From assembly GCF_000307775.2 (NCBI RefSeq), contig NZ_KK020676.1:2628341-2692340 (forward strand): a DNA stretch of 64,000 nt, given 5' to 3'. Below are positions 1 to 64,000 of this stretch, one piece after another. Source of the DNA: Stutzerimonas stutzeri KOS6. Its GTDB lineage: Bacteria > Pseudomonadota > Gammaproteobacteria > Pseudomonadales > Pseudomonadaceae. The position numbers were made by a program, and so were the translations under genes. The notes beneath the pieces were generated by a model that was given only the letters and a program-made list of their open reading frames with translations, was not told the DNA's origin and made no database searches. Position 1 is the stretch's first letter. Each line of letters opens with the position of its first letter.

Positions 1-30
1 GCGCTGCTGGATGCCGAACGCGGTGAATGA
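1..30 (+). other. Possible 3' end of an upstream gene
   Basis: The first 27 bases read as nine sense codons (ALLDAERGE) followed by TGA at 28-30, and a hairpin with a pyrimidine-rich tail follows at 52-73. This fits the tail of a plus-strand gene entering from the left edge, but nine codons are too few to identify it and the reading may be chance. Confidence 0.25.
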
Positions 31-51
31 CCAGACGATACAACTACAAGA

Positions 52-73
52 AAGGGCGCCCCATGGCGCCCTT
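52..73. terminator. Hairpin terminator, probably bidirectional
   Basis: A perfect 9-bp stem (AAGGGCGCC / GGCGCCCTT) closes a CCAT loop. It lies 14 bases beyond the stop codon of the minus-strand hsp20 gene, and a pyrimidine-rich stretch follows on the plus side. The U-tract is weak on both strands, so efficiency is uncertain. Confidence 0.6.
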
Positions 74-87
74 CTCTTCGTTGCAGA

Positions 88-534
88 TCAACCCTCCAGC
101 GCGGGTCGCTGGTCGGCATTGATCGGGATGCGCCTGGGCCTGGCCTCTTCCGGCACGACGCGCACCAGGTCGATATTGAGCAGGCCACTGCTCAGCGCAG
201 CGGCTTTCACCTCGATGTGGTCGGCCAGCCGGAACGACAGCTTGAACGCCCGCTGAGCGATGCCCTGATGCAGATAGGTGATGTTCTCGGCCTCGCTTTC
301 GCGGCGACCGCCACTGATGGTCAACACACTTCGCTCCACCTGCAGATCGAGGTCGGACTCCTCGAAGCCTGCGGCTGCAACCACGATGCGATACTGGTCG
401 TCACCGTGTTTCTCGATGTTATAGGGTGGATACGAACTGCCGGTGTCGTTGCGCAGGGCGGACTCGAACAGGTCATTGAAACGATCGAAGCCCACGGATT
501 GCCGGAACAGAGGGGCCATGGGGAACGAACTCAT
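88..534 (-). CDS. ibpA: Small heat-shock protein, Hsp20/IbpA type
   Basis: 148-residue ATP-independent holdase that binds unfolding proteins in the cytoplasm. The N-terminus (MSSFPMAPLFRQSVGFDRF) is the hydrophobic arm typical of IbpA. The alpha-crystallin domain spans roughly residues 36-130, with the usual VVAAAGFEESDLDLQVE and LTISG strands. The C-terminal tail carries the IxI motif (RRIPIN) used for oligomer assembly. The start at 534 was chosen because AGGAGG lies seven bases upstream and the domain begins as expected; the longer reading to 588 adds unconserved residues. It is transcribed alone, ending at the hairpin at 52-73. Family assignment is firm; the choice between ibpA and another hsp20 paralogue is by resemblance. 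Confidence 0.93.
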   Translation of the reverse strand: MSSFPMAPLFRQSVGFDRFNDLFESALRNDTGSSYPPYNIEKHGDDQYRIVVAAAGFEESDLDLQVERSVLTISGGRRESEAENITYLHQGIAQRAFKLSFRLADHIEVKAAALSSGLLNIDLVRVVPEEARPRRIPINADQRPALEG

Positions 535-600
535 GATAAAACCTCCTGAAATCAGCGAGTTGAAACAGACGGGACCCGAGTTCAGCATCCCGCTGAGCCC
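535..600 (-). promoter_or_regulatory. Possible ROSE-like RNA thermometer in the hsp20 leader
   Basis: Read on the minus strand, the leader directly before the start contains TCGCTGATTTCAGGAGG (542-558). A UYGCU element followed closely by the Shine-Dalgarno is the hallmark of ROSE thermometers, which sequester the ribosome site of ibpA-type mRNAs at low temperature. The longer upstream helices were not modelled. Confidence 0.45.
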
Positions 601-665
601 TAGATAGGAACCGTTCTGCAGATTTCAAGGCACAAAAAATGAGCCTGCCGACGAGAGGTAACACC

Positions 666-1412
666 ATGTCCAGAGTCATGCTGATCACAGGTGCCAGCCG
701 TGGTATCGGCGCCGCCACCGCACGGCTGGCGGCCCGCCAGGGTTATGCACTGTGCCTCAACTACCACCAACGCGAAGACGCGGCGAACCAGGTGCTCGAA
801 CAGGTCCGAGCAGCCGGCGCGGCAGCGATCACGATCAAGGCCGATGTCGCCGACGAAGAGCAGGTGCTGGGCATGTTCGACGTCATCGACCGGGAATTCG
901 GCCGTCTGGACGTGCTGGTCAACAACGCCGGCATGCTGGAACGGCAGATGCGCCTGGAGCAGATGGACGTTGCACGCTGGAGCCGCGTTTTGGGTGCCAA
1001 TGTGATCGGCAGTTTCCTGTGCGCGCGCGAAGCGATCAAGCGCATGTCCACACTCCATGGCGGCCTGGGTGGTTCGATCATCAACCTGTCCTCGATCGCC
1101 GCGCGGCTCGGCGCGCCGGGTGAGTACATCGACTATGCCGCGGCCAAGGGCGCCATCGACAGCATGACCCTGGGCCTGGCCAAGGAAGTGGCCAGCGAAG
1201 GCATTCGCGTGAACGCAGTGCGGCCGGGCGTGATTCATACCGACATCCACGCCAGTGGCGGCGAGCCAAACCGTATCGAGCGGGTCAAGGCCAGCGTACC
1301 CATGGGACGTGGCGGTCAGGCTGAAGAGATCGCCGAAGCCATACTCTGGCTGGCCAGCGAGCAGGCCAGCTACACCAGCGGCGCCTTGCTGGATGTCAGC
1401 GGCGGACGCTGA
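666..1412 (+). CDS. SDR-family NAD(P)-dependent oxidoreductase, FabG-like
   Basis: 248-residue classical short-chain dehydrogenase/reductase. The Rossmann cofactor motif GASRGIG lies near residues 8-14, NNAG near 88-91, and the catalytic Ser-Tyr-Lys set is visible (NLSS, then YAAAK). The C-terminal LDVSGG ending is typical of FabG-like enzymes. ATG 666 was chosen over 639 because the Rossmann strand begins at once (MSRVMLITGAS) and GAGAGG precedes it. It is monocistronic, between divergent hsp20 and convergent dusC, so context gives no substrate. An arginine-rich NYHQREDAA stretch after beta-2 suggests NADPH preference (inference). It is not obviously the fatty-acid FabG, which normally sits in the fab cluster. 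Confidence 0.88.
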   Translation: MSRVMLITGASRGIGAATARLAARQGYALCLNYHQREDAANQVLEQVRAAGAAAITIKADVADEEQVLGMFDVIDREFGRLDVLVNNAGMLERQMRLEQMDVARWSRVLGANVIGSFLCAREAIKRMSTLHGGLGGSIINLSSIAARLGAPGEYIDYAAAKGAIDSMTLGLAKEVASEGIRVNAVRPGVIHTDIHASGGEPNRIERVKASVPMGRGGQAEEIAEAILWLASEQASYTSGALLDVSGGR

Positions 1413-1418
1413 TCGCAG

Positions 1419-2393
1419 CTAGCCCAGCGCGGTGACTCGAGCGCTACAGGTATCGACACCCAGCATCGCGTCGATTCGAGCGCAATCGCTCTCACGCCGC
1501 AAGGCAGCAAACAGCGTCACCGCCTCGGGATAGTTGCGCGTCAGCAAGGCAAGCCACTGCTTGAGCCTGCCGGGCGCGTAGCGCGGTGCGATCTTGCCGC
1601 GCGCCTGCTGCCAGAAGTCCACCAGCGCGGGCTGGAACTCTGCCCAGCTCATCTCGGCGATGTTTTGCCCCTGTTCAGCGGCGGCGATCTGCCGTGCCAG
1701 GTCGGGTCGCGAAACCAGTCCGCGACCCAGCATGATGTTCTCCGCGCCGCTGACTTCTCGACAACGACGCCAGTCATCCAGCGACCAGATATCGCCATTG
1801 GCATACACCGGCACGGCGACGATTTCCTGCACCCGGGCTATCCATTCCCAATGGGCTGGGGGCTTGTAGCCCTCGACTTTGGTACGTGCATGCACTACCA
1901 GTTGTTCTGCTCCGCCAGCCGTCAGGGCCCGTGCGCAATCGAGTGCGCCGTCCGGGCTGTCGAAGCCCAGGCGCATCTTGGCGGTCACCGGGATATGCGC
2001 CGGTACCGCCCGCCGCACCTCACAGAGTATGCGATGCAGCAGCTCCGGCTCCTTCAGCAGGATCGCGCCACCGCGCGACTTGTTCACCGTCTTCGCCGGA
2101 CAGCCGAAGTTGAGGTCGATGGCCGGCGCGCCCAGAGCGCAGGCGTAGGCAGCGTTATCTGCCAGGCAGATGGGATCGGAGCCAAGCAACTGGACTCGCA
2201 CCGGAGTACCCGCATCGGTGACAGCCCCCGCCTGCAACTCAGGCGCCAGCTTGCGAAAACTGCTCTGCGGCAGCAGCCGATCGGAGACGCGGATGAATTC
2301 GGTCACGCACCAGTCGATACCGCCCATACGGGTCAGAACGTCGCGAAGAATTTCGTCGACCAACCCTTCCATGGGTGCCAAAGCGATCTGCAT
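1419..2393 (-). CDS. dusC: tRNA-dihydrouridine(16) synthase DusC
   Basis: 324-residue FMN enzyme that reduces uridine to dihydrouridine in the tRNA D-loop. The TIM-barrel start [18 protein letters not shown] and the active-site segment [17 protein letters not shown] (catalytic Cys98) identify the Dus family. The opening APMEG and the C-terminal helical region with RNYPEA resemble DusC, the U16-specific branch, rather than DusA or DusB. ATG 2393 places the barrel start at residue 1; the longer reading to 2441 lacks conservation. It is convergent with the SDR gene, whose stop lies six bases away. Confidence 0.92.
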
Positions 2394-2547
2394 ATCAAGC
2401 CAATAGGTGATGAAAGCCGGCATTGTACGGATGCCTGACACCTTTATGAATCACGCATGTCTTGATGACCGACTTCCGTGACGCCAGGTTAGCGGTATCC
2501 ATGGCGACCTTCGCTTCACGCCGACTGATGCCCAACGCGGGCCGGCG

Positions 2548-2868
2548 TCAATCATTGTGCTTTTCCAGCCTGGGGCGGCGGCGATGCTCCATGTCGGTTT
2601 CGTTGCCGCCATGCCCCGACTCGGTCTGCTGGTTGTCGAGCGGCCTGGCTTGTGCGCCGTCCGGCTCTGCCTGGGTCGCCTGTCCGTCCCGGTCACGCTC
2701 GATGTAGTCGATACCGTTGCCGGTCCCCATCGAGCCGTTGCCGGCTGCGCCGCGGTCTGGCGCACCGGTGTTCTGCGCAAGCAGCCCTTCGTCAACGGCA
2801 AGCTCTACGCCATGCGCAGCCGCTGTCGAAACGAGCGCTGCAAGAATTACAACCAGCTGAATATGCAT
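2548..2868 (-). CDS. Small exported hypothetical protein
   Basis: 106 residues beginning MHIQLVVILAALVSTAAAHG, a clear Sec signal peptide with probable cleavage after AAA. The mature part is hydrophilic, rich in Gly, Asp, Glu, Asn and Gln, with no cysteine or recognisable domain, and ends in a basic stretch (EHRRRPRLEKHND). GGAGGAG lies eight to nine bases before the ATG at 2868, which supports translation. I do not recognise the family. It stands alone, divergent from the small membrane gene at 3017. Confidence 0.6.
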   Translation of the reverse strand: MHIQLVVILAALVSTAAAHGVELAVDEGLLAQNTGAPDRGAAGNGSMGTGNGIDYIERDRDGQATQAEPDGAQARPLDNQQTESGHGGNETDMEHRRRPRLEKHND

Positions 2869-3016
2869 TTCCGACTCCTCCGCCTGCCCCCTCGCTGTAG
2901 GCAGTACCTCGGCCAAAGAGTGCAGCATCACCGACCGATGGCCAGCCGGAACCGCTTGCGGTCGACAGGGTCACAACCACAAGGACGATATTCAGATGGC
3001 ACAGGGGGAGCACCAA

Positions 3017-3190
3017 ATGGAACTTGCGCTGATACTCGCGATGATGATCCTCGGCTGGATCTCGGTGGCGCTCGCGATGCTGTGGGGCATGTTGCGGATC
3101 GCACGCCGGCATCCTCCTCGGCAAAGGATCATACAGCCGCCGCATGGGACCATCGGCCCCGTCGAGCCGCCTTCGTCATGCCGTGCCTGA
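3017..3190 (+). CDS. Small single-pass membrane protein, unknown function
   Basis: 57 residues: an N-terminal hydrophobic helix (about residues 3-26, ELALILAMMILGWISVALAM onward), then a basic segment (RIARRH) and a proline-rich tail. This predicts an N-out, C-in single-span inner-membrane peptide. GGGGGAG with six-base spacing precedes ATG 3017; the earlier ATG at 2996 has no such site. Its stop lies 30 bases before the first tRNA promoter. No family recognised. Confidence 0.5.
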   Translation: MELALILAMMILGWISVALAMLWGMLRIARRHPPRQRIIQPPHGTIGPVEPPSSCRA

Positions 3191-3220
3191 CGAAATAATC
3201 AGCGAATCCGAATTTAAACC

Positions 3221-3248
3221 GTGACAGCGACAGTGAAAGCTGTAGAAT
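3221..3248 (+). promoter_or_regulatory. Promoter of first initiator tRNA gene
   Basis: GTGACA (3221-3226) and TAGAAT (3243-3248) are spaced 16 bases apart and end six bases before the tRNA. The -10 region and its flanks (CTGTAGAATGCGC) are repeated before the second tRNA copy. Confidence 0.6.
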
Positions 3249-3254
3249 GCGCAT

Positions 3255-3331
<77 letters not shown>

Positions 3332-3336
3332 ATTCG

Positions 3337-3368
3337 AAAGGCCACTCAAGCGAGTGGCCTTTTTCGTT
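3337..3368 (+). terminator. Rho-independent terminator after tRNA-fMet copy 1
   Basis: AAAGGCCACTC, loop AAGC, GAGTGGCCTTTTT: an 11-bp stem running into a T-tract. The near-identical stem follows copy 2 with a different loop. Confidence 0.9.
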
Positions 3369-3459
3369 TGGACGGTTAGTTCGCCTGCCTCGGTTCGTCT
3401 CCAGAGGCAGCCTCAGCCCTCTAAGCTTTTGAATAAAAATGTGTTTTTCCGCAAAGCCG

Positions 3460-3487
3460 TTGACATTGAGCATTCGCTCTGTAGAAT
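3460..3487 (+). promoter_or_regulatory. Promoter of second initiator tRNA gene
   Basis: Consensus TTGACA (3460-3465) and TAGAAT (3482-3487) with a 16-base spacer, ending 12 bases before the tRNA. It is closer to consensus than the promoter of copy 1, so this copy may be the more strongly expressed. Confidence 0.75.
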
Positions 3488-3499
3488 GCGCCCCACAGA

Positions 3500-3576
<77 letters not shown>

Positions 3577-3583
3577 AATCACG

Positions 3584-3617
3584 AAAAGGCCACTCGAATG
3601 AGTGGCCTTTTTCGTTT
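3584..3617 (+). terminator. Rho-independent terminator after tRNA-fMet copy 2
   Basis: AAAAGGCCACTC, loop GAAT, GAGTGGCCTTTTT: same stem as the first tRNA terminator, followed by TTTTTCGTTT. Confidence 0.9.
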
Positions 3618-4126
3618 CAGTCATCCCGGATGACCGTCTTCCCCCCCTCCTTGAGAGCAGCCCTCTGCCCAACCGAATTAATTCGCGGCAGAATTAAATC
3701 GTTCCGCTGCAATAAAATTCATTTATGAAGGTCTCGGAGCAGCATCAACTGACACAATTGCGTGATCCTGGCTTATTCGGACTGGCGCTAATTGACGAGA
3801 CAACTATAACGCTCCATGCAGCCGCCTCACCCTGACGTGAAATCTACTTCCCCATTCAGATCAATTATTTAGCATCGCCAATCAACCCGCCCCGGATTGG
3901 TTCAATATTTTTTTGGCTCCCCCGCTTGACTTCACTTACGTTATGACGGATATCTATTCGCAACAGGGAGCAACAGGTTACAAAGCAGTTTAAGACCAAC
4001 CGGACAGGTCAAGTTTTGTGACGCAAGGTTTAAATCCTCTGCCTGAATAGCGGCAACCTCCAATAATATTGGAGCGGCTTTGTTCGCCATTCGATCCCGA
4101 AAAGGTCGCTGGAAAGTATTCCGGAG

Positions 4127-4138
4127 GGCGGTAGCTTT
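4127..4138 (+). promoter_or_regulatory. ops element 1
   Basis: GGCGGTAGCTTT matches the ops consensus (GGCGGTAGYNT) at which RfaH-family factors are recruited to paused RNA polymerase. It sits in a small inverted repeat (GGGC ... GCCC), as the ops hairpin on non-template DNA requires. An RfaH-like gene is encoded downstream at 12003. Confidence 0.75.
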
Positions 4139-4246
4139 GCCCAAGGAAAAACCACACTCCTCTGGATTCGCCGGCCTCAGCCAGTTGATACCCGTTAATC
4201 AGCAGTTATAAGAGCCGTACTCACACCGTCTTTTTATTAAGTCGAT

Positions 4247-4258
4247 GGCGGTAGCTTG
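4247..4258 (+). promoter_or_regulatory. ops element 2
   Basis: GGCGGTAGCTTG, again a match to the ops consensus, 120 bases after the first and about 140 bases before the first gene of the cluster. It is preceded by TTTTTATTAAGTCGAT. Confidence 0.78.
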
Positions 4259-4398
4259 TCTAAATAAAGCGACAGCGCTCGATCAATAGCGCCAAGTTAT
4301 CCGCTACTTGAAGCAGCCTAACTTAACCAGACCGTTCATCGACTATATATTCAACTACCGAATTGTTTCGCCTAGCAAAAAGCTCAGGGAGAACCATC

Positions 4399-5172
4399 AT
4401 GTCGTCTATATTCAACAGACTGGAAGAGCAGGACAAATCGCTGATAGCCAGACAAATTGATCAACAAGGCTACGCATGCTTACCCAACTTTCTCGACGAA
4501 GCTCAGTTAGTTCAACTTCGCGAACAAGTGAGCGAGCAAGCCCACCAGCACAAAGGCGAATACTTCGCGCATCACGACGGGGAACAGGTCGCCGCCTCAT
4601 TGCTCGCAGTATTGAGCGCGGAGCCTAAATTCCAGGCTCTATTGGCCGACGTGTACCGCATGGGAGCGGGCAAACCCGCACACAGCAATCGAATCTATCG
4701 GGTAATGCGCTGCGTGCAGGGTCAAACCGGCCGCCGGGAGTCGAACTGCTTCCACTACGACGCCTCGCTGGTAACTGCGCTGGTACCAGTCGAAATTCCC
4801 CAGGAAGGCGATGAACGCGGCGACCTTATGCTGTTTCCCAACCTTCGAAAAATTCGCCGCAGCGTGTTGTTCAACGTACTGGAGAAGACGCTGCTGCAAA
4901 ATCGTTTCAGCCGGAAACTGATCACTCGCGCAATTGCCAATGGCCTGCTCAAGCCCGAGCGCCTGCAACTGGTGCCGGGCAACCTCTACCTGTTCTGGGG
5001 TTATCGGACGCTGCATGCCAACGAGCCTTGCGATCCGGCGAAGCTGAGGGCTACCGCCATCTTCCACTACGGCGATCCACATGCCGGCAGCCTGCTGACC
5101 CGCTTGATCCTGAGGCTCAACCAGCGACGCGCACGCCGCGCAAGCGCCATTGGAACCCAGCAGCCAGTCTGA
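4399..5172 (+). CDS. 2-oxoglutarate/Fe(II) oxygenase-like protein (phytanoyl-CoA dioxygenase-like)
   Basis: 257 residues with an apparent double-stranded beta-helix facial triad: HYD (in CFHYDAS) as the HxD pair and the distal His in YRTLHANE, followed by a possible 2-oxoglutarate arginine in KLRATAIFHYGD. This pattern is that of PhyH-like oxygenases, which hydroxylate or otherwise oxidise small molecules. As first gene of the exopolysaccharide operon it might modify a sugar or its acyl decoration (inference). ATG 4399 is chosen because CAGGGAG precedes it; the reading from 4363 lacks a ribosome site. The C-terminal tail (RLNQRRARRAS) is basic and could be peripheral to the membrane. Similarity is motif-level only, so function is tentative. 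Confidence 0.62.
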   Translation: MSSIFNRLEEQDKSLIARQIDQQGYACLPNFLDEAQLVQLREQVSEQAHQHKGEYFAHHDGEQVAASLLAVLSAEPKFQALLADVYRMGAGKPAHSNRIYRVMRCVQGQTGRRESNCFHYDASLVTALVPVEIPQEGDERGDLMLFPNLRKIRRSVLFNVLEKTLLQNRFSRKLITRAIANGLLKPERLQLVPGNLYLFWGYRTLHANEPCDPAKLRATAIFHYGDPHAGSLLTRLILRLNQRRARRASAIGTQQPV

Positions 5173-5254
5173 ACGGCTGCCGCGGGTGCATGACAACGCG
5201 ATCTCGCTTCCGAATACCGGCCGGACGGCTGGTGTATTCGATAAGGAAATCCTC

Positions 5255-6436
5255 ATGATCAACGTGACCAAGTCCTATCTGGGCAGCAAGAACAAGTTCA
5301 AGTCATACGTCGACAGGATCTACAACACCGGCTGGCTCACCAACCATGGGCCGCTGGTTACAGCGCTCGAGCAGCGACTCAAGGATTATCTGGGCGTGAG
5401 GAACATCATTCTCACCAACAATGGAACCATTGCCCTACAGATCGCCTATCGAGCGCTCGGTATCTCCGGTAGCGCGATCACCACCCCATTCAGCTTTGTC
5501 GCCACGACCAGTTCGCTGCAATGGGAAGGCATCAAACCGATCTTCGCCGACATCGACCCGGCTACCTGGAACCTCGATCCGGCGCAGATCGAAAGAAACA
5601 TCGGCCGTGACACCAGCGCAATCGTCGCCACCCACGTATTCGGCAACCCCTGCGACGTCGAGCGCATCGAGCAGGTCGCGCGCAAGCACAACCTCAAGGT
5701 CGTCTACGACGGCGCCCATGCATTCGGCGTCCTGCACAAGGGGCGCTCGGTCTACAACTGGGGCGACATCAGCACGCTGAGCTTCCATGCCACCAAGCTG
5801 TTTCACACCATCGAGGGCGGCGCCATCGTGACCAACGATGATGAACTTGCCGAGCGAGTCCGGCTGCTCTGCAACTTCGGCATCGTTGATGCCGACCAGA
5901 TCGAAGGGATCGGTATCAACGCCAAGCTCAACGAATTTTCAGCGGCGATGGGCATGTGCGTGCTTGATGACATCGAACTGATCCTGGAATGCCGCGAGGA
6001 GATCGGTCGGCGCTATGAGCGGTGCCTTGGCGACCACTTCGACCTGCAGAAAGCGCAACCAGAATCCCGCTGCAACTACAGCTATTTTCCCATCGCACTT
6101 GCCGATGAGAGCCAGTTGCTGCGCTGTCGGACGCAACTCAACGAGAACGGCATCAATCCGCGCCGCTACTTCTATCCCTCGCTGGATACGCTCGAGTACC
6201 TGCAGCCCCAGAGTCCCCAGCCTCAGTCTCGCTCGCTGAGCCGCAGGGTGCTGTGCCTGCCGATCTACCCGGGCCTGCCACGCAAGGTGCAGGAGAAGGT
6301 CATGCAGACGCTGGTCCAGGAATCCATCCACAGCACGCAATCGAGCCGGTTCATGTTCCGGCCGCTCGTCGAAGCCTTTGGGGCGCTAGGCGTCGCGGAC
6401 CAGATACCAGCCACCGAGTGCAAGCGCATTTCCTGA
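5255..6436 (+). CDS. DegT/DnrJ/EryC1/StrS-family sugar aminotransferase
   Basis: 393-residue PLP enzyme of the nucleotide-sugar aminotransferase family, which converts keto-sugars to amino-sugars in the cytoplasm. Visible are NNGTIALQIA (phosphate binding), YDGAHAFG with Asp152 for the pyridine nitrogen, and SFHATKLFHTIEGG with Lys181 as Schiff-base lysine. Length is as usual for the family. TAAGGAAA precedes ATG 5255, and the in-frame extension back to 5150 overlaps the previous gene and is unconserved. With the WbqC-like gene downstream it suggests that the repeat unit contains an N-acylated amino-deoxy sugar such as a viosamine or quinovosamine type (inference). Confidence 0.88.
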   Translation: MINVTKSYLGSKNKFKSYVDRIYNTGWLTNHGPLVTALEQRLKDYLGVRNIILTNNGTIALQIAYRALGISGSAITTPFSFVATTSSLQWEGIKPIFADIDPATWNLDPAQIERNIGRDTSAIVATHVFGNPCDVERIEQVARKHNLKVVYDGAHAFGVLHKGRSVYNWGDISTLSFHATKLFHTIEGGAIVTNDDELAERVRLLCNFGIVDADQIEGIGINAKLNEFSAAMGMCVLDDIELILECREEIGRRYERCLGDHFDLQKAQPESRCNYSYFPIALADESQLLRCRTQLNENGINPRRYFYPSLDTLEYLQPQSPQPQSRSLSRRVLCLPIYPGLPRKVQEKVMQTLVQESIHSTQSSRFMFRPLVEAFGALGVADQIPATECKRIS

Positions 6437-6459
6437 CCCATCAAGGGCGACCACAGCTC

Positions 6460-8022
6460 ATGTCAGATCCCAAGCGGCCGTCGGTGATTCGCAACACCGG
6501 CCTGAATTACCTCGGCCAGGCCTATGCACTGCTGATCGGTATCCTGATCCTTCCGTTCTATCTGGGGCATCTGGGCGCGGAAGCCTACGGGCTCATCGGT
6601 TTCTTCGCCGTCCTTCAGGCGTGGCTGCAGTTGCTCGACGCCGGAATGTCGCCAGCACTGGTGCGGCAGGTGGCGCATTATCGGGGCCAGGGCGACATCG
6701 CTGCACGCCCCGGTCCTGCCGGTCGGCTGTTGCGCTCATTCGAGCTGCTGCTGTTGCCGATTGCCCTGGCTGCCAGCGTCGCCATCTACCTGGCCAGCGG
6801 ATGGATTGCCCACACCTGGCTGCAGGCCCGGGAGCTGAGCCCCGGCACGATCATGCAGTGCATCAGCCTGATGGGGCTGATGGTGGGCATGCGCCTGTAT
6901 GTGACGCTTTACAAGAGTGGTTTGCAAGGCGTCGAGCTGCACGGCTGGCTGAACGCCGCCAACATGCTGATCGCGACCCTGCGCTACTTCGGCGGGCTGT
7001 TTCTGGTCGCTTACGTCTCGCAGGAGCCACTGCACTTCTTCGTATTCCAGACAGCGGTCACGCTTGTGGAAACGCTTGCCTTTGCTGGCAAGGCCTATGC
7101 CCAGCTGGCCAGCCCCCGCCTGTTCAGCGGTATCGACTGGCGAGTGGTCAGGCCGGTCCTGCCGTTCGCCGGCGGCATGTGCTTCACCTCGTTGCTCTGG
7201 ATCGTGCTGACGCAGCTGGACAAGGTATTGCTCTCCAAGGTGCTGCTGCTCAAGGAGTACGGTTATTTCTCACTGGTAGCACTGATCACCACCGGCATCA
7301 TGACCCTGACCAACCCGCTGGTGCAGACGCTGCTGCCGCGCATGACCATGCTCGTCGCCGAAGGGCGCATCGACGAGATGGAAAAGCTCTACCTGAATGC
7401 CAGCCGCTTCGTCTGCAGCGTGCTGTTTCCGATGGCTGCAGTGATCGCCTGGCACGGGCAGTCGCTGATATTCGCCTGGACCGGCGACCCGCTTGCCGCC
7501 GAGTGGAGCGCGCGCATGCTGTTGTGGTACGCGCCGGGCAGCGCATTGATGGCCGTGGGAGCCTTCCAGTTCTACCTGCAGTACGCCTACGGCCAGCTGC
7601 GCCTGCACATCTGGTACAGCGTGATCTCGACGGCCATCAGCGTCCCCATCGTGGTCTACGCCGCTCTTGTGCATGGCGCCTACGGTGCAGCCCTGGCCTG
7701 GTTCTTCCTGCGGCTGGCGACCTTCATGGTCTGGCCACCGATGGTCCACCGACGCTTCGCCCGTGACCTTCATCGCACCTGGCTGAGCGAAATGCTGCGA
7801 ATCACCGCGATGACCGCCCTGGGCCTGCTCATAGGTGAACCGCTGTTCGCGCTCATCGTCAGCGAAAACCGTTTCGAGATCCTGGTGGCGCTCGCCACAA
7901 GCGGGTCGATCTGCCTGCTGCTGGTCGCCGCCAGTTCGAAGCCACTCCTACTCAAGCTGCATCTACTCATCACCAAGCGGGCATCCAAAGATGGAATTGA
8001 AGAGCGAGCGAGCCTTGATTGA
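6460..8022 (+). CDS. Polysaccharide repeat-unit flippase, Wzx-like
   Basis: 520-residue multi-pass membrane protein of the MOP superfamily that would flip undecaprenyl-PP-linked repeat units across the inner membrane. It starts VIRNTGLNYLGQAYALLIGILILPFYLGHLG, the standard first helix of Wzx/RfbX proteins, and has about 12-14 hydrophobic segments (LLPIALAASVAIYLASGWI and AVIAWHGQSLIFAWTG among others). ATG 6460 puts this helix at the N-terminus; the upstream extension overlaps the aminotransferase. Its 3' end overlaps the next gene by 32 bases, indicating translational coupling. Confidence 0.88.
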   Translation: MSDPKRPSVIRNTGLNYLGQAYALLIGILILPFYLGHLGAEAYGLIGFFAVLQAWLQLLDAGMSPALVRQVAHYRGQGDIAARPGPAGRLLRSFELLLLPIALAASVAIYLASGWIAHTWLQARELSPGTIMQCISLMGLMVGMRLYVTLYKSGLQGVELHGWLNAANMLIATLRYFGGLFLVAYVSQEPLHFFVFQTAVTLVETLAFAGKAYAQLASPRLFSGIDWRVVRPVLPFAGGMCFTSLLWIVLTQLDKVLLSKVLLLKEYGYFSLVALITTGIMTLTNPLVQTLLPRMTMLVAEGRIDEMEKLYLNASRFVCSVLFPMAAVIAWHGQSLIFAWTGDPLAAEWSARMLLWYAPGSALMAVGAFQFYLQYAYGQLRLHIWYSVISTAISVPIVVYAALVHGAYGAALAWFFLRLATFMVWPPMVHRRFARDLHRTWLSEMLRITAMTALGLLIGEPLFALIVSENRFEILVALATSGSICLLLVAASSKPLLLKLHLLITKRASKDGIEERASLD

Positions 8023-8923
8023 ACGCTGGGGCGGCAAGACCGAGCCACTGCTGAGTATCGTCTGCCTGACATACAACCACGCCCCCTTCATCAGGAAGAC
8101 CCTGGAGAGTTTTCTCCAGCAGGAAACGGATTTCCCCTTCGAGGTGATCGTCCATGACGACGCCTCGACCGACACCACCGCCGCGATCATCGCCGACTAC
8201 GCGGCGCGCTATCCCGCCATCATCAAGCCGATCTACCAGACGCAGAACCAGTTCAGCCTGGGCGTGCCATTCAGCACTCGGCTGTTTGCCCGCTCGGCCG
8301 GCAAATACATCGCCTACTGCGAAGGCGACGATTACTGGACCGATCCGCACAAGCTGCAACTGCAGGTGGATTTCCTCGAACAGCATCGTGACTACGTGAT
8401 GACTTATCACGACGCGTTCATGTTCAACAGCAAGGGCATCATCCGCAGCCCCCAGCTCACCGGAAAACTGCGCAGGGACGCCAGCGCGCTGGAGCTGATG
8501 CAGGGGCGACCGATCTCGACGCTCACCGTCTGCTTTCGCAACCTGATTCAGGAATTACCAGCGGAGCTGCTCGGCGTGGAGGTACTGGACATCTGCTGGT
8601 GGTCGCTGCTGGGCGCCTACGGCAAGGGCAAGTTCATCGAAGAGATAAGCCCGGCGGCCTACCGCGTTCACGACGGCGGCATCTTCTCCATGCGACCGAG
8701 CAAGCAGCGCATCAAGATGGCCATGCATGCGCACTATTCACTGGCGCGCTATTACGACCGCATCGGCAATCAGACGCTGTACGAGCACTTCCTGATCCAG
8801 GTGTTCGGCGAATGCCTTTCACTGATTTCGCCATTCAGCAAGCTCCAGGCGCTATCCACGATCGCCCAGAACATCGGCCTCAATCTGCTGCGCAGGCTGA
8901 GCCCCAGACTGGCCAAGAGCTGA
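7991..8923 (+). CDS. Family 2 glycosyltransferase
   Basis: 310 residues with a GT-A fold: PLLSIVCLTYNHAPFIRKTL at the start, VIVHDDASTD (Asp56, Asp57) and the metal/nucleotide-sugar motif CEGDDYW around residues 110-115. ISPAAYRVHDGGIFS resembles the C-terminal region of GT2 enzymes of O-antigen clusters. It would add one sugar of the repeat unit on the cytoplasmic face. ATG 7991 overlaps the wzx-like gene by 32 bases. Donor and linkage cannot be told from sequence. Confidence 0.87.
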   Translation: MELKSERALIERWGGKTEPLLSIVCLTYNHAPFIRKTLESFLQQETDFPFEVIVHDDASTDTTAAIIADYAARYPAIIKPIYQTQNQFSLGVPFSTRLFARSAGKYIAYCEGDDYWTDPHKLQLQVDFLEQHRDYVMTYHDAFMFNSKGIIRSPQLTGKLRRDASALELMQGRPISTLTVCFRNLIQELPAELLGVEVLDICWWSLLGAYGKGKFIEEISPAAYRVHDGGIFSMRPSKQRIKMAMHAHYSLARYYDRIGNQTLYEHFLIQVFGECLSLISPFSKLQALSTIAQNIGLNLLRRLSPRLAKS

Positions 8924-8972
8924 ATCCCGCCCCGCTTCTTTGCAACAACGCACCATGAGGAAGGAACCCCCA

Positions 8973-11186
8973 ATGACTGCCTTGACCCGCTCTTCGCTGG
9001 AATACGATGCGGACAACCGTGTCGATCTCGCCGGAATAATGCGCACTGCGTTCGATCACAAAACGCTGATCATCGCCATCACCGGCCTGTTCGCCGCGCT
9101 GGGTATCATCTACGCCATCGTCGCCACGCCAATCTACCAGGCGACTGCGATGATCCAGATCGAACCGAAGAAAGCCGCCATTACCGGCGTACCGGAAGTA
9201 TCTCCACGACCTGACTCGGTGTCCCAGGCGGTTACCGAAATATCCCTGCTGAAATCCCGCGCCGTGCTGGGCAGGGCGGTCGAGGAACTCAAGCTGTACA
9301 TCGTCGCCAAGCCCCGCTACTTCCCGCTGTTCGGCGCCTACCTGGCCCGCCTGCATGATCCGGCGACCGATGGCGCACTGGCGGCGCCGCTCTTCGGGCT
9401 GACCGCCTATGCCTGGGGCGGCGAGAAACTCGACGTGTTCCAGCTCGACGTACCCGAAGATTTTCTGGGCATGGAACTCACCCTGGTGGCCGGCAGCGCG
9501 GGCAACTTCACGCTGCGTGACGACGAGCAGCAGCCGATCCTGCGCGGCCAGGTCAACCAGGCCCTGGAGAGTCGGGGCTTCAAGGTGCAGATCGCCGAGC
9601 TGGAAGCGCGCCCGGGTACCGAGTTCGTCCTGGTCAGGAACCGCCCGCAGACCACTGCGCTCGACTATCAGGACCGGCTGAGGGTCGGCGAGGCCGGCAA
9701 GGACTCGGGGATCATCTACATGTCCCTCGAGGACCCGGACCCGCGGCTGGCCAGCCGGATACTGGATGAAATCGGCCGTCTGTACGTCAGCCAGAACATC
9801 CAGCGCAGCTCGGCCGAAGCAGCACAGCGCCTGGAATTCCTGCGCTCGCAGCTGCCCCAGGTACGCAAGGAGCTGGAAAAGGCCGAAGCGGCGCTGAACG
9901 CCTACCAGACCAGCTCCAAGTCCGTGGACATCAGCATCGAGACCAAGGGTGTGCTGGACCAGATCGTCGCGCTGGAAACCCAGCTTTCCAAGCTATCGCT
10001 CAAGCGTGTGGAGTACGACCGTCTCTACACCCGAGACCATCCGACCTACCGCACGCTGATGACGCAGATGAACGAACTGCATTCACAGAAGGCCGAGTTA
10101 CTGAAGAAAGTCGATGCCCTGCCCATGACGCAGCAGGAACTGCTGCGCCTGAAGCGTGACATGGAGGTCACGACCCAAACCTACACGCTGCTGATGAACC
10201 AGGCCCAGGAACAGGACATCCTGCGCGCCGGCACCATCGGCAACGTGCGAATCATCGACAACGCCTACTCGATGATCGAGAAGCCGTCCAAGCCGGTTCG
10301 CCCGCTGGTGGTGGCCATCGCGATCTTCGTCGGGCTGCTGGCCTCGGCGGCAGTGATCCTGCTGCGCCAGGCCTTCTACCGCGGCGTGGAAAGCCCGGAC
10401 GTGATCGAGAAGCTCGGTGTGCCGGTCTATGCCGGCCTGCCCTACAGCGCCTCCCAGGAACAGCTGAACCGCCGCCGCAAGGCACGCGACGGCAAGACCC
10501 GTCTGCTCAGCCTCAGCGAGCCCAACGACCTGGCCGTCGAATCGTTGCGCAGCCTGCGCACCTGCCTCAAGTTCGCCATGCTCGAAGCGCGCAACAAGGT
10601 GCTGATGATTACCAGCCCGACCCCTGCGGTAGGCAAGTCCTTCGTCTCCAGCAACCTGGCGGCGGTCATCGCCCAGACCGGGCAGCGAGTCCTGCTGATC
10701 GATGCCGACATGCGTCGCGGCTATCTGCACAACCTGTTCGGCATGGCGCCACGCAACGGGCTGTCGGATGCGCTGGCGGGTGGCCTGAGCTTGGCGGAAA
10801 TCACCAACCGTACCGAGCTGAAGAACCTGCACTTCATCTCCGCCGGCTTCTCTGCACCGAACCCATCCGAGCTGCTGATGCACGACAACTTTTCCCGCCT
10901 GCTCAGGGAAGCGGAAAGCCTCTACGACTTCATCATCATCGATACGCCACCCGTACTGGCCGTCACCGACGCGGTACTCGTCGCCCAGCAGGCCGGTACC
11001 AACCTGCTGGTCGCCCGCTTCGGCATGAGCACCGGCTCGCAGATCGATGCGTCCAAACGCCGCCTGGGGCAGAACGGCGTGATTCTCAAGGGCGTGATTC
11101 TCAATGCCGTGAAGCGCAAGGCGTCGACATCACCGTACGACAGCGGCGCCTACGGCTATTACACCTACACCACCCAGAAAGCCTGA
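8973..11186 (+). CDS. Wzz/Wzc-type polysaccharide co-polymerase with BY-kinase domain
   Basis: 737 residues controlling polymer length and export. A Wzz domain lies between transmembrane helices at about 31-50 and 443-463, with a coiled-coil periplasmic part. The cytoplasmic tyrosine kinase follows: Walker A TPAVGKS with Lys555, Walker A' LLIDADMRR near 575-582 and Walker B IIIDTPP. The C-terminus carries a five-tyrosine cluster (SPYDSGAYGYYTYTTQKA), the usual autophosphorylation tail. AGGAAGGA precedes ATG 8973. This makes the locus Wzy-dependent rather than synthase- or ABC-type. The partner low-molecular-weight tyrosine phosphatase and Wza porin are not in the window. Confidence 0.93.
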   Translation: MTALTRSSLEYDADNRVDLAGIMRTAFDHKTLIIAITGLFAALGIIYAIVATPIYQATAMIQIEPKKAAITGVPEVSPRPDSVSQAVTEISLLKSRAVLGRAVEELKLYIVAKPRYFPLFGAYLARLHDPATDGALAAPLFGLTAYAWGGEKLDVFQLDVPEDFLGMELTLVAGSAGNFTLRDDEQQPILRGQVNQALESRGFKVQIAELEARPGTEFVLVRNRPQTTALDYQDRLRVGEAGKDSGIIYMSLEDPDPRLASRILDEIGRLYVSQNIQRSSAEAAQRLEFLRSQLPQVRKELEKAEAALNAYQTSSKSVDISIETKGVLDQIVALETQLSKLSLKRVEYDRLYTRDHPTYRTLMTQMNELHSQKAELLKKVDALPMTQQELLRLKRDMEVTTQTYTLLMNQAQEQDILRAGTIGNVRIIDNAYSMIEKPSKPVRPLVVAIAIFVGLLASAAVILLRQAFYRGVESPDVIEKLGVPVYAGLPYSASQEQLNRRRKARDGKTRLLSLSEPNDLAVESLRSLRTCLKFAMLEARNKVLMITSPTPAVGKSFVSSNLAAVIAQTGQRVLLIDADMRRGYLHNLFGMAPRNGLSDALAGGLSLAEITNRTELKNLHFISAGFSAPNPSELLMHDNFSRLLREAESLYDFIIIDTPPVLAVTDAVLVAQQAGTNLLVARFGMSTGSQIDASKRRLGQNGVILKGVILNAVKRKASTSPYDSGAYGYYTYTTQKA

Positions 11187-11208
11187 CCGCCAGCCAAGGA
11201 GGTGCACC

Positions 11209-11952
11209 ATGCTCAGAACCGTCTCGATGATGCAGCCCTACCTTTTTCCATACCTGGGCTACTTTCAACTGATCGCCCTCAGCGATGTATTCGTGCTGGG
11301 CGATGACCTCCAGTACGTGAAGGGCTCATGGATGAACCGCAACCGGATCCTGGTCAATGGCCAGCCGAAGCTCATCAGCTTCCCGCTGAAGAAGGGTCAC
11401 CTGACCGAGCGCATCGACCAGCGCTGGCTCTGCGACGATTTCGAACGGGAAGCCGAGGCGCTGCTGAAGACCCTCGAGCGTTGCTACGCCAAGGCACCGC
11501 AGCGTGACTCCGTGCTGCCGCTGATTCAGAACATCCTGCAGTTCCCTGACCGCAACCTGGCATCCTTCACCGAGCATTCGCTGCGCCGCCTGTGTGCCTT
11601 CCTGGACATTCGCACACCGATCTATCGCGCCTCCAGCCTCGGCTTTCCGGAGAAGATGGAGATGCAGGACCGCGTCATCCAGATCACCCATCGCATGGAT
11701 GGCGAACTGTATCTGAACCCCATCGGCGGCATGGAACTGTACTGCCCGGCCCGCTTCCGCGCCGATGGCCTGCTGCTGCGCTTTCTGCGCATGGACGACA
11801 TCACCTACCCACAGTTCAAGCATCCGTTCGTGCCATCGCTGTCGATCATCGACGTTCTGATGTTCAACAGCCGCGAACAGCTCAAGGAACTGCTGCAACG
11901 CTTCAGCGTGGTGGAAGGCCACGAGAAACTGGCGACACTGATACCGGCATGA
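11209..11952 (+). CDS. WbqC-like family protein
   Basis: 247 residues beginning with the family signature (SMMQPYLFPYLGYFQLIALSD), followed by VLGDDLQYVKGSWMNRNRI and LISFPLKK. WbqC-like proteins recur in O-antigen and capsule clusters, often next to DegT aminotransferases as here, and are suspected to help acylate amino-sugars; no mechanism is firmly established. A strong AAGGAGGTG ribosome site lies just before ATG 11209. No membrane segment or signal peptide. Confidence 0.85.
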   Translation: MLRTVSMMQPYLFPYLGYFQLIALSDVFVLGDDLQYVKGSWMNRNRILVNGQPKLISFPLKKGHLTERIDQRWLCDDFEREAEALLKTLERCYAKAPQRDSVLPLIQNILQFPDRNLASFTEHSLRRLCAFLDIRTPIYRASSLGFPEKMEMQDRVIQITHRMDGELYLNPIGGMELYCPARFRADGLLLRFLRMDDITYPQFKHPFVPSLSIIDVLMFNSREQLKELLQRFSVVEGHEKLATLIPA

Positions 11953-12002
11953 TGATTGCTGTTCACCGGGATACGGACAGACCAACTGGCAAGGATTTCC
12001 TC

Positions 12003-12512
12003 ATGACACCGAGCGACACCGCACACTGGTACCTGATCCAGACCAAACCCAGGCAGGAAGCGCGGGCCGAAGAACACCTGCTGCGCCAGCACTTCGAATG
12101 TTACCGCCCGCTCAAGGCGCCCTCGCCCGCACTCGGCTCGCAAAATGCCAGACCAGGCGAAGCGCTGTTCCCCGGCTACCTGTTCATTCGCCTCGATCAC
12201 ATCCACGACAACTGGTATCCGATCCGCTCGACCCGTGGCGTGAGCCGTGTGGTGACTTTTGGCGGGCAGCCGACACCGGTACGCGATGAGCTGATCGAGC
12301 AGTTGCGCCAGCGCCTGGCCATGGCCGAGCGTGCACCGGCTGCGACATTCAGGCCGGGCGAGCGGGTCCAGGTCAGCGGCGGCGGCTTCAGCGACATCGA
12401 AGCCATCTTCGTCAGCAGCGACGGCGAGGAGCGCTCGATCATCCTGCTCAACCTGCTGCAGCGCGAACAGAAGGTCCGGGTTCCCACCCGCTATCTCCAT
12501 TGCCATGCCTGA
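12003..12512 (+). CDS. RfaH-like NusG-paralogue transcription antiterminator
   Basis: 169 residues: NGN domain from HWYLIQTKPRQEARAEEHLLRQ through LFPGYLFIRLD and the RSTRGVSRVVTFGGQP segment, then a KOW-type C-terminal domain (RPGERVQVSGGGFSDIEAIF). The LFPGYLF motif and lack of the general NusG linker mark the specialised RfaH/UpxY class that loads at ops elements and lets polymerase read long polysaccharide operons. Two ops sites lie in the cluster leader (4127, 4247). ATG 12003 follows AAGGA; an in-frame ATG at 11949 overlapping the WbqC stop is possible but lacks its own site. Being inside the operon it may create positive feedback (inference). Confidence 0.9.
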   Translation: MTPSDTAHWYLIQTKPRQEARAEEHLLRQHFECYRPLKAPSPALGSQNARPGEALFPGYLFIRLDHIHDNWYPIRSTRGVSRVVTFGGQPTPVRDELIEQLRQRLAMAERAPAATFRPGERVQVSGGGFSDIEAIFVSSDGEERSIILLNLLQREQKVRVPTRYLHCHA

Positions 12513-12574
12513 GATCAGGCGGGTTCCCGAAGGGGCAACCGCTCGGGCCGACAGTTCAAACAGCGAGCCAAACG

Positions 12575-13885
12575 ATGAAGATCCTATTCCTCAATGCGTT
12601 CTACGCGCCGCATGTCGGCGGCGGCGCGGAAGTCATTCTGCGCCACCTGGCCGAAGGGTTGCGGCGGCGTGGATGTGAGGTGGCCGTATTGGCCACCGGT
12701 CCGGATGCCGGCCTGCAGCTGCAGATCCAGGACGATGTACGCGTCTACCGCGCCGGGCTGATCAACAGCTACTGGCATTACACGCAGCAGCGCCCCAGCC
12801 GCCATGCCCGGCTCGGCTGGCACTACCGCGACCGTTACAACAGCGCGATGCGCCGCTACGTACGCGAAGTAATCGGTCGCGAGCAGCCCGACATCGTCGT
12901 CAGCAACAACCTCACCGGCTGGTCGATCTCGGCCTGGGACGAAATAAGCGCCGCAGGACTGCCCATCGTGCAGGTACTGCACGACCTGTATCTGCTCTGC
13001 CCGAAGGACACCATGTTCAACCACGGCAAGAGCTGCCAGCGCCAGTGCGGCCTGTGCTCGGTGTTCCGTCTCGGCCATGCAGCCGCCTCGGCACAGGTGG
13101 CAACCGTCATCGGCGTCAGTCGCTTCGTGCTCGAGCGCATCACCGCGCAGGGCTATTTCAGCCGCGCCCGCCAGCATGTGGTGCACAACTGCACGCCGGC
13201 CAACCCCGGACAGGGCCGCAAGCCGAAGCAGCGCAGCAATGTCCCTCTGCGCTTCGGCTACATCGGCACGCTCTCGGAGAACAAGGGTGTCGGCTGGCTG
13301 ATCCAGCAGTTCCAGCGCCTGGAGATCGATGCCCGCCTGGATATCGCCGGGCGCGGCAAGCTGGATGACGAGGCCCGGCTGAAAGCCATGGCCGACCCGG
13401 CCAAAGTCAGCTTCCTCGGCTACTGCGACACCGACGCGTTCATGCAGAGCATCGATGTACTGGTAGTGCCCTCGCTATGGGCCGAGCCATTCGGCCTGGT
13501 GGCCGTCGAAGGCTGCGCCAACAACCTGCCGGTCATTGCCAGCAACATGGGCGGGCTGCCGGAGATCATCCGCGACGAGCAAAACGGCCTGCTCTGCTCG
13601 CCCGACGATCCGGATTCGCTCGGCATCGCCATGCTCTGGCTCTACATCGACGCCGACCTGCGCCAGCGGCTGGCCAGCCAGGCCCGCGCCAGCGTGCTGC
13701 CGCTGCTGGATATGGAACGCATGCTGGACCGCTACCAGTCCATCCTGCACGAGACGCTTCAGGGAACGAGAATCCACCATGAACCAGAGCCTGCTGATCA
13801 CTCCGCGGCCGCGCGACTCGAATCCGCTGGCCTTCGACAAGCCGACATTGTTGACACTCGTCGTCGCCTCGCTGCTGCTGACTGA
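12575..13885 (+). CDS. Family 4 glycosyltransferase (GT-B)
   Basis: 436 residues. The N-terminal Rossmann domain starts KILFLNAFYAPHVGGGAEVILRHLAEGL; the C-terminal domain has RFGYIGTLSENKGVGWLI and the donor-binding EPFGLVAVEGCANNLPVIASNMGGLPEII. A cysteine group (CLLCPKD, CQRQCGLCSVF) between the domains is also found in a subset of GT4 enzymes. Its last 107 bases overlap the next gene in another frame; the residues encoded there have no conserved character, so the original stop may have been lost. The ribosome site (GCGAG) is weak, suggesting coupling to the upstream gene. Confidence 0.87.
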   Translation: MKILFLNAFYAPHVGGGAEVILRHLAEGLRRRGCEVAVLATGPDAGLQLQIQDDVRVYRAGLINSYWHYTQQRPSRHARLGWHYRDRYNSAMRRYVREVIGREQPDIVVSNNLTGWSISAWDEISAAGLPIVQVLHDLYLLCPKDTMFNHGKSCQRQCGLCSVFRLGHAAASAQVATVIGVSRFVLERITAQGYFSRARQHVVHNCTPANPGQGRKPKQRSNVPLRFGYIGTLSENKGVGWLIQQFQRLEIDARLDIAGRGKLDDEARLKAMADPAKVSFLGYCDTDAFMQSIDVLVVPSLWAEPFGLVAVEGCANNLPVIASNMGGLPEIIRDEQNGLLCSPDDPDSLGIAMLWLYIDADLRQRLASQARASVLPLLDMERMLDRYQSILHETLQGTRIHHEPEPADHSAAARLESAGLRQADIVDTRRRLAAAD

Positions 13886-15077
13886 AACCTTCTCCGGTGC
13901 CTTGCGCTATTACTTCGACATGGCCGGGATCACCTGGCTGCTTTACCTGCCCAAGGTCGCCTGCCTGGCAGCCCTGGGCCTGGAACTGCTGCGCTACCGT
14001 GGCTGGCCCCTGTTCTGGCTGGTGCTGCTCGGGCTGATCACCTCGGGCCAACTGGCGCTGCTGCATGGAGCGGAGCTGCATAACATCGGCTTCAGCCTGT
14101 TCATCTACATTCCGCTGCTGTTCGGGCTGATCTGTGGTCGCCATCTGGAACTGCGCCTGGGACTGCTGCGGCGAATCGTCGGCTTCTGCCTGATCGCCAG
14201 CTTCGTCGGTATCGCCCTCGACATGCTCACCAGCGTGCCGTGGAAGGGCTACAGCTATATGGTCGGCGAGGTGGAATTGAGCGCCAACCGGTCCTGGGCT
14301 TTCGACGACATCGACCGCATCGGCGGTTTCGCCAGGATGTCCACGGCGCTTTCGGTGATGATCGCGATCTACAGCCTGTTCGTCGCAGCCTTCACCAGCT
14401 CCCGTGTACTCAGGCTGATGCTCTACATGGCCGCACTGCTCGGCATCGTGCTGACCACCAACAAGTCAACGGCGGCAGCTTACGTGCTGACCCTGCTGAT
14501 GCTGATTGTCACCGCCTACCGCTTCGCCAGCGCAACGGCTTTCCTCATCGCGGTGCTGATGGGGCTGGCGTTGCCGATGGCCAGCCTGGTGCTGAGCCTG
14601 GACCCCAACGCCGCCAACAACGGGACCCTGCTGGCGTCCTTCGCCGACCGGCTGATCAACAGCTGGCCGAATTTCATCGAGGTGATAGCGCGAGAGAACT
14701 GGGGCTGGTGGGGAGCAGGCTTCGGCGTAGTGGGCAGCGCCAGCCAGGTCTATCCGCTGGCGGGCCTGGAGCTGCTGAGCATTGCCGACAACACCGCGCT
14801 TTACCTGTGGGGGATGCTCGGCGTGTCCGGTGTGCTGCTCTATCTGCTGAGTTTCCCGCTCATGCTGCGTCTGCACGAACGCGGGCCGAGGCTGCGCAAC
14901 GCGCTGCTGCCGATCGTCTTCTGCATCTGCCTCGTCGCCTGGGCGACCGACGTGCTGGAAGTGCCCATCGCCAGCCTGTTCCTCGGTCTGGCCATCTCCC
15001 ACGTACTGACACCGGCGCGAGCGCCGATCAACAACCTCGCCGCCCAGCGGCTTCCTGAACTGCAACGCCTGATCTGA
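13779..15077 (+). CDS. O-antigen ligase/Wzy-like polysaccharide polymerase
   Basis: 432 residues with roughly ten hydrophobic helices (for example LLTLVVASLLLTETF, VACLAALGLELL, GLICGRHLELRLGLL) and a large loop (SVPWKGYSYMVGEVELSANRS and onward). This is the topology of Wzy polymerases and O-antigen ligases, which have little sequence conservation. As no other candidate is in the cluster, it probably polymerises repeat units at the periplasmic face. ATG 13779 follows AGGGAACGAG and lies inside the preceding glycosyltransferase gene; the hydrophobic domain begins soon after, supporting this start. Confidence 0.75.
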   Translation: MNQSLLITPRPRDSNPLAFDKPTLLTLVVASLLLTETFSGALRYYFDMAGITWLLYLPKVACLAALGLELLRYRGWPLFWLVLLGLITSGQLALLHGAELHNIGFSLFIYIPLLFGLICGRHLELRLGLLRRIVGFCLIASFVGIALDMLTSVPWKGYSYMVGEVELSANRSWAFDDIDRIGGFARMSTALSVMIAIYSLFVAAFTSSRVLRLMLYMAALLGIVLTTNKSTAAAYVLTLLMLIVTAYRFASATAFLIAVLMGLALPMASLVLSLDPNAANNGTLLASFADRLINSWPNFIEVIARENWGWWGAGFGVVGSASQVYPLAGLELLSIADNTALYLWGMLGVSGVLLYLLSFPLMLRLHERGPRLRNALLPIVFCICLVAWATDVLEVPIASLFLGLAISHVLTPARAPINNLAAQRLPELQRLI

Positions 15078-15100
15078 GCCCGCCACTCACGGATGATCCT

Positions 15101-16423
15101 ATGACGATGCGCACTTCCCTGCTCAACGGCCTATTGCTGGGCGGCCTGCTTGGCTACTCCCTGCAAGGCCCGGCGCAAACTACGGAGGAACCCTTTGTCG
15201 TCGGCGTTTGCGCCCATGAGCTGCACAAGGGCGATCCCAGCGGCCGCGCCTACGCGATGATGCGCGACGCCGGGATCACGTCGGTTCGCACCGATGCCCA
15301 CTGGGCCTATGTCGAGCGCCAACCAGGCAAGCTGAAGATCGAGCCCTCCTGGCACCACTACCTGAAGCAGACCGCCGCGCATGGCCTCTCCACCCAGTTC
15401 ATCCTCGGCTACGGCAACGTGCATTACGGTGGCGGCGAAAAGCCGAGAAGCGAGCCGGTCAGGGCAGCGTTCAACCGCTATGTCGACTTCGTCGCCGAAG
15501 CCCTCGAGGGCCAGGTGGCGTACTACGAAGTCTGGAACGAATGGGACGTGGAAGACCCGCGCGATCCGCAGTTCACCCTGGATTACACCCGGCTGATCGC
15601 CGACGCGGCAGGGATCGTTCGCCAACGCGAGCCCGATGCGAAGGTGCTCGCCGGTGCCGTGACCAGCCAGGGAATCGAATCGGGCTTTGCCCTGCGCCTG
15701 CTGGAAAACGGTCTGATGCAATCGGTGGACGGCCTGTCCCTGCACCCCTACGTGCATTGCCGGGGCTGGCGCCGCAACACTCCGGAAGCCTGGATCGAGT
15801 GGATGACCGAAGTCGACAAGGACCTGACCCGCGCCGCGGGTCGCCCGGTACCGCTCTACCTCACCGAGATGGCCTGGCCATCGCACCAGGGTGCATGCGG
15901 CATCGACGAAACCCTGCAGGCCGCCTACCTGGCCCGCGCCTTTTTCCTCGCCCGTACGCTGCCCAGTATCAAGGGCATGTGGTGGTACGACTTCCGCAAC
16001 GATGGCACCGACAAGACCGAACGCGAGCACAACTTCGGCCTGGTGCGTCAGGACTTCACGCCCAAGCCTGCCTATGCCGTGCTGGCGGCGATCAGCGAGA
16101 TCGTCAGCCAGTACGCGTACCAGGGCCGCCTGGAGGATACCGATGACGACGTGGTGATACTGCGCTTCGCTCGCGGTGAAGATGAATTGCTGGTGGCCTG
16201 GAGCAGCGGCAAGCCCCGCTCCGTCGAGCTGCGCGGCAACGAAAACGACGAAGGCATCACCGGGCGCGTGGCGATGATCGATACCGCGCAGCCGCAGCAT
16301 GGCCGGATGGCCACACGTACCGCGTGGAAATGCCCGCCCAAGGACACCGCCTGCAGCGCCACGGTGAGGCTCGACGGGTTTCCGAAAATCATCAGCATGC
16401 GAGCCGTTCCCGCCGAACAGTGA
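15101..16423 (+). CDS. Exported glycoside hydrolase, GH39/PslG-like
   Basis: 440 residues. An N-terminal signal peptide (LLNGLLLGGLLGYSLQGPAQ) is followed by a TIM-barrel clan A hydrolase. Acid/base Glu147 lies in VWNEWD and nucleophile Glu256 in LYLTEMAW, the two-glutamate arrangement of GH39. PslG, the endoglycosidase of the P. aeruginosa Psl locus, has similar length, an N-terminal signal or anchor, and a comparable role in a Wzy-dependent cluster. This protein may trim or clear polymer in the periplasm (inference). It is soluble after cleavage, as no second hydrophobic helix is seen. Substrate unknown. Confidence 0.82.
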   Translation: MTMRTSLLNGLLLGGLLGYSLQGPAQTTEEPFVVGVCAHELHKGDPSGRAYAMMRDAGITSVRTDAHWAYVERQPGKLKIEPSWHHYLKQTAAHGLSTQFILGYGNVHYGGGEKPRSEPVRAAFNRYVDFVAEALEGQVAYYEVWNEWDVEDPRDPQFTLDYTRLIADAAGIVRQREPDAKVLAGAVTSQGIESGFALRLLENGLMQSVDGLSLHPYVHCRGWRRNTPEAWIEWMTEVDKDLTRAAGRPVPLYLTEMAWPSHQGACGIDETLQAAYLARAFFLARTLPSIKGMWWYDFRNDGTDKTEREHNFGLVRQDFTPKPAYAVLAAISEIVSQYAYQGRLEDTDDDVVILRFARGEDELLVAWSSGKPRSVELRGNENDEGITGRVAMIDTAQPQHGRMATRTAWKCPPKDTACSATVRLDGFPKIISMRAVPAEQ

Positions 16424-16580
16424 ACAAATGCACCAGCCGGTGCGAAGCATCGAGGCGGCACGCCGAATGCCTGCCCATACCGCCGAATGCAGGTGTCACC
16501 GGCCCTGCGCCTGCCCCTCATCGGCTGGCAGAGCACACCTCTTCAGTTGAAAAAGCACCAACCCGCAAGGAGAGTCCTGA

Positions 16581-17687
16581 ATGATCGTCATCAACGCACG
16601 TTTCCTGACCCAGGAAACCCGCGGCGTCCAGCGTTTCGCCGAGCAGGTATGCCTGGAGCTCGGAGCGACGCGCAACGACCTGACGTTCGTCGCCCCAAGC
16701 GACATACGCATGCACGCCAGCGCCGAGCGCCTGCAGGTGCGTTGCATCGGCCGCAACCACGGCCAGCTATGGGAGCAGTTGGACCTGCCGCTGTGGCTGG
16801 CGCGCAACGGGCATCCGCCGCTGGTGTCGCTGTGCAACACCGCACCACTGATCTACAGCAACCAGATCGCGGCGCACCATGACATCACCTATGTTCGCCA
16901 CCCGGAAAGCTATTCGCGGGCCTTTCGCGGCTTCTACAAGGGGCTGACGCCACTGCTGCTCAGGCGCATCAAGGCACTGATTACGGTCAGCGACTTTTCG
17001 CGCAAGGAAATCGCCCGTTACTACGGTTATCCGAGCGAGAGGATCTGCGTGGTACCGAACGCCGTGGCGACCACCTTTCGCCCGCGCGCCCGGGGCGAAT
17101 CCGGGAACGGAGGCAAGCCCTATCTGCTGGCGGTTTCCTCGCCGAATGCGCACAAGAACTTCGCCCGGATGGTCGCGGCCTTTCTCAGCCTCGAAGGGTT
17201 CGACGACGTCGAACTGCACATCGTCGGCGATTCGCACTCGGTCTTCTCCGGCGCCCAGAACAGCACCGACAGCGACCACCGGGTGCGCCTGCTCGGCCGG
17301 ATAGACGATGAACAACTGGTACGCGAATACCAGGGCGCCATGGCCTTCGTGTTCCCGTCGCTGTACGAAGGCTTCGGCATTCCGCCGCTGGAAGCCCAGG
17401 CCTGCGGCTGCCCGGTGATCGCTGCCCGGGCGGCATCGATCCCCGAGGTACTGGGCGAAAGCGTGCTCTATTTCGAGCCACTGAGCGTCGAGGATATGGC
17501 CCGTTGCATGCGTCACGTACTGCAGGATGCGCGCCTGCGCGATGACCTGCGCACCCTGGGCCTGGGCAATGTCGAGCGCTATTCCTGGAAGCGCTCGGCA
17601 CACATCGTGTCGCAGCTCATCGACCAGGCCCTGATGGGCAAGAGCGGCCCGCCGCCGGTGATCGCCTGGTCATCCGATCGCCGCTAG
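16581..17687 (+). CDS. Family 4 glycosyltransferase (GT-B)
   Basis: 368 residues starting MIVINARFLTQETRGVQRFAEQV, like the mannosyl-/rhamnosyltransferases of the WbaZ-MtfB group. SVSSPNAHKNFARMV-type nucleotide region appears as YLLAVSSPNAHKNF, and EGFGIPPLEAQACGCPVIAA is the C-terminal donor motif with EX7E spacing. AAGGAG precedes ATG 16581. It adds one residue of the repeat unit in the cytoplasm; sugar and linkage are unknown. Confidence 0.9.
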   Translation: MIVINARFLTQETRGVQRFAEQVCLELGATRNDLTFVAPSDIRMHASAERLQVRCIGRNHGQLWEQLDLPLWLARNGHPPLVSLCNTAPLIYSNQIAAHHDITYVRHPESYSRAFRGFYKGLTPLLLRRIKALITVSDFSRKEIARYYGYPSERICVVPNAVATTFRPRARGESGNGGKPYLLAVSSPNAHKNFARMVAAFLSLEGFDDVELHIVGDSHSVFSGAQNSTDSDHRVRLLGRIDDEQLVREYQGAMAFVFPSLYEGFGIPPLEAQACGCPVIAARAASIPEVLGESVLYFEPLSVEDMARCMRHVLQDARLRDDLRTLGLGNVERYSWKRSAHIVSQLIDQALMGKSGPPPVIAWSSDRR

Positions 17688-17793
17688 GGGCTGCCGACGT
17701 TTCATTCACGGCCGCGCCGAAACATAGACCCCCGGTGCCACCGGCCTTCGCCGGCAATGCATCTTCCTTTCAATCCATCAAGCGAGGCAGACC

Positions 17794-18831
17794 ATGGAAC
17801 GGCTGGCACATGTCGACGCGCTACGTGGCAGCGCGGCAGTACTTTTGCTCGTCCAGACCCTGCTGGTGCCGCTGGCCGGCGACGGCCCGCCAACCGACTA
17901 CGGCCTCGATCTCTGGCTGCTGGCGATACTCTGGTTCCTGCTCGGCTGCGGCTTCGTGGTGCCGGCCAGCCTGCATGCCAGCACGGACGGCGGGCGCGGT
18001 TTCATCGTTCGACGCCTGCTGCGCCTGGTGCCAACCTATTTGCTGGCCGCCGTGCTGACGCTGATGCTGCTGCCAGACGCGCCGGCGTGGCTGCCGGGTG
18101 TGCAGGCACCCACCGCGGCAATCCCGTTCGAAGTGGCCGGTGCGTATGGCGCGATGCCGCCGATCCTGATGTTCTACGGCCTTTGCCTATTGCTGCACCA
18201 GCTCGGCCTGTTGCAGAGCGTCAGCCTCCGGACCGGCTGTGCCCTGCTACTGCTGGCCGGGGCACTGCTGCTGGCAATGGCCCGGCAACTGCTGAACGAA
18301 GCATTGCCGGTCACGCTGCCGCTGGTGTTGTCGCTGATGTTCTTCGCCTCGCTGTGGCACGAGGCACAGCATGAGCAGAGCAGCTATGCGCGGCGCCGGG
18401 CACGGGAGTACGCACGCTATACGCTGCGCGCGTATGGGCTGGTGTTGCCGGTCATCTTCATCGTCGGCTGGTCGCGCGGCGAAGCGTCCTGGCTACGCGA
18501 CCTGCTCACCTATGCCGTGGCGCTCGCCGCCTTCGTGCTGCTCACCGGCCGCCTGCCATTGCGCACGCCGTTGCTGCTCTGGCTGGGCAATCTCGGCTAT
18601 GGCCTCTATCTGCTGCTGCCGGCGATGCGACAGCTGGCAAACATGCTGATGCAGAGTATCGCCCTCAGCGCTGCAGCCGCCGATCTGACTGGCGCGGCAC
18701 TTGGCCTGGTACTGGCGCTGGGCGCCGCCATGCTCTGCCGGTTGCTGCTCGAACAACCACTGGCGCACGCCGGCAAGCGCCTGACCGGGCAATGCGGCCT
18801 GTTGCCGCTGGCACGCCTGCACTCCCGCTGA
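17794..18831 (+). CDS. Acyltransferase-3-like membrane protein, probable catalytic His missing
   Basis: 345 residues, about ten hydrophobic helices, starting MERLAHVDALRGSAAVLLLVQTLLVPL. This matches the first helix of acyltransferase family 3, which transfers acetyl or other acyl groups onto sugars across the membrane. In active members a histidine follows the RG..A.L.V segment; here Q/T occupy that region, and the R-rich motif FIVRRLLRLVPTYLLA is retained. It may be a divergent or inactive paralogue of the protein at 21823. No strong ribosome site is seen upstream of ATG 17794 apart from GCGAGG. Confidence 0.68.
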   Translation: MERLAHVDALRGSAAVLLLVQTLLVPLAGDGPPTDYGLDLWLLAILWFLLGCGFVVPASLHASTDGGRGFIVRRLLRLVPTYLLAAVLTLMLLPDAPAWLPGVQAPTAAIPFEVAGAYGAMPPILMFYGLCLLLHQLGLLQSVSLRTGCALLLLAGALLLAMARQLLNEALPVTLPLVLSLMFFASLWHEAQHEQSSYARRRAREYARYTLRAYGLVLPVIFIVGWSRGEASWLRDLLTYAVALAAFVLLTGRLPLRTPLLLWLGNLGYGLYLLLPAMRQLANMLMQSIALSAAAADLTGAALGLVLALGAAMLCRLLLEQPLAHAGKRLTGQCGLLPLARLHSR

Positions 18832-18895
18832 ATACACCGCCTGCGCCTGCAAGGCGTCCTCCGTCGCTCCTCTTTTCGATCAAGGAAGTCATTTC

Positions 18896-20101
18896 ATGAA
18901 AGTTGCCATCGTTCACGACTGGTTGGTGACGTACGCCGGTGCCGAGCGCGTGCTCGCCGGGCTCTGCGCCGTCTGGCCGGACGCCGATCTGTTCGCCGTC
19001 ATCGATTTCCTTTCCGATGAAGACCGCGCCCACCTCGGCGGCAAGCGCGCCATCACGACCTTCATCCAGCAATTGCCCAAGGCACGCACGCACTATCAGA
19101 AGTACCTTCCGCTCATGCCACTGGCCATCGAACAACTGGACATGTCCTCCTATGACCTGATCATTTCCAGCAGCCATGCCGTGGCCAAGGGCGTTCTGAC
19201 CGGTCCCAACCAGCTGCATATCAGCTACGTACATTCGCCCATCCGCTACGCCTGGGACCTGCAGCACCAATACCTGCACGAAGCCAGCCTGGAGCGCGGC
19301 ATCAAGGCCAAACTGGCGCGCATGCTGCTGCATTACATGCGCTTGTGGGACCAGCGCACGGCCAGCGGCGTCGACGAGTTCATCGCCAACTCGTTCTTCA
19401 TCGGGCGACGTATCAACAAGAGCTACCGGCGCCAGTCCACGGTGATCTACCCGCCGGTCGATACACGCCAGTTCACCCTGCACGAGCCCAAGGAAGACTT
19501 CTATCTGACAGCCTCGCGCATGGTGCCGTACAAAAAGATTCCGCTGATCATCGAGGCGTTCTCGGCAATGCCGGACAAGCGCCTGATCGTGATCGGCACC
19601 GGTCCTGAGATGGACAGGGCGCGCGAAGCAGCCGGCCCCAATGTCAGCCTGCTCGGCTACCAAAGCTTCGCCGTGCTGCTGCAGCACATGCAGCGCGCCA
19701 GAGCCTTCGTGTTCGCCGCCGAGGAAGACTTCGGCATCGCGCCGATCGAGGCCCAGGCGTGCGGCACGCCAGTGGTCGCCTACGGTCGCGGTGGCGTACT
19801 GGAAACCGTACGCGGGCTCGATCAACCTGATCCGACGGGCGTGTTCTATCCGCAACAGACCACCGACTCGATCATCGCCGCCATCGCCGAATTCGAAACC
19901 CACCGCTCCCGCATCAGCGCCGCGAATTGCCGGCGCAACGCCGAACGCTTTTCCAGCGAGCGCTTCGAGCAACAAATCAGTGCCTTCGTCGAAGCGCGGC
20001 TCAGGGAAGCGAGGCTCTGCGATGGCCAGGACTTCGCGCCCGCGCAGGTCCCCAGCACGCCGATCTACCCGGCCACAGTGGTTCCGATCAAGCAAGCCTG
20101 A
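18896..20101 (+). CDS. Family 4 glycosyltransferase (GT-B)
   Basis: 401 residues beginning MKVAIVHDWLVTYAGAERVL, with YVHSPIRYAWDL in the N-terminal domain and EEDFGIAPIEAQACGTPVVA plus GRGGVLETV in the donor-binding domain. The start and the HSPIRYAWD motif are characteristic of WbaZ/WcaI-like transferases, several of which use GDP-mannose; that donor is only a suggestion. AAGGAAG precedes the ATG. Cytoplasmic-face enzyme of repeat-unit assembly. Confidence 0.9.
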   Translation: MKVAIVHDWLVTYAGAERVLAGLCAVWPDADLFAVIDFLSDEDRAHLGGKRAITTFIQQLPKARTHYQKYLPLMPLAIEQLDMSSYDLIISSSHAVAKGVLTGPNQLHISYVHSPIRYAWDLQHQYLHEASLERGIKAKLARMLLHYMRLWDQRTASGVDEFIANSFFIGRRINKSYRRQSTVIYPPVDTRQFTLHEPKEDFYLTASRMVPYKKIPLIIEAFSAMPDKRLIVIGTGPEMDRAREAAGPNVSLLGYQSFAVLLQHMQRARAFVFAAEEDFGIAPIEAQACGTPVVAYGRGGVLETVRGLDQPDPTGVFYPQQTTDSIIAAIAEFETHRSRISAANCRRNAERFSSERFEQQISAFVEARLREARLCDGQDFAPAQVPSTPIYPATVVPIKQA

Positions 20102-20134
20102 GACACACCCATAACATTTTACGAGGTTTCAAGG

Positions 20135-20476
20135 ATGAACACAGTAAAGCAATGGTTGAGGGCCACCTGCGCCCTCGGCTTCGCCCTTGTACTGACGAGC
20201 GAATCGAGCAGCGCTGCGGTGCTGGCCGAAGCGCTACCTGCCGAGTCGACACAGCCGCAGTCGTCGAGCCCTCACGCCGCCGGGTGCGATCCGTCCAGCG
20301 CACCCAGCATGATCGCCTACAGCTCATCACCGACCGATGGCACAGCGCCCTGCAGCAAGGCCGCCAGCGACCACCGCATCAGCCTGCTGCCGGGCGCACA
20401 GGGTCGTCGTTTCGCCGAACCAGCCTCGGACTCGCCCCCATACCGGCCAGCCAGCAACAGGCGCTATTCATTCTGA
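20135..20476 (+). CDS. Small exported Ser/Pro-rich protein, unknown
   Basis: 113 residues with a Sec signal peptide (basic N-terminus, then ATCALGFALVLTSESSSAA). The mature chain is rich in Ser, Pro and Ala, has two cysteines (in AGCDPSS and TAPCSKA) that could form a disulphide, and ends YRPASNRRYSF. No known family. It lies between a glycosyltransferase and another orphan small gene, with GAGG upstream, so it is co-transcribed with the exopolysaccharide genes. Possible matrix or envelope accessory protein (speculative). Confidence 0.6.
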   Translation: MNTVKQWLRATCALGFALVLTSESSSAAVLAEALPAESTQPQSSSPHAAGCDPSSAPSMIAYSSSPTDGTAPCSKAASDHRISLLPGAQGRRFAEPASDSPPYRPASNRRYSF

Positions 20477-20515
20477 TACAGGGGCCCGCAGCGCCCGTTC
20501 CTTCAGGAGCTACAC

Positions 20516-20725
20516 ATGAGCACAGAAACAACATCCAGAACGCCACTGGTTCTGGCGGACGGCTATTCCTACACGGAACTCATACCCGTCCGGGACGCCA
20601 GCGGCGCGCCAGACGAGGGCGGTTTCATCCGAATATTTCACGCGCTGTTCAGTCCCGACGAGGAACAGGCCATACCCGAGCCATGTGCCTGCGACACTTC
20701 TCTGACCGCTTCCGAACAAGGCTGA
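20516..20725 (+). CDS. Small hypothetical protein in exopolysaccharide cluster
   Basis: 69 residues, acidic, cytoplasmic (no signal peptide or hydrophobic helix), with GYSYTELIPVRD and FIRIFHALFSPDEEQ as its most structured parts and two cysteines in EPCACDTS. AGGAG stands at good distance before ATG 20516, and the gene is tightly packed, ten bases before the next start. I do not recognise it. Candidates are a small regulator or adaptor of the assembly machinery. Confidence 0.55.
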   Translation: MSTETTSRTPLVLADGYSYTELIPVRDASGAPDEGGFIRIFHALFSPDEEQAIPEPCACDTSLTASEQG

Positions 20726-20735
20726 GGATGACGCC

Positions 20736-21803
20736 ATGACGAGTCCAGCACGGATCGAATCCCGCAGCCCGGATGTGATGCCAGCCGAGCTGTTCCTTGA
20801 CTCCCCCATGAAGCAGACCACCATCGTGACGGTGACCTACGGAAACCGCATGGTCTACCTGCGCCGCCTGATCGAGCAGGCCTTCTGCTTCGAGCAGATC
20901 ACTCGTGTACTGGTGATCAGCAATGCCTCCAGTGCGCCGCTCGAGCAACTGTCCAGTCGCTGGCCCGGTCAGGTGCGGATCATCCACCTTGAGCACAACA
21001 CCGGTTCGGCCAACGGTTACGCGGTCGGGCTGGACGCGGCAATCGGCGAAGGCGCGCAGTACATCTGGATGATGGACGACGACAATGCTCCAACCGCCGC
21101 CGCGGTGCGGCTGCTGCACGAGGAGCTGGCCCAGCTCGGTCACGAGGTCGGTCTGGATCGCGCCGCCGTGCTGGGCTTCCGCGCCAGTCAGCAGGAAGAT
21201 ATCGCGCGTGGCGTACCGAGCCGCTTCGCCATCCAGCCGCGCTCCAGCTACTTCGGCTTTCACGTGGCGCACCTGCCATACAAGGTCTGGCGTCGTCTGC
21301 CATGGGGGCGGCCGAAAGGCACTCCTCCGCGCACGCTCGACCTGCCGTTCGCACCGTACGGCGGCATGCTTGCCCACCGCAGCCTGTATCAGTCCATCGG
21401 CGTGCCCTTGCGTGAACTGGTGCTCTACGCCGATGACACCGAATACACCCGGCGCATCACCTCGAACGGTGGCCGACTGCGCCTGGTAACCAATGCACTG
21501 ATAGACGAACTGGAGCTGTCCTGGAACATCAAGGCCCATACCCGCAACATCTACGAAACTTTCCTGCTGGGTGATTCGGACTTCCGCGCGTACTACACCG
21601 CACGCAATCAGGCGTGGTTCGACACCTACGTCTGGGCGGCCACGCCCTGGCTGTACCGGTTGAACCGGCGGATCTTCCTCGGGCTGCTACGGCATATCGC
21701 CAAGCGGCGGGGTGCGCCGCAACGGCTGCAGCTGATCGAGCAGGCCATCCGCGACGGCGAAAGCCGCACGCTGGGAATGAGCCCGGCTTTTCCGCTGCGC
21801 TAA
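20736..21803 (+). CDS. Family 2 glycosyltransferase
   Basis: 355 residues. After a 24-residue extension the GT-A fold begins TTIVTVTYGNRMVYLRRLI, with NTGSANGYAVGLDAAI and the metal-binding IWMMDDDNAP motif. The arrangement resembles galactofuranosyl/rhamnosyl GT2 proteins (GlfT or WbbL-like). GAGGATG precedes ATG 20736, so the longer start is preferred to Met25 (20808), although the latter would begin exactly at the fold. Fifth glycosyltransferase of the cluster. Confidence 0.88.
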   Translation: MTSPARIESRSPDVMPAELFLDSPMKQTTIVTVTYGNRMVYLRRLIEQAFCFEQITRVLVISNASSAPLEQLSSRWPGQVRIIHLEHNTGSANGYAVGLDAAIGEGAQYIWMMDDDNAPTAAAVRLLHEELAQLGHEVGLDRAAVLGFRASQQEDIARGVPSRFAIQPRSSYFGFHVAHLPYKVWRRLPWGRPKGTPPRTLDLPFAPYGGMLAHRSLYQSIGVPLRELVLYADDTEYTRRITSNGGRLRLVTNALIDELELSWNIKAHTRNIYETFLLGDSDFRAYYTARNQAWFDTYVWAATPWLYRLNRRIFLGLLRHIAKRRGAPQRLQLIEQAIRDGESRTLGMSPAFPLR

Positions 21804-21822
21804 CTGCTCCAAGGAGGTTTCA

Positions 21823-22893
21823 ATGCACGCGCCATCGACCGCGCCACGGGACAACAACTTCGATTTCCTGCGCTTTTTCGCGGCCGCGCTGGTGGTGTTC
21901 GGCCATAGCTACGGGCTGTCCGGCCAGGCGGAGCGGGAGCCCCTGCGCCTGTTCAGCGGCAGCTACGATTCGGCAGATATTGCCGTGCACGTGTTCTTCG
22001 TAATGAGCGGCTTCCTGATCGCGGCCTCCTGGCTGAACAGCCGCAGCGTGCTGGACTTCGCCGCCAAGCGGGCCTTGCGCATCTTCCCCGCGCTCATCGT
22101 CTCGGTGCTATTGGTGGTGCTGCTGGTCGGTCCCCTGGCGACCACACTGCCGCTGGGCGACTACTTCGCCGCGCCGGGCATCCTCGCCTACCTGGCCAAC
22201 GCCGCGCTGATCACCGAATTCCATCTGCCAGGCGTCTTCGTCTCCAATCCGTTTGCCCATACCGTCAACGGTTCCTTGTGGACACTGCCTTACGAAGTGC
22301 TGATGTATGCCACGGTGCTGACGCTGGGCCTGCTCAAGGTGCTCGGCCGCAGCACGGCGTTGATCGGCCTCGTCCTGCTGATGGGCATACATTTTCAGTT
22401 GATGCCGCTGCTTGAAATACCGAGCGATCTGCTGCGCAAGATCTCGCGGCTGGGGATGTTCTTCTATGCAGGAATGGCCCTGTACCTGTACCGGCAGAGC
22501 GTGCACTGGAACTGGATGCTGGCTGCTCTGCTGGTCGGCGCCAATCTGCTCAGTGCCCGGAGCGACTACTGGGAACTGGTGCACGTACTGACCCTGCCCT
22601 ACCTGACGCTGTACCTCGCACAACTGCCGATCCCTCGGCTGGCGCGATTCGGCAGGGCCGGTGATTTCTCCTACGGCCTGTATATCTACAGCTTCCCGAT
22701 CCAGCAGCTGATCATGCACTGGACCGACGGCCAGCTGCCGCTGGTTCCATTCATGCTGCTGGGCTTCATCGCCAGCCTGGCTGCCGCCGTGCTGTCCTGG
22801 CATCTGGTCGAGTCGCCCGCGCTGGCGCTCAAGCGGTACCTGCCGCGAAGCCGCCCACCGGGAGCCTCGGCCGCGGCCATGGCGAACCGCTGA
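21823..22893 (+). CDS. Acyltransferase family 3 membrane protein
   Basis: 356 residues, about ten transmembrane helices. The N-terminus NNFDFLRFFAAALVVFGHSYGLSG has the conserved catalytic histidine, VHVFFVMSGFLIAASWL is the second family motif, and AAKRALRIFPALIVSVL the third. It likely O-acetylates (or otherwise acylates) a sugar of the polymer using cytoplasmic acyl-CoA. AAGGAGG lies just before ATG 21823. Last gene of the cluster; rimO follows with its own promoter. Confidence 0.88.
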   Translation: MHAPSTAPRDNNFDFLRFFAAALVVFGHSYGLSGQAEREPLRLFSGSYDSADIAVHVFFVMSGFLIAASWLNSRSVLDFAAKRALRIFPALIVSVLLVVLLVGPLATTLPLGDYFAAPGILAYLANAALITEFHLPGVFVSNPFAHTVNGSLWTLPYEVLMYATVLTLGLLKVLGRSTALIGLVLLMGIHFQLMPLLEIPSDLLRKISRLGMFFYAGMALYLYRQSVHWNWMLAALLVGANLLSARSDYWELVHVLTLPYLTLYLAQLPIPRLARFGRAGDFSYGLYIYSFPIQQLIMHWTDGQLPLVPFMLLGFIASLAAAVLSWHLVESPALALKRYLPRSRPPGASAAAMANR

Positions 22894-22989
22894 GCGGATG
22901 TACTGTGGCACAGTCGGCATGGCTAAAAAATGCTCAGCTCTGTATACTCGCGCGCCTTTTTAATGCGCGGTTTTCGAGGTTCAAAGTCG

Positions 22990-24312
22990 ATGAGCAAAAC
23001 GCCAACAGTCGGGTTCGTCAGCCTGGGTTGCCCCAAGGCAACGGTCGACTCTGAACGCATCCTTACCCAGCTGCGCATGGAGGGCTACCAGATCGTGCCG
23101 TCCTATGAGGATGCCGATGTGGTGGTGGTCAACACCTGCGGCTTCATCGACAGCGCCAAGGCCGAGTCGCTGGACGCCATCGGTGAGGCGATCGCCGAGA
23201 ACGGCAAGGTGATCGTCACCGGCTGCATGGGCGTGGACGAGAACAACATCCGCGGCGTGCACCCCAGCGTGCTGGCGGTCACCGGCCCACAGCAGTACGA
23301 GCAGGTGGTCAACGCAGTGCATGAAGTGGTGCCGCCGAACATCGAGCACGACCCCTTCGTCGACCTGGTGCCACCGCAGGGCATCAAGCTCACCCCGCGC
23401 CACTACGCGTACCTGAAGATTTCCGAAGGCTGCAACCACAGCTGCAGCTTCTGCATCATTCCGTCCATGCGCGGCAAGCTGGTCAGTCGTCCGGTCGGCG
23501 ATGTGCTCAGCGAAGCCGAGCGCCTGGTCAAGGCCGGCGTCAAGGAAGTCCTGGTGATCAGCCAGGACACCAGCGCCTATGGCGTCGACCTCAAGTACAA
23601 GCTGGATTTCTGGAACGGCCAGCCGGTCAAGACGCGCATGCTCGAGCTGTGCGAGGAGCTGGGCAGGATGGGCGTCTGGGTGCGCCTGCACTACGTCTAC
23701 CCCTACCCCAACGTCGACGACGTGATCCCGCTGATGGCCGCCGGCAAGATCCTGCCGTACCTGGACATCCCCTTCCAGCACGCCAGCCCGAAGGTGCTCA
23801 AGGCCATGAAGCGCCCGGCCTTCGAAGACAAGACCCTCGCGCGCATCAGGAAGTGGCGCGAGATCTGCCCCGAGCTGACCATTCGCTCGACCTTCATCGT
23901 CGGCTTCCCCGGCGAGACCGAAGAGGACTTCCAGTACCTGCTCGACTGGCTGACCGAAGCCCAGCTCGACCGCGTCGGCTGCTTCCAGTACTCACCGGTG
24001 GACGGCGCACCGGCCGAGGTGATGGGCCTGGAGCCGGTGCCTGACGAGATCAAGCAGGATCGCTGGGACCGCTTCATGGCGCACCAGCAGGCCATCAGCG
24101 CCGCGCGATTGCAGCTTAAGGTCGGTCGCGAGATGGAAGTGCTCATCGACGAAGTGGACGAAGACGGCGCCATCGGCCGCTCCTGGGCCGATGCCCCGGA
24201 GATCGACGGCATGGTTTACATCGACAGCGAACAGCCGCTGCAGCCGGGCGACAAGGTCCGCGTGCGCGTCACCCACGCCGACGAGTACGACCTCTGGGCC
24301 GAAGTGATCTGA
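22990..24312 (+). CDS. rimO: Ribosomal protein S12 (Asp89) methylthiotransferase RimO
   Basis: 440-residue radical-SAM enzyme adding a methylthio group to Asp of ribosomal protein S12. An UPF0004 N-terminal domain ([17 protein letters not shown], with cluster-binding cysteines) is followed by the radical-SAM motif CNHSCSFC (Cys148, 152, 155) and a TRAM domain at the end. [12 protein letters not shown] separates it from MiaB. ATG 22990 is chosen as the conserved start. A -10 like TATACT stands at 22943, with a poor -35, and a GC-rich inverted repeat (GCGCGC ... GCGCGG) lies between it and the gene. Confidence 0.96.
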
Positions 24313-24331
24313 GCCCTGTCGCAACACGAAG

Positions 24332-24362
24332 ACGCCCCGCACCCGCGGGGCGTTCTCGTTTC
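24332..24362 (+). terminator. Rho-independent terminator of rimO
   Basis: ACGCCCCGC, loop ACCC, GCGGGGCGT: nine-base-pair stem followed by TCTCGTTTC. It starts 19 bases after the rimO stop codon. Confidence 0.82.
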
Positions 24363-24550
24363 AGCGCCATGAGGTTCTTCAGCCGACGTTTGCGGCACCG
24401 TAGTCGCTGGCCATGCAGTGCGGCAACGATGTGACTGCGGATGCGATCGGCGCCCCATCTGCGACCGAATTTCCGGCGCGTTTCCCGCGCCGAGTGCGCT
24501 GGTTATGATCACATCTGCGCGCAGCCGCGCCAGCCCACCTATTCGCAGAG

Positions 24551-25660
24551 ATGAAAGCCATGTCCTCCGACCCTCGCTTCAGCGCCATGCCCGACGTCAA
24601 CGGATACTTCGGCCCCTATGGCGGCCAGCTGGTGCCGCCGCACCTCAAGCAGGCCATGGACGAGATCAATCTCGCCTACGAGGAAATCCGCCAGCGCGAA
24701 GACTTCCGGCAGGAGCTGGCGTCGCTGTTCGCCGACTATGTGGGGCGGCCAAGCCCGATCTTCCATGCGCGGCGTCTGTCCGAGCAGCTCGGCGGTGCGC
24801 AGATTCATCTGAAGCGCGAAGACCTGAACCACACCGGCGCGCACAAGATCAATCACTGCCTGGGCGAGGCGTTGCTGGCCAAGTTCATGGGCAAGAAGAA
24901 GGTGATCGCCGAAACCGGTGCCGGGCAGCACGGTGTCGCCCTGGCTACCGCCTGCGCGCTGGTGGGTATTCCCTGCGAGATTCACATGGGCCAGGTGGAC
25001 ATCGAGAAGGAGCATCCCAACGTCACCAAGATGAAGATCCTCGGCTGCAAGCTGGTAGCGGTCACCCGCGGCGCCGCAACGCTCAAGGAAGCGGTGGATA
25101 GCGCCTTCGAGGAATACCTGGAGGACCCGCACAACTACATCTACGCGATCGGCTCGGTGGTCGGCCCGCATCCGTTCCCGAAAATGGTCCGCGATTTCCA
25201 GTCGATCATCGGTAACGAGGCCCGTGAGCAATTTCTCTCCAAGCACGGTCGCCTGCCCGATCATGTGGTCGCCTGCGTCGGCGGCGGCTCCAATGCCATG
25301 GGCATGTTCACCGCCTTTCTGGAGGATGCCGCGGTCGAGCTCGTCGGTATCGAGCCGGCGGGCGAAAGCCTGGACAAGCCAGGCCGCCACTCGGCCACGC
25401 TGTCCAAGGGCAAACCCGGCGAGTTGCACGGCATGGCCTGCTATGTGCTGGAGGATGCCGAGGGCAACCCGTCCGCGGTGCACTCCATCGCCTCCGGCCT
25501 GGATTACCCCGGTGTCGGTCCGCAGCACAGTTATCTCAAGGACATCGGCCGGGTGAACTACCAGACTGCGACCGACCAGGAATGCCTCGACGCCTTCATG
25601 ACCCTGTCGCGCGTGGAAGGCATCATCCCGGCGCTGGAAAGCGCGCATGCCGTGGCCTGA
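24551..25660 (+). CDS. trpB: Stand-alone tryptophan synthase beta chain, truncated by an in-frame TGA
   Basis: 369 residues, TrpB-type PLP enzyme (indole + serine to tryptophan). Visible are [23 protein letters not shown] with Schiff-base Lys99, ETGAGQHG and the phosphate-binding GGGSNAMG. The family normally continues past [12 protein letters not shown] to an NLSGRGDKD ending. Here TGA at 25658 stops translation, but the same frame continues for 35 more codons containing that ending, up to TAA 25766. The lost segment holds the serine that contacts the PLP ring nitrogen (Ser377 in Salmonella), so the product is probably inactive unless the TGA is read through. No trpA is adjacent, unlike the usual trpBA pair, so a second complete trpB elsewhere is likely. 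A sequencing error is not excluded. Confidence 0.88.
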
Positions 25661-25768
25661 GCGATCCGCACGGCGCCGATGCTGGGCAAGGACAGGCATA
25701 TCCTCGTCAACCTTTCCGGCCGCGGCGACAAGGACGCCGACTACGTGGCCAACCTGCTCGGCCTGTAA
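25658..25768 (+). pseudogene. Detached C-terminal segment of trpB after the in-frame stop
   Basis: Reading on in the trpB frame, codons 371-405 give [20 protein letters not shown] and [15 protein letters not shown] before TAA. This is the conserved TrpB C-terminus, with no frameshift or base loss. One substitution (TGG, CGA or similar to TGA) explains the break. Confidence 0.85.
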
Positions 25769-25850
25769 CTCCTGTAGCGCCGACCCTGCGCACAACGCGC
25801 AGCCGTGGCGGTAAAATGCGCAGCCGCACGACAACCACCAGGCCCGCTCC

Positions 25851-26558
25851 ATGGATCACAGCGTCTCACCCGTAGGTTTCGTCCGCTCCTGCTTCAAGGA
25901 AAAGTTCGCCATCCCGCGCCAGCCCAGCCTGGCACCTGCCGCGCGGGGCGTGCTCGAGCTGCTGCCGCCGTTCGACAACGGCGAGGCCGTGGCCGGGCTC
26001 GAGCAGGTCAGCCACGTATGGCTGCTGTTCCTCTTCCATCAGACGCTGGAGAACGCTCCACGGCTCAAGGTGCGGCCGCCACGCCTGGGCGGCAATCGGA
26101 TGGTCGGCGTGTTCGCCACCCGCGCGACGCACAGGCCGAACGGCATCGGCCAGTCGGTGGTCAGGCTGGACCGGGTCGAGCCTGGTCGGCTGTTCATCTC
26201 CGGCATCGATCTGCTGGACGGCACGCCGGTGCTGGACATCAAACCCTATGTGCCCTACGCCGATGCGCTGCCGGATGCGCGCAACACCATGGCCGCCGAC
26301 GCGCCGCGGCCGATCGAGGTGCAGTGGTCGGAAGCCGGGTTGCTGCAGGCCCGCCGCGAGGCGCAGCGTCTCGGCCAGCCGCTGCTGGAACTCATTGAAC
26401 AGTGCCTGGCGCAGGACCCGCGCCCGGCCTACCAGAAACCCGAGCCGGAACGGCGCTACGGCGTCCAGTTCTGGGATGTGGACGTGCGCTGGCACTACCC
26501 GACAGCGGGTGTGATCCGCGTGCTCGAAGTAGCCCCGGCGGCGCCGCATCCGGCGTGA
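25851..26558 (+). CDS. trmO: tRNA N6-threonylcarbamoyladenosine methyltransferase TrmO (TsaA family)
   Basis: 235 residues. The TsaA/YaeB beta-barrel starts SVSPVGFVRSCFKEKFAIPRQP; GNRMVGVFATRATHRPNGIGQSVVRL and DLLDGTPVLDIKPYVPYAD are the SAM-binding and core motifs. The enzyme methylates the N6 of t6A37 in threonine tRNAs reading ACY codons. The C-terminal YGVQFWDVDVRWHY segment is also conserved. ATG 25851 gives the usual length. Its stop is 18 bases from the convergent acylase stop. Confidence 0.93.
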   Translation: MDHSVSPVGFVRSCFKEKFAIPRQPSLAPAARGVLELLPPFDNGEAVAGLEQVSHVWLLFLFHQTLENAPRLKVRPPRLGGNRMVGVFATRATHRPNGIGQSVVRLDRVEPGRLFISGIDLLDGTPVLDIKPYVPYADALPDARNTMAADAPRPIEVQWSEAGLLQARREAQRLGQPLLELIEQCLAQDPRPAYQKPEPERRYGVQFWDVDVRWHYPTAGVIRVLEVAPAAPHPA

Positions 26559-26576
26559 AGCCGGCGCGGCGCACCT

Positions 26577-29105
26577 TCACTTACCGGCTGGCGTCAGCAG
26601 CAGACGCTTGTCGCCATAGATCTTGGCGAGATTCTCCGCCTTGAACGGGAAGCTCATGTACTGCGCCTGCATCCAGGCGTCGATGCCATCTGCGTAGTGT
26701 GGGCTGGCAGGATTGCCAGACTGGCCCGAACTGTTGAGGCCGATCATGGGCTCGTCACGATTGAAGTCGACGACGAGGCGCATCGCCGGGATCAACCAGG
26801 TATCGAAGTCCGCCCCCATACTGTAGGCCGAAGCGTTCAACGTGCTGTGATCGCCGCCCAGGGCGTAGGGGCCGCGATCGAGGTAGCCGCCCAGGGCGTT
26901 GATCTTGCTTCGCTGGCCTGCCGGCATGTGCGGCGCCAGTTGCGTCGCGCCAGAGGTCCAGCTGGCGGTGTGCAGCCTGCCCCACTGCCAAGCACTGCGC
27001 TCGCTGCCCAGGCGGCTTTCCAGCAGTTCCACGGCAGCCGCGAGGCTGCGCGCCAGGATTGCCGGCTTGTCTTCGATCTGCGCGGTGCGCTGGTCGTTCC
27101 AGAACGGGCTGTCTTCGCGGCCGAGCAGATGGTCGGCCTGGGCCGAGTAGGAGGTATTGGCGGCCTGTACCAGGGCACGCCAGGCCGGAGCGTCCTGCGG
27201 ACCTAACTCGTCGAGGAAGATTTGCCGCGCGCTTTCATGCAGGAAGGCGCCATACAGCGCGGCATCGGCCGAATCCGCAGCCAGCTTGCCGTCGAACGCC
27301 AGCAGTCGATCCAGCGCCTCTCGCGCCTTGCCGCGCCCCTCAGCCGGCAAGGCATCGATCGCCTGACGCAGCGGGCCGGCCATGCCCGGCGCTTCGAGCA
27401 TCGCCCTCAGCTTGGCGGCGAACGGTGTCACCTGGTCATATTGCATGGCGATGGTGCTGCGCGTGTCGTGCTGGCCCCGTCCGGCCAGTTCAGACAGGCG
27501 CTCGTAGCGCTCAGGGCCATACCAGGAACTGGACAGCTGCATCCCGTAGCCACGCGGCACGCTGCGCTGGTTGGCGGTGCCGAGCCAGCCCTGCACAGGG
27601 TCCTGGTCATAGGGGTGCAGCATCGGGTCGGCGAAGCCATCCCAGTCATAACGGTTATCCCAGCCGGGCGATGGCACCAGGCCCAGCCCTTCGCGGCGAT
27701 TGGGGAAGCGACCGGTGACCTGCCAGCCGATGCTCTGTCGGTCGGCGAACACCAGGTTCAGCGCGGTCGCGCGAATTTCGCGGGTCGCCTCGAAAGCCTG
27801 GTCCACCGACTGCGCGCGGGACAGATCGAAGAACGCGTCCAGCGTACGATCGGCCTCCCGCTGCGTGGTCTTGAGCGCAAGGCCGTAACCGCTGCTCAAC
27901 TGCAATGGCTGCAAGGGCACCTTGCGCTCGCCCAGCGCGGTATTCAGCAACGGGCCGTTGCGGGTTTCGTAGATGGTTTCGCGGATCGGCCGCTCGCCTT
28001 TGACGAAATAGGTTTCGTGCCGCTCGCGGGCCGGCAGCCATTTGCCGTCGGCCAGGTACATCAGCCGTGTGCCTTCACGGCGCACCTGCTCGAGATAGAG
28101 ATCCTGGTTGTCGCCCATGACCATGGTCATGCCCCAGCCGAGCTTGCCATTGAAGCCCGCCACCACCGCGGGCACCCCGGCGATGGTGACGCCGGCAGCC
28201 TGGAATTTCGGCGCGCGTATCTGCACGAAATTCCAGAACGAGGGCATCGACAGCGGCAGATGCGTATCGTTGGCCAGAATCGGCTTGCCGTTGCGACTGT
28301 TGCTGCCGGCGATGGCCCAGTTGTTCGAGGCAGCCATGCCGGTCGGCCCCAACGCCGCCAGTTGCCGTGCGGCCTGTTCGAGCGCGACCAACCCAGGCAG
28401 CGAGCCAGCCAGCGCCAGCCCCTTGAGCTTGTCGGCCTCATCGAACGGCAGCGCCTCGTCCGGGTAGATCGGCAGCAGCCAGGCCAGCTTGTCGCTGCCT
28501 ATCTTCTGCGCCAACAGCAACGCCGCGACCTCTTCCTGCAGGTTCTGCGACAACCCGAAGTTGAGCAGGCAGAACACCAGCACCGAGTCTTCGGGCTTCC
28601 AGTAATCGGGCCTGTAGCCGGACTCGGCAAGATCCATCGGCAACCTGTCGCGATGGCGATACAGGTAGGCGTTCACGCCACGGGCGTATACCTCGAAGAA
28701 TTTCTTCATGCGCGGCGACGACTCGCGGTAGAGCAGTTCAGCACTCTGCCGCAGGTTGACGGCACGCATGAAGCGGTCGGTCTCCAGTACGCCGGGGCCA
28801 ACCATTTCGGCCAGTCGACCCTGGGCCATCAGACGCAGGCTGACCATCTGGCTCAGGCGATCGGTTGCGTGCACATAACCCATCGCGAACAGCGCATCGT
28901 GAAACGTCGACGTTTCGATCAGCGGCATGCCCAGCGAGTTGCGCCGGATGCTCGCACTGCCGGCCAGCCCGGTCAGCGGCTGGATGCCCTGCTCAGGTGG
29001 CAGGCTGGCGCTGTAGCGATTGTCGAGATAGGCCTGACAGCCGCCCAGGCCGAGCGTGACCCCCAGCGTCAGACGAACCAGGACGAACGGCAGACGCAGA
29101 GACAT
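26577..29105 (-). CDS. Penicillin acylase family lipoprotein
   Basis: 842-residue Ntn-hydrolase precursor. It begins [20 protein letters not shown] with a lipobox ending LGGC (Cys23), predicting outer- or inner-membrane lipidation. An alpha chain and spacer precede the autocatalytic site [11 protein letters not shown], where Ser260 becomes the N-terminal nucleophile of the beta chain. Later motifs such as [11 protein letters not shown] and [24 protein letters not shown] are typical. Relatives cleave amides, including beta-lactam side chains or acyl-homoserine lactones; a quorum-quenching role (PvdQ/QuiP-like) is possible but unproven. AGGAGT precedes ATG 29105; longer readings up to 29471 lack conservation. 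Confidence 0.87.
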
Positions 29106-29176
29106 CGGAGACTCCTGTGCGAGCTTGGCAGGAAACAGTGCTAACAGATTAGAGAATGCGCGCCGGAGAAGATCGA

Positions 29177-29638
29177 TCAGGCCGCGTCGCGGGATTTTGG
29201 CAGAGCCTCGTCGAGCAGCCAACGGGCAGAGCGCCGTGCCTCGGCCTTGTGCTGCAGCTCCAGCGCGCTGAAATGCGCCTCGTGACGGCGACGCTCGCTC
29301 TTGTCCAGAGCCTTCCAGGCGGCATGGGTAGGTACCTGCTCGGTCGCCTCGAACAGCTGCTGGAAAACCTGGCAACGCGGATGCTGGCCCAAGGAGGCGT
29401 CGTAATTGTCGAGCAACACCTTGATGCGGATGGCACCTTCGATGAGAGGCAACTGCTCGTCCAGCAGGCAACTGGCAAGAATTCGCAGATCCTCTGCCAG
29501 TGCCGTCTGCTGCTGCGCGCGCGCCTCGGCCTGCAAGCGCTCATTGCGCCAGACACGACGCCAGAGATACAGCGCATATGCGCCCAACGCCGCGATCAGC
29601 AGCGCCGCGATGACGAGCAGGCTCAGCGAAAGACTCAT
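29177..29638 (-). CDS. DUF2489 membrane-anchored protein
   Basis: 153 residues with an N-terminal transmembrane helix (about 3-25, [24 protein letters not shown]) followed by a long charged helical domain on the cytoplasmic side. [29 protein letters not shown] is the DUF2489 core. Function unknown. ATG 29638 puts the helix at the N-terminus. Seven bases separate it from the SEC-C gene upstream, so the two are probably one operon. Confidence 0.78.
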
Positions 29639-29645
29639 GAGCGTT

Positions 29646-29834
29646 TCAGGCGCCGTGGCATTTCTTGTACTTCTTCTGGCTGCCACAAGGGCACGGATCA
29701 TTGCGGCCGACATCCTTCAGCGGATTGCGCACCGGCTCGTGATTGTGATTGCAGTGCGGCCCATGGACGTGGTGATGGTCATGCTCGTGACCGTGATCGC
29801 AGTCGGGACCATGCACATGGGGTTCGTGATTCAT
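29646..29834 (-). CDS. Histidine-rich SEC-C zinc-binding small protein
   Basis: 62 residues. The first half is extremely His-rich (about 14 His, with [17 protein letters not shown]), the second half is a complete SEC-C motif ([19 protein letters not shown]) that binds zinc through three Cys and one Cys/His. SEC-C is the domain at the end of SecA that binds SecB. The His-rich part suggests metal storage or delivery (inference). It is the middle gene of a three-gene minus-strand group. Confidence 0.85.
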
Positions 29835-29841
29835 CTGGTTA

Positions 29842-30339
29842 CTACTCCGGAATAAAGTTGCCGGGGATTATCTCGCCAGCGGTGGAAATGTGCACGCGCC
29901 GCCCGGCCATCAGGCCGGTCTTGAGCTCGCCAACCAGCCGGTAGCTGATCGGACGATCAGGCTTTTCCAGCAGCCGCACGATGTACTTCATATGGCGCCA
30001 GAGATTGGTGTGCACCGGAACCTCGTAATACTCGAAGCTGTTGGCAGGTACGGTCAGCCAGCCGTTGGACTCGCCACTGGCCAGCTCTATGTCGTTGAGA
30101 TGAACGTTGTAGACCAGTCCACGTACCGGCAAGCTGTGATCGTTGGGGTTGTCGATACGAAAGCGCAGCATGAACTGCTGTTCCAGCAAGCGCGCCTTGA
30201 TGATATCGACCCTGGCGAGTTCGACGCCTGGATCTTTGAAATCCCCCGAGAACCAGGTCGAGCAACCAGCCATGGCACCAAGCAGACTCAGCATCACGAC
30301 GGTTCTAAGAATTCTTGTTGTGTGTGCCTGGCAAAACAT
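29842..30339 (-). CDS. LEA14/WHy-domain lipoprotein
   Basis: 165 residues. A signal peptide leads to lipobox AMAGC near residue 26 ([14 protein letters not shown]). The rest is a LEA-2/WHy beta-sandwich: [37 protein letters not shown] and VPANS, the domain of water-stress and hypersensitive-response proteins. Probably periplasmic, lipid-anchored; function unknown. GGAG stands before ATG 30339. Eight bases separate it from the SEC-C gene. Confidence 0.85.
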
Positions 30340-30488
30340 TCCGGTACTCCATAGGACAGCCAAGTGTAACAAGCAGCATGGCCGCCGCAATGGGGGGCAA
30401 GCGCAAAAATAGCAGTCTCAGGTGGCAATATGACAACATCGTTGCAGCCAGGCCCTCCACAGCCACTGTCGCCACGCTGAACGAACAA

Positions 30489-32247
<1,759 letters not shown>

Positions 32248-32261
32248 ATGCAGACGTATTC

Positions 32262-32786
32262 CTATTCGAGTTCGGCGGCAGCCCAGCCTGGACAGGACGC
32301 CTCATCGATGCACACCACACAGCGGGGCGGCACCTGTGGAAAGAGCTTGAGCAGATCTGCATTGCGCATGCGGATACAGCCATGGGAAAGCGGTACGCCC
32401 ATGGGCTCGCAATCGGGCGTGCCATGGATGTAGATATAGCGACGGAAGGTATCGACCGACCCCATGCGATTGACGCCCGGCTCGCATCCACTGAGCCAGA
32501 GAATACGGCTCAGAATCCAGTCTCGGCCGGGACAATGCTCGTGAAGCTCTGCAGACCAGACCTCACCGCTCCAGCGCCGACCGCGCAACACAGCGCCCTC
32601 AGGCAGGCCGTCACCGATGCGTGCACGCACCTGATGCAGGCCGCGCGGGGTGCAACCGGAGCCATTCAGCTCGCCGACGCCATTGCGCGCGGTGGACACA
32701 GGCAAGCGCAAACGCAGCAGCCCATCGGTAAAACCGTAGAGCTGCTGATCGGCGATGGAAACATGCAGAAAATCGAGAATAGCCAT
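32262..32786 (-). CDS. L,D-transpeptidase (YkuD) without signal peptide
   Basis: 174 residues. The YkuD domain occupies most of the chain and ends with YIYIHGTPDCEPMGVPLSHGCIRM, holding catalytic His and Cys in SHGC. The gene begins MAILDFLHVSIADQQLYGF with no signal peptide or membrane helix, unlike the periplasmic cross-linking enzymes. It may act on cytoplasmic recycled peptides, where its neighbour NagZ works, or be exported by another route (inference). 14 bases separate it from nagZ. Confidence 0.85.
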   Translation of the reverse strand: MAILDFLHVSIADQQLYGFTDGLLRLRLPVSTARNGVGELNGSGCTPRGLHQVRARIGDGLPEGAVLRGRRWSGEVWSAELHEHCPGRDWILSRILWLSGCEPGVNRMGSVDTFRRYIYIHGTPDCEPMGVPLSHGCIRMRNADLLKLFPQVPPRCVVCIDEASCPGWAAAELE

Positions 32787-32825
32787 GGGCCGCTAGCTTA
32801 GCCGATCCCCCAGCGGGCTTGCAGC

Positions 32826-33533
32826 TCAAGCCTTCGCCTGAACGACCGCCGCACTGCGTCGCGCGATGGGCTGCGCTTTGACCAGGCTCGCATCATCGAC
32901 GCCACTGTCGGCGCGCATGCCGGCCGCGAGAAACGGCACCATCATGCGCATCACCTGCTCGATGGACGTCCTGACACCAAAATCGTTTTCGGAGATCGCA
33001 CGCAGCGCCTTGATGCCCGACATGCTGAACGCTGCCGCGCCGAGCATGAAGTGCACGCGCCAGAACAGCTCGATTGGCGGAATAGCCGGCGCAGCATCGT
33101 GGACCTTGAGCATGTAGCGGCGAAATACCTTGCCGTACATGTCTTCAAGGTAACGCCGCAAGTGCCCCTGACTCTGGCTGAACGACAGACCCAGCAGACG
33201 CATGAAGATGGACAGGTCGTCCCCGCTGCGCGGCTTGACCGCCAGGGCCTGCTCGACAAGTATCTCCAGCAGCTCTTCAAGTGTGTCCTGCTTGTCGGCC
33301 AGGGACTCGCGACGATCCAGTTCACGTTCCAGGCTCGCACAGAAAGGACCCAGAAAGCGCGAAAACACCGCCTGGATCAGGGCTTTCTTCGAGCCGAAGT
33401 GGTAGTTCACCGCCGCCAGGTTCACCCCGGCCTTGCTGGTGATCAGACGAAGCGAGGTTTCAGCGAAGCCTTTTTCCGCGAACAGCTGTTCCGCTGCATC
33501 AAGAATGCGCTCAACTGTTTCCGACTGCGCCAT
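32826..33533 (-). CDS. psrA: TetR-family regulator PsrA
   Basis: 235 residues. TetR helix-turn-helix at roughly 7-52 (ILDAAEQLFAEKGFAETSLRLITSK and AVNYHFGSKKALI), large ligand-binding C-terminal domain. In Pseudomonas PsrA senses long-chain fatty acids, represses its own gene and fad genes, and activates rpoS. Position between nagZ/LDT and lexA is the standard one (PA3006). ATG 33533 is selected; an upstream ATG at 33551 overlaps the operator. Two PsrA-type boxes stand just upstream. Confidence 0.93.
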   Translation of the reverse strand: MAQSETVERILDAAEQLFAEKGFAETSLRLITSKAGVNLAAVNYHFGSKKALIQAVFSRFLGPFCASLERELDRRESLADKQDTLEELLEILVEQALAVKPRSGDDLSIFMRLLGLSFSQSQGHLRRYLEDMYGKVFRRYMLKVHDAAPAIPPIELFWRVHFMLGAAAFSMSGIKALRAISENDFGVRTSIEQVMRMMVPFLAAGMRADSGVDDASLVKAQPIARRSAAVVQAKA

Positions 33534-33548
33534 GCCCCCTCCGAAAGA

Positions 33549-33575
33549 CAAACAACTGTTTGAAACTTACGTTTC
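33549..33575. promoter_or_regulatory. Tandem PsrA operators at psrA
   Basis: CAAACAACTGTTTG (33549-33562) and GAAACTTACGTTTC (33562-33575) are both exact matches to the PsrA consensus (C/G)AAAC-N4-GTTT(G/C), sharing one base. They lie 16 bases upstream of the psrA start, suiting autorepression. Confidence 0.88.
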
Positions 33576-33699
33576 ACCGACCGGCAAGTCAACCACGAAA
33601 CGTCCTGCGGCACTAGCGTCAATGTCGCAGTCGCGGTAGCCAACAAGTGAAACGAGGCAGTTCACCCTGAAAGAAACATTCGTTGCCAAGGCCCGATCA

Positions 33700-33734
33700 C
33701 TGTATATAATCCCAGTCACTGTATATAAGAACAG
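33700..33734 (+). promoter_or_regulatory. Two tandem LexA boxes before lexA
   Basis: CTGTATATAAGAACAG (33719-33734) is a full CTGT-N8-ACAG site; CTGTATATAATCCCAG (33700-33715) has one mismatch in the right half. They end 8 bases before the lexA start, and could also repress sulA downstream through the same transcript. Confidence 0.9.
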
Positions 33735-33742
33735 AGACCGCC

Positions 33743-34348
33743 ATGATCAAGCTGACGCCTCGCCAGACGGAAATCCTCGCGTTCATCAAGCGCTGCTTGG
33801 AAGACAACGGTTACCCACCAACCCGGGCGGAAATTGCGCAGGAGCTGGGCTTCAAATCGCCCAACGCTGCCGAGGAACACCTCAAGGCGCTCGCCCGCAA
33901 AGGCGCCATCGAGATGACGCCCGGCGCGTCCCGCGGGATACGCATCCCGGATTTCGAGCCTGCAGCCGAGAACGGCCTGCCGGTCATTGGCCGGGTGGCT
34001 GCCGGCGCCCCGATTCTGGCGCAGCAACACATTGAGGAATCCTGCCAGATCAGCCCTGGCTTTTTCCATCCGCGCGCGGACTATCTTCTACGCGTACACG
34101 GCATGAGCATGAAGGACGTCGGCATCTTCGACGGCGACCTGCTGGCCGTGCACACCACTCGCGAGGCGCGCAATGGCCAGATCGTGGTCGCCCGCGTCGG
34201 CGACGAGGTGACAGTGAAGCGCTTCAAGCGGGACGGCAAGAAGGTCTGGTTGCTGGCGGAAAACCCCGAGTTTTCGCCGATCGAGGTAGACCTCGAGCAT
34301 CAGGAACTGGTGATAGAAGGCTTGAGTGTCGGCGTCATACGTCGCTAA
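33743..34348 (+). CDS. lexA: SOS repressor LexA
   Basis: 201 residues. N-terminal winged helix ([33 protein letters not shown]), self-cleavage bond Ala87-Gly88 (VAAGAP), catalytic Ser122 (HGMSMKD) and Lys159 (VTVKR). Represses DNA-damage genes until RecA filaments trigger cleavage. Followed by sulA after 21 bases. Confidence 0.98.
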
Positions 34349-34369
34349 TACGTCGCTTAGGAGAGGTTC

Positions 34370-34846
34370 ATGCAGTCCCAGACCAGCACTTCCCGACCCC
34401 AACTCTCGCTATTCGACGGTGTCATTGCACAAAGCCTGGCACCGTTCGGCAGCCTGAAACCACGCGCAAGACCCGAACAGGAAAAGGAATACCTGAGCGA
34501 GTTGAGCCTGAGCGGCAGCAGCCAGCATTGCCACCTGCTGCTAGCGCCCATCCTGCGTGAACTGGGTGACGCTGCCGACAGCCGCTGGCTGACACTGATC
34601 GCCCCTCCCGCTTTCCTTTCGCAGGGCTGGCTGCGCAAGTGCGGCCTGAATCGCGAACGCATCATTCTGCTGCAACCGCGCGACTCCAGCGGAGCCCTGG
34701 ATTTGGCCTGCAAGGCGCTGGCCTCGGGCTGCAGCCACACCGTTGTCAGCTGGCTCGGCCAACTTGACGAACCAACGCGCAGCAAGCTGTATGCAGCGTC
34801 CAGCCTGGGCGACGCTCAGAGCCTGAATATTCGTCTGGGTTGTTGA
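34370..34846 (+). CDS. sulA: SOS cell-division inhibitor SulA
   Basis: 158 residues. ISELSLSGSSQHCHLLLAP-type core (here YLSELSLSG), WLTLIAPPAFLSQGWL and the C-terminal SWLGQLDEPTRSKLYAAS match SulA, which binds FtsZ and blocks division during DNA damage; Lon removes it. Located after lexA, as in other Pseudomonas. It ends 68 bases before the convergent hypothetical at 34915. Confidence 0.93.
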   Translation: MQSQTSTSRPQLSLFDGVIAQSLAPFGSLKPRARPEQEKEYLSELSLSGSSQHCHLLLAPILRELGDAADSRWLTLIAPPAFLSQGWLRKCGLNRERIILLQPRDSSGALDLACKALASGCSHTVVSWLGQLDEPTRSKLYAASSLGDAQSLNIRLGC

Positions 34847-34914
34847 GCGGCCAAGCACAGGGAACGTGCAGCCATCGTGAGTGTGGGAAACGATTGCGTG
34901 GAAACGCCAGACCC

Positions 34915-35151
34915 TCAGTGAAGAACACGAGGCCCCTCTTCCTCACGCTCGAAATCGCCCTCCGACATGCGCCCGGCCATCTGTACACCCAGATTGAACA
35001 TCGCCTTGGCGATCTCGACATGCTGACCTTGCAGGAAAAGCTTGGCATCGTTGGAAAAATCCAGCGTCACCAGCACCTCTTCATCCTCGGCGCGACGAAG
35101 CACGATGCGCCCGTCAGGCAGTTCGACGATTTCCAGAAAAGACGTAGGCAT
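34915..35151 (-). CDS. Conserved hypothetical protein (PA3009-like position)
   Basis: 78 residues, no signal peptide or membrane helix: MPTSFLEIVELPDGRIVLRRA, then VTLDFSNDAKLFLQGQHVEIAKAMFNLGVQMAGRMS and an acidic tail. Position after sulA is where Pseudomonas carries a small conserved unknown. ATG 35151 is preferred over 35250, because the extension has no conserved character. Function not recognisable. Confidence 0.7.
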   Translation of the reverse strand: MPTSFLEIVELPDGRIVLRRAEDEEVLVTLDFSNDAKLFLQGQHVEIAKAMFNLGVQMAGRMSEGDFEREEEGPRVLH

Positions 35152-35423
35152 GGATCGGCTCCGCATGAAAGGCGGCCATTGTAACAGTCGACCGGCAACA
35201 GGACAGCCCTTGCCTACGCAAAGCGCCCCGCGCGCCTGGCCTGGGTGCACTCGCCGCCTTTGTGGGAGGCCCGACCTCGGGCGATGCGTTTGGGCCGGGA
35301 GTGCGCATTCTCTGAAACGCGGCTAATGCCGTCCGTGCAAATAAAACGCTGCATAGATCGAGAATCGCAACGTAGCATGTGACAAAAAAGACGGGCGCAA
35401 CGACATGCCCGACAAGGATCTGC

Positions 35424-36260
35424 ATGACGACTCGTACCCTGCTGCTCACCGCTCTGGCGATGCTGGCATTCGCCGGCAACTCGATACTGTGCCGCATCGC
35501 CTTGAGAGACACCGCCATCGACCCCGCCAGCTTCACAGGACTGCGCATCGTCGCCGGGGCGCTGACGCTCGGAGTGATGCTGCGCCTCGGCAAATCCGGG
35601 CCGCTGAGTGGCGACTGGTTCAGTGCGTTCGCATTGTTCGTCTATGCGGCAGCCTTTTCCTTCGCCTATATCGGACTGGATGCCGGCGCAGGCGCCCTGC
35701 TGCTCTTCGGCGCCGTGCAATTGAGCATGCTCGCCTGGGGCCTGCTGCAGGGCGAGCGCTTCAGTGCCGGTCAGGTTGCCGGCTTATTACTCGCACTGAG
35801 CGGCCTGATGATCCTGCTCCTGCCGGGAAGCACCGCGCCTGCGCTCGATAGCGCCATGCTGATGCTGCTGTCCGGCGTGGCCTGGGGCGTTTACTCGCTG
35901 CGCGGGAGAGGCACAGCCAACCCGCTCGCGTCGACCGCGGGCAACTTCATCAGGGCTGTTCCGTTCGCGGCACTGCTATGCCTGGTACTGCTGGGACAGC
36001 AGCAGTGGGACAGGATGGGCGCCATCTATGCCATCCTGTCCGGCGCAGTGACCTCGGGCATCGGCTACGCCATCTGGTACGCCGCCATGCCTGGCCTGGC
36101 AGCCATACAGGCCGCCAGCGTGCAACTGAGCGTGCCGCTCCTGACCGCCACGGCTGGCGCCCTGCTGCTGGGCGAAGCAATGACGGCGACGCTGATGCTG
36201 TCCGGCGCGGCGATTCTGGGTGGTATCGCCCTGGTGCTGACCATCAGGCACCGCGGCTGA
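35424..36260 (+). CDS. EamA/DMT-superfamily transporter
   Basis: 278 residues, about ten hydrophobic helices in two EamA repeats: MTTRTLLLTALAMLAFAGNS in the first, SVPLLTATAGALLLGEAMT with GEAMTATLMLSGAAILGG in the second. Inner-membrane exporter of small molecules; substrate unknown. AAGGA precedes ATG 35424. It is inserted between the sulA-linked gene and the PA3010-like gene of the core order, with a 272-base upstream gap. Confidence 0.88.
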   Translation: MTTRTLLLTALAMLAFAGNSILCRIALRDTAIDPASFTGLRIVAGALTLGVMLRLGKSGPLSGDWFSAFALFVYAAAFSFAYIGLDAGAGALLLFGAVQLSMLAWGLLQGERFSAGQVAGLLLALSGLMILLLPGSTAPALDSAMLMLLSGVAWGVYSLRGRGTANPLASTAGNFIRAVPFAALLCLVLLGQQQWDRMGAIYAILSGAVTSGIGYAIWYAAMPGLAAIQAASVQLSVPLLTATAGALLLGEAMTATLMLSGAAILGGIALVLTIRHRG

Positions 36261-36272
36261 TACCCCGCCCCG

Positions 36273-36791
36273 TCACCACTCGGTGAGCGACTCGCGAAAG
36301 CGCAACGCCAAGCCCTTGAGATTCTGCCGCCAGGCCTCCAGCTCGGCACGCGCCAGCGGAGGCGTTTCATCTTCGATACTGACCGCCTCGATCAGCGGCT
36401 GGCGCGGGTCGGTCTTGACCTTCGCCGGGGCACGAGGCGGCATGAACAGCTGTGCGTAGGCGGCAAGCAACTGGCCGAGCCAGGTGTCTGGCTGCTCCGA
36501 CAACTCCAGCAATTCGGCGAGCTCCGGACTCGGCGCTGCCTCAAGCACGCTACGTGTCAGAAAGGCCTCGACTACCGGCGCATCCGCACCTGGCGATCGG
36601 TAGTAACCGGCGATTTCATGGCAAAGTCCAAGCAAGGCGCCGTAGAGGTGGAACAGGCAAGCCTCGCGCTCAGCCTGGATCAAGCCCTGAGAACTCATCG
36701 AAACGGACTCTTCGGCCTTGCGCCAGCTGTCCAGTGACAAGCCGGCGAAGAAGATCTTCTGGTTGGTGCGCGTGTAGAGCTCGTGAGCCAT
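36273..36791 (-). CDS. DUF6586-like conserved hypothetical (PA3010 position)
   Basis: 172 residues beginning MAHELYTRTNQKIFFAGLSLDSWRKAE, rich in helix, with a HLYGALLGLCHEIAGYYR segment; no signal peptide or membrane helix. It occupies the slot between sulA-side genes and topA where Pseudomonas has a conserved unknown. I recall the family only by position and look, so function is open. Confidence 0.65.
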   Translation of the reverse strand: MAHELYTRTNQKIFFAGLSLDSWRKAEESVSMSSQGLIQAEREACLFHLYGALLGLCHEIAGYYRSPGADAPVVEAFLTRSVLEAAPSPELAELLELSEQPDTWLGQLLAAYAQLFMPPRAPAKVKTDPRQPLIEAVSIEDETPPLARAELEAWRQNLKGLALRFRESLTEW

Positions 36792-36846
36792 GGCATGCTC
36801 TCCGAAAGAAGATGAACAGAGAATGAACCTTCACAGGTTGTCGCAC

Positions 36847-36877
36847 CGGATCGGCTGACGAAGCGCCAGCCGATCCG
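36847..36877 (-). terminator. Terminator-like hairpin downstream of topA
   Basis: Perfect 11-bp stem (CGGATCGGCTG / CAGCCGATCCG) with a nine-base loop, 50 bases beyond the topA stop. No U-tract follows on either strand, so it is weak as an intrinsic terminator. Confidence 0.4.
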
Positions 36878-36927
36878 AAGAACGCGCTATGCCCGGCCGA
36901 TCCGCTTGGCGGTCGACCGGAGCGAGA

Positions 36928-39531
36928 TCAGCGCTTGTCCTCGACCTTCCACTTGCCGCCGTCGTAGAAAGCCTTCCATCCGGTCGGCTTGCCGTCCACT
37001 TCGGTCTGCACGTACTGCTCCTTGGTCTTGCGACTGAAGCGGATGACTGCGAAGCGGCCTTCCGGATCCTTTTGCGGCGCCTCGAGCAGGAAGTGGTACT
37101 TGGGATCGATCTCGTCCTTGTGCGGGATCAGCTCGCGCACCAGCGGGGCACGGGTTTCACGATTCTTCGGAAACTGACTGGCGGCGAGGAACAAGCCGGA
37201 AGCACCATCGCGCAGGACGTAGGTGTCATCGACCTTCTCGCACTTGAGCTCCGGCATCTTCACCGCGTCCATCTTCGGCGGGGCCGGCTCGCCATTCTTC
37301 AGCAGCTTGCGCGTGTTCTTGCACTCGGCATTGGTGCAACCGAAGAACTTGCCGAAGCGGCCGGTCTTGAGCTGCATCTCGCTGCCGCACTTGTCGCACT
37401 CCAGGCTCGGACCTTCGTAGCCCTTGATGCGGTACTGGCCTTGCTCGATCTCGTAGCCGGAGCAATCCGGATTGTTGCCGCAGATATGCAGCTTGTGCGT
37501 CTCGTCGAGCAGGTAAGCGTCCATTGCGGTACTGCAGATCGGGCAGCGATGCTTGCCCAGCAGCACGCGGGACTCGGACTCCCCCTCGTCATCGGCGGCG
37601 ATTTCGTCACCGGGAATCAGGTTGACCGTGGACTTGCAGCGCTCCTTCGGTGGCAGGCTGTAGCCGGAGCAGCCGAGGAATACGCCGGTCGAGGCGGTGC
37701 GGATCATCATCGGCCGCCCGCAGACCTTGCATGGGATATCGGTCAGGGTCGGCTGGTTGGCGCGCATGCCGTTCTCGCTGGCTTCGGCGACCTCGAGCTT
37801 CTTGCGGAAATCACCGTAGAACTCGTCCAGCACGTGTTTCCAGTCACGTTCGCCCTGGGCGACGTCGTCCAGGTGCTCTTCCATGCCGGCGGTGAAGCCG
37901 TAGTCCATCAGGTTGTTGAAGCTCTCGGACAGGCGCTCGGTAACGATGTCGCCCATCTTCTCCGAATAGAAGCGGCGGTTGTGCAGCGAGACGTAGCCGC
38001 GGTCCTGGATGGTCGAAATGATTGCCGCGTAGGTGGAAGGCCGGCCGATACCGCGCTTCTCCATCTCCTTGACCAGGCTGGCTTCGGAGTAACGCGCCGG
38101 CGGCTTGGTGAAGTGCTGGCTCGGGTCGAGCTTGAGCAGCTTCATGTCGTCGCCCTTGTTCATCTCAGGCAACACATCATCCTCACCGGCCTTGCTCTGC
38201 TGCGGCATGACCCTGGTGTAACCGTCGAACTTGAGGATGCGGCCCTTGGCGCGCAGCTCGAAATTACCGGCAGCTACCGTAACGCTGGTGGACAGGTACT
38301 GTGCCGGCGGCATCTGGCAGGCGACGAACTGGCGCCAGATCAGCTCGTACAGGCGCTCGGCGTCACGCTCCATGCCGGACAGCTGGTTGGGCCGCAGGTT
38401 GACGTCCGACGGGCGAATCGCCTCGTGCGCTTCCTGGGCGCCCTCCTTGCTCGAATAGACGTTCGCCTTCTCCGGCAGGTACTTGTCACCGAACTCGTTC
38501 TCGATGAAGCCGCGGACCATCCCGATCGCATCGGCCGAGAGGTTGGTCGAATCGGTACGCATGTAGGTGATGTAGCCTGCTTCGTATAAGCGCTGGGCCA
38601 TCATCATGGTCTTCTTCACGCCGAAACCGAGGCGATTGCTCGCGGCCTGCTGCAGGGTCGAGGTGATGAAGGGGGCCGAGGGCTTGCTGCTGGTGGGCTT
38701 GTCCTCGCGCTTGCTGACGCTGTACTGCGCGCCCTTGAGCTTCTCGAGCGCGGCACTGGCCTGCGCCTCGTTCAGAGGCTTGAAGGCCTCGCCGTTCTCA
38801 CGGGCGACCTCAAAGCGCACCTTGGCCTGCTGCGCGGTCGTCAGGTCGGCATGCACTTCCCAGTATTCTTCCGGCACGAAGGCACGGATCTCGCGCTCGC
38901 GCTCGACCACCAGCTTCACCGCTACCGATTGCACCCGGCCGGCCGAAAGGCCACGGGCGATCTTCTGCCAGAGCAGCGGCGACACCATGTAGCCGACCAC
39001 GCGATCAAGAAAGCGCCGGGCCTGCTGGGCATTGACCCGATTCAGGTCGAGCTGGCCAGGCTGGGCGAAGGCTTCCTGAATCGCCTTCTTGGTGATTTCG
39101 TTGAACACCACGCGTTTGTAGCGACCGTCATCGCCACCGATGGACTCGCGCAGGTGCCAGGCGATGGCCTCCCCCTCTCTATCCAAGTCGGTTGCGAGAT
39201 AGATGGTGTCGGCTTCCTTGGCCAGGCGCCGCAATTCCTCGATCACCTTCTCCTTGCCCGGTAGGATCTCGTACTTGGCCTTCCAGCCGTGCTCCGGATC
39301 GACACCCATGCGCGCGACGAGCTGACGCTTGGCTTTTTCCTTCGGCGACAGCACAGGCGCCTCGGCAGCGGCAGCCTTGCCGCGCTTGACAGGCTCCTTG
39401 CTGGCCGAGCCGCTGGTGGGAAGGTCGCGGATATGGCCGATACTCGACTTCACCACGTACTGGTTGCCCAAATACTTGTTGATGGTCTTGGCCTTGGCCG
39501 GTGATTCCACGATGACCAGCGATTTACCCAT
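36928..39531 (-). CDS. topA: DNA topoisomerase I
   Basis: 867 residues, relaxes negative supercoils behind polymerase. TOPRIM start [22 protein letters not shown], catalytic Tyr323 in [10 protein letters not shown] (E. coli Tyr319), and three C-terminal zinc ribbons: [11 protein letters not shown] ... [14 protein letters not shown] ... NPDCSG and [11 protein letters not shown] ... AECKN. C-terminal tail ends in a lysine-rich DNA-binding segment. ATG 39531 begins the TOPRIM strand; the longer reading upstream is unconserved. Between psrA-lexA and fadAB as in other Pseudomonas (PA3011). Confidence 0.97.
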
Positions 39532-39811
39532 GGAGAGGAGAGTTCCTGAATCGAGAGGTGAACAGAGGCGGCGCCTCCGGCAGTATGAATACCCGTGCCA
39601 ACGATAGTCGGCATCAGCGAGCGTTCGTGTGCATTTTTGCGTGCGAAATGAACAAGCAGGCCAACTGCCCTGCTCGACATCCCGCCGCGATCGAAGCACC
39701 GGCTCGATGCCGTGAACCGAACGCTGAGGTTTGGCTCTGCCTGAAAAGCACCGCTATATATAGTGGCGATGGACGTGAGGTCAAGCGCGAGGCAAACGGC
39801 TGGACATCAGT

Positions 39812-40045
39812 TCAACCGGCAAAAAGGCTCGGCTCGGCTTCGATCAGAGCGAACCGCGGAACGGTTTCACCGTTGACCTCGACGGTTTCGGTGAACATCG
39901 ACAACGGGCGGACCCACAGGCCACGCTCGCCGTACAGCGACTGATAGAACACCATCCATTCCTCGGTTTCCGAATGGCGCGCCACGGCGAATACACGGTA
40001 TTCCGGGCCCTTGTAGTGGCGATAACGCCCTGGTTCCAATTGCAT
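39812..40045 (-). CDS. DUF1653-family protein
   Basis: 77 residues: LEPGRYRHYKGPEYRVFAVARHSETEEWMVFYQSLYGERGLWVRPLSMFTETV. This is the whole DUF1653 fold (small beta-rich unit) seen alone or beside tRNA/DNA enzymes. Function unknown. ATG 40045 begins at the conserved MQLEPG; a longer reading starts in the fadA terminator and is not credible. Confidence 0.85.
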   Translation of the reverse strand: MQLEPGRYRHYKGPEYRVFAVARHSETEEWMVFYQSLYGERGLWVRPLSMFTETVEVNGETVPRFALIEAEPSLFAG

Positions 40046-40073
40046 GCCTACCTCTGCTCCACAAGCCGGCTGC

Positions 40074-40105
40074 CAAAAAAAGAAAACCGGGGCACCAGGC
40101 CCCGG
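40074..40105 (-). terminator. Rho-independent terminator of fadBA
   Basis: CCGGGGC, loop ACCAG, GCCCCGG with an A-tract on the plus-strand 5' side, so the minus-strand transcript ends GCCCCGGTTTTCTTTTTTT-like. It lies 84 bases beyond fadA. Confidence 0.88.
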
Positions 40106-40188
40106 CTTCCATGCGCAGGCTGACAATCGGTCTTCCGCGAAATGGCGGAAATGGCTGTCAGCCTAGCGCAGTCATCTGCATCTGTCTT

Positions 40189-43560
<3,372 letters not shown>

Positions 43561-43655
43561 TTACGTGTCTCACGTCTTCGGCCCTGACTCGGCCGCGCCT
43601 TGCGGCGAACGACACCCACCGACACGATAATCCGGGTGACCGGCATCTGCTCTGG

Positions 43656-43682
43656 CAAACGCTCGATTCATACGCCCGTTTG
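43656..43682. promoter_or_regulatory. Degenerate tandem PsrA-type operator upstream of fadB
   Basis: CAAACGCTCGATTC (43656-43669) and CATACGCCCGTTTG (43669-43682) each match the PsrA consensus with one mismatch and share one base, repeating the exact 27-base geometry of the psrA operator. PsrA is known to repress fadBA in Pseudomonas. Binding here is predicted from sequence. Confidence 0.6.
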
Positions 43683-43969
43683 ATTTGGGTCGGCACACCT
43701 TCGGGGAAAAGCGCCGCGTTGTCAATCGGCTCTCTCACCGAACCGCAAGCGGCCTGTACGAGGATATTTCGCGACCAGCCGGTCATCATCGATAACGCCG
43801 ATTCGCCCGCATTCACTGCACCGATGATGACAACGCCGGGGCGACCCACGACAGAAACCGCAGCGCACCAACTCGGTCAATCCTAGACGTAGCCGAGCAG
43901 GTACACTGCCGCCTCTCGCTGCACTCGAGCCCATCGCCACGGGCCACCGAACCGAATCCGGAGTACTGC

Positions 43970-46003
43970 ATGTCCAAAGCCCCCATCGCCCACGCCGAAA
44001 CCGGCACCGATCCCTATCGCTGGCTGGAAAAGCGGGATGCCGAAGACGTACTGGCCTACCTGAAGGCAGAAAACGCTTACCTCGAAGAACAGCTCGCCGA
44101 GCAGGCCGGGCTGCGCGAAACGCTGTTCCAGGAAATCAAGGGCCGCATCCGCGAAACCGATCTTTCCCTGCCGTCGCCCTGGGGGCCGTGGCTGTATTAC
44201 CAGCGCACCACGGCTGGCGACGAATACCCGCGGCACTATCGCTGCCCGCGCCCGGTCGATGGCTCGCTCAGCGTTGACGAGAACGCCGAACAGCTGCTGC
44301 TCGACCCCAACGAGCTGGCCGGCGGCGGTTTCCTTTCGCTCGGTGCCTTCAGCGTCAGCCAGGATCACGCCAAGCTGGCCTACAGCCTCGATCGCGAAGG
44401 CGACGAGATCTACCGGCTGTTCGTCAAGGATCTCGTCAGCGGCGACGTGACCGCCCTGCCCTTCGACGATTGCGACGGCAGCATGACCTGGGGCAACGAC
44501 AGCCAGACGCTGTTCTACGGCGAGCTGGACGATACCCACCGCCCGCACAAGATTTACCGTCATCGCCTGGGAGAAGCCGCCAGCAGCGAGGTTTATCACG
44601 ACCCGGACGGGCGCTTCTTCGTGCATTGTTACCGCGCCAGTTCCGAGCGCCAGCTGGTCATCCTCTCCCACAGCAAGACCACCAGCGAAGCCTGGGCGCT
44701 GTCGGCGGACGAGCCGGAAGGGCAATGGACGTGCCTGGCGCCACGCCAGGAGGACCACGAGTACTTTCCCGATCACGGCCTTCACGAAGGTCAGTGGAGC
44801 TGGCTGATCCGCAGCAACCAGGCGGGCATCAACTTCGCCCTCTATCACGCCAGCGAGGCGCAGCCCGAGCGGGAGCACTGGCAGGAACTGGTCGCGCATG
44901 ACGACGCGGTGATGCTCGAGGACGTCAGCCTCAACGCCGAGGCGATCACCCTGACCCTGCGCGAAGGCGGCCTGCCGGTGATCGAGGTGCGGCCGCAGGG
45001 CGTGCAGCCCTATCGCCTTCAGCTGCCCGATGCAGCCTACAGCCTGCACGTACAGGATTCGCTGGAATTCACCAGCACGGTGATCCGCCTGCGCTATGAG
45101 GCGCTCAACCGCCCGGCGCAAGTCCGTCAGCTGACGCTGGCCGACGGCACCCAGGCAGTGCTCAAGGAAACTCCGGTGGAAGGCCCCTTCGATGCGGACG
45201 CCTATGAAAGTCGACGCATCTGGGCGACCGCCCAGGACGGCACGCAGATCCCCATCAGCCTGGTCGGCCGCCGCGACAGCTTCGGTAAGCCGGCTCCGCT
45301 CTATCTCTATGGTTACGGCGCCTATGGGCACAGCCTCGATCCGTGGTTCTCGCATGCGCGCCTGTCGCTGCTCGACCGCGGTTTCGTCTTCGCCATCGCC
45401 CATGTGCGTGGTGGCGGCGATCTCGGAGAAGCCTGGTATCGCGCCGGCAAGCTGGAACACAAGCCGAACACCTTCAGCGACTTCATCGCCAGCGCCGAAC
45501 AGTTGTTGGCCGACGGCTACACCACCTCTGCGCGCCTGGCCATCAGCGGTGGCAGTGCCGGCGGCCTGCTGATCGGCGCGGTGCTGAACATGCGTCCGGA
45601 GCTGTTCGGCGCAGCCATCGCCGAGGTGCCCTTCGTCGATGTGCTCAACACCATGCTCAACGCCGACCTGCCGCTGACCGTGACCGAGTACGACGAATGG
45701 GGCGATCCGAATCAGCCGGAGGTGCACGAACGCATCCGCGCCTACGCGCCGTACGAGAACGTCCGCGCCCAGGCCTATCCGCCGTTGCTTGCCGTGGCCG
45801 GCTACAACGACAGCCGCGTGCAGTACTGGGAGGCGGCCAAGTGGGTCGCCAAGCTGCGCGCCACCCGCACCGACGACAACCTGCTGTTGCTCAAGACCGA
45901 GTTCGGCGCCGGCCACGGTGGCATGAGCGGTCGCTACCAGGCGCTCAAGGACGTCGCGCTGGAGTACTCTTTCGTGCTCAAGGTATTCGGCATGGCCGGA
46001 TAG
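43970..46003 (+). CDS. ptrB: Oligopeptidase B (S9A family)
   Basis: 677 residues. N-terminal seven-blade propeller (IAHAETGTDPYRWLEKRDAEDVL), C-terminal alpha/beta hydrolase with nucleophile in AISGGSAGGLL and a His loop near EFGAGHGGMSGRYQ. The acidic patch and length fit oligopeptidase B, which cuts basic residues in short peptides. Cytoplasmic, no signal peptide. Divergent from fadB across a 439-base gap. Confidence 0.9.
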   Translation: MSKAPIAHAETGTDPYRWLEKRDAEDVLAYLKAENAYLEEQLAEQAGLRETLFQEIKGRIRETDLSLPSPWGPWLYYQRTTAGDEYPRHYRCPRPVDGSLSVDENAEQLLLDPNELAGGGFLSLGAFSVSQDHAKLAYSLDREGDEIYRLFVKDLVSGDVTALPFDDCDGSMTWGNDSQTLFYGELDDTHRPHKIYRHRLGEAASSEVYHDPDGRFFVHCYRASSERQLVILSHSKTTSEAWALSADEPEGQWTCLAPRQEDHEYFPDHGLHEGQWSWLIRSNQAGINFALYHASEAQPEREHWQELVAHDDAVMLEDVSLNAEAITLTLREGGLPVIEVRPQGVQPYRLQLPDAAYSLHVQDSLEFTSTVIRLRYEALNRPAQVRQLTLADGTQAVLKETPVEGPFDADAYESRRIWATAQDGTQIPISLVGRRDSFGKPAPLYLYGYGAYGHSLDPWFSHARLSLLDRGFVFAIAHVRGGGDLGEAWYRAGKLEHKPNTFSDFIASAEQLLADGYTTSARLAISGGSAGGLLIGAVLNMRPELFGAAIAEVPFVDVLNTMLNADLPLTVTEYDEWGDPNQPEVHERIRAYAPYENVRAQAYPPLLAVAGYNDSRVQYWEAAKWVAKLRATRTDDNLLLLKTEFGAGHGGMSGRYQALKDVALEYSFVLKVFGMAG

Positions 46004-46118
46004 CGTCGGGGCACAGCGCCGAGGCCCAACACCGCGCCACGCAAAAGCCGGCCGCGACGCCCAGCCGGGCCGAGGCCGTTGCCCGCAACCACGCCCGTTG
46101 AGCTCCCATCATTGAACC

Positions 46119-46167
46119 TCGGCAGCCCCGTCCAACCCGGCGGGAGGTATTCGTGCGGGGCTGCCGA
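46119..46167 (+). promoter_or_regulatory. Long inverted repeat upstream of the YgaP-TM-like gene
   Basis: A perfect 12-bp stem (TCGGCAGCCCCG / CGGGGCTGCCGA) with a 25-base loop containing GGCGGGAGG, 70 bases before the start at 46237. It could be an operator or a leader structure; the role is unknown. Confidence 0.4.
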
Positions 46168-46236
46168 CCTACGGCAGCGAACGAGCGGCCACGGCGAGAG
46201 TCAGTCATTGGGAATGTCCTTGTCGGAGTCCAAGCA

Positions 46237-46599
46237 ATGAACCGCACCTCTTCCAACCCATCCGCACAGAACGTCCACGGCTGGGAGCGCGCCGCCTCCC
46301 TCGCCGGGGGCCTGTATTTTCTCGCCAAGGGCCTTCGCCGTGGCGGCCTGGGCGGGCTGCTGCAGCTAGGCATCGGCGGCATGGCGCTGGCCCGCGGCGC
46401 GACCGGCCATTGCGAAGCCAAACGCGTACTCAACGAAATCAACGAACAGGCCGGCATGGCCGAAGGCCGCTCGCAGCAGATGCCCTTCGAGCGTTCCGAC
46501 GCCGAACAGCAGCAGCTGAACGCCAATGCCCAGGCTGCGACCGGCAGCGCGACCGTGCTCGGCAGCGACACGCTGAAGACGCCGCCGGCCGGGGTCTGA
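46237..46599 (+). CDS. YgaP-TM/DUF2892-like inner membrane protein
   Basis: 120 residues. GWERAASLAGGLYFLAKGLRRGGLGGLLQLGIGGMALARGATGHC is the YgaP-type transmembrane domain (residues about 15-60), often found before a cyclase/dehydrase domain; here the rest is a Gln- and Ala-rich tail. Function unknown. GGAG precedes ATG 46237; a longer reading to 46153 overlaps an inverted repeat. Confidence 0.72.
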   Translation: MNRTSSNPSAQNVHGWERAASLAGGLYFLAKGLRRGGLGGLLQLGIGGMALARGATGHCEAKRVLNEINEQAGMAEGRSQQMPFERSDAEQQQLNANAQAATGSATVLGSDTLKTPPAGV

Positions 46600-46711
46600 A
46601 ACTGCGGCGCGCTTTGGCCCGGGCCTCCAAGAGCAGCCAGCCGCCGCAGGCGCAACACCGCGCCGACGCGTCTTGCTCGGCCAGGCAAACGCTATTGCCC
46701 GACGCCGCCCC

Positions 46712-48667
<1,956 letters not shown>

Positions 48668-48916
48668 GGCAGTCACCTCGGGTTGTCTGGTTTGTTCGGT
48701 CGCAGCCTTGTCACGCAGGCGAACCCTTACCACCCGATCGATCCGCGTTTTCCATGCGGGTCGCCAACCACGCGCCTGTCCGACCTCTGCTCCAGCCGAT
48801 GCCGAATACCGCAGCAGCCGCCAGCCGGCGGCCCTCATCCAAGCATAGACATTCGGCAGCGGCTATTTGCCCGCGACCGCTGTCTCAATTCGTAACCGCG
48901 CACGCCAGGAACCCTC

Positions 48917-50242
48917 ATGTCAGCCGCCAGCAACACCCTGTTCCGCCAGCTCAAGCGGATTCCTCAGAGCATCGCGTTCTATCCAACCGTGATTCCGGCC
49001 GGCTATCTGCTGCTCGGCGTGCTGGTATTGCTGTTCGAGACAAGCGAGCTGGCCGACTCCCTGCGTGGCCGACTGCCGGCAGGCCTGACCGAGGCGGACA
49101 ATGCCAGGGAGATTCTCGGCACACTGATCACGAGCATCATTTCCCTGACCGTATTCAGCTTCTCGATGGTGATGGTGGTACTCAACGGCGCAGCAGCGCG
49201 ACTGTCGCCGCGGGTGCTGCCGGGCCTGATCAGCGACATGCGCAACCGGCTCATCCTGGGCAACTACCTGGGCTGCGTGCTGTTCTTCCTGTTGCTGATC
49301 GCCTACATCAACAAAGACCAACCACAGAGCCTGCCGGCCTTTGGTGTGCTGCTGGCGCTGCTCATGGGCCTGGGCTGCATGGCCTTGTTCGTCGTATTCA
49401 TCCGCTCCATCTCGCAGTCGATCCAGGTGGACTGGATCATCGATCAGCTGTACCTCAGTGCCTGCAGCAATCTCGCGCAGCGGCGCGAGCGGCTGGGCAC
49501 CATCACCGAGACACCGGACGACCGGCACTGGCATTGCATCGAGGCGCGCAAACCGGGCTATCTGCGCGAGGTCAATGAGAAGCGCCTGAGCGAACTGCTG
49601 GCACCCGACGACCTGCAAGCCGTGCTGCAGGTAGAGCCTGGTTTCTTTCTGGTCGAGGGCCACCCGCTGCTGAGGGTCAGCGCCAAGCTGGACCCGCACC
49701 GGACGCGTCAGGTGCTGGACTGCTTTGACTTTCATGACGAGGAATTTGCCGGTGCCAATGTCTCCTACGGCATGCGTCAAATGACCGAAATCGCAGTGAA
49801 GGCCATCAGCCCGTCCATCAACGATCCGGGCACCGCGGTGCGTACGATCAATCTGCACGGCGTGCTGCTGGGCCGGCTCGGCGGGCTGCCGTCACTGGAT
49901 GTGGGCTGCATCGATCGGGGCAAGCCCAGGCTGTTTTGCCCGCAACTGAGCCCGCAACGGCTGCTCATGTTGATCCTCGGGCCGATCCGCACCTATGGCA
50001 GCCACGATCCGCAGATCGTCATGGCGCTCATGCAATGCCTGAAGAATGCAATGCATGGCGTCGTTTCGGCTGAGCAACTGGAGGCATATGCAGACGAGCT
50101 GAAAGCCCTGCGCGCCGCTGCGCACGCCAATTTGCCGAACGAGCGGGACCGCCAGGCGGTGAACACCGTACTGGCCCGTATCAACGAACTGGACCGTGGC
50201 CTGCCGGCGCTGGCGATGCTGCCGATACCTGCCCAGACCTGA
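48917..50242 (+). CDS. DUF2254 membrane protein
   Basis: 441 residues. About four hydrophobic segments in the N-terminal half (PTVIPAGYLLLGVLVLLFE, LTVFSFSMVMVVLNG, LILGNYLGCVLFFLLLIAYI, ALLMGLGCMALFVVFI), then a soluble C-terminal half with VSYGMRQMTEIAVKAISPSINDPGTA, the core of the DUF2254 family. Predicted inner membrane; function unknown. Divergent from acs, ends 11 bases before the terminator of the opposite dctP gene. Confidence 0.88.
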   Translation: MSAASNTLFRQLKRIPQSIAFYPTVIPAGYLLLGVLVLLFETSELADSLRGRLPAGLTEADNAREILGTLITSIISLTVFSFSMVMVVLNGAAARLSPRVLPGLISDMRNRLILGNYLGCVLFFLLLIAYINKDQPQSLPAFGVLLALLMGLGCMALFVVFIRSISQSIQVDWIIDQLYLSACSNLAQRRERLGTITETPDDRHWHCIEARKPGYLREVNEKRLSELLAPDDLQAVLQVEPGFFLVEGHPLLRVSAKLDPHRTRQVLDCFDFHDEEFAGANVSYGMRQMTEIAVKAISPSINDPGTAVRTINLHGVLLGRLGGLPSLDVGCIDRGKPRLFCPQLSPQRLLMLILGPIRTYGSHDPQIVMALMQCLKNAMHGVVSAEQLEAYADELKALRAAAHANLPNERDRQAVNTVLARINELDRGLPALAMLPIPAQT

Positions 50243-50252
50243 AATACGAGAC

Positions 50253-50279
50253 AAAAAAAGAGCGGCCCCAGGGCCGCTC
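50253..50279 (-). terminator. Rho-independent terminator of the dctP gene at 50401
   Basis: GAGCGGCCC, loop CA, GGGCCGCTC with an A-run to the left, so the minus-strand transcript ends in a U-tract. It also stands 11 bases after the plus-strand DUF2254 stop and might serve both. Confidence 0.9.
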
Positions 50280-50400
50280 GGTCAACCATTCGGTTGGAAA
50301 ACACTTGTCCGATCACGCAGATAGACATTGCCATTCTGGGCGGCAGGGCCGGTGACCGAAACTGCACATTGGTCTAACAGACCCGCGTCGAATTTTGCCG

Positions 50401-52447
<2,047 letters not shown>

Positions 52448-52526
52448 TGTGGAGTTCCTTCGTATTCGCAGGAGACGAAGCATGCACCGATCGGCTCCCG
52501 TTATTCAAAGCCTCGCTAAGCCTGTG

Positions 52527-52564
52527 CTTCGCAGATCGCGAAGTCGGCCTTGGCCAACGGCCAA
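52527..52564. promoter_or_regulatory. Palindromic LysR-type operator candidates
   Basis: CTTCGCAGATCGCGAAG (52527-52543), a perfect six-base inverted repeat with T-N11-A spacing, and TTGGCCAACGGCCAA (52550-52564), a second perfect palindrome. Both lie in the divergent gap between the LysR gene and the CoA-transferase. Confidence 0.45.
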
Positions 52565-52626
52565 TTGTCCGGTGCCGGCTCCTCGGTCATGCTCTGCGCC
52601 ATGAATCAATCGGCACAGGTGTCGTG

Positions 52627-53829
52627 ATGAGCGAACAGACAGACAAGAGCCTGCCGCTGCAGGGCCTCAGGGTAATCGAGATGGGCCAGCTGATCGCCGG
52701 TCCCTTTGCCAGCAAGCTGCTCGGCGAATTCGGCGCCGACATCATCAAGATCGAGCCGCCACGGGTTGGCGATCCACTGCGCAAGTGGCGCAAGCTCAAG
52801 GACGGCACCTCGCTCTGGTGGCATGTGCAGTCGCGCAACAAGCGCTCGGTGACGCTGGATCTCAAGGCGGCCGAAGGTCAGGCCATCGTCCGTCAACTGG
52901 TCGCCGAAGCCGACATCCTGATCGAGAACTTCCGCCCCGGCACGCTGGAGGAATGGGGCCTGGGCTGGGACGAACTGTCGAAGCTCAACCCGCGCCTGAT
53001 CATGCTGCGCATCTCCGGCTACGGGCAGACCGGCCCCTACCGCGACCTGCCGGGCTTCGGCGTGATCGGCGAAGCCATGGGTGGCCTGCGCCATCTCTCC
53101 GGTTATCCGGGGCAGCCGCCGGTGCGCGTGGGTGTCAGTATCGGCGACTCGCTGTCATCGCTGTATGGCGTGATCGGCGTGCTACTGGCACTGCAGGAGC
53201 GCAACCGCAGCGACCAGGGGCAGGAAATCGACGTGGCCCTGTACGAATCGGTGTTCGCCATGATGGAAAGCCTGGTGCCCGAGTACGACGCCTTCGGCTA
53301 CGTTCGCGAGCCCGCCGGCAGCGCGCTGCCCGGCATAACCCCATCCAATTCCTATCTGTGCAGGGACGGCGCCTACGTACTGATCGCCGGCAACGGCGAC
53401 AGCATCTACAAGCGCCTGATGACCCTGATGGGTCGCCAGGACCTGGCCGATGACCCGCGTTTCGCGCACAACGACGGACGCGCCCAGCATGCCGAGCTGA
53501 TCGATGCGGCCATTGGCGAATGGACCGCGCAGCACAGCCGTGACGAAGTGATCGGGGCCCTCAAGAGTGCCCGCGTACCGGCCGGCTATCCGTATACCGC
53601 CGCCGACATCGTCAAGGACCCGCACTACCTGGCGCGGCAGATGATCGAGCAGGTCGAGACCTTCGCCGGCCCGCTCAGGGTACCGGGCGTGCTGCCCAAG
53701 CTGTCGCGCACGCCAGGACGCATCGGCCACGGCGGCCCACAGCTGGGCGAGCACACCGACGACGTGCTGGCTGGCCTTGGCCTCACCGACGCACAACGCC
53801 AGGGCCTGCGCGAGCGCGGGATCATCTGA
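52627..53829 (+). CDS. CaiB/BaiF family III CoA-transferase
   Basis: 400 residues of the interlocked-dimer CoA-transferase family: LRVIEMGQLIAGPFASKLLGEFGADIIKIEPP, ISGYGQTGPYRDLPGF, and the probable catalytic Asp174 in SIGDSLSSLYG. Moves CoA from a donor (often succinyl-CoA) to a carboxylic acid. The adjacent HMG-CoA lyase homologue suggests the acceptor is 3-hydroxy-3-methylglutarate or citramalate-like (inference). ATG 52627 gives the usual start. Confidence 0.88.
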   Translation: MSEQTDKSLPLQGLRVIEMGQLIAGPFASKLLGEFGADIIKIEPPRVGDPLRKWRKLKDGTSLWWHVQSRNKRSVTLDLKAAEGQAIVRQLVAEADILIENFRPGTLEEWGLGWDELSKLNPRLIMLRISGYGQTGPYRDLPGFGVIGEAMGGLRHLSGYPGQPPVRVGVSIGDSLSSLYGVIGVLLALQERNRSDQGQEIDVALYESVFAMMESLVPEYDAFGYVREPAGSALPGITPSNSYLCRDGAYVLIAGNGDSIYKRLMTLMGRQDLADDPRFAHNDGRAQHAELIDAAIGEWTAQHSRDEVIGALKSARVPAGYPYTAADIVKDPHYLARQMIEQVETFAGPLRVPGVLPKLSRTPGRIGHGGPQLGEHTDDVLAGLGLTDAQRQGLRERGII

Positions 53830-53836
53830 ACCGCCG

Positions 53837-53907
53837 CGTAGGGTGGATGACGTTTTTTTTATCCACCCCCCGTAACGGTGGATGGGTGGAGCGTCATCCA
53901 CCCTACG
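53837..53907. repeat. Intergenic palindromic repeat, GTAGGGTGGAT type, copy 1
   Basis: Outer arms CGTAGGGTGGATGACG and CGTCATCCACCCTACG are perfectly inverted; inner part holds further GGTGG/CCACC arms. It starts eight bases after the CoA-transferase stop. Confidence 0.88.
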
Positions 53908-53937
53908 AACTACAGGCCACAAGCTTCGAGCCAACAA

Positions 53938-54013
53938 CGTAGGGTGGATGACGCTTTTTTCATCCACCATGACTTGCCGAAACGGTGGATGGATGGAGCG
54001 TCATCCACCCTAC
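53938..54013. repeat. Intergenic palindromic repeat, GTAGGGTGGAT type, copy 2
   Basis: Same arms (GTAGGGTGGATGACGC and GCGTCATCCACCCTAC) with a TTTTTT inner stretch. It ends 25 bases before the lyase start, so it will be in that mRNA leader. Confidence 0.88.
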
Positions 54014-54038
54014 CGCCCATAACCGACAGGATTCACCG

Positions 54039-54974
54039 ATGAGTAAACGCCTGTACATCCAGGAAGTCGCCACCCGCGACGGCTTCCAGATCGAATCGAA
54101 CTTCGTGCCGACCGAGGACAAGATCGCCCTGATCGACCGTCTCTCGCAAACCGGGCTGGCGAAGATCGAGGTCACCTCCTTCACCTCGCCCAAGGCCATC
54201 CCCAACCTGCGCGACGCCGAGGACGTGATGCGCGGCATAAGTCGCGTGGAGAGCGTCGAGTACACCGTGCTGGTGCCCAACGTGAAGGGTTGCGAGCGCG
54301 CCCTGGCCTGCGAGGTTGACGAAATCAACCTGGTCATGTCGGCCAGCGACACCCACGGCCTGGCCAACCTGCGTATGACGCCCGAGCAGTCGCTGGTGCA
54401 GTTCCGCGAGATCATCGAAGTCACCCGTGGCAGCGACGTGTTCGTCAACGCCTCCTTGTCCACCACCTTCGGTTGCCCGTTCGAGGGCGAGGTACCCGAG
54501 CAACGCATCCACGAACTGGTGCAGCGCCTGCTGGAAATGGGCGTGCAGGGCATCACCCTCTGCGACACCACCGGCATGGCCGACCCGGCACAGGTCGAGC
54601 GCATTTGTCGTGAGGCGCTGCAACGCTGGCCCGAAGCCGTGTTCACCGCGCACTTCCACAATACCCGCGGGATGGGCCTGGCCAACGCATTGGCGGCGCT
54701 GAACGCCGGTATCGACCGCTTCGACGCGTCGCTCGGCGGCCTCGGTGGCTGCCCCTATGCGCCGGGTGCCAGCGGCAATATCTGCAGCGAGGACCTGGTA
54801 CACATGTTCCAGCGCATGGGCCTGGATACCGCGGTCGACCTCGACCGGCTGTTGCAGTGCGCCGCGGACCTGCCGCAACTGGTCGGCCACGAGGTGCCGG
54901 GAGCCGTGCTCAAGGCCGGCAAGGCGGATCGCCGCTATCCGAAACCGAAGTGGATGCAGGAAGCCGGCGCCTGA
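54039..54974 (+). CDS. Hydroxymethylglutaryl-CoA lyase family protein
   Basis: 311 residues, HMGL-like TIM barrel. EVATRDGFQIESNFVPTEDKI holds the metal and catalytic residues, and GLGGCPYAPGASGN is the HMG-CoA lyase signature with its cysteine. It would split HMG-CoA to acetyl-CoA and acetoacetate or a closely related ester. It follows the CoA-transferase by 209 bases that carry two palindromic repeats. Whether the substrate is HMG-CoA, citramalyl-CoA or another ester is unproven; leucine catabolism clusters with MvaB usually contain liuABCD, absent here. Confidence 0.88.
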   Translation: MSKRLYIQEVATRDGFQIESNFVPTEDKIALIDRLSQTGLAKIEVTSFTSPKAIPNLRDAEDVMRGISRVESVEYTVLVPNVKGCERALACEVDEINLVMSASDTHGLANLRMTPEQSLVQFREIIEVTRGSDVFVNASLSTTFGCPFEGEVPEQRIHELVQRLLEMGVQGITLCDTTGMADPAQVERICREALQRWPEAVFTAHFHNTRGMGLANALAALNAGIDRFDASLGGLGGCPYAPGASGNICSEDLVHMFQRMGLDTAVDLDRLLQCAADLPQLVGHEVPGAVLKAGKADRRYPKPKWMQEAGA

Positions 54975-55011
54975 GCCTAATGCTTAATGCCAAAAGCTGG
55001 TTGCAGGATTA

Positions 55012-55060
55012 TGTAGGAGCGGGCCACGCCCGCGATTCGCGCGCATGGCGCGCTCCTACA
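55012..55060. repeat. REP-like palindrome, GTAGGAGCGGGC type
   Basis: TGTAGGAGCGGGCCACGCCC begins the element and GCGCGCTCCTACA ends it; outer arms TGTAGGAGC/GCTCCTACA pair. This is the common Pseudomonas REP style, different from the GTAGGGTGGAT family nearby. Confidence 0.82.
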
Positions 55061-55241
55061 GCGTACTCTCTGTGCTTATTAGGCGCCTGAGTCGGCTTTT
55101 TCCGTTCTCGCGAGTGAATGCCGTGCGGGGCTCAACAATCCGGTCTGAGCGTTCGAGTCTCTCCGTCCACACCCTGTTTGGCTGAAGAGCTCGAGCCCGG
55201 CGGCTTTCCGACCGGGTTCGCGCGCTAGCACACGCGGGCTC

Positions 55242-56132
55242 TCAGACGCCCTGGCAGAATATCAAAATTGCCTCGGCCACCGCATCGGGCGCTTCGCGCT
55301 GGGGAAAATGACCGACTCCCGGCAACAGCTGGCGATGGTATGGACCACTGAACAGGCCCTCGCGCCCGGCCGAGCTGTCCGGTGCGTTGCAAGTATCCGC
55401 CTCGCCGTGCAGCACCAGCGTCGGCACCGCCAGCACGGGTGTGGGCTGCAACAGCACCTCGTCCGGCGCATAGGCCGGATCGCCTTCGACGAAGCCCCAG
55501 CGATGCCGGTAGGAATGCAGCACCACCGCGGCCCAGTCCGGATTATCGAAGGCCTCGCTGGCCTGGGCGAAATCCGCCTCGGCGTACCAGCCGGGCGGCG
55601 ACCAGGTATCCCAAAGCAGACGGGTGAAGGCCACGCGATCCTCGACGACCGTGCGCTCGCCGCGCGGCGTGGCCATGTACCAGTGGTACCAGTAATTGCG
55701 CGCCTGATGCAGGGAAAGCTGCTGCTCGGGATCGTTGGTGCCGTAGCCCACCGAGAGCATCACCAGCCGCGCGGCCGCGTGATGGCGAAGGCCGCAAGCG
55801 TTGGCCACCGCCCGCGCGCCCCAGTCGTGGCCGACCAGTACCGGTTGTTCGAGGCACAGTGCATCGATGAAGTCGAGCAGATCGCGTCCCAGCGCGGCCA
55901 ACTGGCCACTGCGCGGGGTCAGCGGGTCGACGAAGCGCGTCTGGCCGAAGCCACGCAGCGTCGGACAGAGCACACGATAACCGGCTGTCGCCAGTCGCTC
56001 GGCCACCGCTAGCCAACCCTCCGCGCAGTCCGGCCAGCCATGCACCAGCACGGCGGTCCGTCGGCCACGGGGATTGCATTCGAGATAGGCAATATTCAGC
56101 ACCGGCGTACTGACAAAGGCATAGCGGCTCAT
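55242..56132 (-). CDS. Alpha/beta hydrolase, epoxide-hydrolase/dehalogenase-like
   Basis: 296 residues. AVLVHGWPDCAEGWLAVAERL, LRGFGQTRFVD, then nucleophile-elbow VGHDWGARAVANACGL with Asp instead of Ser, and GVGHFPQREAPD with the catalytic His. An Asp nucleophile in GHDWG is the pattern of epoxide hydrolases and haloalkane dehalogenases. No signal peptide. Substrate unknown; it lies between the two CoA-ester units without obvious operon partner. Confidence 0.83.
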   Translation of the reverse strand: MSRYAFVSTPVLNIAYLECNPRGRRTAVLVHGWPDCAEGWLAVAERLATAGYRVLCPTLRGFGQTRFVDPLTPRSGQLAALGRDLLDFIDALCLEQPVLVGHDWGARAVANACGLRHHAAARLVMLSVGYGTNDPEQQLSLHQARNYWYHWYMATPRGERTVVEDRVAFTRLLWDTWSPPGWYAEADFAQASEAFDNPDWAAVVLHSYRHRWGFVEGDPAYAPDEVLLQPTPVLAVPTLVLHGEADTCNAPDSSAGREGLFSGPYHRQLLPGVGHFPQREAPDAVAEAILIFCQGV

Positions 56133-56185
56133 GCCGGCTTCTCCGTGCGTTCCATGGCTTGTCAGGATAAGCCTTCGGCCGCACG

Positions 56186-56220
56186 AAAAAAGCGGGCCGG
56201 TCACATTCGACCAGGCCCGC
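56186..56220 (-). terminator. Rho-independent terminator downstream of the ccl-side DctP gene
   Basis: GCGGGCC ... GGCCCGC stem (15-base loop) with AAAAAA on its left, which on the minus strand gives a U-run. It lies 60 bases beyond the DctP stop and marks the end of the itaconate operon. Confidence 0.82.
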
Positions 56221-56280
56221 TACGGTTTTGGCAACCCATTGCTGGCGGCGGCAAGGGGACTGCCAGCCGCCGCCCGGGCT

Positions 56281-58154
<1,874 letters not shown>

Positions 58155-58173
58155 GGCTGATTCCTCGGTGCGG

Positions 58174-59379
58174 TCAGACCGCACCCTGTTCGTGCAGACG
58201 CTGGATATCGCCGGGCGCATAGCCCAGCTCGGCAAGCAGTGCGTCGGTGTGCTGACCAAGCGCGGGGATCGGATCCATGCGCGGTTCAAAGGCACTGTTG
58301 CGCCCGGGTGGCAGCAGCGTCGGCAGGCGGCCGGAAGGGCTGTCCACCTCGCTCCAGCGCTGGCGCGCCTCCAGTTGCGGATGCGCCCAGACCCCGGCCA
58401 TGTCGTTGACGTGGGCATTGGCGATCGGCGCGATATCCAGGCGGGCGATCACCTCGTCAGCACTCAGCCGGGAGAACGCCTCGACGATGATGGCGCGCAG
58501 CTCGGCACGGTTTTCCGAGCGTTTGAAGTTCGCCGAGAAGCGTTCGTCCTGCGCCAGCTCCGGTTGCAGCAGCACCTTATCGCAGAACAGCAGCCACTCG
58601 CGCTCGTTCTGCAGGCCGAGCATCACCGTGCCGCCGTCGCCGGTGGGAAACGGCCCGTAGGGATAGATGGTGGCGTGTGCAGCGCCGGCCCTTGGGGGTG
58701 GCGTGGCGCCCTTGTAGGCGTAATACAGCGGGTAGCCCATCCATTCCACCAGGCTTTCGAGCATGGTCACATCGACGCGGCTGCCTTCGCCGGTCTTGTC
58801 GCGCAGCATCAGCGCCGAGAGCACACCGGTGTAGGCGTACATGCCGGCGGCGATATCGGCGATGGAGCAGCCGGCCTTGGCCATTTCAGTCTCGCCCGAC
58901 CCGCCAGTGACGGAGAGAAAGCCGCCCTCGCTCTGGATCAGCAGATCGTAGGCCTTCTTCTGCTCATAGGGCCCGCCTTCGCCGTAGCCGGAAATGTCGC
59001 AGACGATCAGCCGCGGGAAGCGCTCGTGCAGCGCCTCGAACGACAGTCCCATGCGCGCGGCGGCGCCCGGTGCAAGGTTCTGCACCAGCACGTCGGCGTT
59101 GCCCAGCAGTTGATCGAGCACCTGGGTGGCGGCCTCCTGCTTGACGTCCAGGGTCAGGCTTTCCTTGGAACGGTTGGTCCAGACGAAATGCGAGGCCAGG
59201 CCGTCGACGCGCTCGTCATAGCCGCGGGCGAAGTCGCCTGCGCCCGGGCGCTCGATCTTGATCACCCGGGCGCCGAGATCGGCCAGCTGGCGCGTGCAGA
59301 ACGGCGCGGCAATGGCGTGTTCGAGGCTGACCACGGTGATGCCGTCGAGGGGACGGGGTTTGGCTTGGGTGTTGGTCAT
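58174..59379 (-). CDS. ict: Itaconate CoA-transferase, CaiB/BaiF family
   Basis: 401 residues. LDGITVVSLEHAIAAPFCTRQLADLG start, ISGYGEGGPYEQKKAYDLLIQSEGG and catalytic Asp175 in SIADIAAGM. It activates itaconate with succinyl-CoA, first step of the three-step route. Assignment rests on operon context (ccl, ich) plus similarity; the paralogue at 52627 is only family-related and serves a different unit. Confidence 0.86.
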   Translation of the reverse strand: MTNTQAKPRPLDGITVVSLEHAIAAPFCTRQLADLGARVIKIERPGAGDFARGYDERVDGLASHFVWTNRSKESLTLDVKQEAATQVLDQLLGNADVLVQNLAPGAAARMGLSFEALHERFPRLIVCDISGYGEGGPYEQKKAYDLLIQSEGGFLSVTGGSGETEMAKAGCSIADIAAGMYAYTGVLSALMLRDKTGEGSRVDVTMLESLVEWMGYPLYYAYKGATPPPRAGAAHATIYPYGPFPTGDGGTVMLGLQNEREWLLFCDKVLLQPELAQDERFSANFKRSENRAELRAIIVEAFSRLSADEVIARLDIAPIANAHVNDMAGVWAHPQLEARQRWSEVDSPSGRLPTLLPPGRNSAFEPRMDPIPALGQHTDALLAELGYAPGDIQRLHEQGAV

Positions 59380-59468
59380 GTTCGATTCCTGCAATTGGGT
59401 TCAGGCCAACCTGATGGCACGTTCGTAAGGGCCTTCAGCCCGCTGACGCGTGGTCCTTGTTGCTGGTT

Positions 59469-59573
59469 TGAAGCCCACCCTACGGGCCTCCACCGACTTC
59501 GGATTCATGCGCGCGTTTTTGTAGGGTGGGCTTCAGCCCACCGGGGGCACGTGGTGGGACTAAAGCCCACCCC
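59469..59573. repeat. GTAGGGTGG-type palindromic repeats, composite
   Basis: Inverted CCCACCCTACGGGC, then GTAGGGTGGGCTTCAGCCCA and AGCCCACC arms, between ict and the PrpD gene. Probably two elements abutting. Confidence 0.8.
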
Positions 59574-59598
59574 GCGCTCACCTCAACATGCTCAGCGG

Positions 59599-59671
59599 CG
59601 TAGGGTGGATGTCGCCTTTCACATCCACCGGGATCCGCTCGGTGGATCGACGAAGCGCGATCCACCCTACG
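59599..59671. repeat. Intergenic palindromic repeat, GTAGGGTGGAT type, copy before PrpD stop
   Basis: CGTAGGGTGGATGTCG and GCGATCCACCCTACG outer arms, inner GGTGGATCGACGAAGCGCGA. It ends seven bases before the PrpD stop codon on the minus strand. Confidence 0.85.
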
Positions 59672-59678
59672 TCTCCCC

Positions 59679-61031
59679 TCAGGCCAGACCGCTCAAATCG
59701 TCGGTGTCGCGCAACCGCCAGACCGTGTCGATCAGCACGCCCGCCTCGTCATCGCCGCGCGCGCCAGAGAACTGCACCAGGCGACGGAATTTGCCCTCCA
59801 ATTCGGCGCGGCTCAGGCTGTTGCCCGGGTCGCCCTTGGGCTCGTCGATGGCGCCGTGCAGCGTGCGGCCATCGGCGGTGGTCACTTCGACGCGACCGAG
59901 CCAGCGTGCCGGGTAGGCCTCGTCCACCTCGGGATCGAGCGTCATCGAAACCTTCTCGCGGAATTCGCCGACACGCGGGTCGCTGAGTGCATGGCTGTGG
60001 AATTCGGTCAGGCCGGCCTTGCGGTACAGGGCGATCAGCCCCAGCACGGTGCCCATGCTGAACTTGGCCTGGTGCACCGTCTGCGGTACTGCCACGCGTC
60101 CGAGCACGTCGATGGCGCCCTGATGCACACGGGTGGTGACGCTGGCGATGTCCTCTGCCTTGAGCCCTTCGCGCTGCATCAGCGCCAGCAGCGCGTCGGC
60201 GGCCGGATGCGTATGGCGGCACGAGGCGTGGAACTTGAACGAGGTTTCAGCCAACGCCCAGCGAGTGCCGAGGCGCTCGGACAGCTTGCTCGGGTCGGCG
60301 TCGCTCGACATACCGGCGGCCATGCCCTGCTCACCTTCGAGGATGTCCTGCGCACCAGTAAGCCCGTCGGCGGTCAGATAGGCGGCGAGCAGCCCGTCGG
60401 CGGCCGCCTTGGCGGTGTGCAGTTGCTTGGAATCGGCGGCGTCGCGCAGGAACTCCCAGAGCCCGGCGGCCTGGGTGCCGGCGCTGCCAAGCAGGTGAGT
60501 GAACTGCTGCTGGTCGAAGTCCATCAGCTTGCCCACCGCCACGGCGGCGGCCAGGGTGCCCACCGTCGCCGTGGTGTGGAAGATGCGGTAATGCGAGCGG
60601 CCGAGGAACTCACCGATGCGAATGCCCGCCTCGTAGCCCGCGACCGAGGCCACGAGCAGTTCGCGGCCGGATTTGCCGAGATCCTGCGCGACCGCCAGCG
60701 CGGCGGGAAACACCACCGTGGCCGGGTGCAGCACGGAGCTGTTGTGCAGGTCGTCCTGCTCGACCAGGTGCGAGCTGGCGGCGTTCACCAGCGCGGCGAA
60801 GTAGGCCGAGCTGGAACGTCCGTTGACCAGGATGCGGGCACGGCCTTCGGCTGGCCCCATGCGTTCGGCGTAACGTTCGAACAGCGGAATCGGGTGCGAC
60901 CCGGCGCTGGCCAGGGCGGAGCCGAGCCAGTCGAGGAACAGGTCTTCGGTACGGGCAAGCACCGCGTCGGGAATCTGCTCGTAACGCAGCCCGGCGAGAA
61001 ATTCGGTGAGGGCCTGGGTGTGCTGGCTCAT
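59679..61031 (-). CDS. MmgE/PrpD family protein
   Basis: 450 residues. LVNAASSHLVEQDDLHNSSVLHPATVVFPAALA and FKFHASCRHTHPAADALL are the conserved MmgE/PrpD core. The family dehydrates 2-methylcitrate or acts on cis-aconitate-like tricarboxylates. It is a fixed member of the Pseudomonas itaconate cluster (PA0881 position), but its reaction there is not established; it may interconvert unsaturated dicarboxylates. It overlaps the VOC stop by four bases (ATGA), showing tight coupling. Confidence 0.88.
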   Translation of the reverse strand: MSQHTQALTEFLAGLRYEQIPDAVLARTEDLFLDWLGSALASAGSHPIPLFERYAERMGPAEGRARILVNGRSSSAYFAALVNAASSHLVEQDDLHNSSVLHPATVVFPAALAVAQDLGKSGRELLVASVAGYEAGIRIGEFLGRSHYRIFHTTATVGTLAAAVAVGKLMDFDQQQFTHLLGSAGTQAAGLWEFLRDAADSKQLHTAKAAADGLLAAYLTADGLTGAQDILEGEQGMAAGMSSDADPSKLSERLGTRWALAETSFKFHASCRHTHPAADALLALMQREGLKAEDIASVTTRVHQGAIDVLGRVAVPQTVHQAKFSMGTVLGLIALYRKAGLTEFHSHALSDPRVGEFREKVSMTLDPEVDEAYPARWLGRVEVTTADGRTLHGAIDEPKGDPGNSLSRAELEGKFRRLVQFSGARGDDEAGVLIDTVWRLRDTDDLSGLA

Positions 61032-61420
61032 GCCATGGTCTCCAGCGGATTGGACAGTTCGATGAGGTTGAAATCGGGATCGCGCAGGTACACCGAGCGG
61101 ATCGGCCCGTTGGCACCGCTGCGCTGCACCGGCCCCTCGATCACGGCCACACCCTGGGCATCGAGATGGGCGATCACCTCCTCCAGCGGCGTGGTGACGA
61201 TGAAGCAGAGGTCCGCCGAGCCCGGCGTCGGGCGCTCGGCCTTGGGTTCGAATTCGCGCCCGGCCTGGTGCAGATTGAGTTTCTGCCCGCCGAATGCGAG
61301 CGCCTTGCGTCCCTCGCCGAAGGTCAGCGCACGCATGCCGAGCACGCGGCAATAGAAATCCGTCGTTACGTCGAGGTCCGCGACGGTCAGGACCAGATGG
61401 TCGAGATGGCTGATGTTCAT
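61028..61420 (-). CDS. VOC-family (glyoxalase-like) protein
   Basis: 130 residues, a single VOC module (LDHLVLTVADLDVTTDFYCRVLGM ... GQKLNLHQAG ... RDPDFNLIELSNP) with a possible metal His-Glu set. Members of this family act as isomerases, epimerases or dioxygenases; in the itaconate operon (PA0880 position) its role is unknown. ATG 61420 begins the module. Confidence 0.85.
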   Translation of the reverse strand: MNISHLDHLVLTVADLDVTTDFYCRVLGMRALTFGEGRKALAFGGQKLNLHQAGREFEPKAERPTPGSADLCFIVTTPLEEVIAHLDAQGVAVIEGPVQRSGANGPIRSVYLRDPDFNLIELSNPLETMA

Positions 61421-61439
61421 GACGCACGTCCCCCTCTTT

Positions 61440-61510
61440 CGTAGGGCGGAAAACCGCTCAGCGTTTTCCACCATGCAAACGGTGGATGTAAAAACGACAT
61501 CCACCCTACG
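61440..61510. repeat. Intergenic palindromic repeat, GTAGGGYGGA type
   Basis: CGTAGGGCGGAAAACCGCTC ... GACATCCACCCTACG inverted arms fill the gap between the VOC gene and the acyl-CoA dehydrogenase gene. Confidence 0.8.
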
Positions 61511-61517
61511 CGCGCCG

Positions 61518-62681
61518 TCAGAACGAGCGCGGCAGCTCGAGCAGATGCTCGGCCACGTACGACAGGATCAGGTTGGTGGAGATTGGCGCCACCTGGTACA
61601 GGCGCGTCTCGCGGAACTTGCGCTCGACGTCGTATTCGTTGGCGAAGCCGAAGCCGCCATGGGTCTGCAGGCAGGCGTTGGCCGCCTCCCAGCTGGCCTT
61701 GGCCGCCAGGTACTTGGCCATGTTGGCGGCGGCGCCGGCATTGCGACCGCTGTCATATTCCTCACAGGCGCGCCAGCGCATCAGGTCGGCCGCCTCGATC
61801 TCGATGTGCGCCTCTGCAATGGGGAACTGCACACCCTGGTTCTGCCCGATGGGGCGGCCGAACACCACGCGGTCGCGGGCATAGGCGCTGGCCTTCTCGA
61901 TGAACCAGCGGCCATCGCCGATGCACTCGGCGGCGATCAGCGTGCGCTCGGCATTGAGCCCGTCGAGGATGTAGCGAAAGCCCTTGCCCTCCTCACCGAT
62001 CAGGCTGCTGGCCGGGATCTCCAGGTTGTCGAAGAACAGCTCGTTGGTTTCGTGATTGACCATGTTGGCGATCGGTTGCACGGTCAGGCCGTTGCCGATC
62101 GCCTCGCGCAGGTCCACCAGGAAGATCGACATGCCCTCGGACTTGCGCTGCACCTCGGCCAGCGGCGTGGTGCGCGCCAGCAGGATCATCAGGTCCGAGT
62201 GCTGGATGCGCGAGATCCAGACCTTCTGCCCGTTGATGACGTACTTGTCGCCCTGCTTCACCGCCGTGGTCTTGATCTTGGTGGTGTCGGTGCCCGTGGT
62301 GGGCTCGGTGACCCCCATGGACTGCAGGCGCAGCTCGCCGCTGGCCAGCTTCGGCAGGTAGTAACGCTTCTGCTCGTCACTGCCGTTCCTGAGCAGGGTG
62401 AACATGTTGTACATCTGCCCGTGCACGGTGCCGGAATTGCCGCCGCAACGGTTTACCTCCTCGAGGATCACCGAGGCTTCGGCCAGGCCGAGGCCGGAAC
62501 CGCCGTACTCTTCCGGGATCATCGCCGACAGCCAGCCGGCCTGGGTCAGCGCCGTGACGAAGGCCTCGGGAAAGCCCTTCTCCTCGTCGATCTTGCGCCA
62601 GTACTCGGCGGGAAATTCGGCACACAGGGCGCGTACGCCTTCGCGGATGGCGTTCAGTTCTTCATTCTTGTGCGGCGTCAT
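61518..62681 (-). CDS. Acyl-CoA dehydrogenase family protein
   Basis: 387 residues, FAD flavoenzyme. GWLSAMIPEEYGGSGLGLAEASVILEEV, GVTEPTTGTDTTKIKTTA (flavin site), RDRVVFGRPIGQNQGVQFPIAE and a C-terminal HGGFGFANEYDVERKFRETRLYQVAPIS. In short- and medium-chain members a Glu stands in the YEGT position; here QVAPIST replaces it, so the catalytic base, if any, must be elsewhere (as in isovaleryl-CoA dehydrogenase). It is a constant itaconate-cluster member (PA0879 position) of unknown reaction. Confidence 0.87.
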   Translation of the reverse strand: MTPHKNEELNAIREGVRALCAEFPAEYWRKIDEEKGFPEAFVTALTQAGWLSAMIPEEYGGSGLGLAEASVILEEVNRCGGNSGTVHGQMYNMFTLLRNGSDEQKRYYLPKLASGELRLQSMGVTEPTTGTDTTKIKTTAVKQGDKYVINGQKVWISRIQHSDLMILLARTTPLAEVQRKSEGMSIFLVDLREAIGNGLTVQPIANMVNHETNELFFDNLEIPASSLIGEEGKGFRYILDGLNAERTLIAAECIGDGRWFIEKASAYARDRVVFGRPIGQNQGVQFPIAEAHIEIEAADLMRWRACEEYDSGRNAGAAANMAKYLAAKASWEAANACLQTHGGFGFANEYDVERKFRETRLYQVAPISTNLILSYVAEHLLELPRSF

Positions 62682-62716
62682 CTCGGTTCCTCAAAACTTC
62701 TCGTTGTCGCGGCAGA

Positions 62717-62804
62717 CGTAGGGTGGATCACGCTTTACCGATCCACCGGTCGGTTTTTCGGTGGATGTAAAAAGCGACGACTGCGCGTCCCGATCCACCC
62801 TGCG
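62717..62804. repeat. Intergenic palindromic repeat, GTAGGGTGGAT type
   Basis: CGTAGGGTGGATCACG and CGATCCACCCTGCG outer arms with inner ATCCACCG/CGGTGGAT between the acyl-CoA dehydrogenase and ich genes. It contains a mismatch in the outer arm. Confidence 0.82.
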
Positions 62805-62813
62805 ATTCGTTAC

Positions 62814-63635
62814 TCAGTCGAATTCCACTTCGGCCTTCTGCGCCAGGCCGTTGTGGTCGCCGGCCCACAGCTCGGCCTTGCCCGGCGCAACGATGCGACC
62901 GCCTACCTCGAAGGGTTGTGGCGCAATCAGCGGGCGCAAGCCGCGGTAGGAGAAGCGACGCAGGCGTGCGTCCGGATTGGCGCGACAGAAGGCGCGCAGG
63001 TTGAGCGTGGCGATCAGCGGGCCGTGCACCACCAACCCGGAGTAGCCTTCGGTTCCGGTGACGTAGGGCCAGTCGTAGTGGATGCGGTGGCCGTTGAAGG
63101 TGACGGCGGAGTAGCGGAACAGCAACGTCGGCGTAGGCGTCACGGCCTCGCGCCAGCCGCCGGCAACCATCGGTTCGCCGCTGCTGGTCTTCGGCGGACT
63201 GGGCTCGCGGTAGACGATGTCCTGCTCCTCGCGGATGGCCAGACGGCCGTCCTGCAGGTAGTCATGCTGTACGGTGACGAACAGCAGCGCGCCGGTGCGG
63301 CCGTGCTTTTCCTCGATATGCTTGATCGTCGAAACCCGCCGCGCCTCGCCACCCGCCTCCAGCGGAGCAAAGAACTCCAGCCGGCCACCCGCCCACATGC
63401 GGTTGCGGTTTTCCGCCGGAGGCAGGAAGCCGCCGCGGGCCGGATGCCCGTCCTCGCCCAGTCCGCTTTCGGCGATCGGCTCCTGGAAGAAGCACCACTG
63501 CCATAGCGGCGGCAACGCCTCACCATGAGCGGGAGTGGTTTCGCCAAAGGTGGCGGCAATGCGCATCAGCAGATTTCGACTGAGCTGATCGTGGACTTCT
63601 TCGCTGCGGCCAATCCAGGCAGAGGTATCGGTCAT
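62814..63635 (-). CDS. ich: Itaconyl-CoA hydratase, MaoC-like hotdog protein
   Basis: 273 residues with two hotdog parts (FAS1-like dehydratase N-half, MaoC-like C-half). The C-half has SAVTFNGHRIHYDWPYVTGTEGYSGLVVHGPL, the FNxHxIHxD-type active-site motif. It hydrates itaconyl-CoA (mesaconyl-C4-CoA) to citramalyl-CoA. Context (ict, ccl) supports ich. ATG 63635 follows the conserved start; a longer reading overlaps the regulatory gap. Confidence 0.87.
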   Translation of the reverse strand: MTDTSAWIGRSEEVHDQLSRNLLMRIAATFGETTPAHGEALPPLWQWCFFQEPIAESGLGEDGHPARGGFLPPAENRNRMWAGGRLEFFAPLEAGGEARRVSTIKHIEEKHGRTGALLFVTVQHDYLQDGRLAIREEQDIVYREPSPPKTSSGEPMVAGGWREAVTPTPTLLFRYSAVTFNGHRIHYDWPYVTGTEGYSGLVVHGPLIATLNLRAFCRANPDARLRRFSYRGLRPLIAPQPFEVGGRIVAPGKAELWAGDHNGLAQKAEVEFD

Positions 63636-63688
63636 TGTTCGGCTTCCGGCTGTTGTCTTGTTTTGCGGCAGGATGCAACGAAGGCGGC

Positions 63689-63736
63689 GTTCCGAGAATT
63701 TGTATTTACCAACACCAGCGTTCGGATATTCTGAAC
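63689..63736. promoter_or_regulatory. Candidate LysR operator of the itaconate operon
   Basis: GTTCGGATATTCTGAAC (63720-63736) is an imperfect palindrome with T-N11-A spacing; a second half-like GTTCCGA stands at 63689, 31 bases (three helical turns) upstream. It lies in the gap between divergent ich and lysR. Confidence 0.45.
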
Positions 63737-63761
63737 GCATTCATTGCACGAGCCGCATCCC

Positions 63762-64000
63762 ATGCATTTCGATCTGGCCGACCTGCGCCTGTTCATCCAT
63801 ATCGCCGAATCGCCCAGCCTGACCCAGGGCGCACGGCGTGCCCACCTTTCGCCGGCCTCCGCCAGTGCCCGCATCAAGGCGCTGGAAGGCCAGCTCGACA
63901 GCCGCCTGCTGTACCGCGACAGCCGCGGCGTGGAGCTGACGCCAGCGGGGCAAAAACTCCTGCAGCATGCGCGACTGGTCATGCGTCAGGTGGATTACCT
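63762..64000 (+). CDS. LysR-family regulator of the itaconate operon, 3' end outside the window
   Basis: The first 79 codons give a LysR HTH (DLADLRLFIHIAESPSLTQG and SPASASARIKALEGQL, VELTPAGQKLL). It begins at ATG 63762, divergent from ich, in the PA0877 position of P. aeruginosa. The rest, including the effector domain, lies beyond 64000. Its likely effector is itaconate or an itaconyl-CoA pathway compound. Confidence 0.85.
   Translation, partial: MHFDLADLRLFIHIAESPSLTQGARRAHLSPASASARIKALEGQLDSRLLYRDSRGVELTPAGQKLLQHARLVMRQVDY

Follow-up and report, generated by a model that had tools for sequence, protein, structure and literature searches.

Whether the stand-alone trpB gene of Stutzerimonas stutzeri KOS6 still specifies a working enzyme is the question raised by an in-frame TGA at positions 25658–25660 of the 64,000-base stretch analyzed here, which we call the window. 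The open part of this TrpB1-type paralogue (24560–25660, forward strand, as are all features of the locus described below) comprises 366 codons plus the TGA, which is codon 367 of 402, and the frame continues behind it through the conserved TrpB C-terminus (25661–25768), composed of 35 codons that include the NLSGRGDKD sequence and closed by the TAA at 25766–25768. The NCBIfam trpB model TIGR00263 matches the body with 498.8 bits, above the curated cut-off of 392.45 that marks TrpB1 membership, and the tail with an E-value of 2.1e-05. Because a TrpB tail with its own family match continues in the same frame, we regard the divided frame as no chance arrangement. These observations agree with the original prediction, which had described an interrupted gene with an intact ending and no further indel or decay; when the frame is read through the TGA and aligned to orthologues, the alignment spans all 402 codons and contains one stop only. 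The gene extent, previously given from 24551, has been revised. Since the initial M of all 27 copies in the genus aligns with ATG 24560, the start is most likely 24560 and the gene 24560–25768, and translation probably does not begin at the in-frame ATG of 24551.

Ordinary termination at the TGA yields a product without the conserved active-site serine, the codon of which (TCC of Ser386, within NLSG; 25715–25717) lies behind the stop. From the end points of the alignment and the resulting offset, Ser386 corresponds to S371 of the Pyrococcus furiosus protein (1wdw) and to S377 of the Salmonella protein. It had been claimed that the lost segment holds the serine contacting the PLP ring nitrogen in Salmonella TrpB; the loss of the equivalent of S377, the residue that makes this contact, has been borne out by alignment. 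The pertinent study (PMC1854888) describes S371 of P. furiosus as an active-site residue under strict conservation. Judging from its sequence, the paralogue is a TrpB1 member by descent and, as read, presumably not a working enzyme.

The paralogue lies between two open genes, rimO upstream (22930–24312; TIGR01125, 584.9 bits) and trmO, also called tsaA, downstream (25851–26558; TIGR00104, 156.2 bits). The presence of another trpB beside trpA, considered in the original prediction, has been found in KOS6, the genome in which this adjacency was examined: the other trpB lies at C2:913172 and is followed by trpA (TIGR00262, 265.9 bits against a cut-off of 102.35). A divergent frame of a LysR-type regulator, whose best NCBIfam match is below its cut-off and which we take to be trpI, is located upstream of this trpBA pair. 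The two trpB genes of KOS6 share 53% identity, and a trpB of the second type is present in all 56 genomes of the genus (partial in G004 and in two pieces in G068). The latter genome presents the reverse of the KOS6 case, because its other-type trpB (G068:C102:4848-6015) appears in two overlapping pieces, through a frameshift or a draft error, and its stand-alone paralogue is open.

When compared with known systems, the KOS6 arrangement resembles the one termed i1_o1, in which a non-operon trpB1 accompanies an operon copy (PMC1854888); the resemblance covers the TrpB1-type sequence, another trpB beside trpA and a stand-alone copy located away from trpA, whereas the KOS6 stand-alone copy differs in being 53% identical to the other copy and cut by a TGA. 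The same study gives a case of trpB inactivation where a further trpB is present, Geobacter sulfurreducens GSU2375; that trpB1 pseudogene, however, is operon-based, has a frameshift and coexists with trpB2, while in KOS6 the trpB1 concerned stands alone and is cut by a nonsense point change. An extra trpB outside the trp operon is also reminiscent of trpB2, but the paralogue scores 155.9 bits against the cut-off of 518.85 for TIGR01415 and is not a trpB2.

Comparison with relatives has clarified what the TGA replaces. At codon 367, all 97 of the 97 orthologue records with at least 81% identity read TGG (Trp) (two sets of 17 and 80 records, in both of which several species occur), and so do all 26 other copies of the genus, in each of which it is the sole Trp codon of the gene. 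The KOS6 codon thus differs from that of its relatives by a single G-to-A. At larger distances the residue changes: the corresponding codon is TAT in an orthologue with 76.5% identity (L026) and GAA in the 12 examined loci of the other trpB type, which are about 53% identical. Trp at codon 367 is clade-specific, which also sets the KOS6 copy apart from the i1_o1 arrangement. A nonsense pseudogene would combine a stop that stands at a sense codon of the orthologues and removes conserved sequence with a non-functional product; such a stop is present in KOS6, and the non-functional product is what it predicts.

The distribution of the paralogue bears on its dispensability. It occurs in 27 of the 56 genus genomes, being open in 26 and cut only in KOS6, and is missing from the other 29, one of which (G004) is a 71%-complete draft. 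In a set of 398 genomes of the family, itself a selection from a larger group, 59, including the 27 genus carriers, have the paralogue at E ≤1e-200, and 58 of these copies are open. In the class, 18 of 369 genomes have a match at E ≤1e-190, and besides KOS6 only one of them (G498, locus L241) carries a stop. This distant orthologue has an in-frame TAA at another codon, which suggests an independent inactivation, subject to the same reservation concerning sequencing errors. A trmO tree covering the 56 genomes (a single-gene tree with midpoint root and some weakly supported nodes) places all carriers in a single group of 30 members, three of which are non-carriers (G063, G022 and G005) on three separate branches amid the carriers. 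In G063 and G022 rimO adjoins trmO, and tblastn detected no trpB remnant between the two genes; in G005 the interval is occupied by other DNA. On this pattern of presence and absence, we consider the paralogue an accessory, dispensable gene, which has apparently been lost along three further branches within its clade.

We have also examined the neighborhood as a clue to function and set this approach aside, since the neighbors recur within genus-level groups and no orthologue common across the groups was seen. A betT-betB-betA choline cluster is located upstream of trpB in 9 of 80 loci (L038–L045 and L048), all with the rimO/trmO setting of the genus; the three families were tested for L038, and two of the three genes lie within the locus in L043. 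Searches of the window gave no betT, betB or betA match at E ≤1e-30, and it is rimO that adjoins trpB there. Halomonas-type loci also have GMC oxidoreductases close to trpB, but these share just 39–41% identity, and the two tested score under the betA cut-off. Among the titles listed in a literature search none treats this paralogue, and no paper with both "Stutzerimonas" and "trpB" was found.

The KOS6 gene has largely retained the signature of purifying selection. The dN/dS of the body is 0.028–0.055 against 22 near relatives, the median among those relatives being 0.031. The nearest relative is G062 (93.3% DNA identity), from whose tail that of KOS6 differs by 9 synonymous and 3 replacement changes, from which we infer that it has been constrained over most of the time since the split from G062. 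Besides the stop, KOS6 has six private amino-acid changes (codons 8, 13, 35, 188, 374 and 379). The ratio of private amino-acid to synonymous changes, 6:4 in KOS6 versus 26:93 when the 22 relatives are pooled (Fisher p 0.015), may give a weak hint of relaxed selection, although shared ancestry, branch length and saturation of synonymous sites confound the contrast.

Among the explanations other than inactivation, an error of base calling, polishing or assembly in a gene that is really intact ranks second; we regard it as unlikely, though far from negligible. An open and constrained gene showing no decay apart from the TGA fits such an error equally well, as does the occurrence of a stop in only 1 of the 27 genus copies, and modification-linked nanopore errors are reported (PMC10687267). 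Nevertheless, the assembly does not appear error-rich here, because in those parts of the window that could be compared, no other genuine gene of at least 150 codons was found interrupted. When the frames of four syntenic relatives were mapped onto the window and judged by eye (frames of at least 150 codons, in the parts having a counterpart; blastn coverage 38,037 to 49,818 bases per relative), trpB was interrupted against all four. The remaining stop flags were dismissed by eye, from coordinates and identity, as antisense or shadow frames or as lying 5' of shorter starts in other relatives. A candidate second broken gene near 512–679 proved to be the 5' region of an hsp20-type gene, named from the look of its protein, directly 5' of which is a ROSE_3 RNA thermometer (529–594, reverse strand, 59.8 bits). 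A Dcm-like error context was likewise rejected: at CCTGG sites shared by the four relatives the window differs at 18 of 84, with CCTGA at 3, and this divergence is within the range of other 5-mers (7/42 to 22/50), showing no excess.

The remaining explanations, recoding or a split gene, would keep the paralogue functional, for which together we see only a slim chance. The least improbable of these is a readthrough of UGA as Trp by tRNA-Trp, giving some full-length TrpB; we hold it to be very unlikely. It has in its favor that relatives have Trp at codon 367, the sole Trp codon, for which UGA is the near-cognate stop, and that UGA-reading tRNA-Trp variants exist in bacteria, as described in PMC13092985. 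But in the sole tRNA-Trp gene detected the anticodon is CCA, and inspection by eye shows A9, G24 and an anticodon stem of 5 bp. This gene therefore has neither a UCA anticodon nor the A9C, G24A or 4-bp-stem variants of that source; the search covered genes with one 14-base pattern, which a divergent suppressor tRNA would escape. Furthermore, no other copy examined has a stop at codon 367. Were readthrough real, enzyme output would be tied to charged tRNA-Trp. A naturally split TrpB, in which a 366-residue body ending at 25658 would associate with a 29-residue tail restarted at ATG 25679, is more doubtful again. This ATG (25679–25681, codon 374), 18 nt after the TGA, is absent from the 26 other genus copies, and the restarted piece would include NLSG; no Shine-Dalgarno-like sequence, however, was seen by eye before it, and the private change is unremarkable at a codon so variable (ACG, ACA, AGG, GCG or ACT in the 26 others). 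We know of no precedent for a TrpB split by such a restart. Selenocysteine appeared worth considering, because the genome has a tRNA-Sec (77.9 bits against a cut-off of 47) and two formate dehydrogenases with one in-frame TGA each, in which selenocysteine is very probably the reading of UGA. Its use in trpB is nevertheless the most improbable reading of all, and we have rejected it on two grounds, the pattern of conservation and a covariance model tested on independent Escherichia coli controls. In-frame TGA occurs in 68 of 68 formate dehydrogenase matches of the genus (E ≤1e-300; place of the TGA verified at 31 loci) versus 1 of 27 trpB copies, and relatives carry Trp, not Cys, at codon 367. 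One of these matches, G017:C24:502-3261, incomplete at a contig end, has two in-frame TGA codons against one in the 67 others. The covariance model of the selenocysteine element, built on six distinct elements (31 of 31 examined loci yielded one), recovers both E. coli controls, fdnG with 56.7 bits and fdhF with 23.2 bits, each hit beginning at the in-frame TGA, with noise up to 14.1 bits in that control search. Near the trpB TGA its best scores are at noise level (6.6 bits on the opposite strand; 5.8 bits with the start off the TGA), giving no sign of a SECIS-like element, and the UGA is neither conserved among orthologues nor matched by Cys. Folding energy was uninformative, as two true elements also gave z of −0.4 and 0.2, and no Rfam family was found around the paralogue at E ≤1. 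The readthrough-dependent enzyme offered as one option in the original prediction is thus not supported, given an ordinary look of the tRNA-Trp found, no stop at codon 367 in other copies and noise-level selenocysteine element scores.

The best reading, to which we assign a probability of about three in four, is that an accessory trpB has very recently become a pseudogene by a nonsense change. The same option in the original prediction is the best supported by the trpB beside trpA, by TGG elsewhere and by the absence of the gene from about half of the genus; its phrase "made redundant" goes further than these observations and is kept as a supposition. Of the two TrpB1-type genes in KOS6, one adjoins trpA and the other is the accessory, stand-alone copy between rimO and trmO; comparison shows that a single G-to-A difference has turned the only Trp codon of the latter into TGA. 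Translation would then stop 36 residues early with loss of the conserved active-site serine, the truncated product would be expected to be inactive, and tryptophan synthesis would presumably continue via the other TrpB with TrpA. The change is probably very recent, because constraint is still apparent over the remainder of the gene.

The recent knock-out of a dispensable gene, most likely what this premature stop represents, is an ordinary kind of event, and even where selenoproteins are very probably made, an in-frame TGA need not mean recoding. If real, the stop would offer a snapshot of the first step in the loss of an accessory trpB, and what it gives is mainly a correction of annotation.
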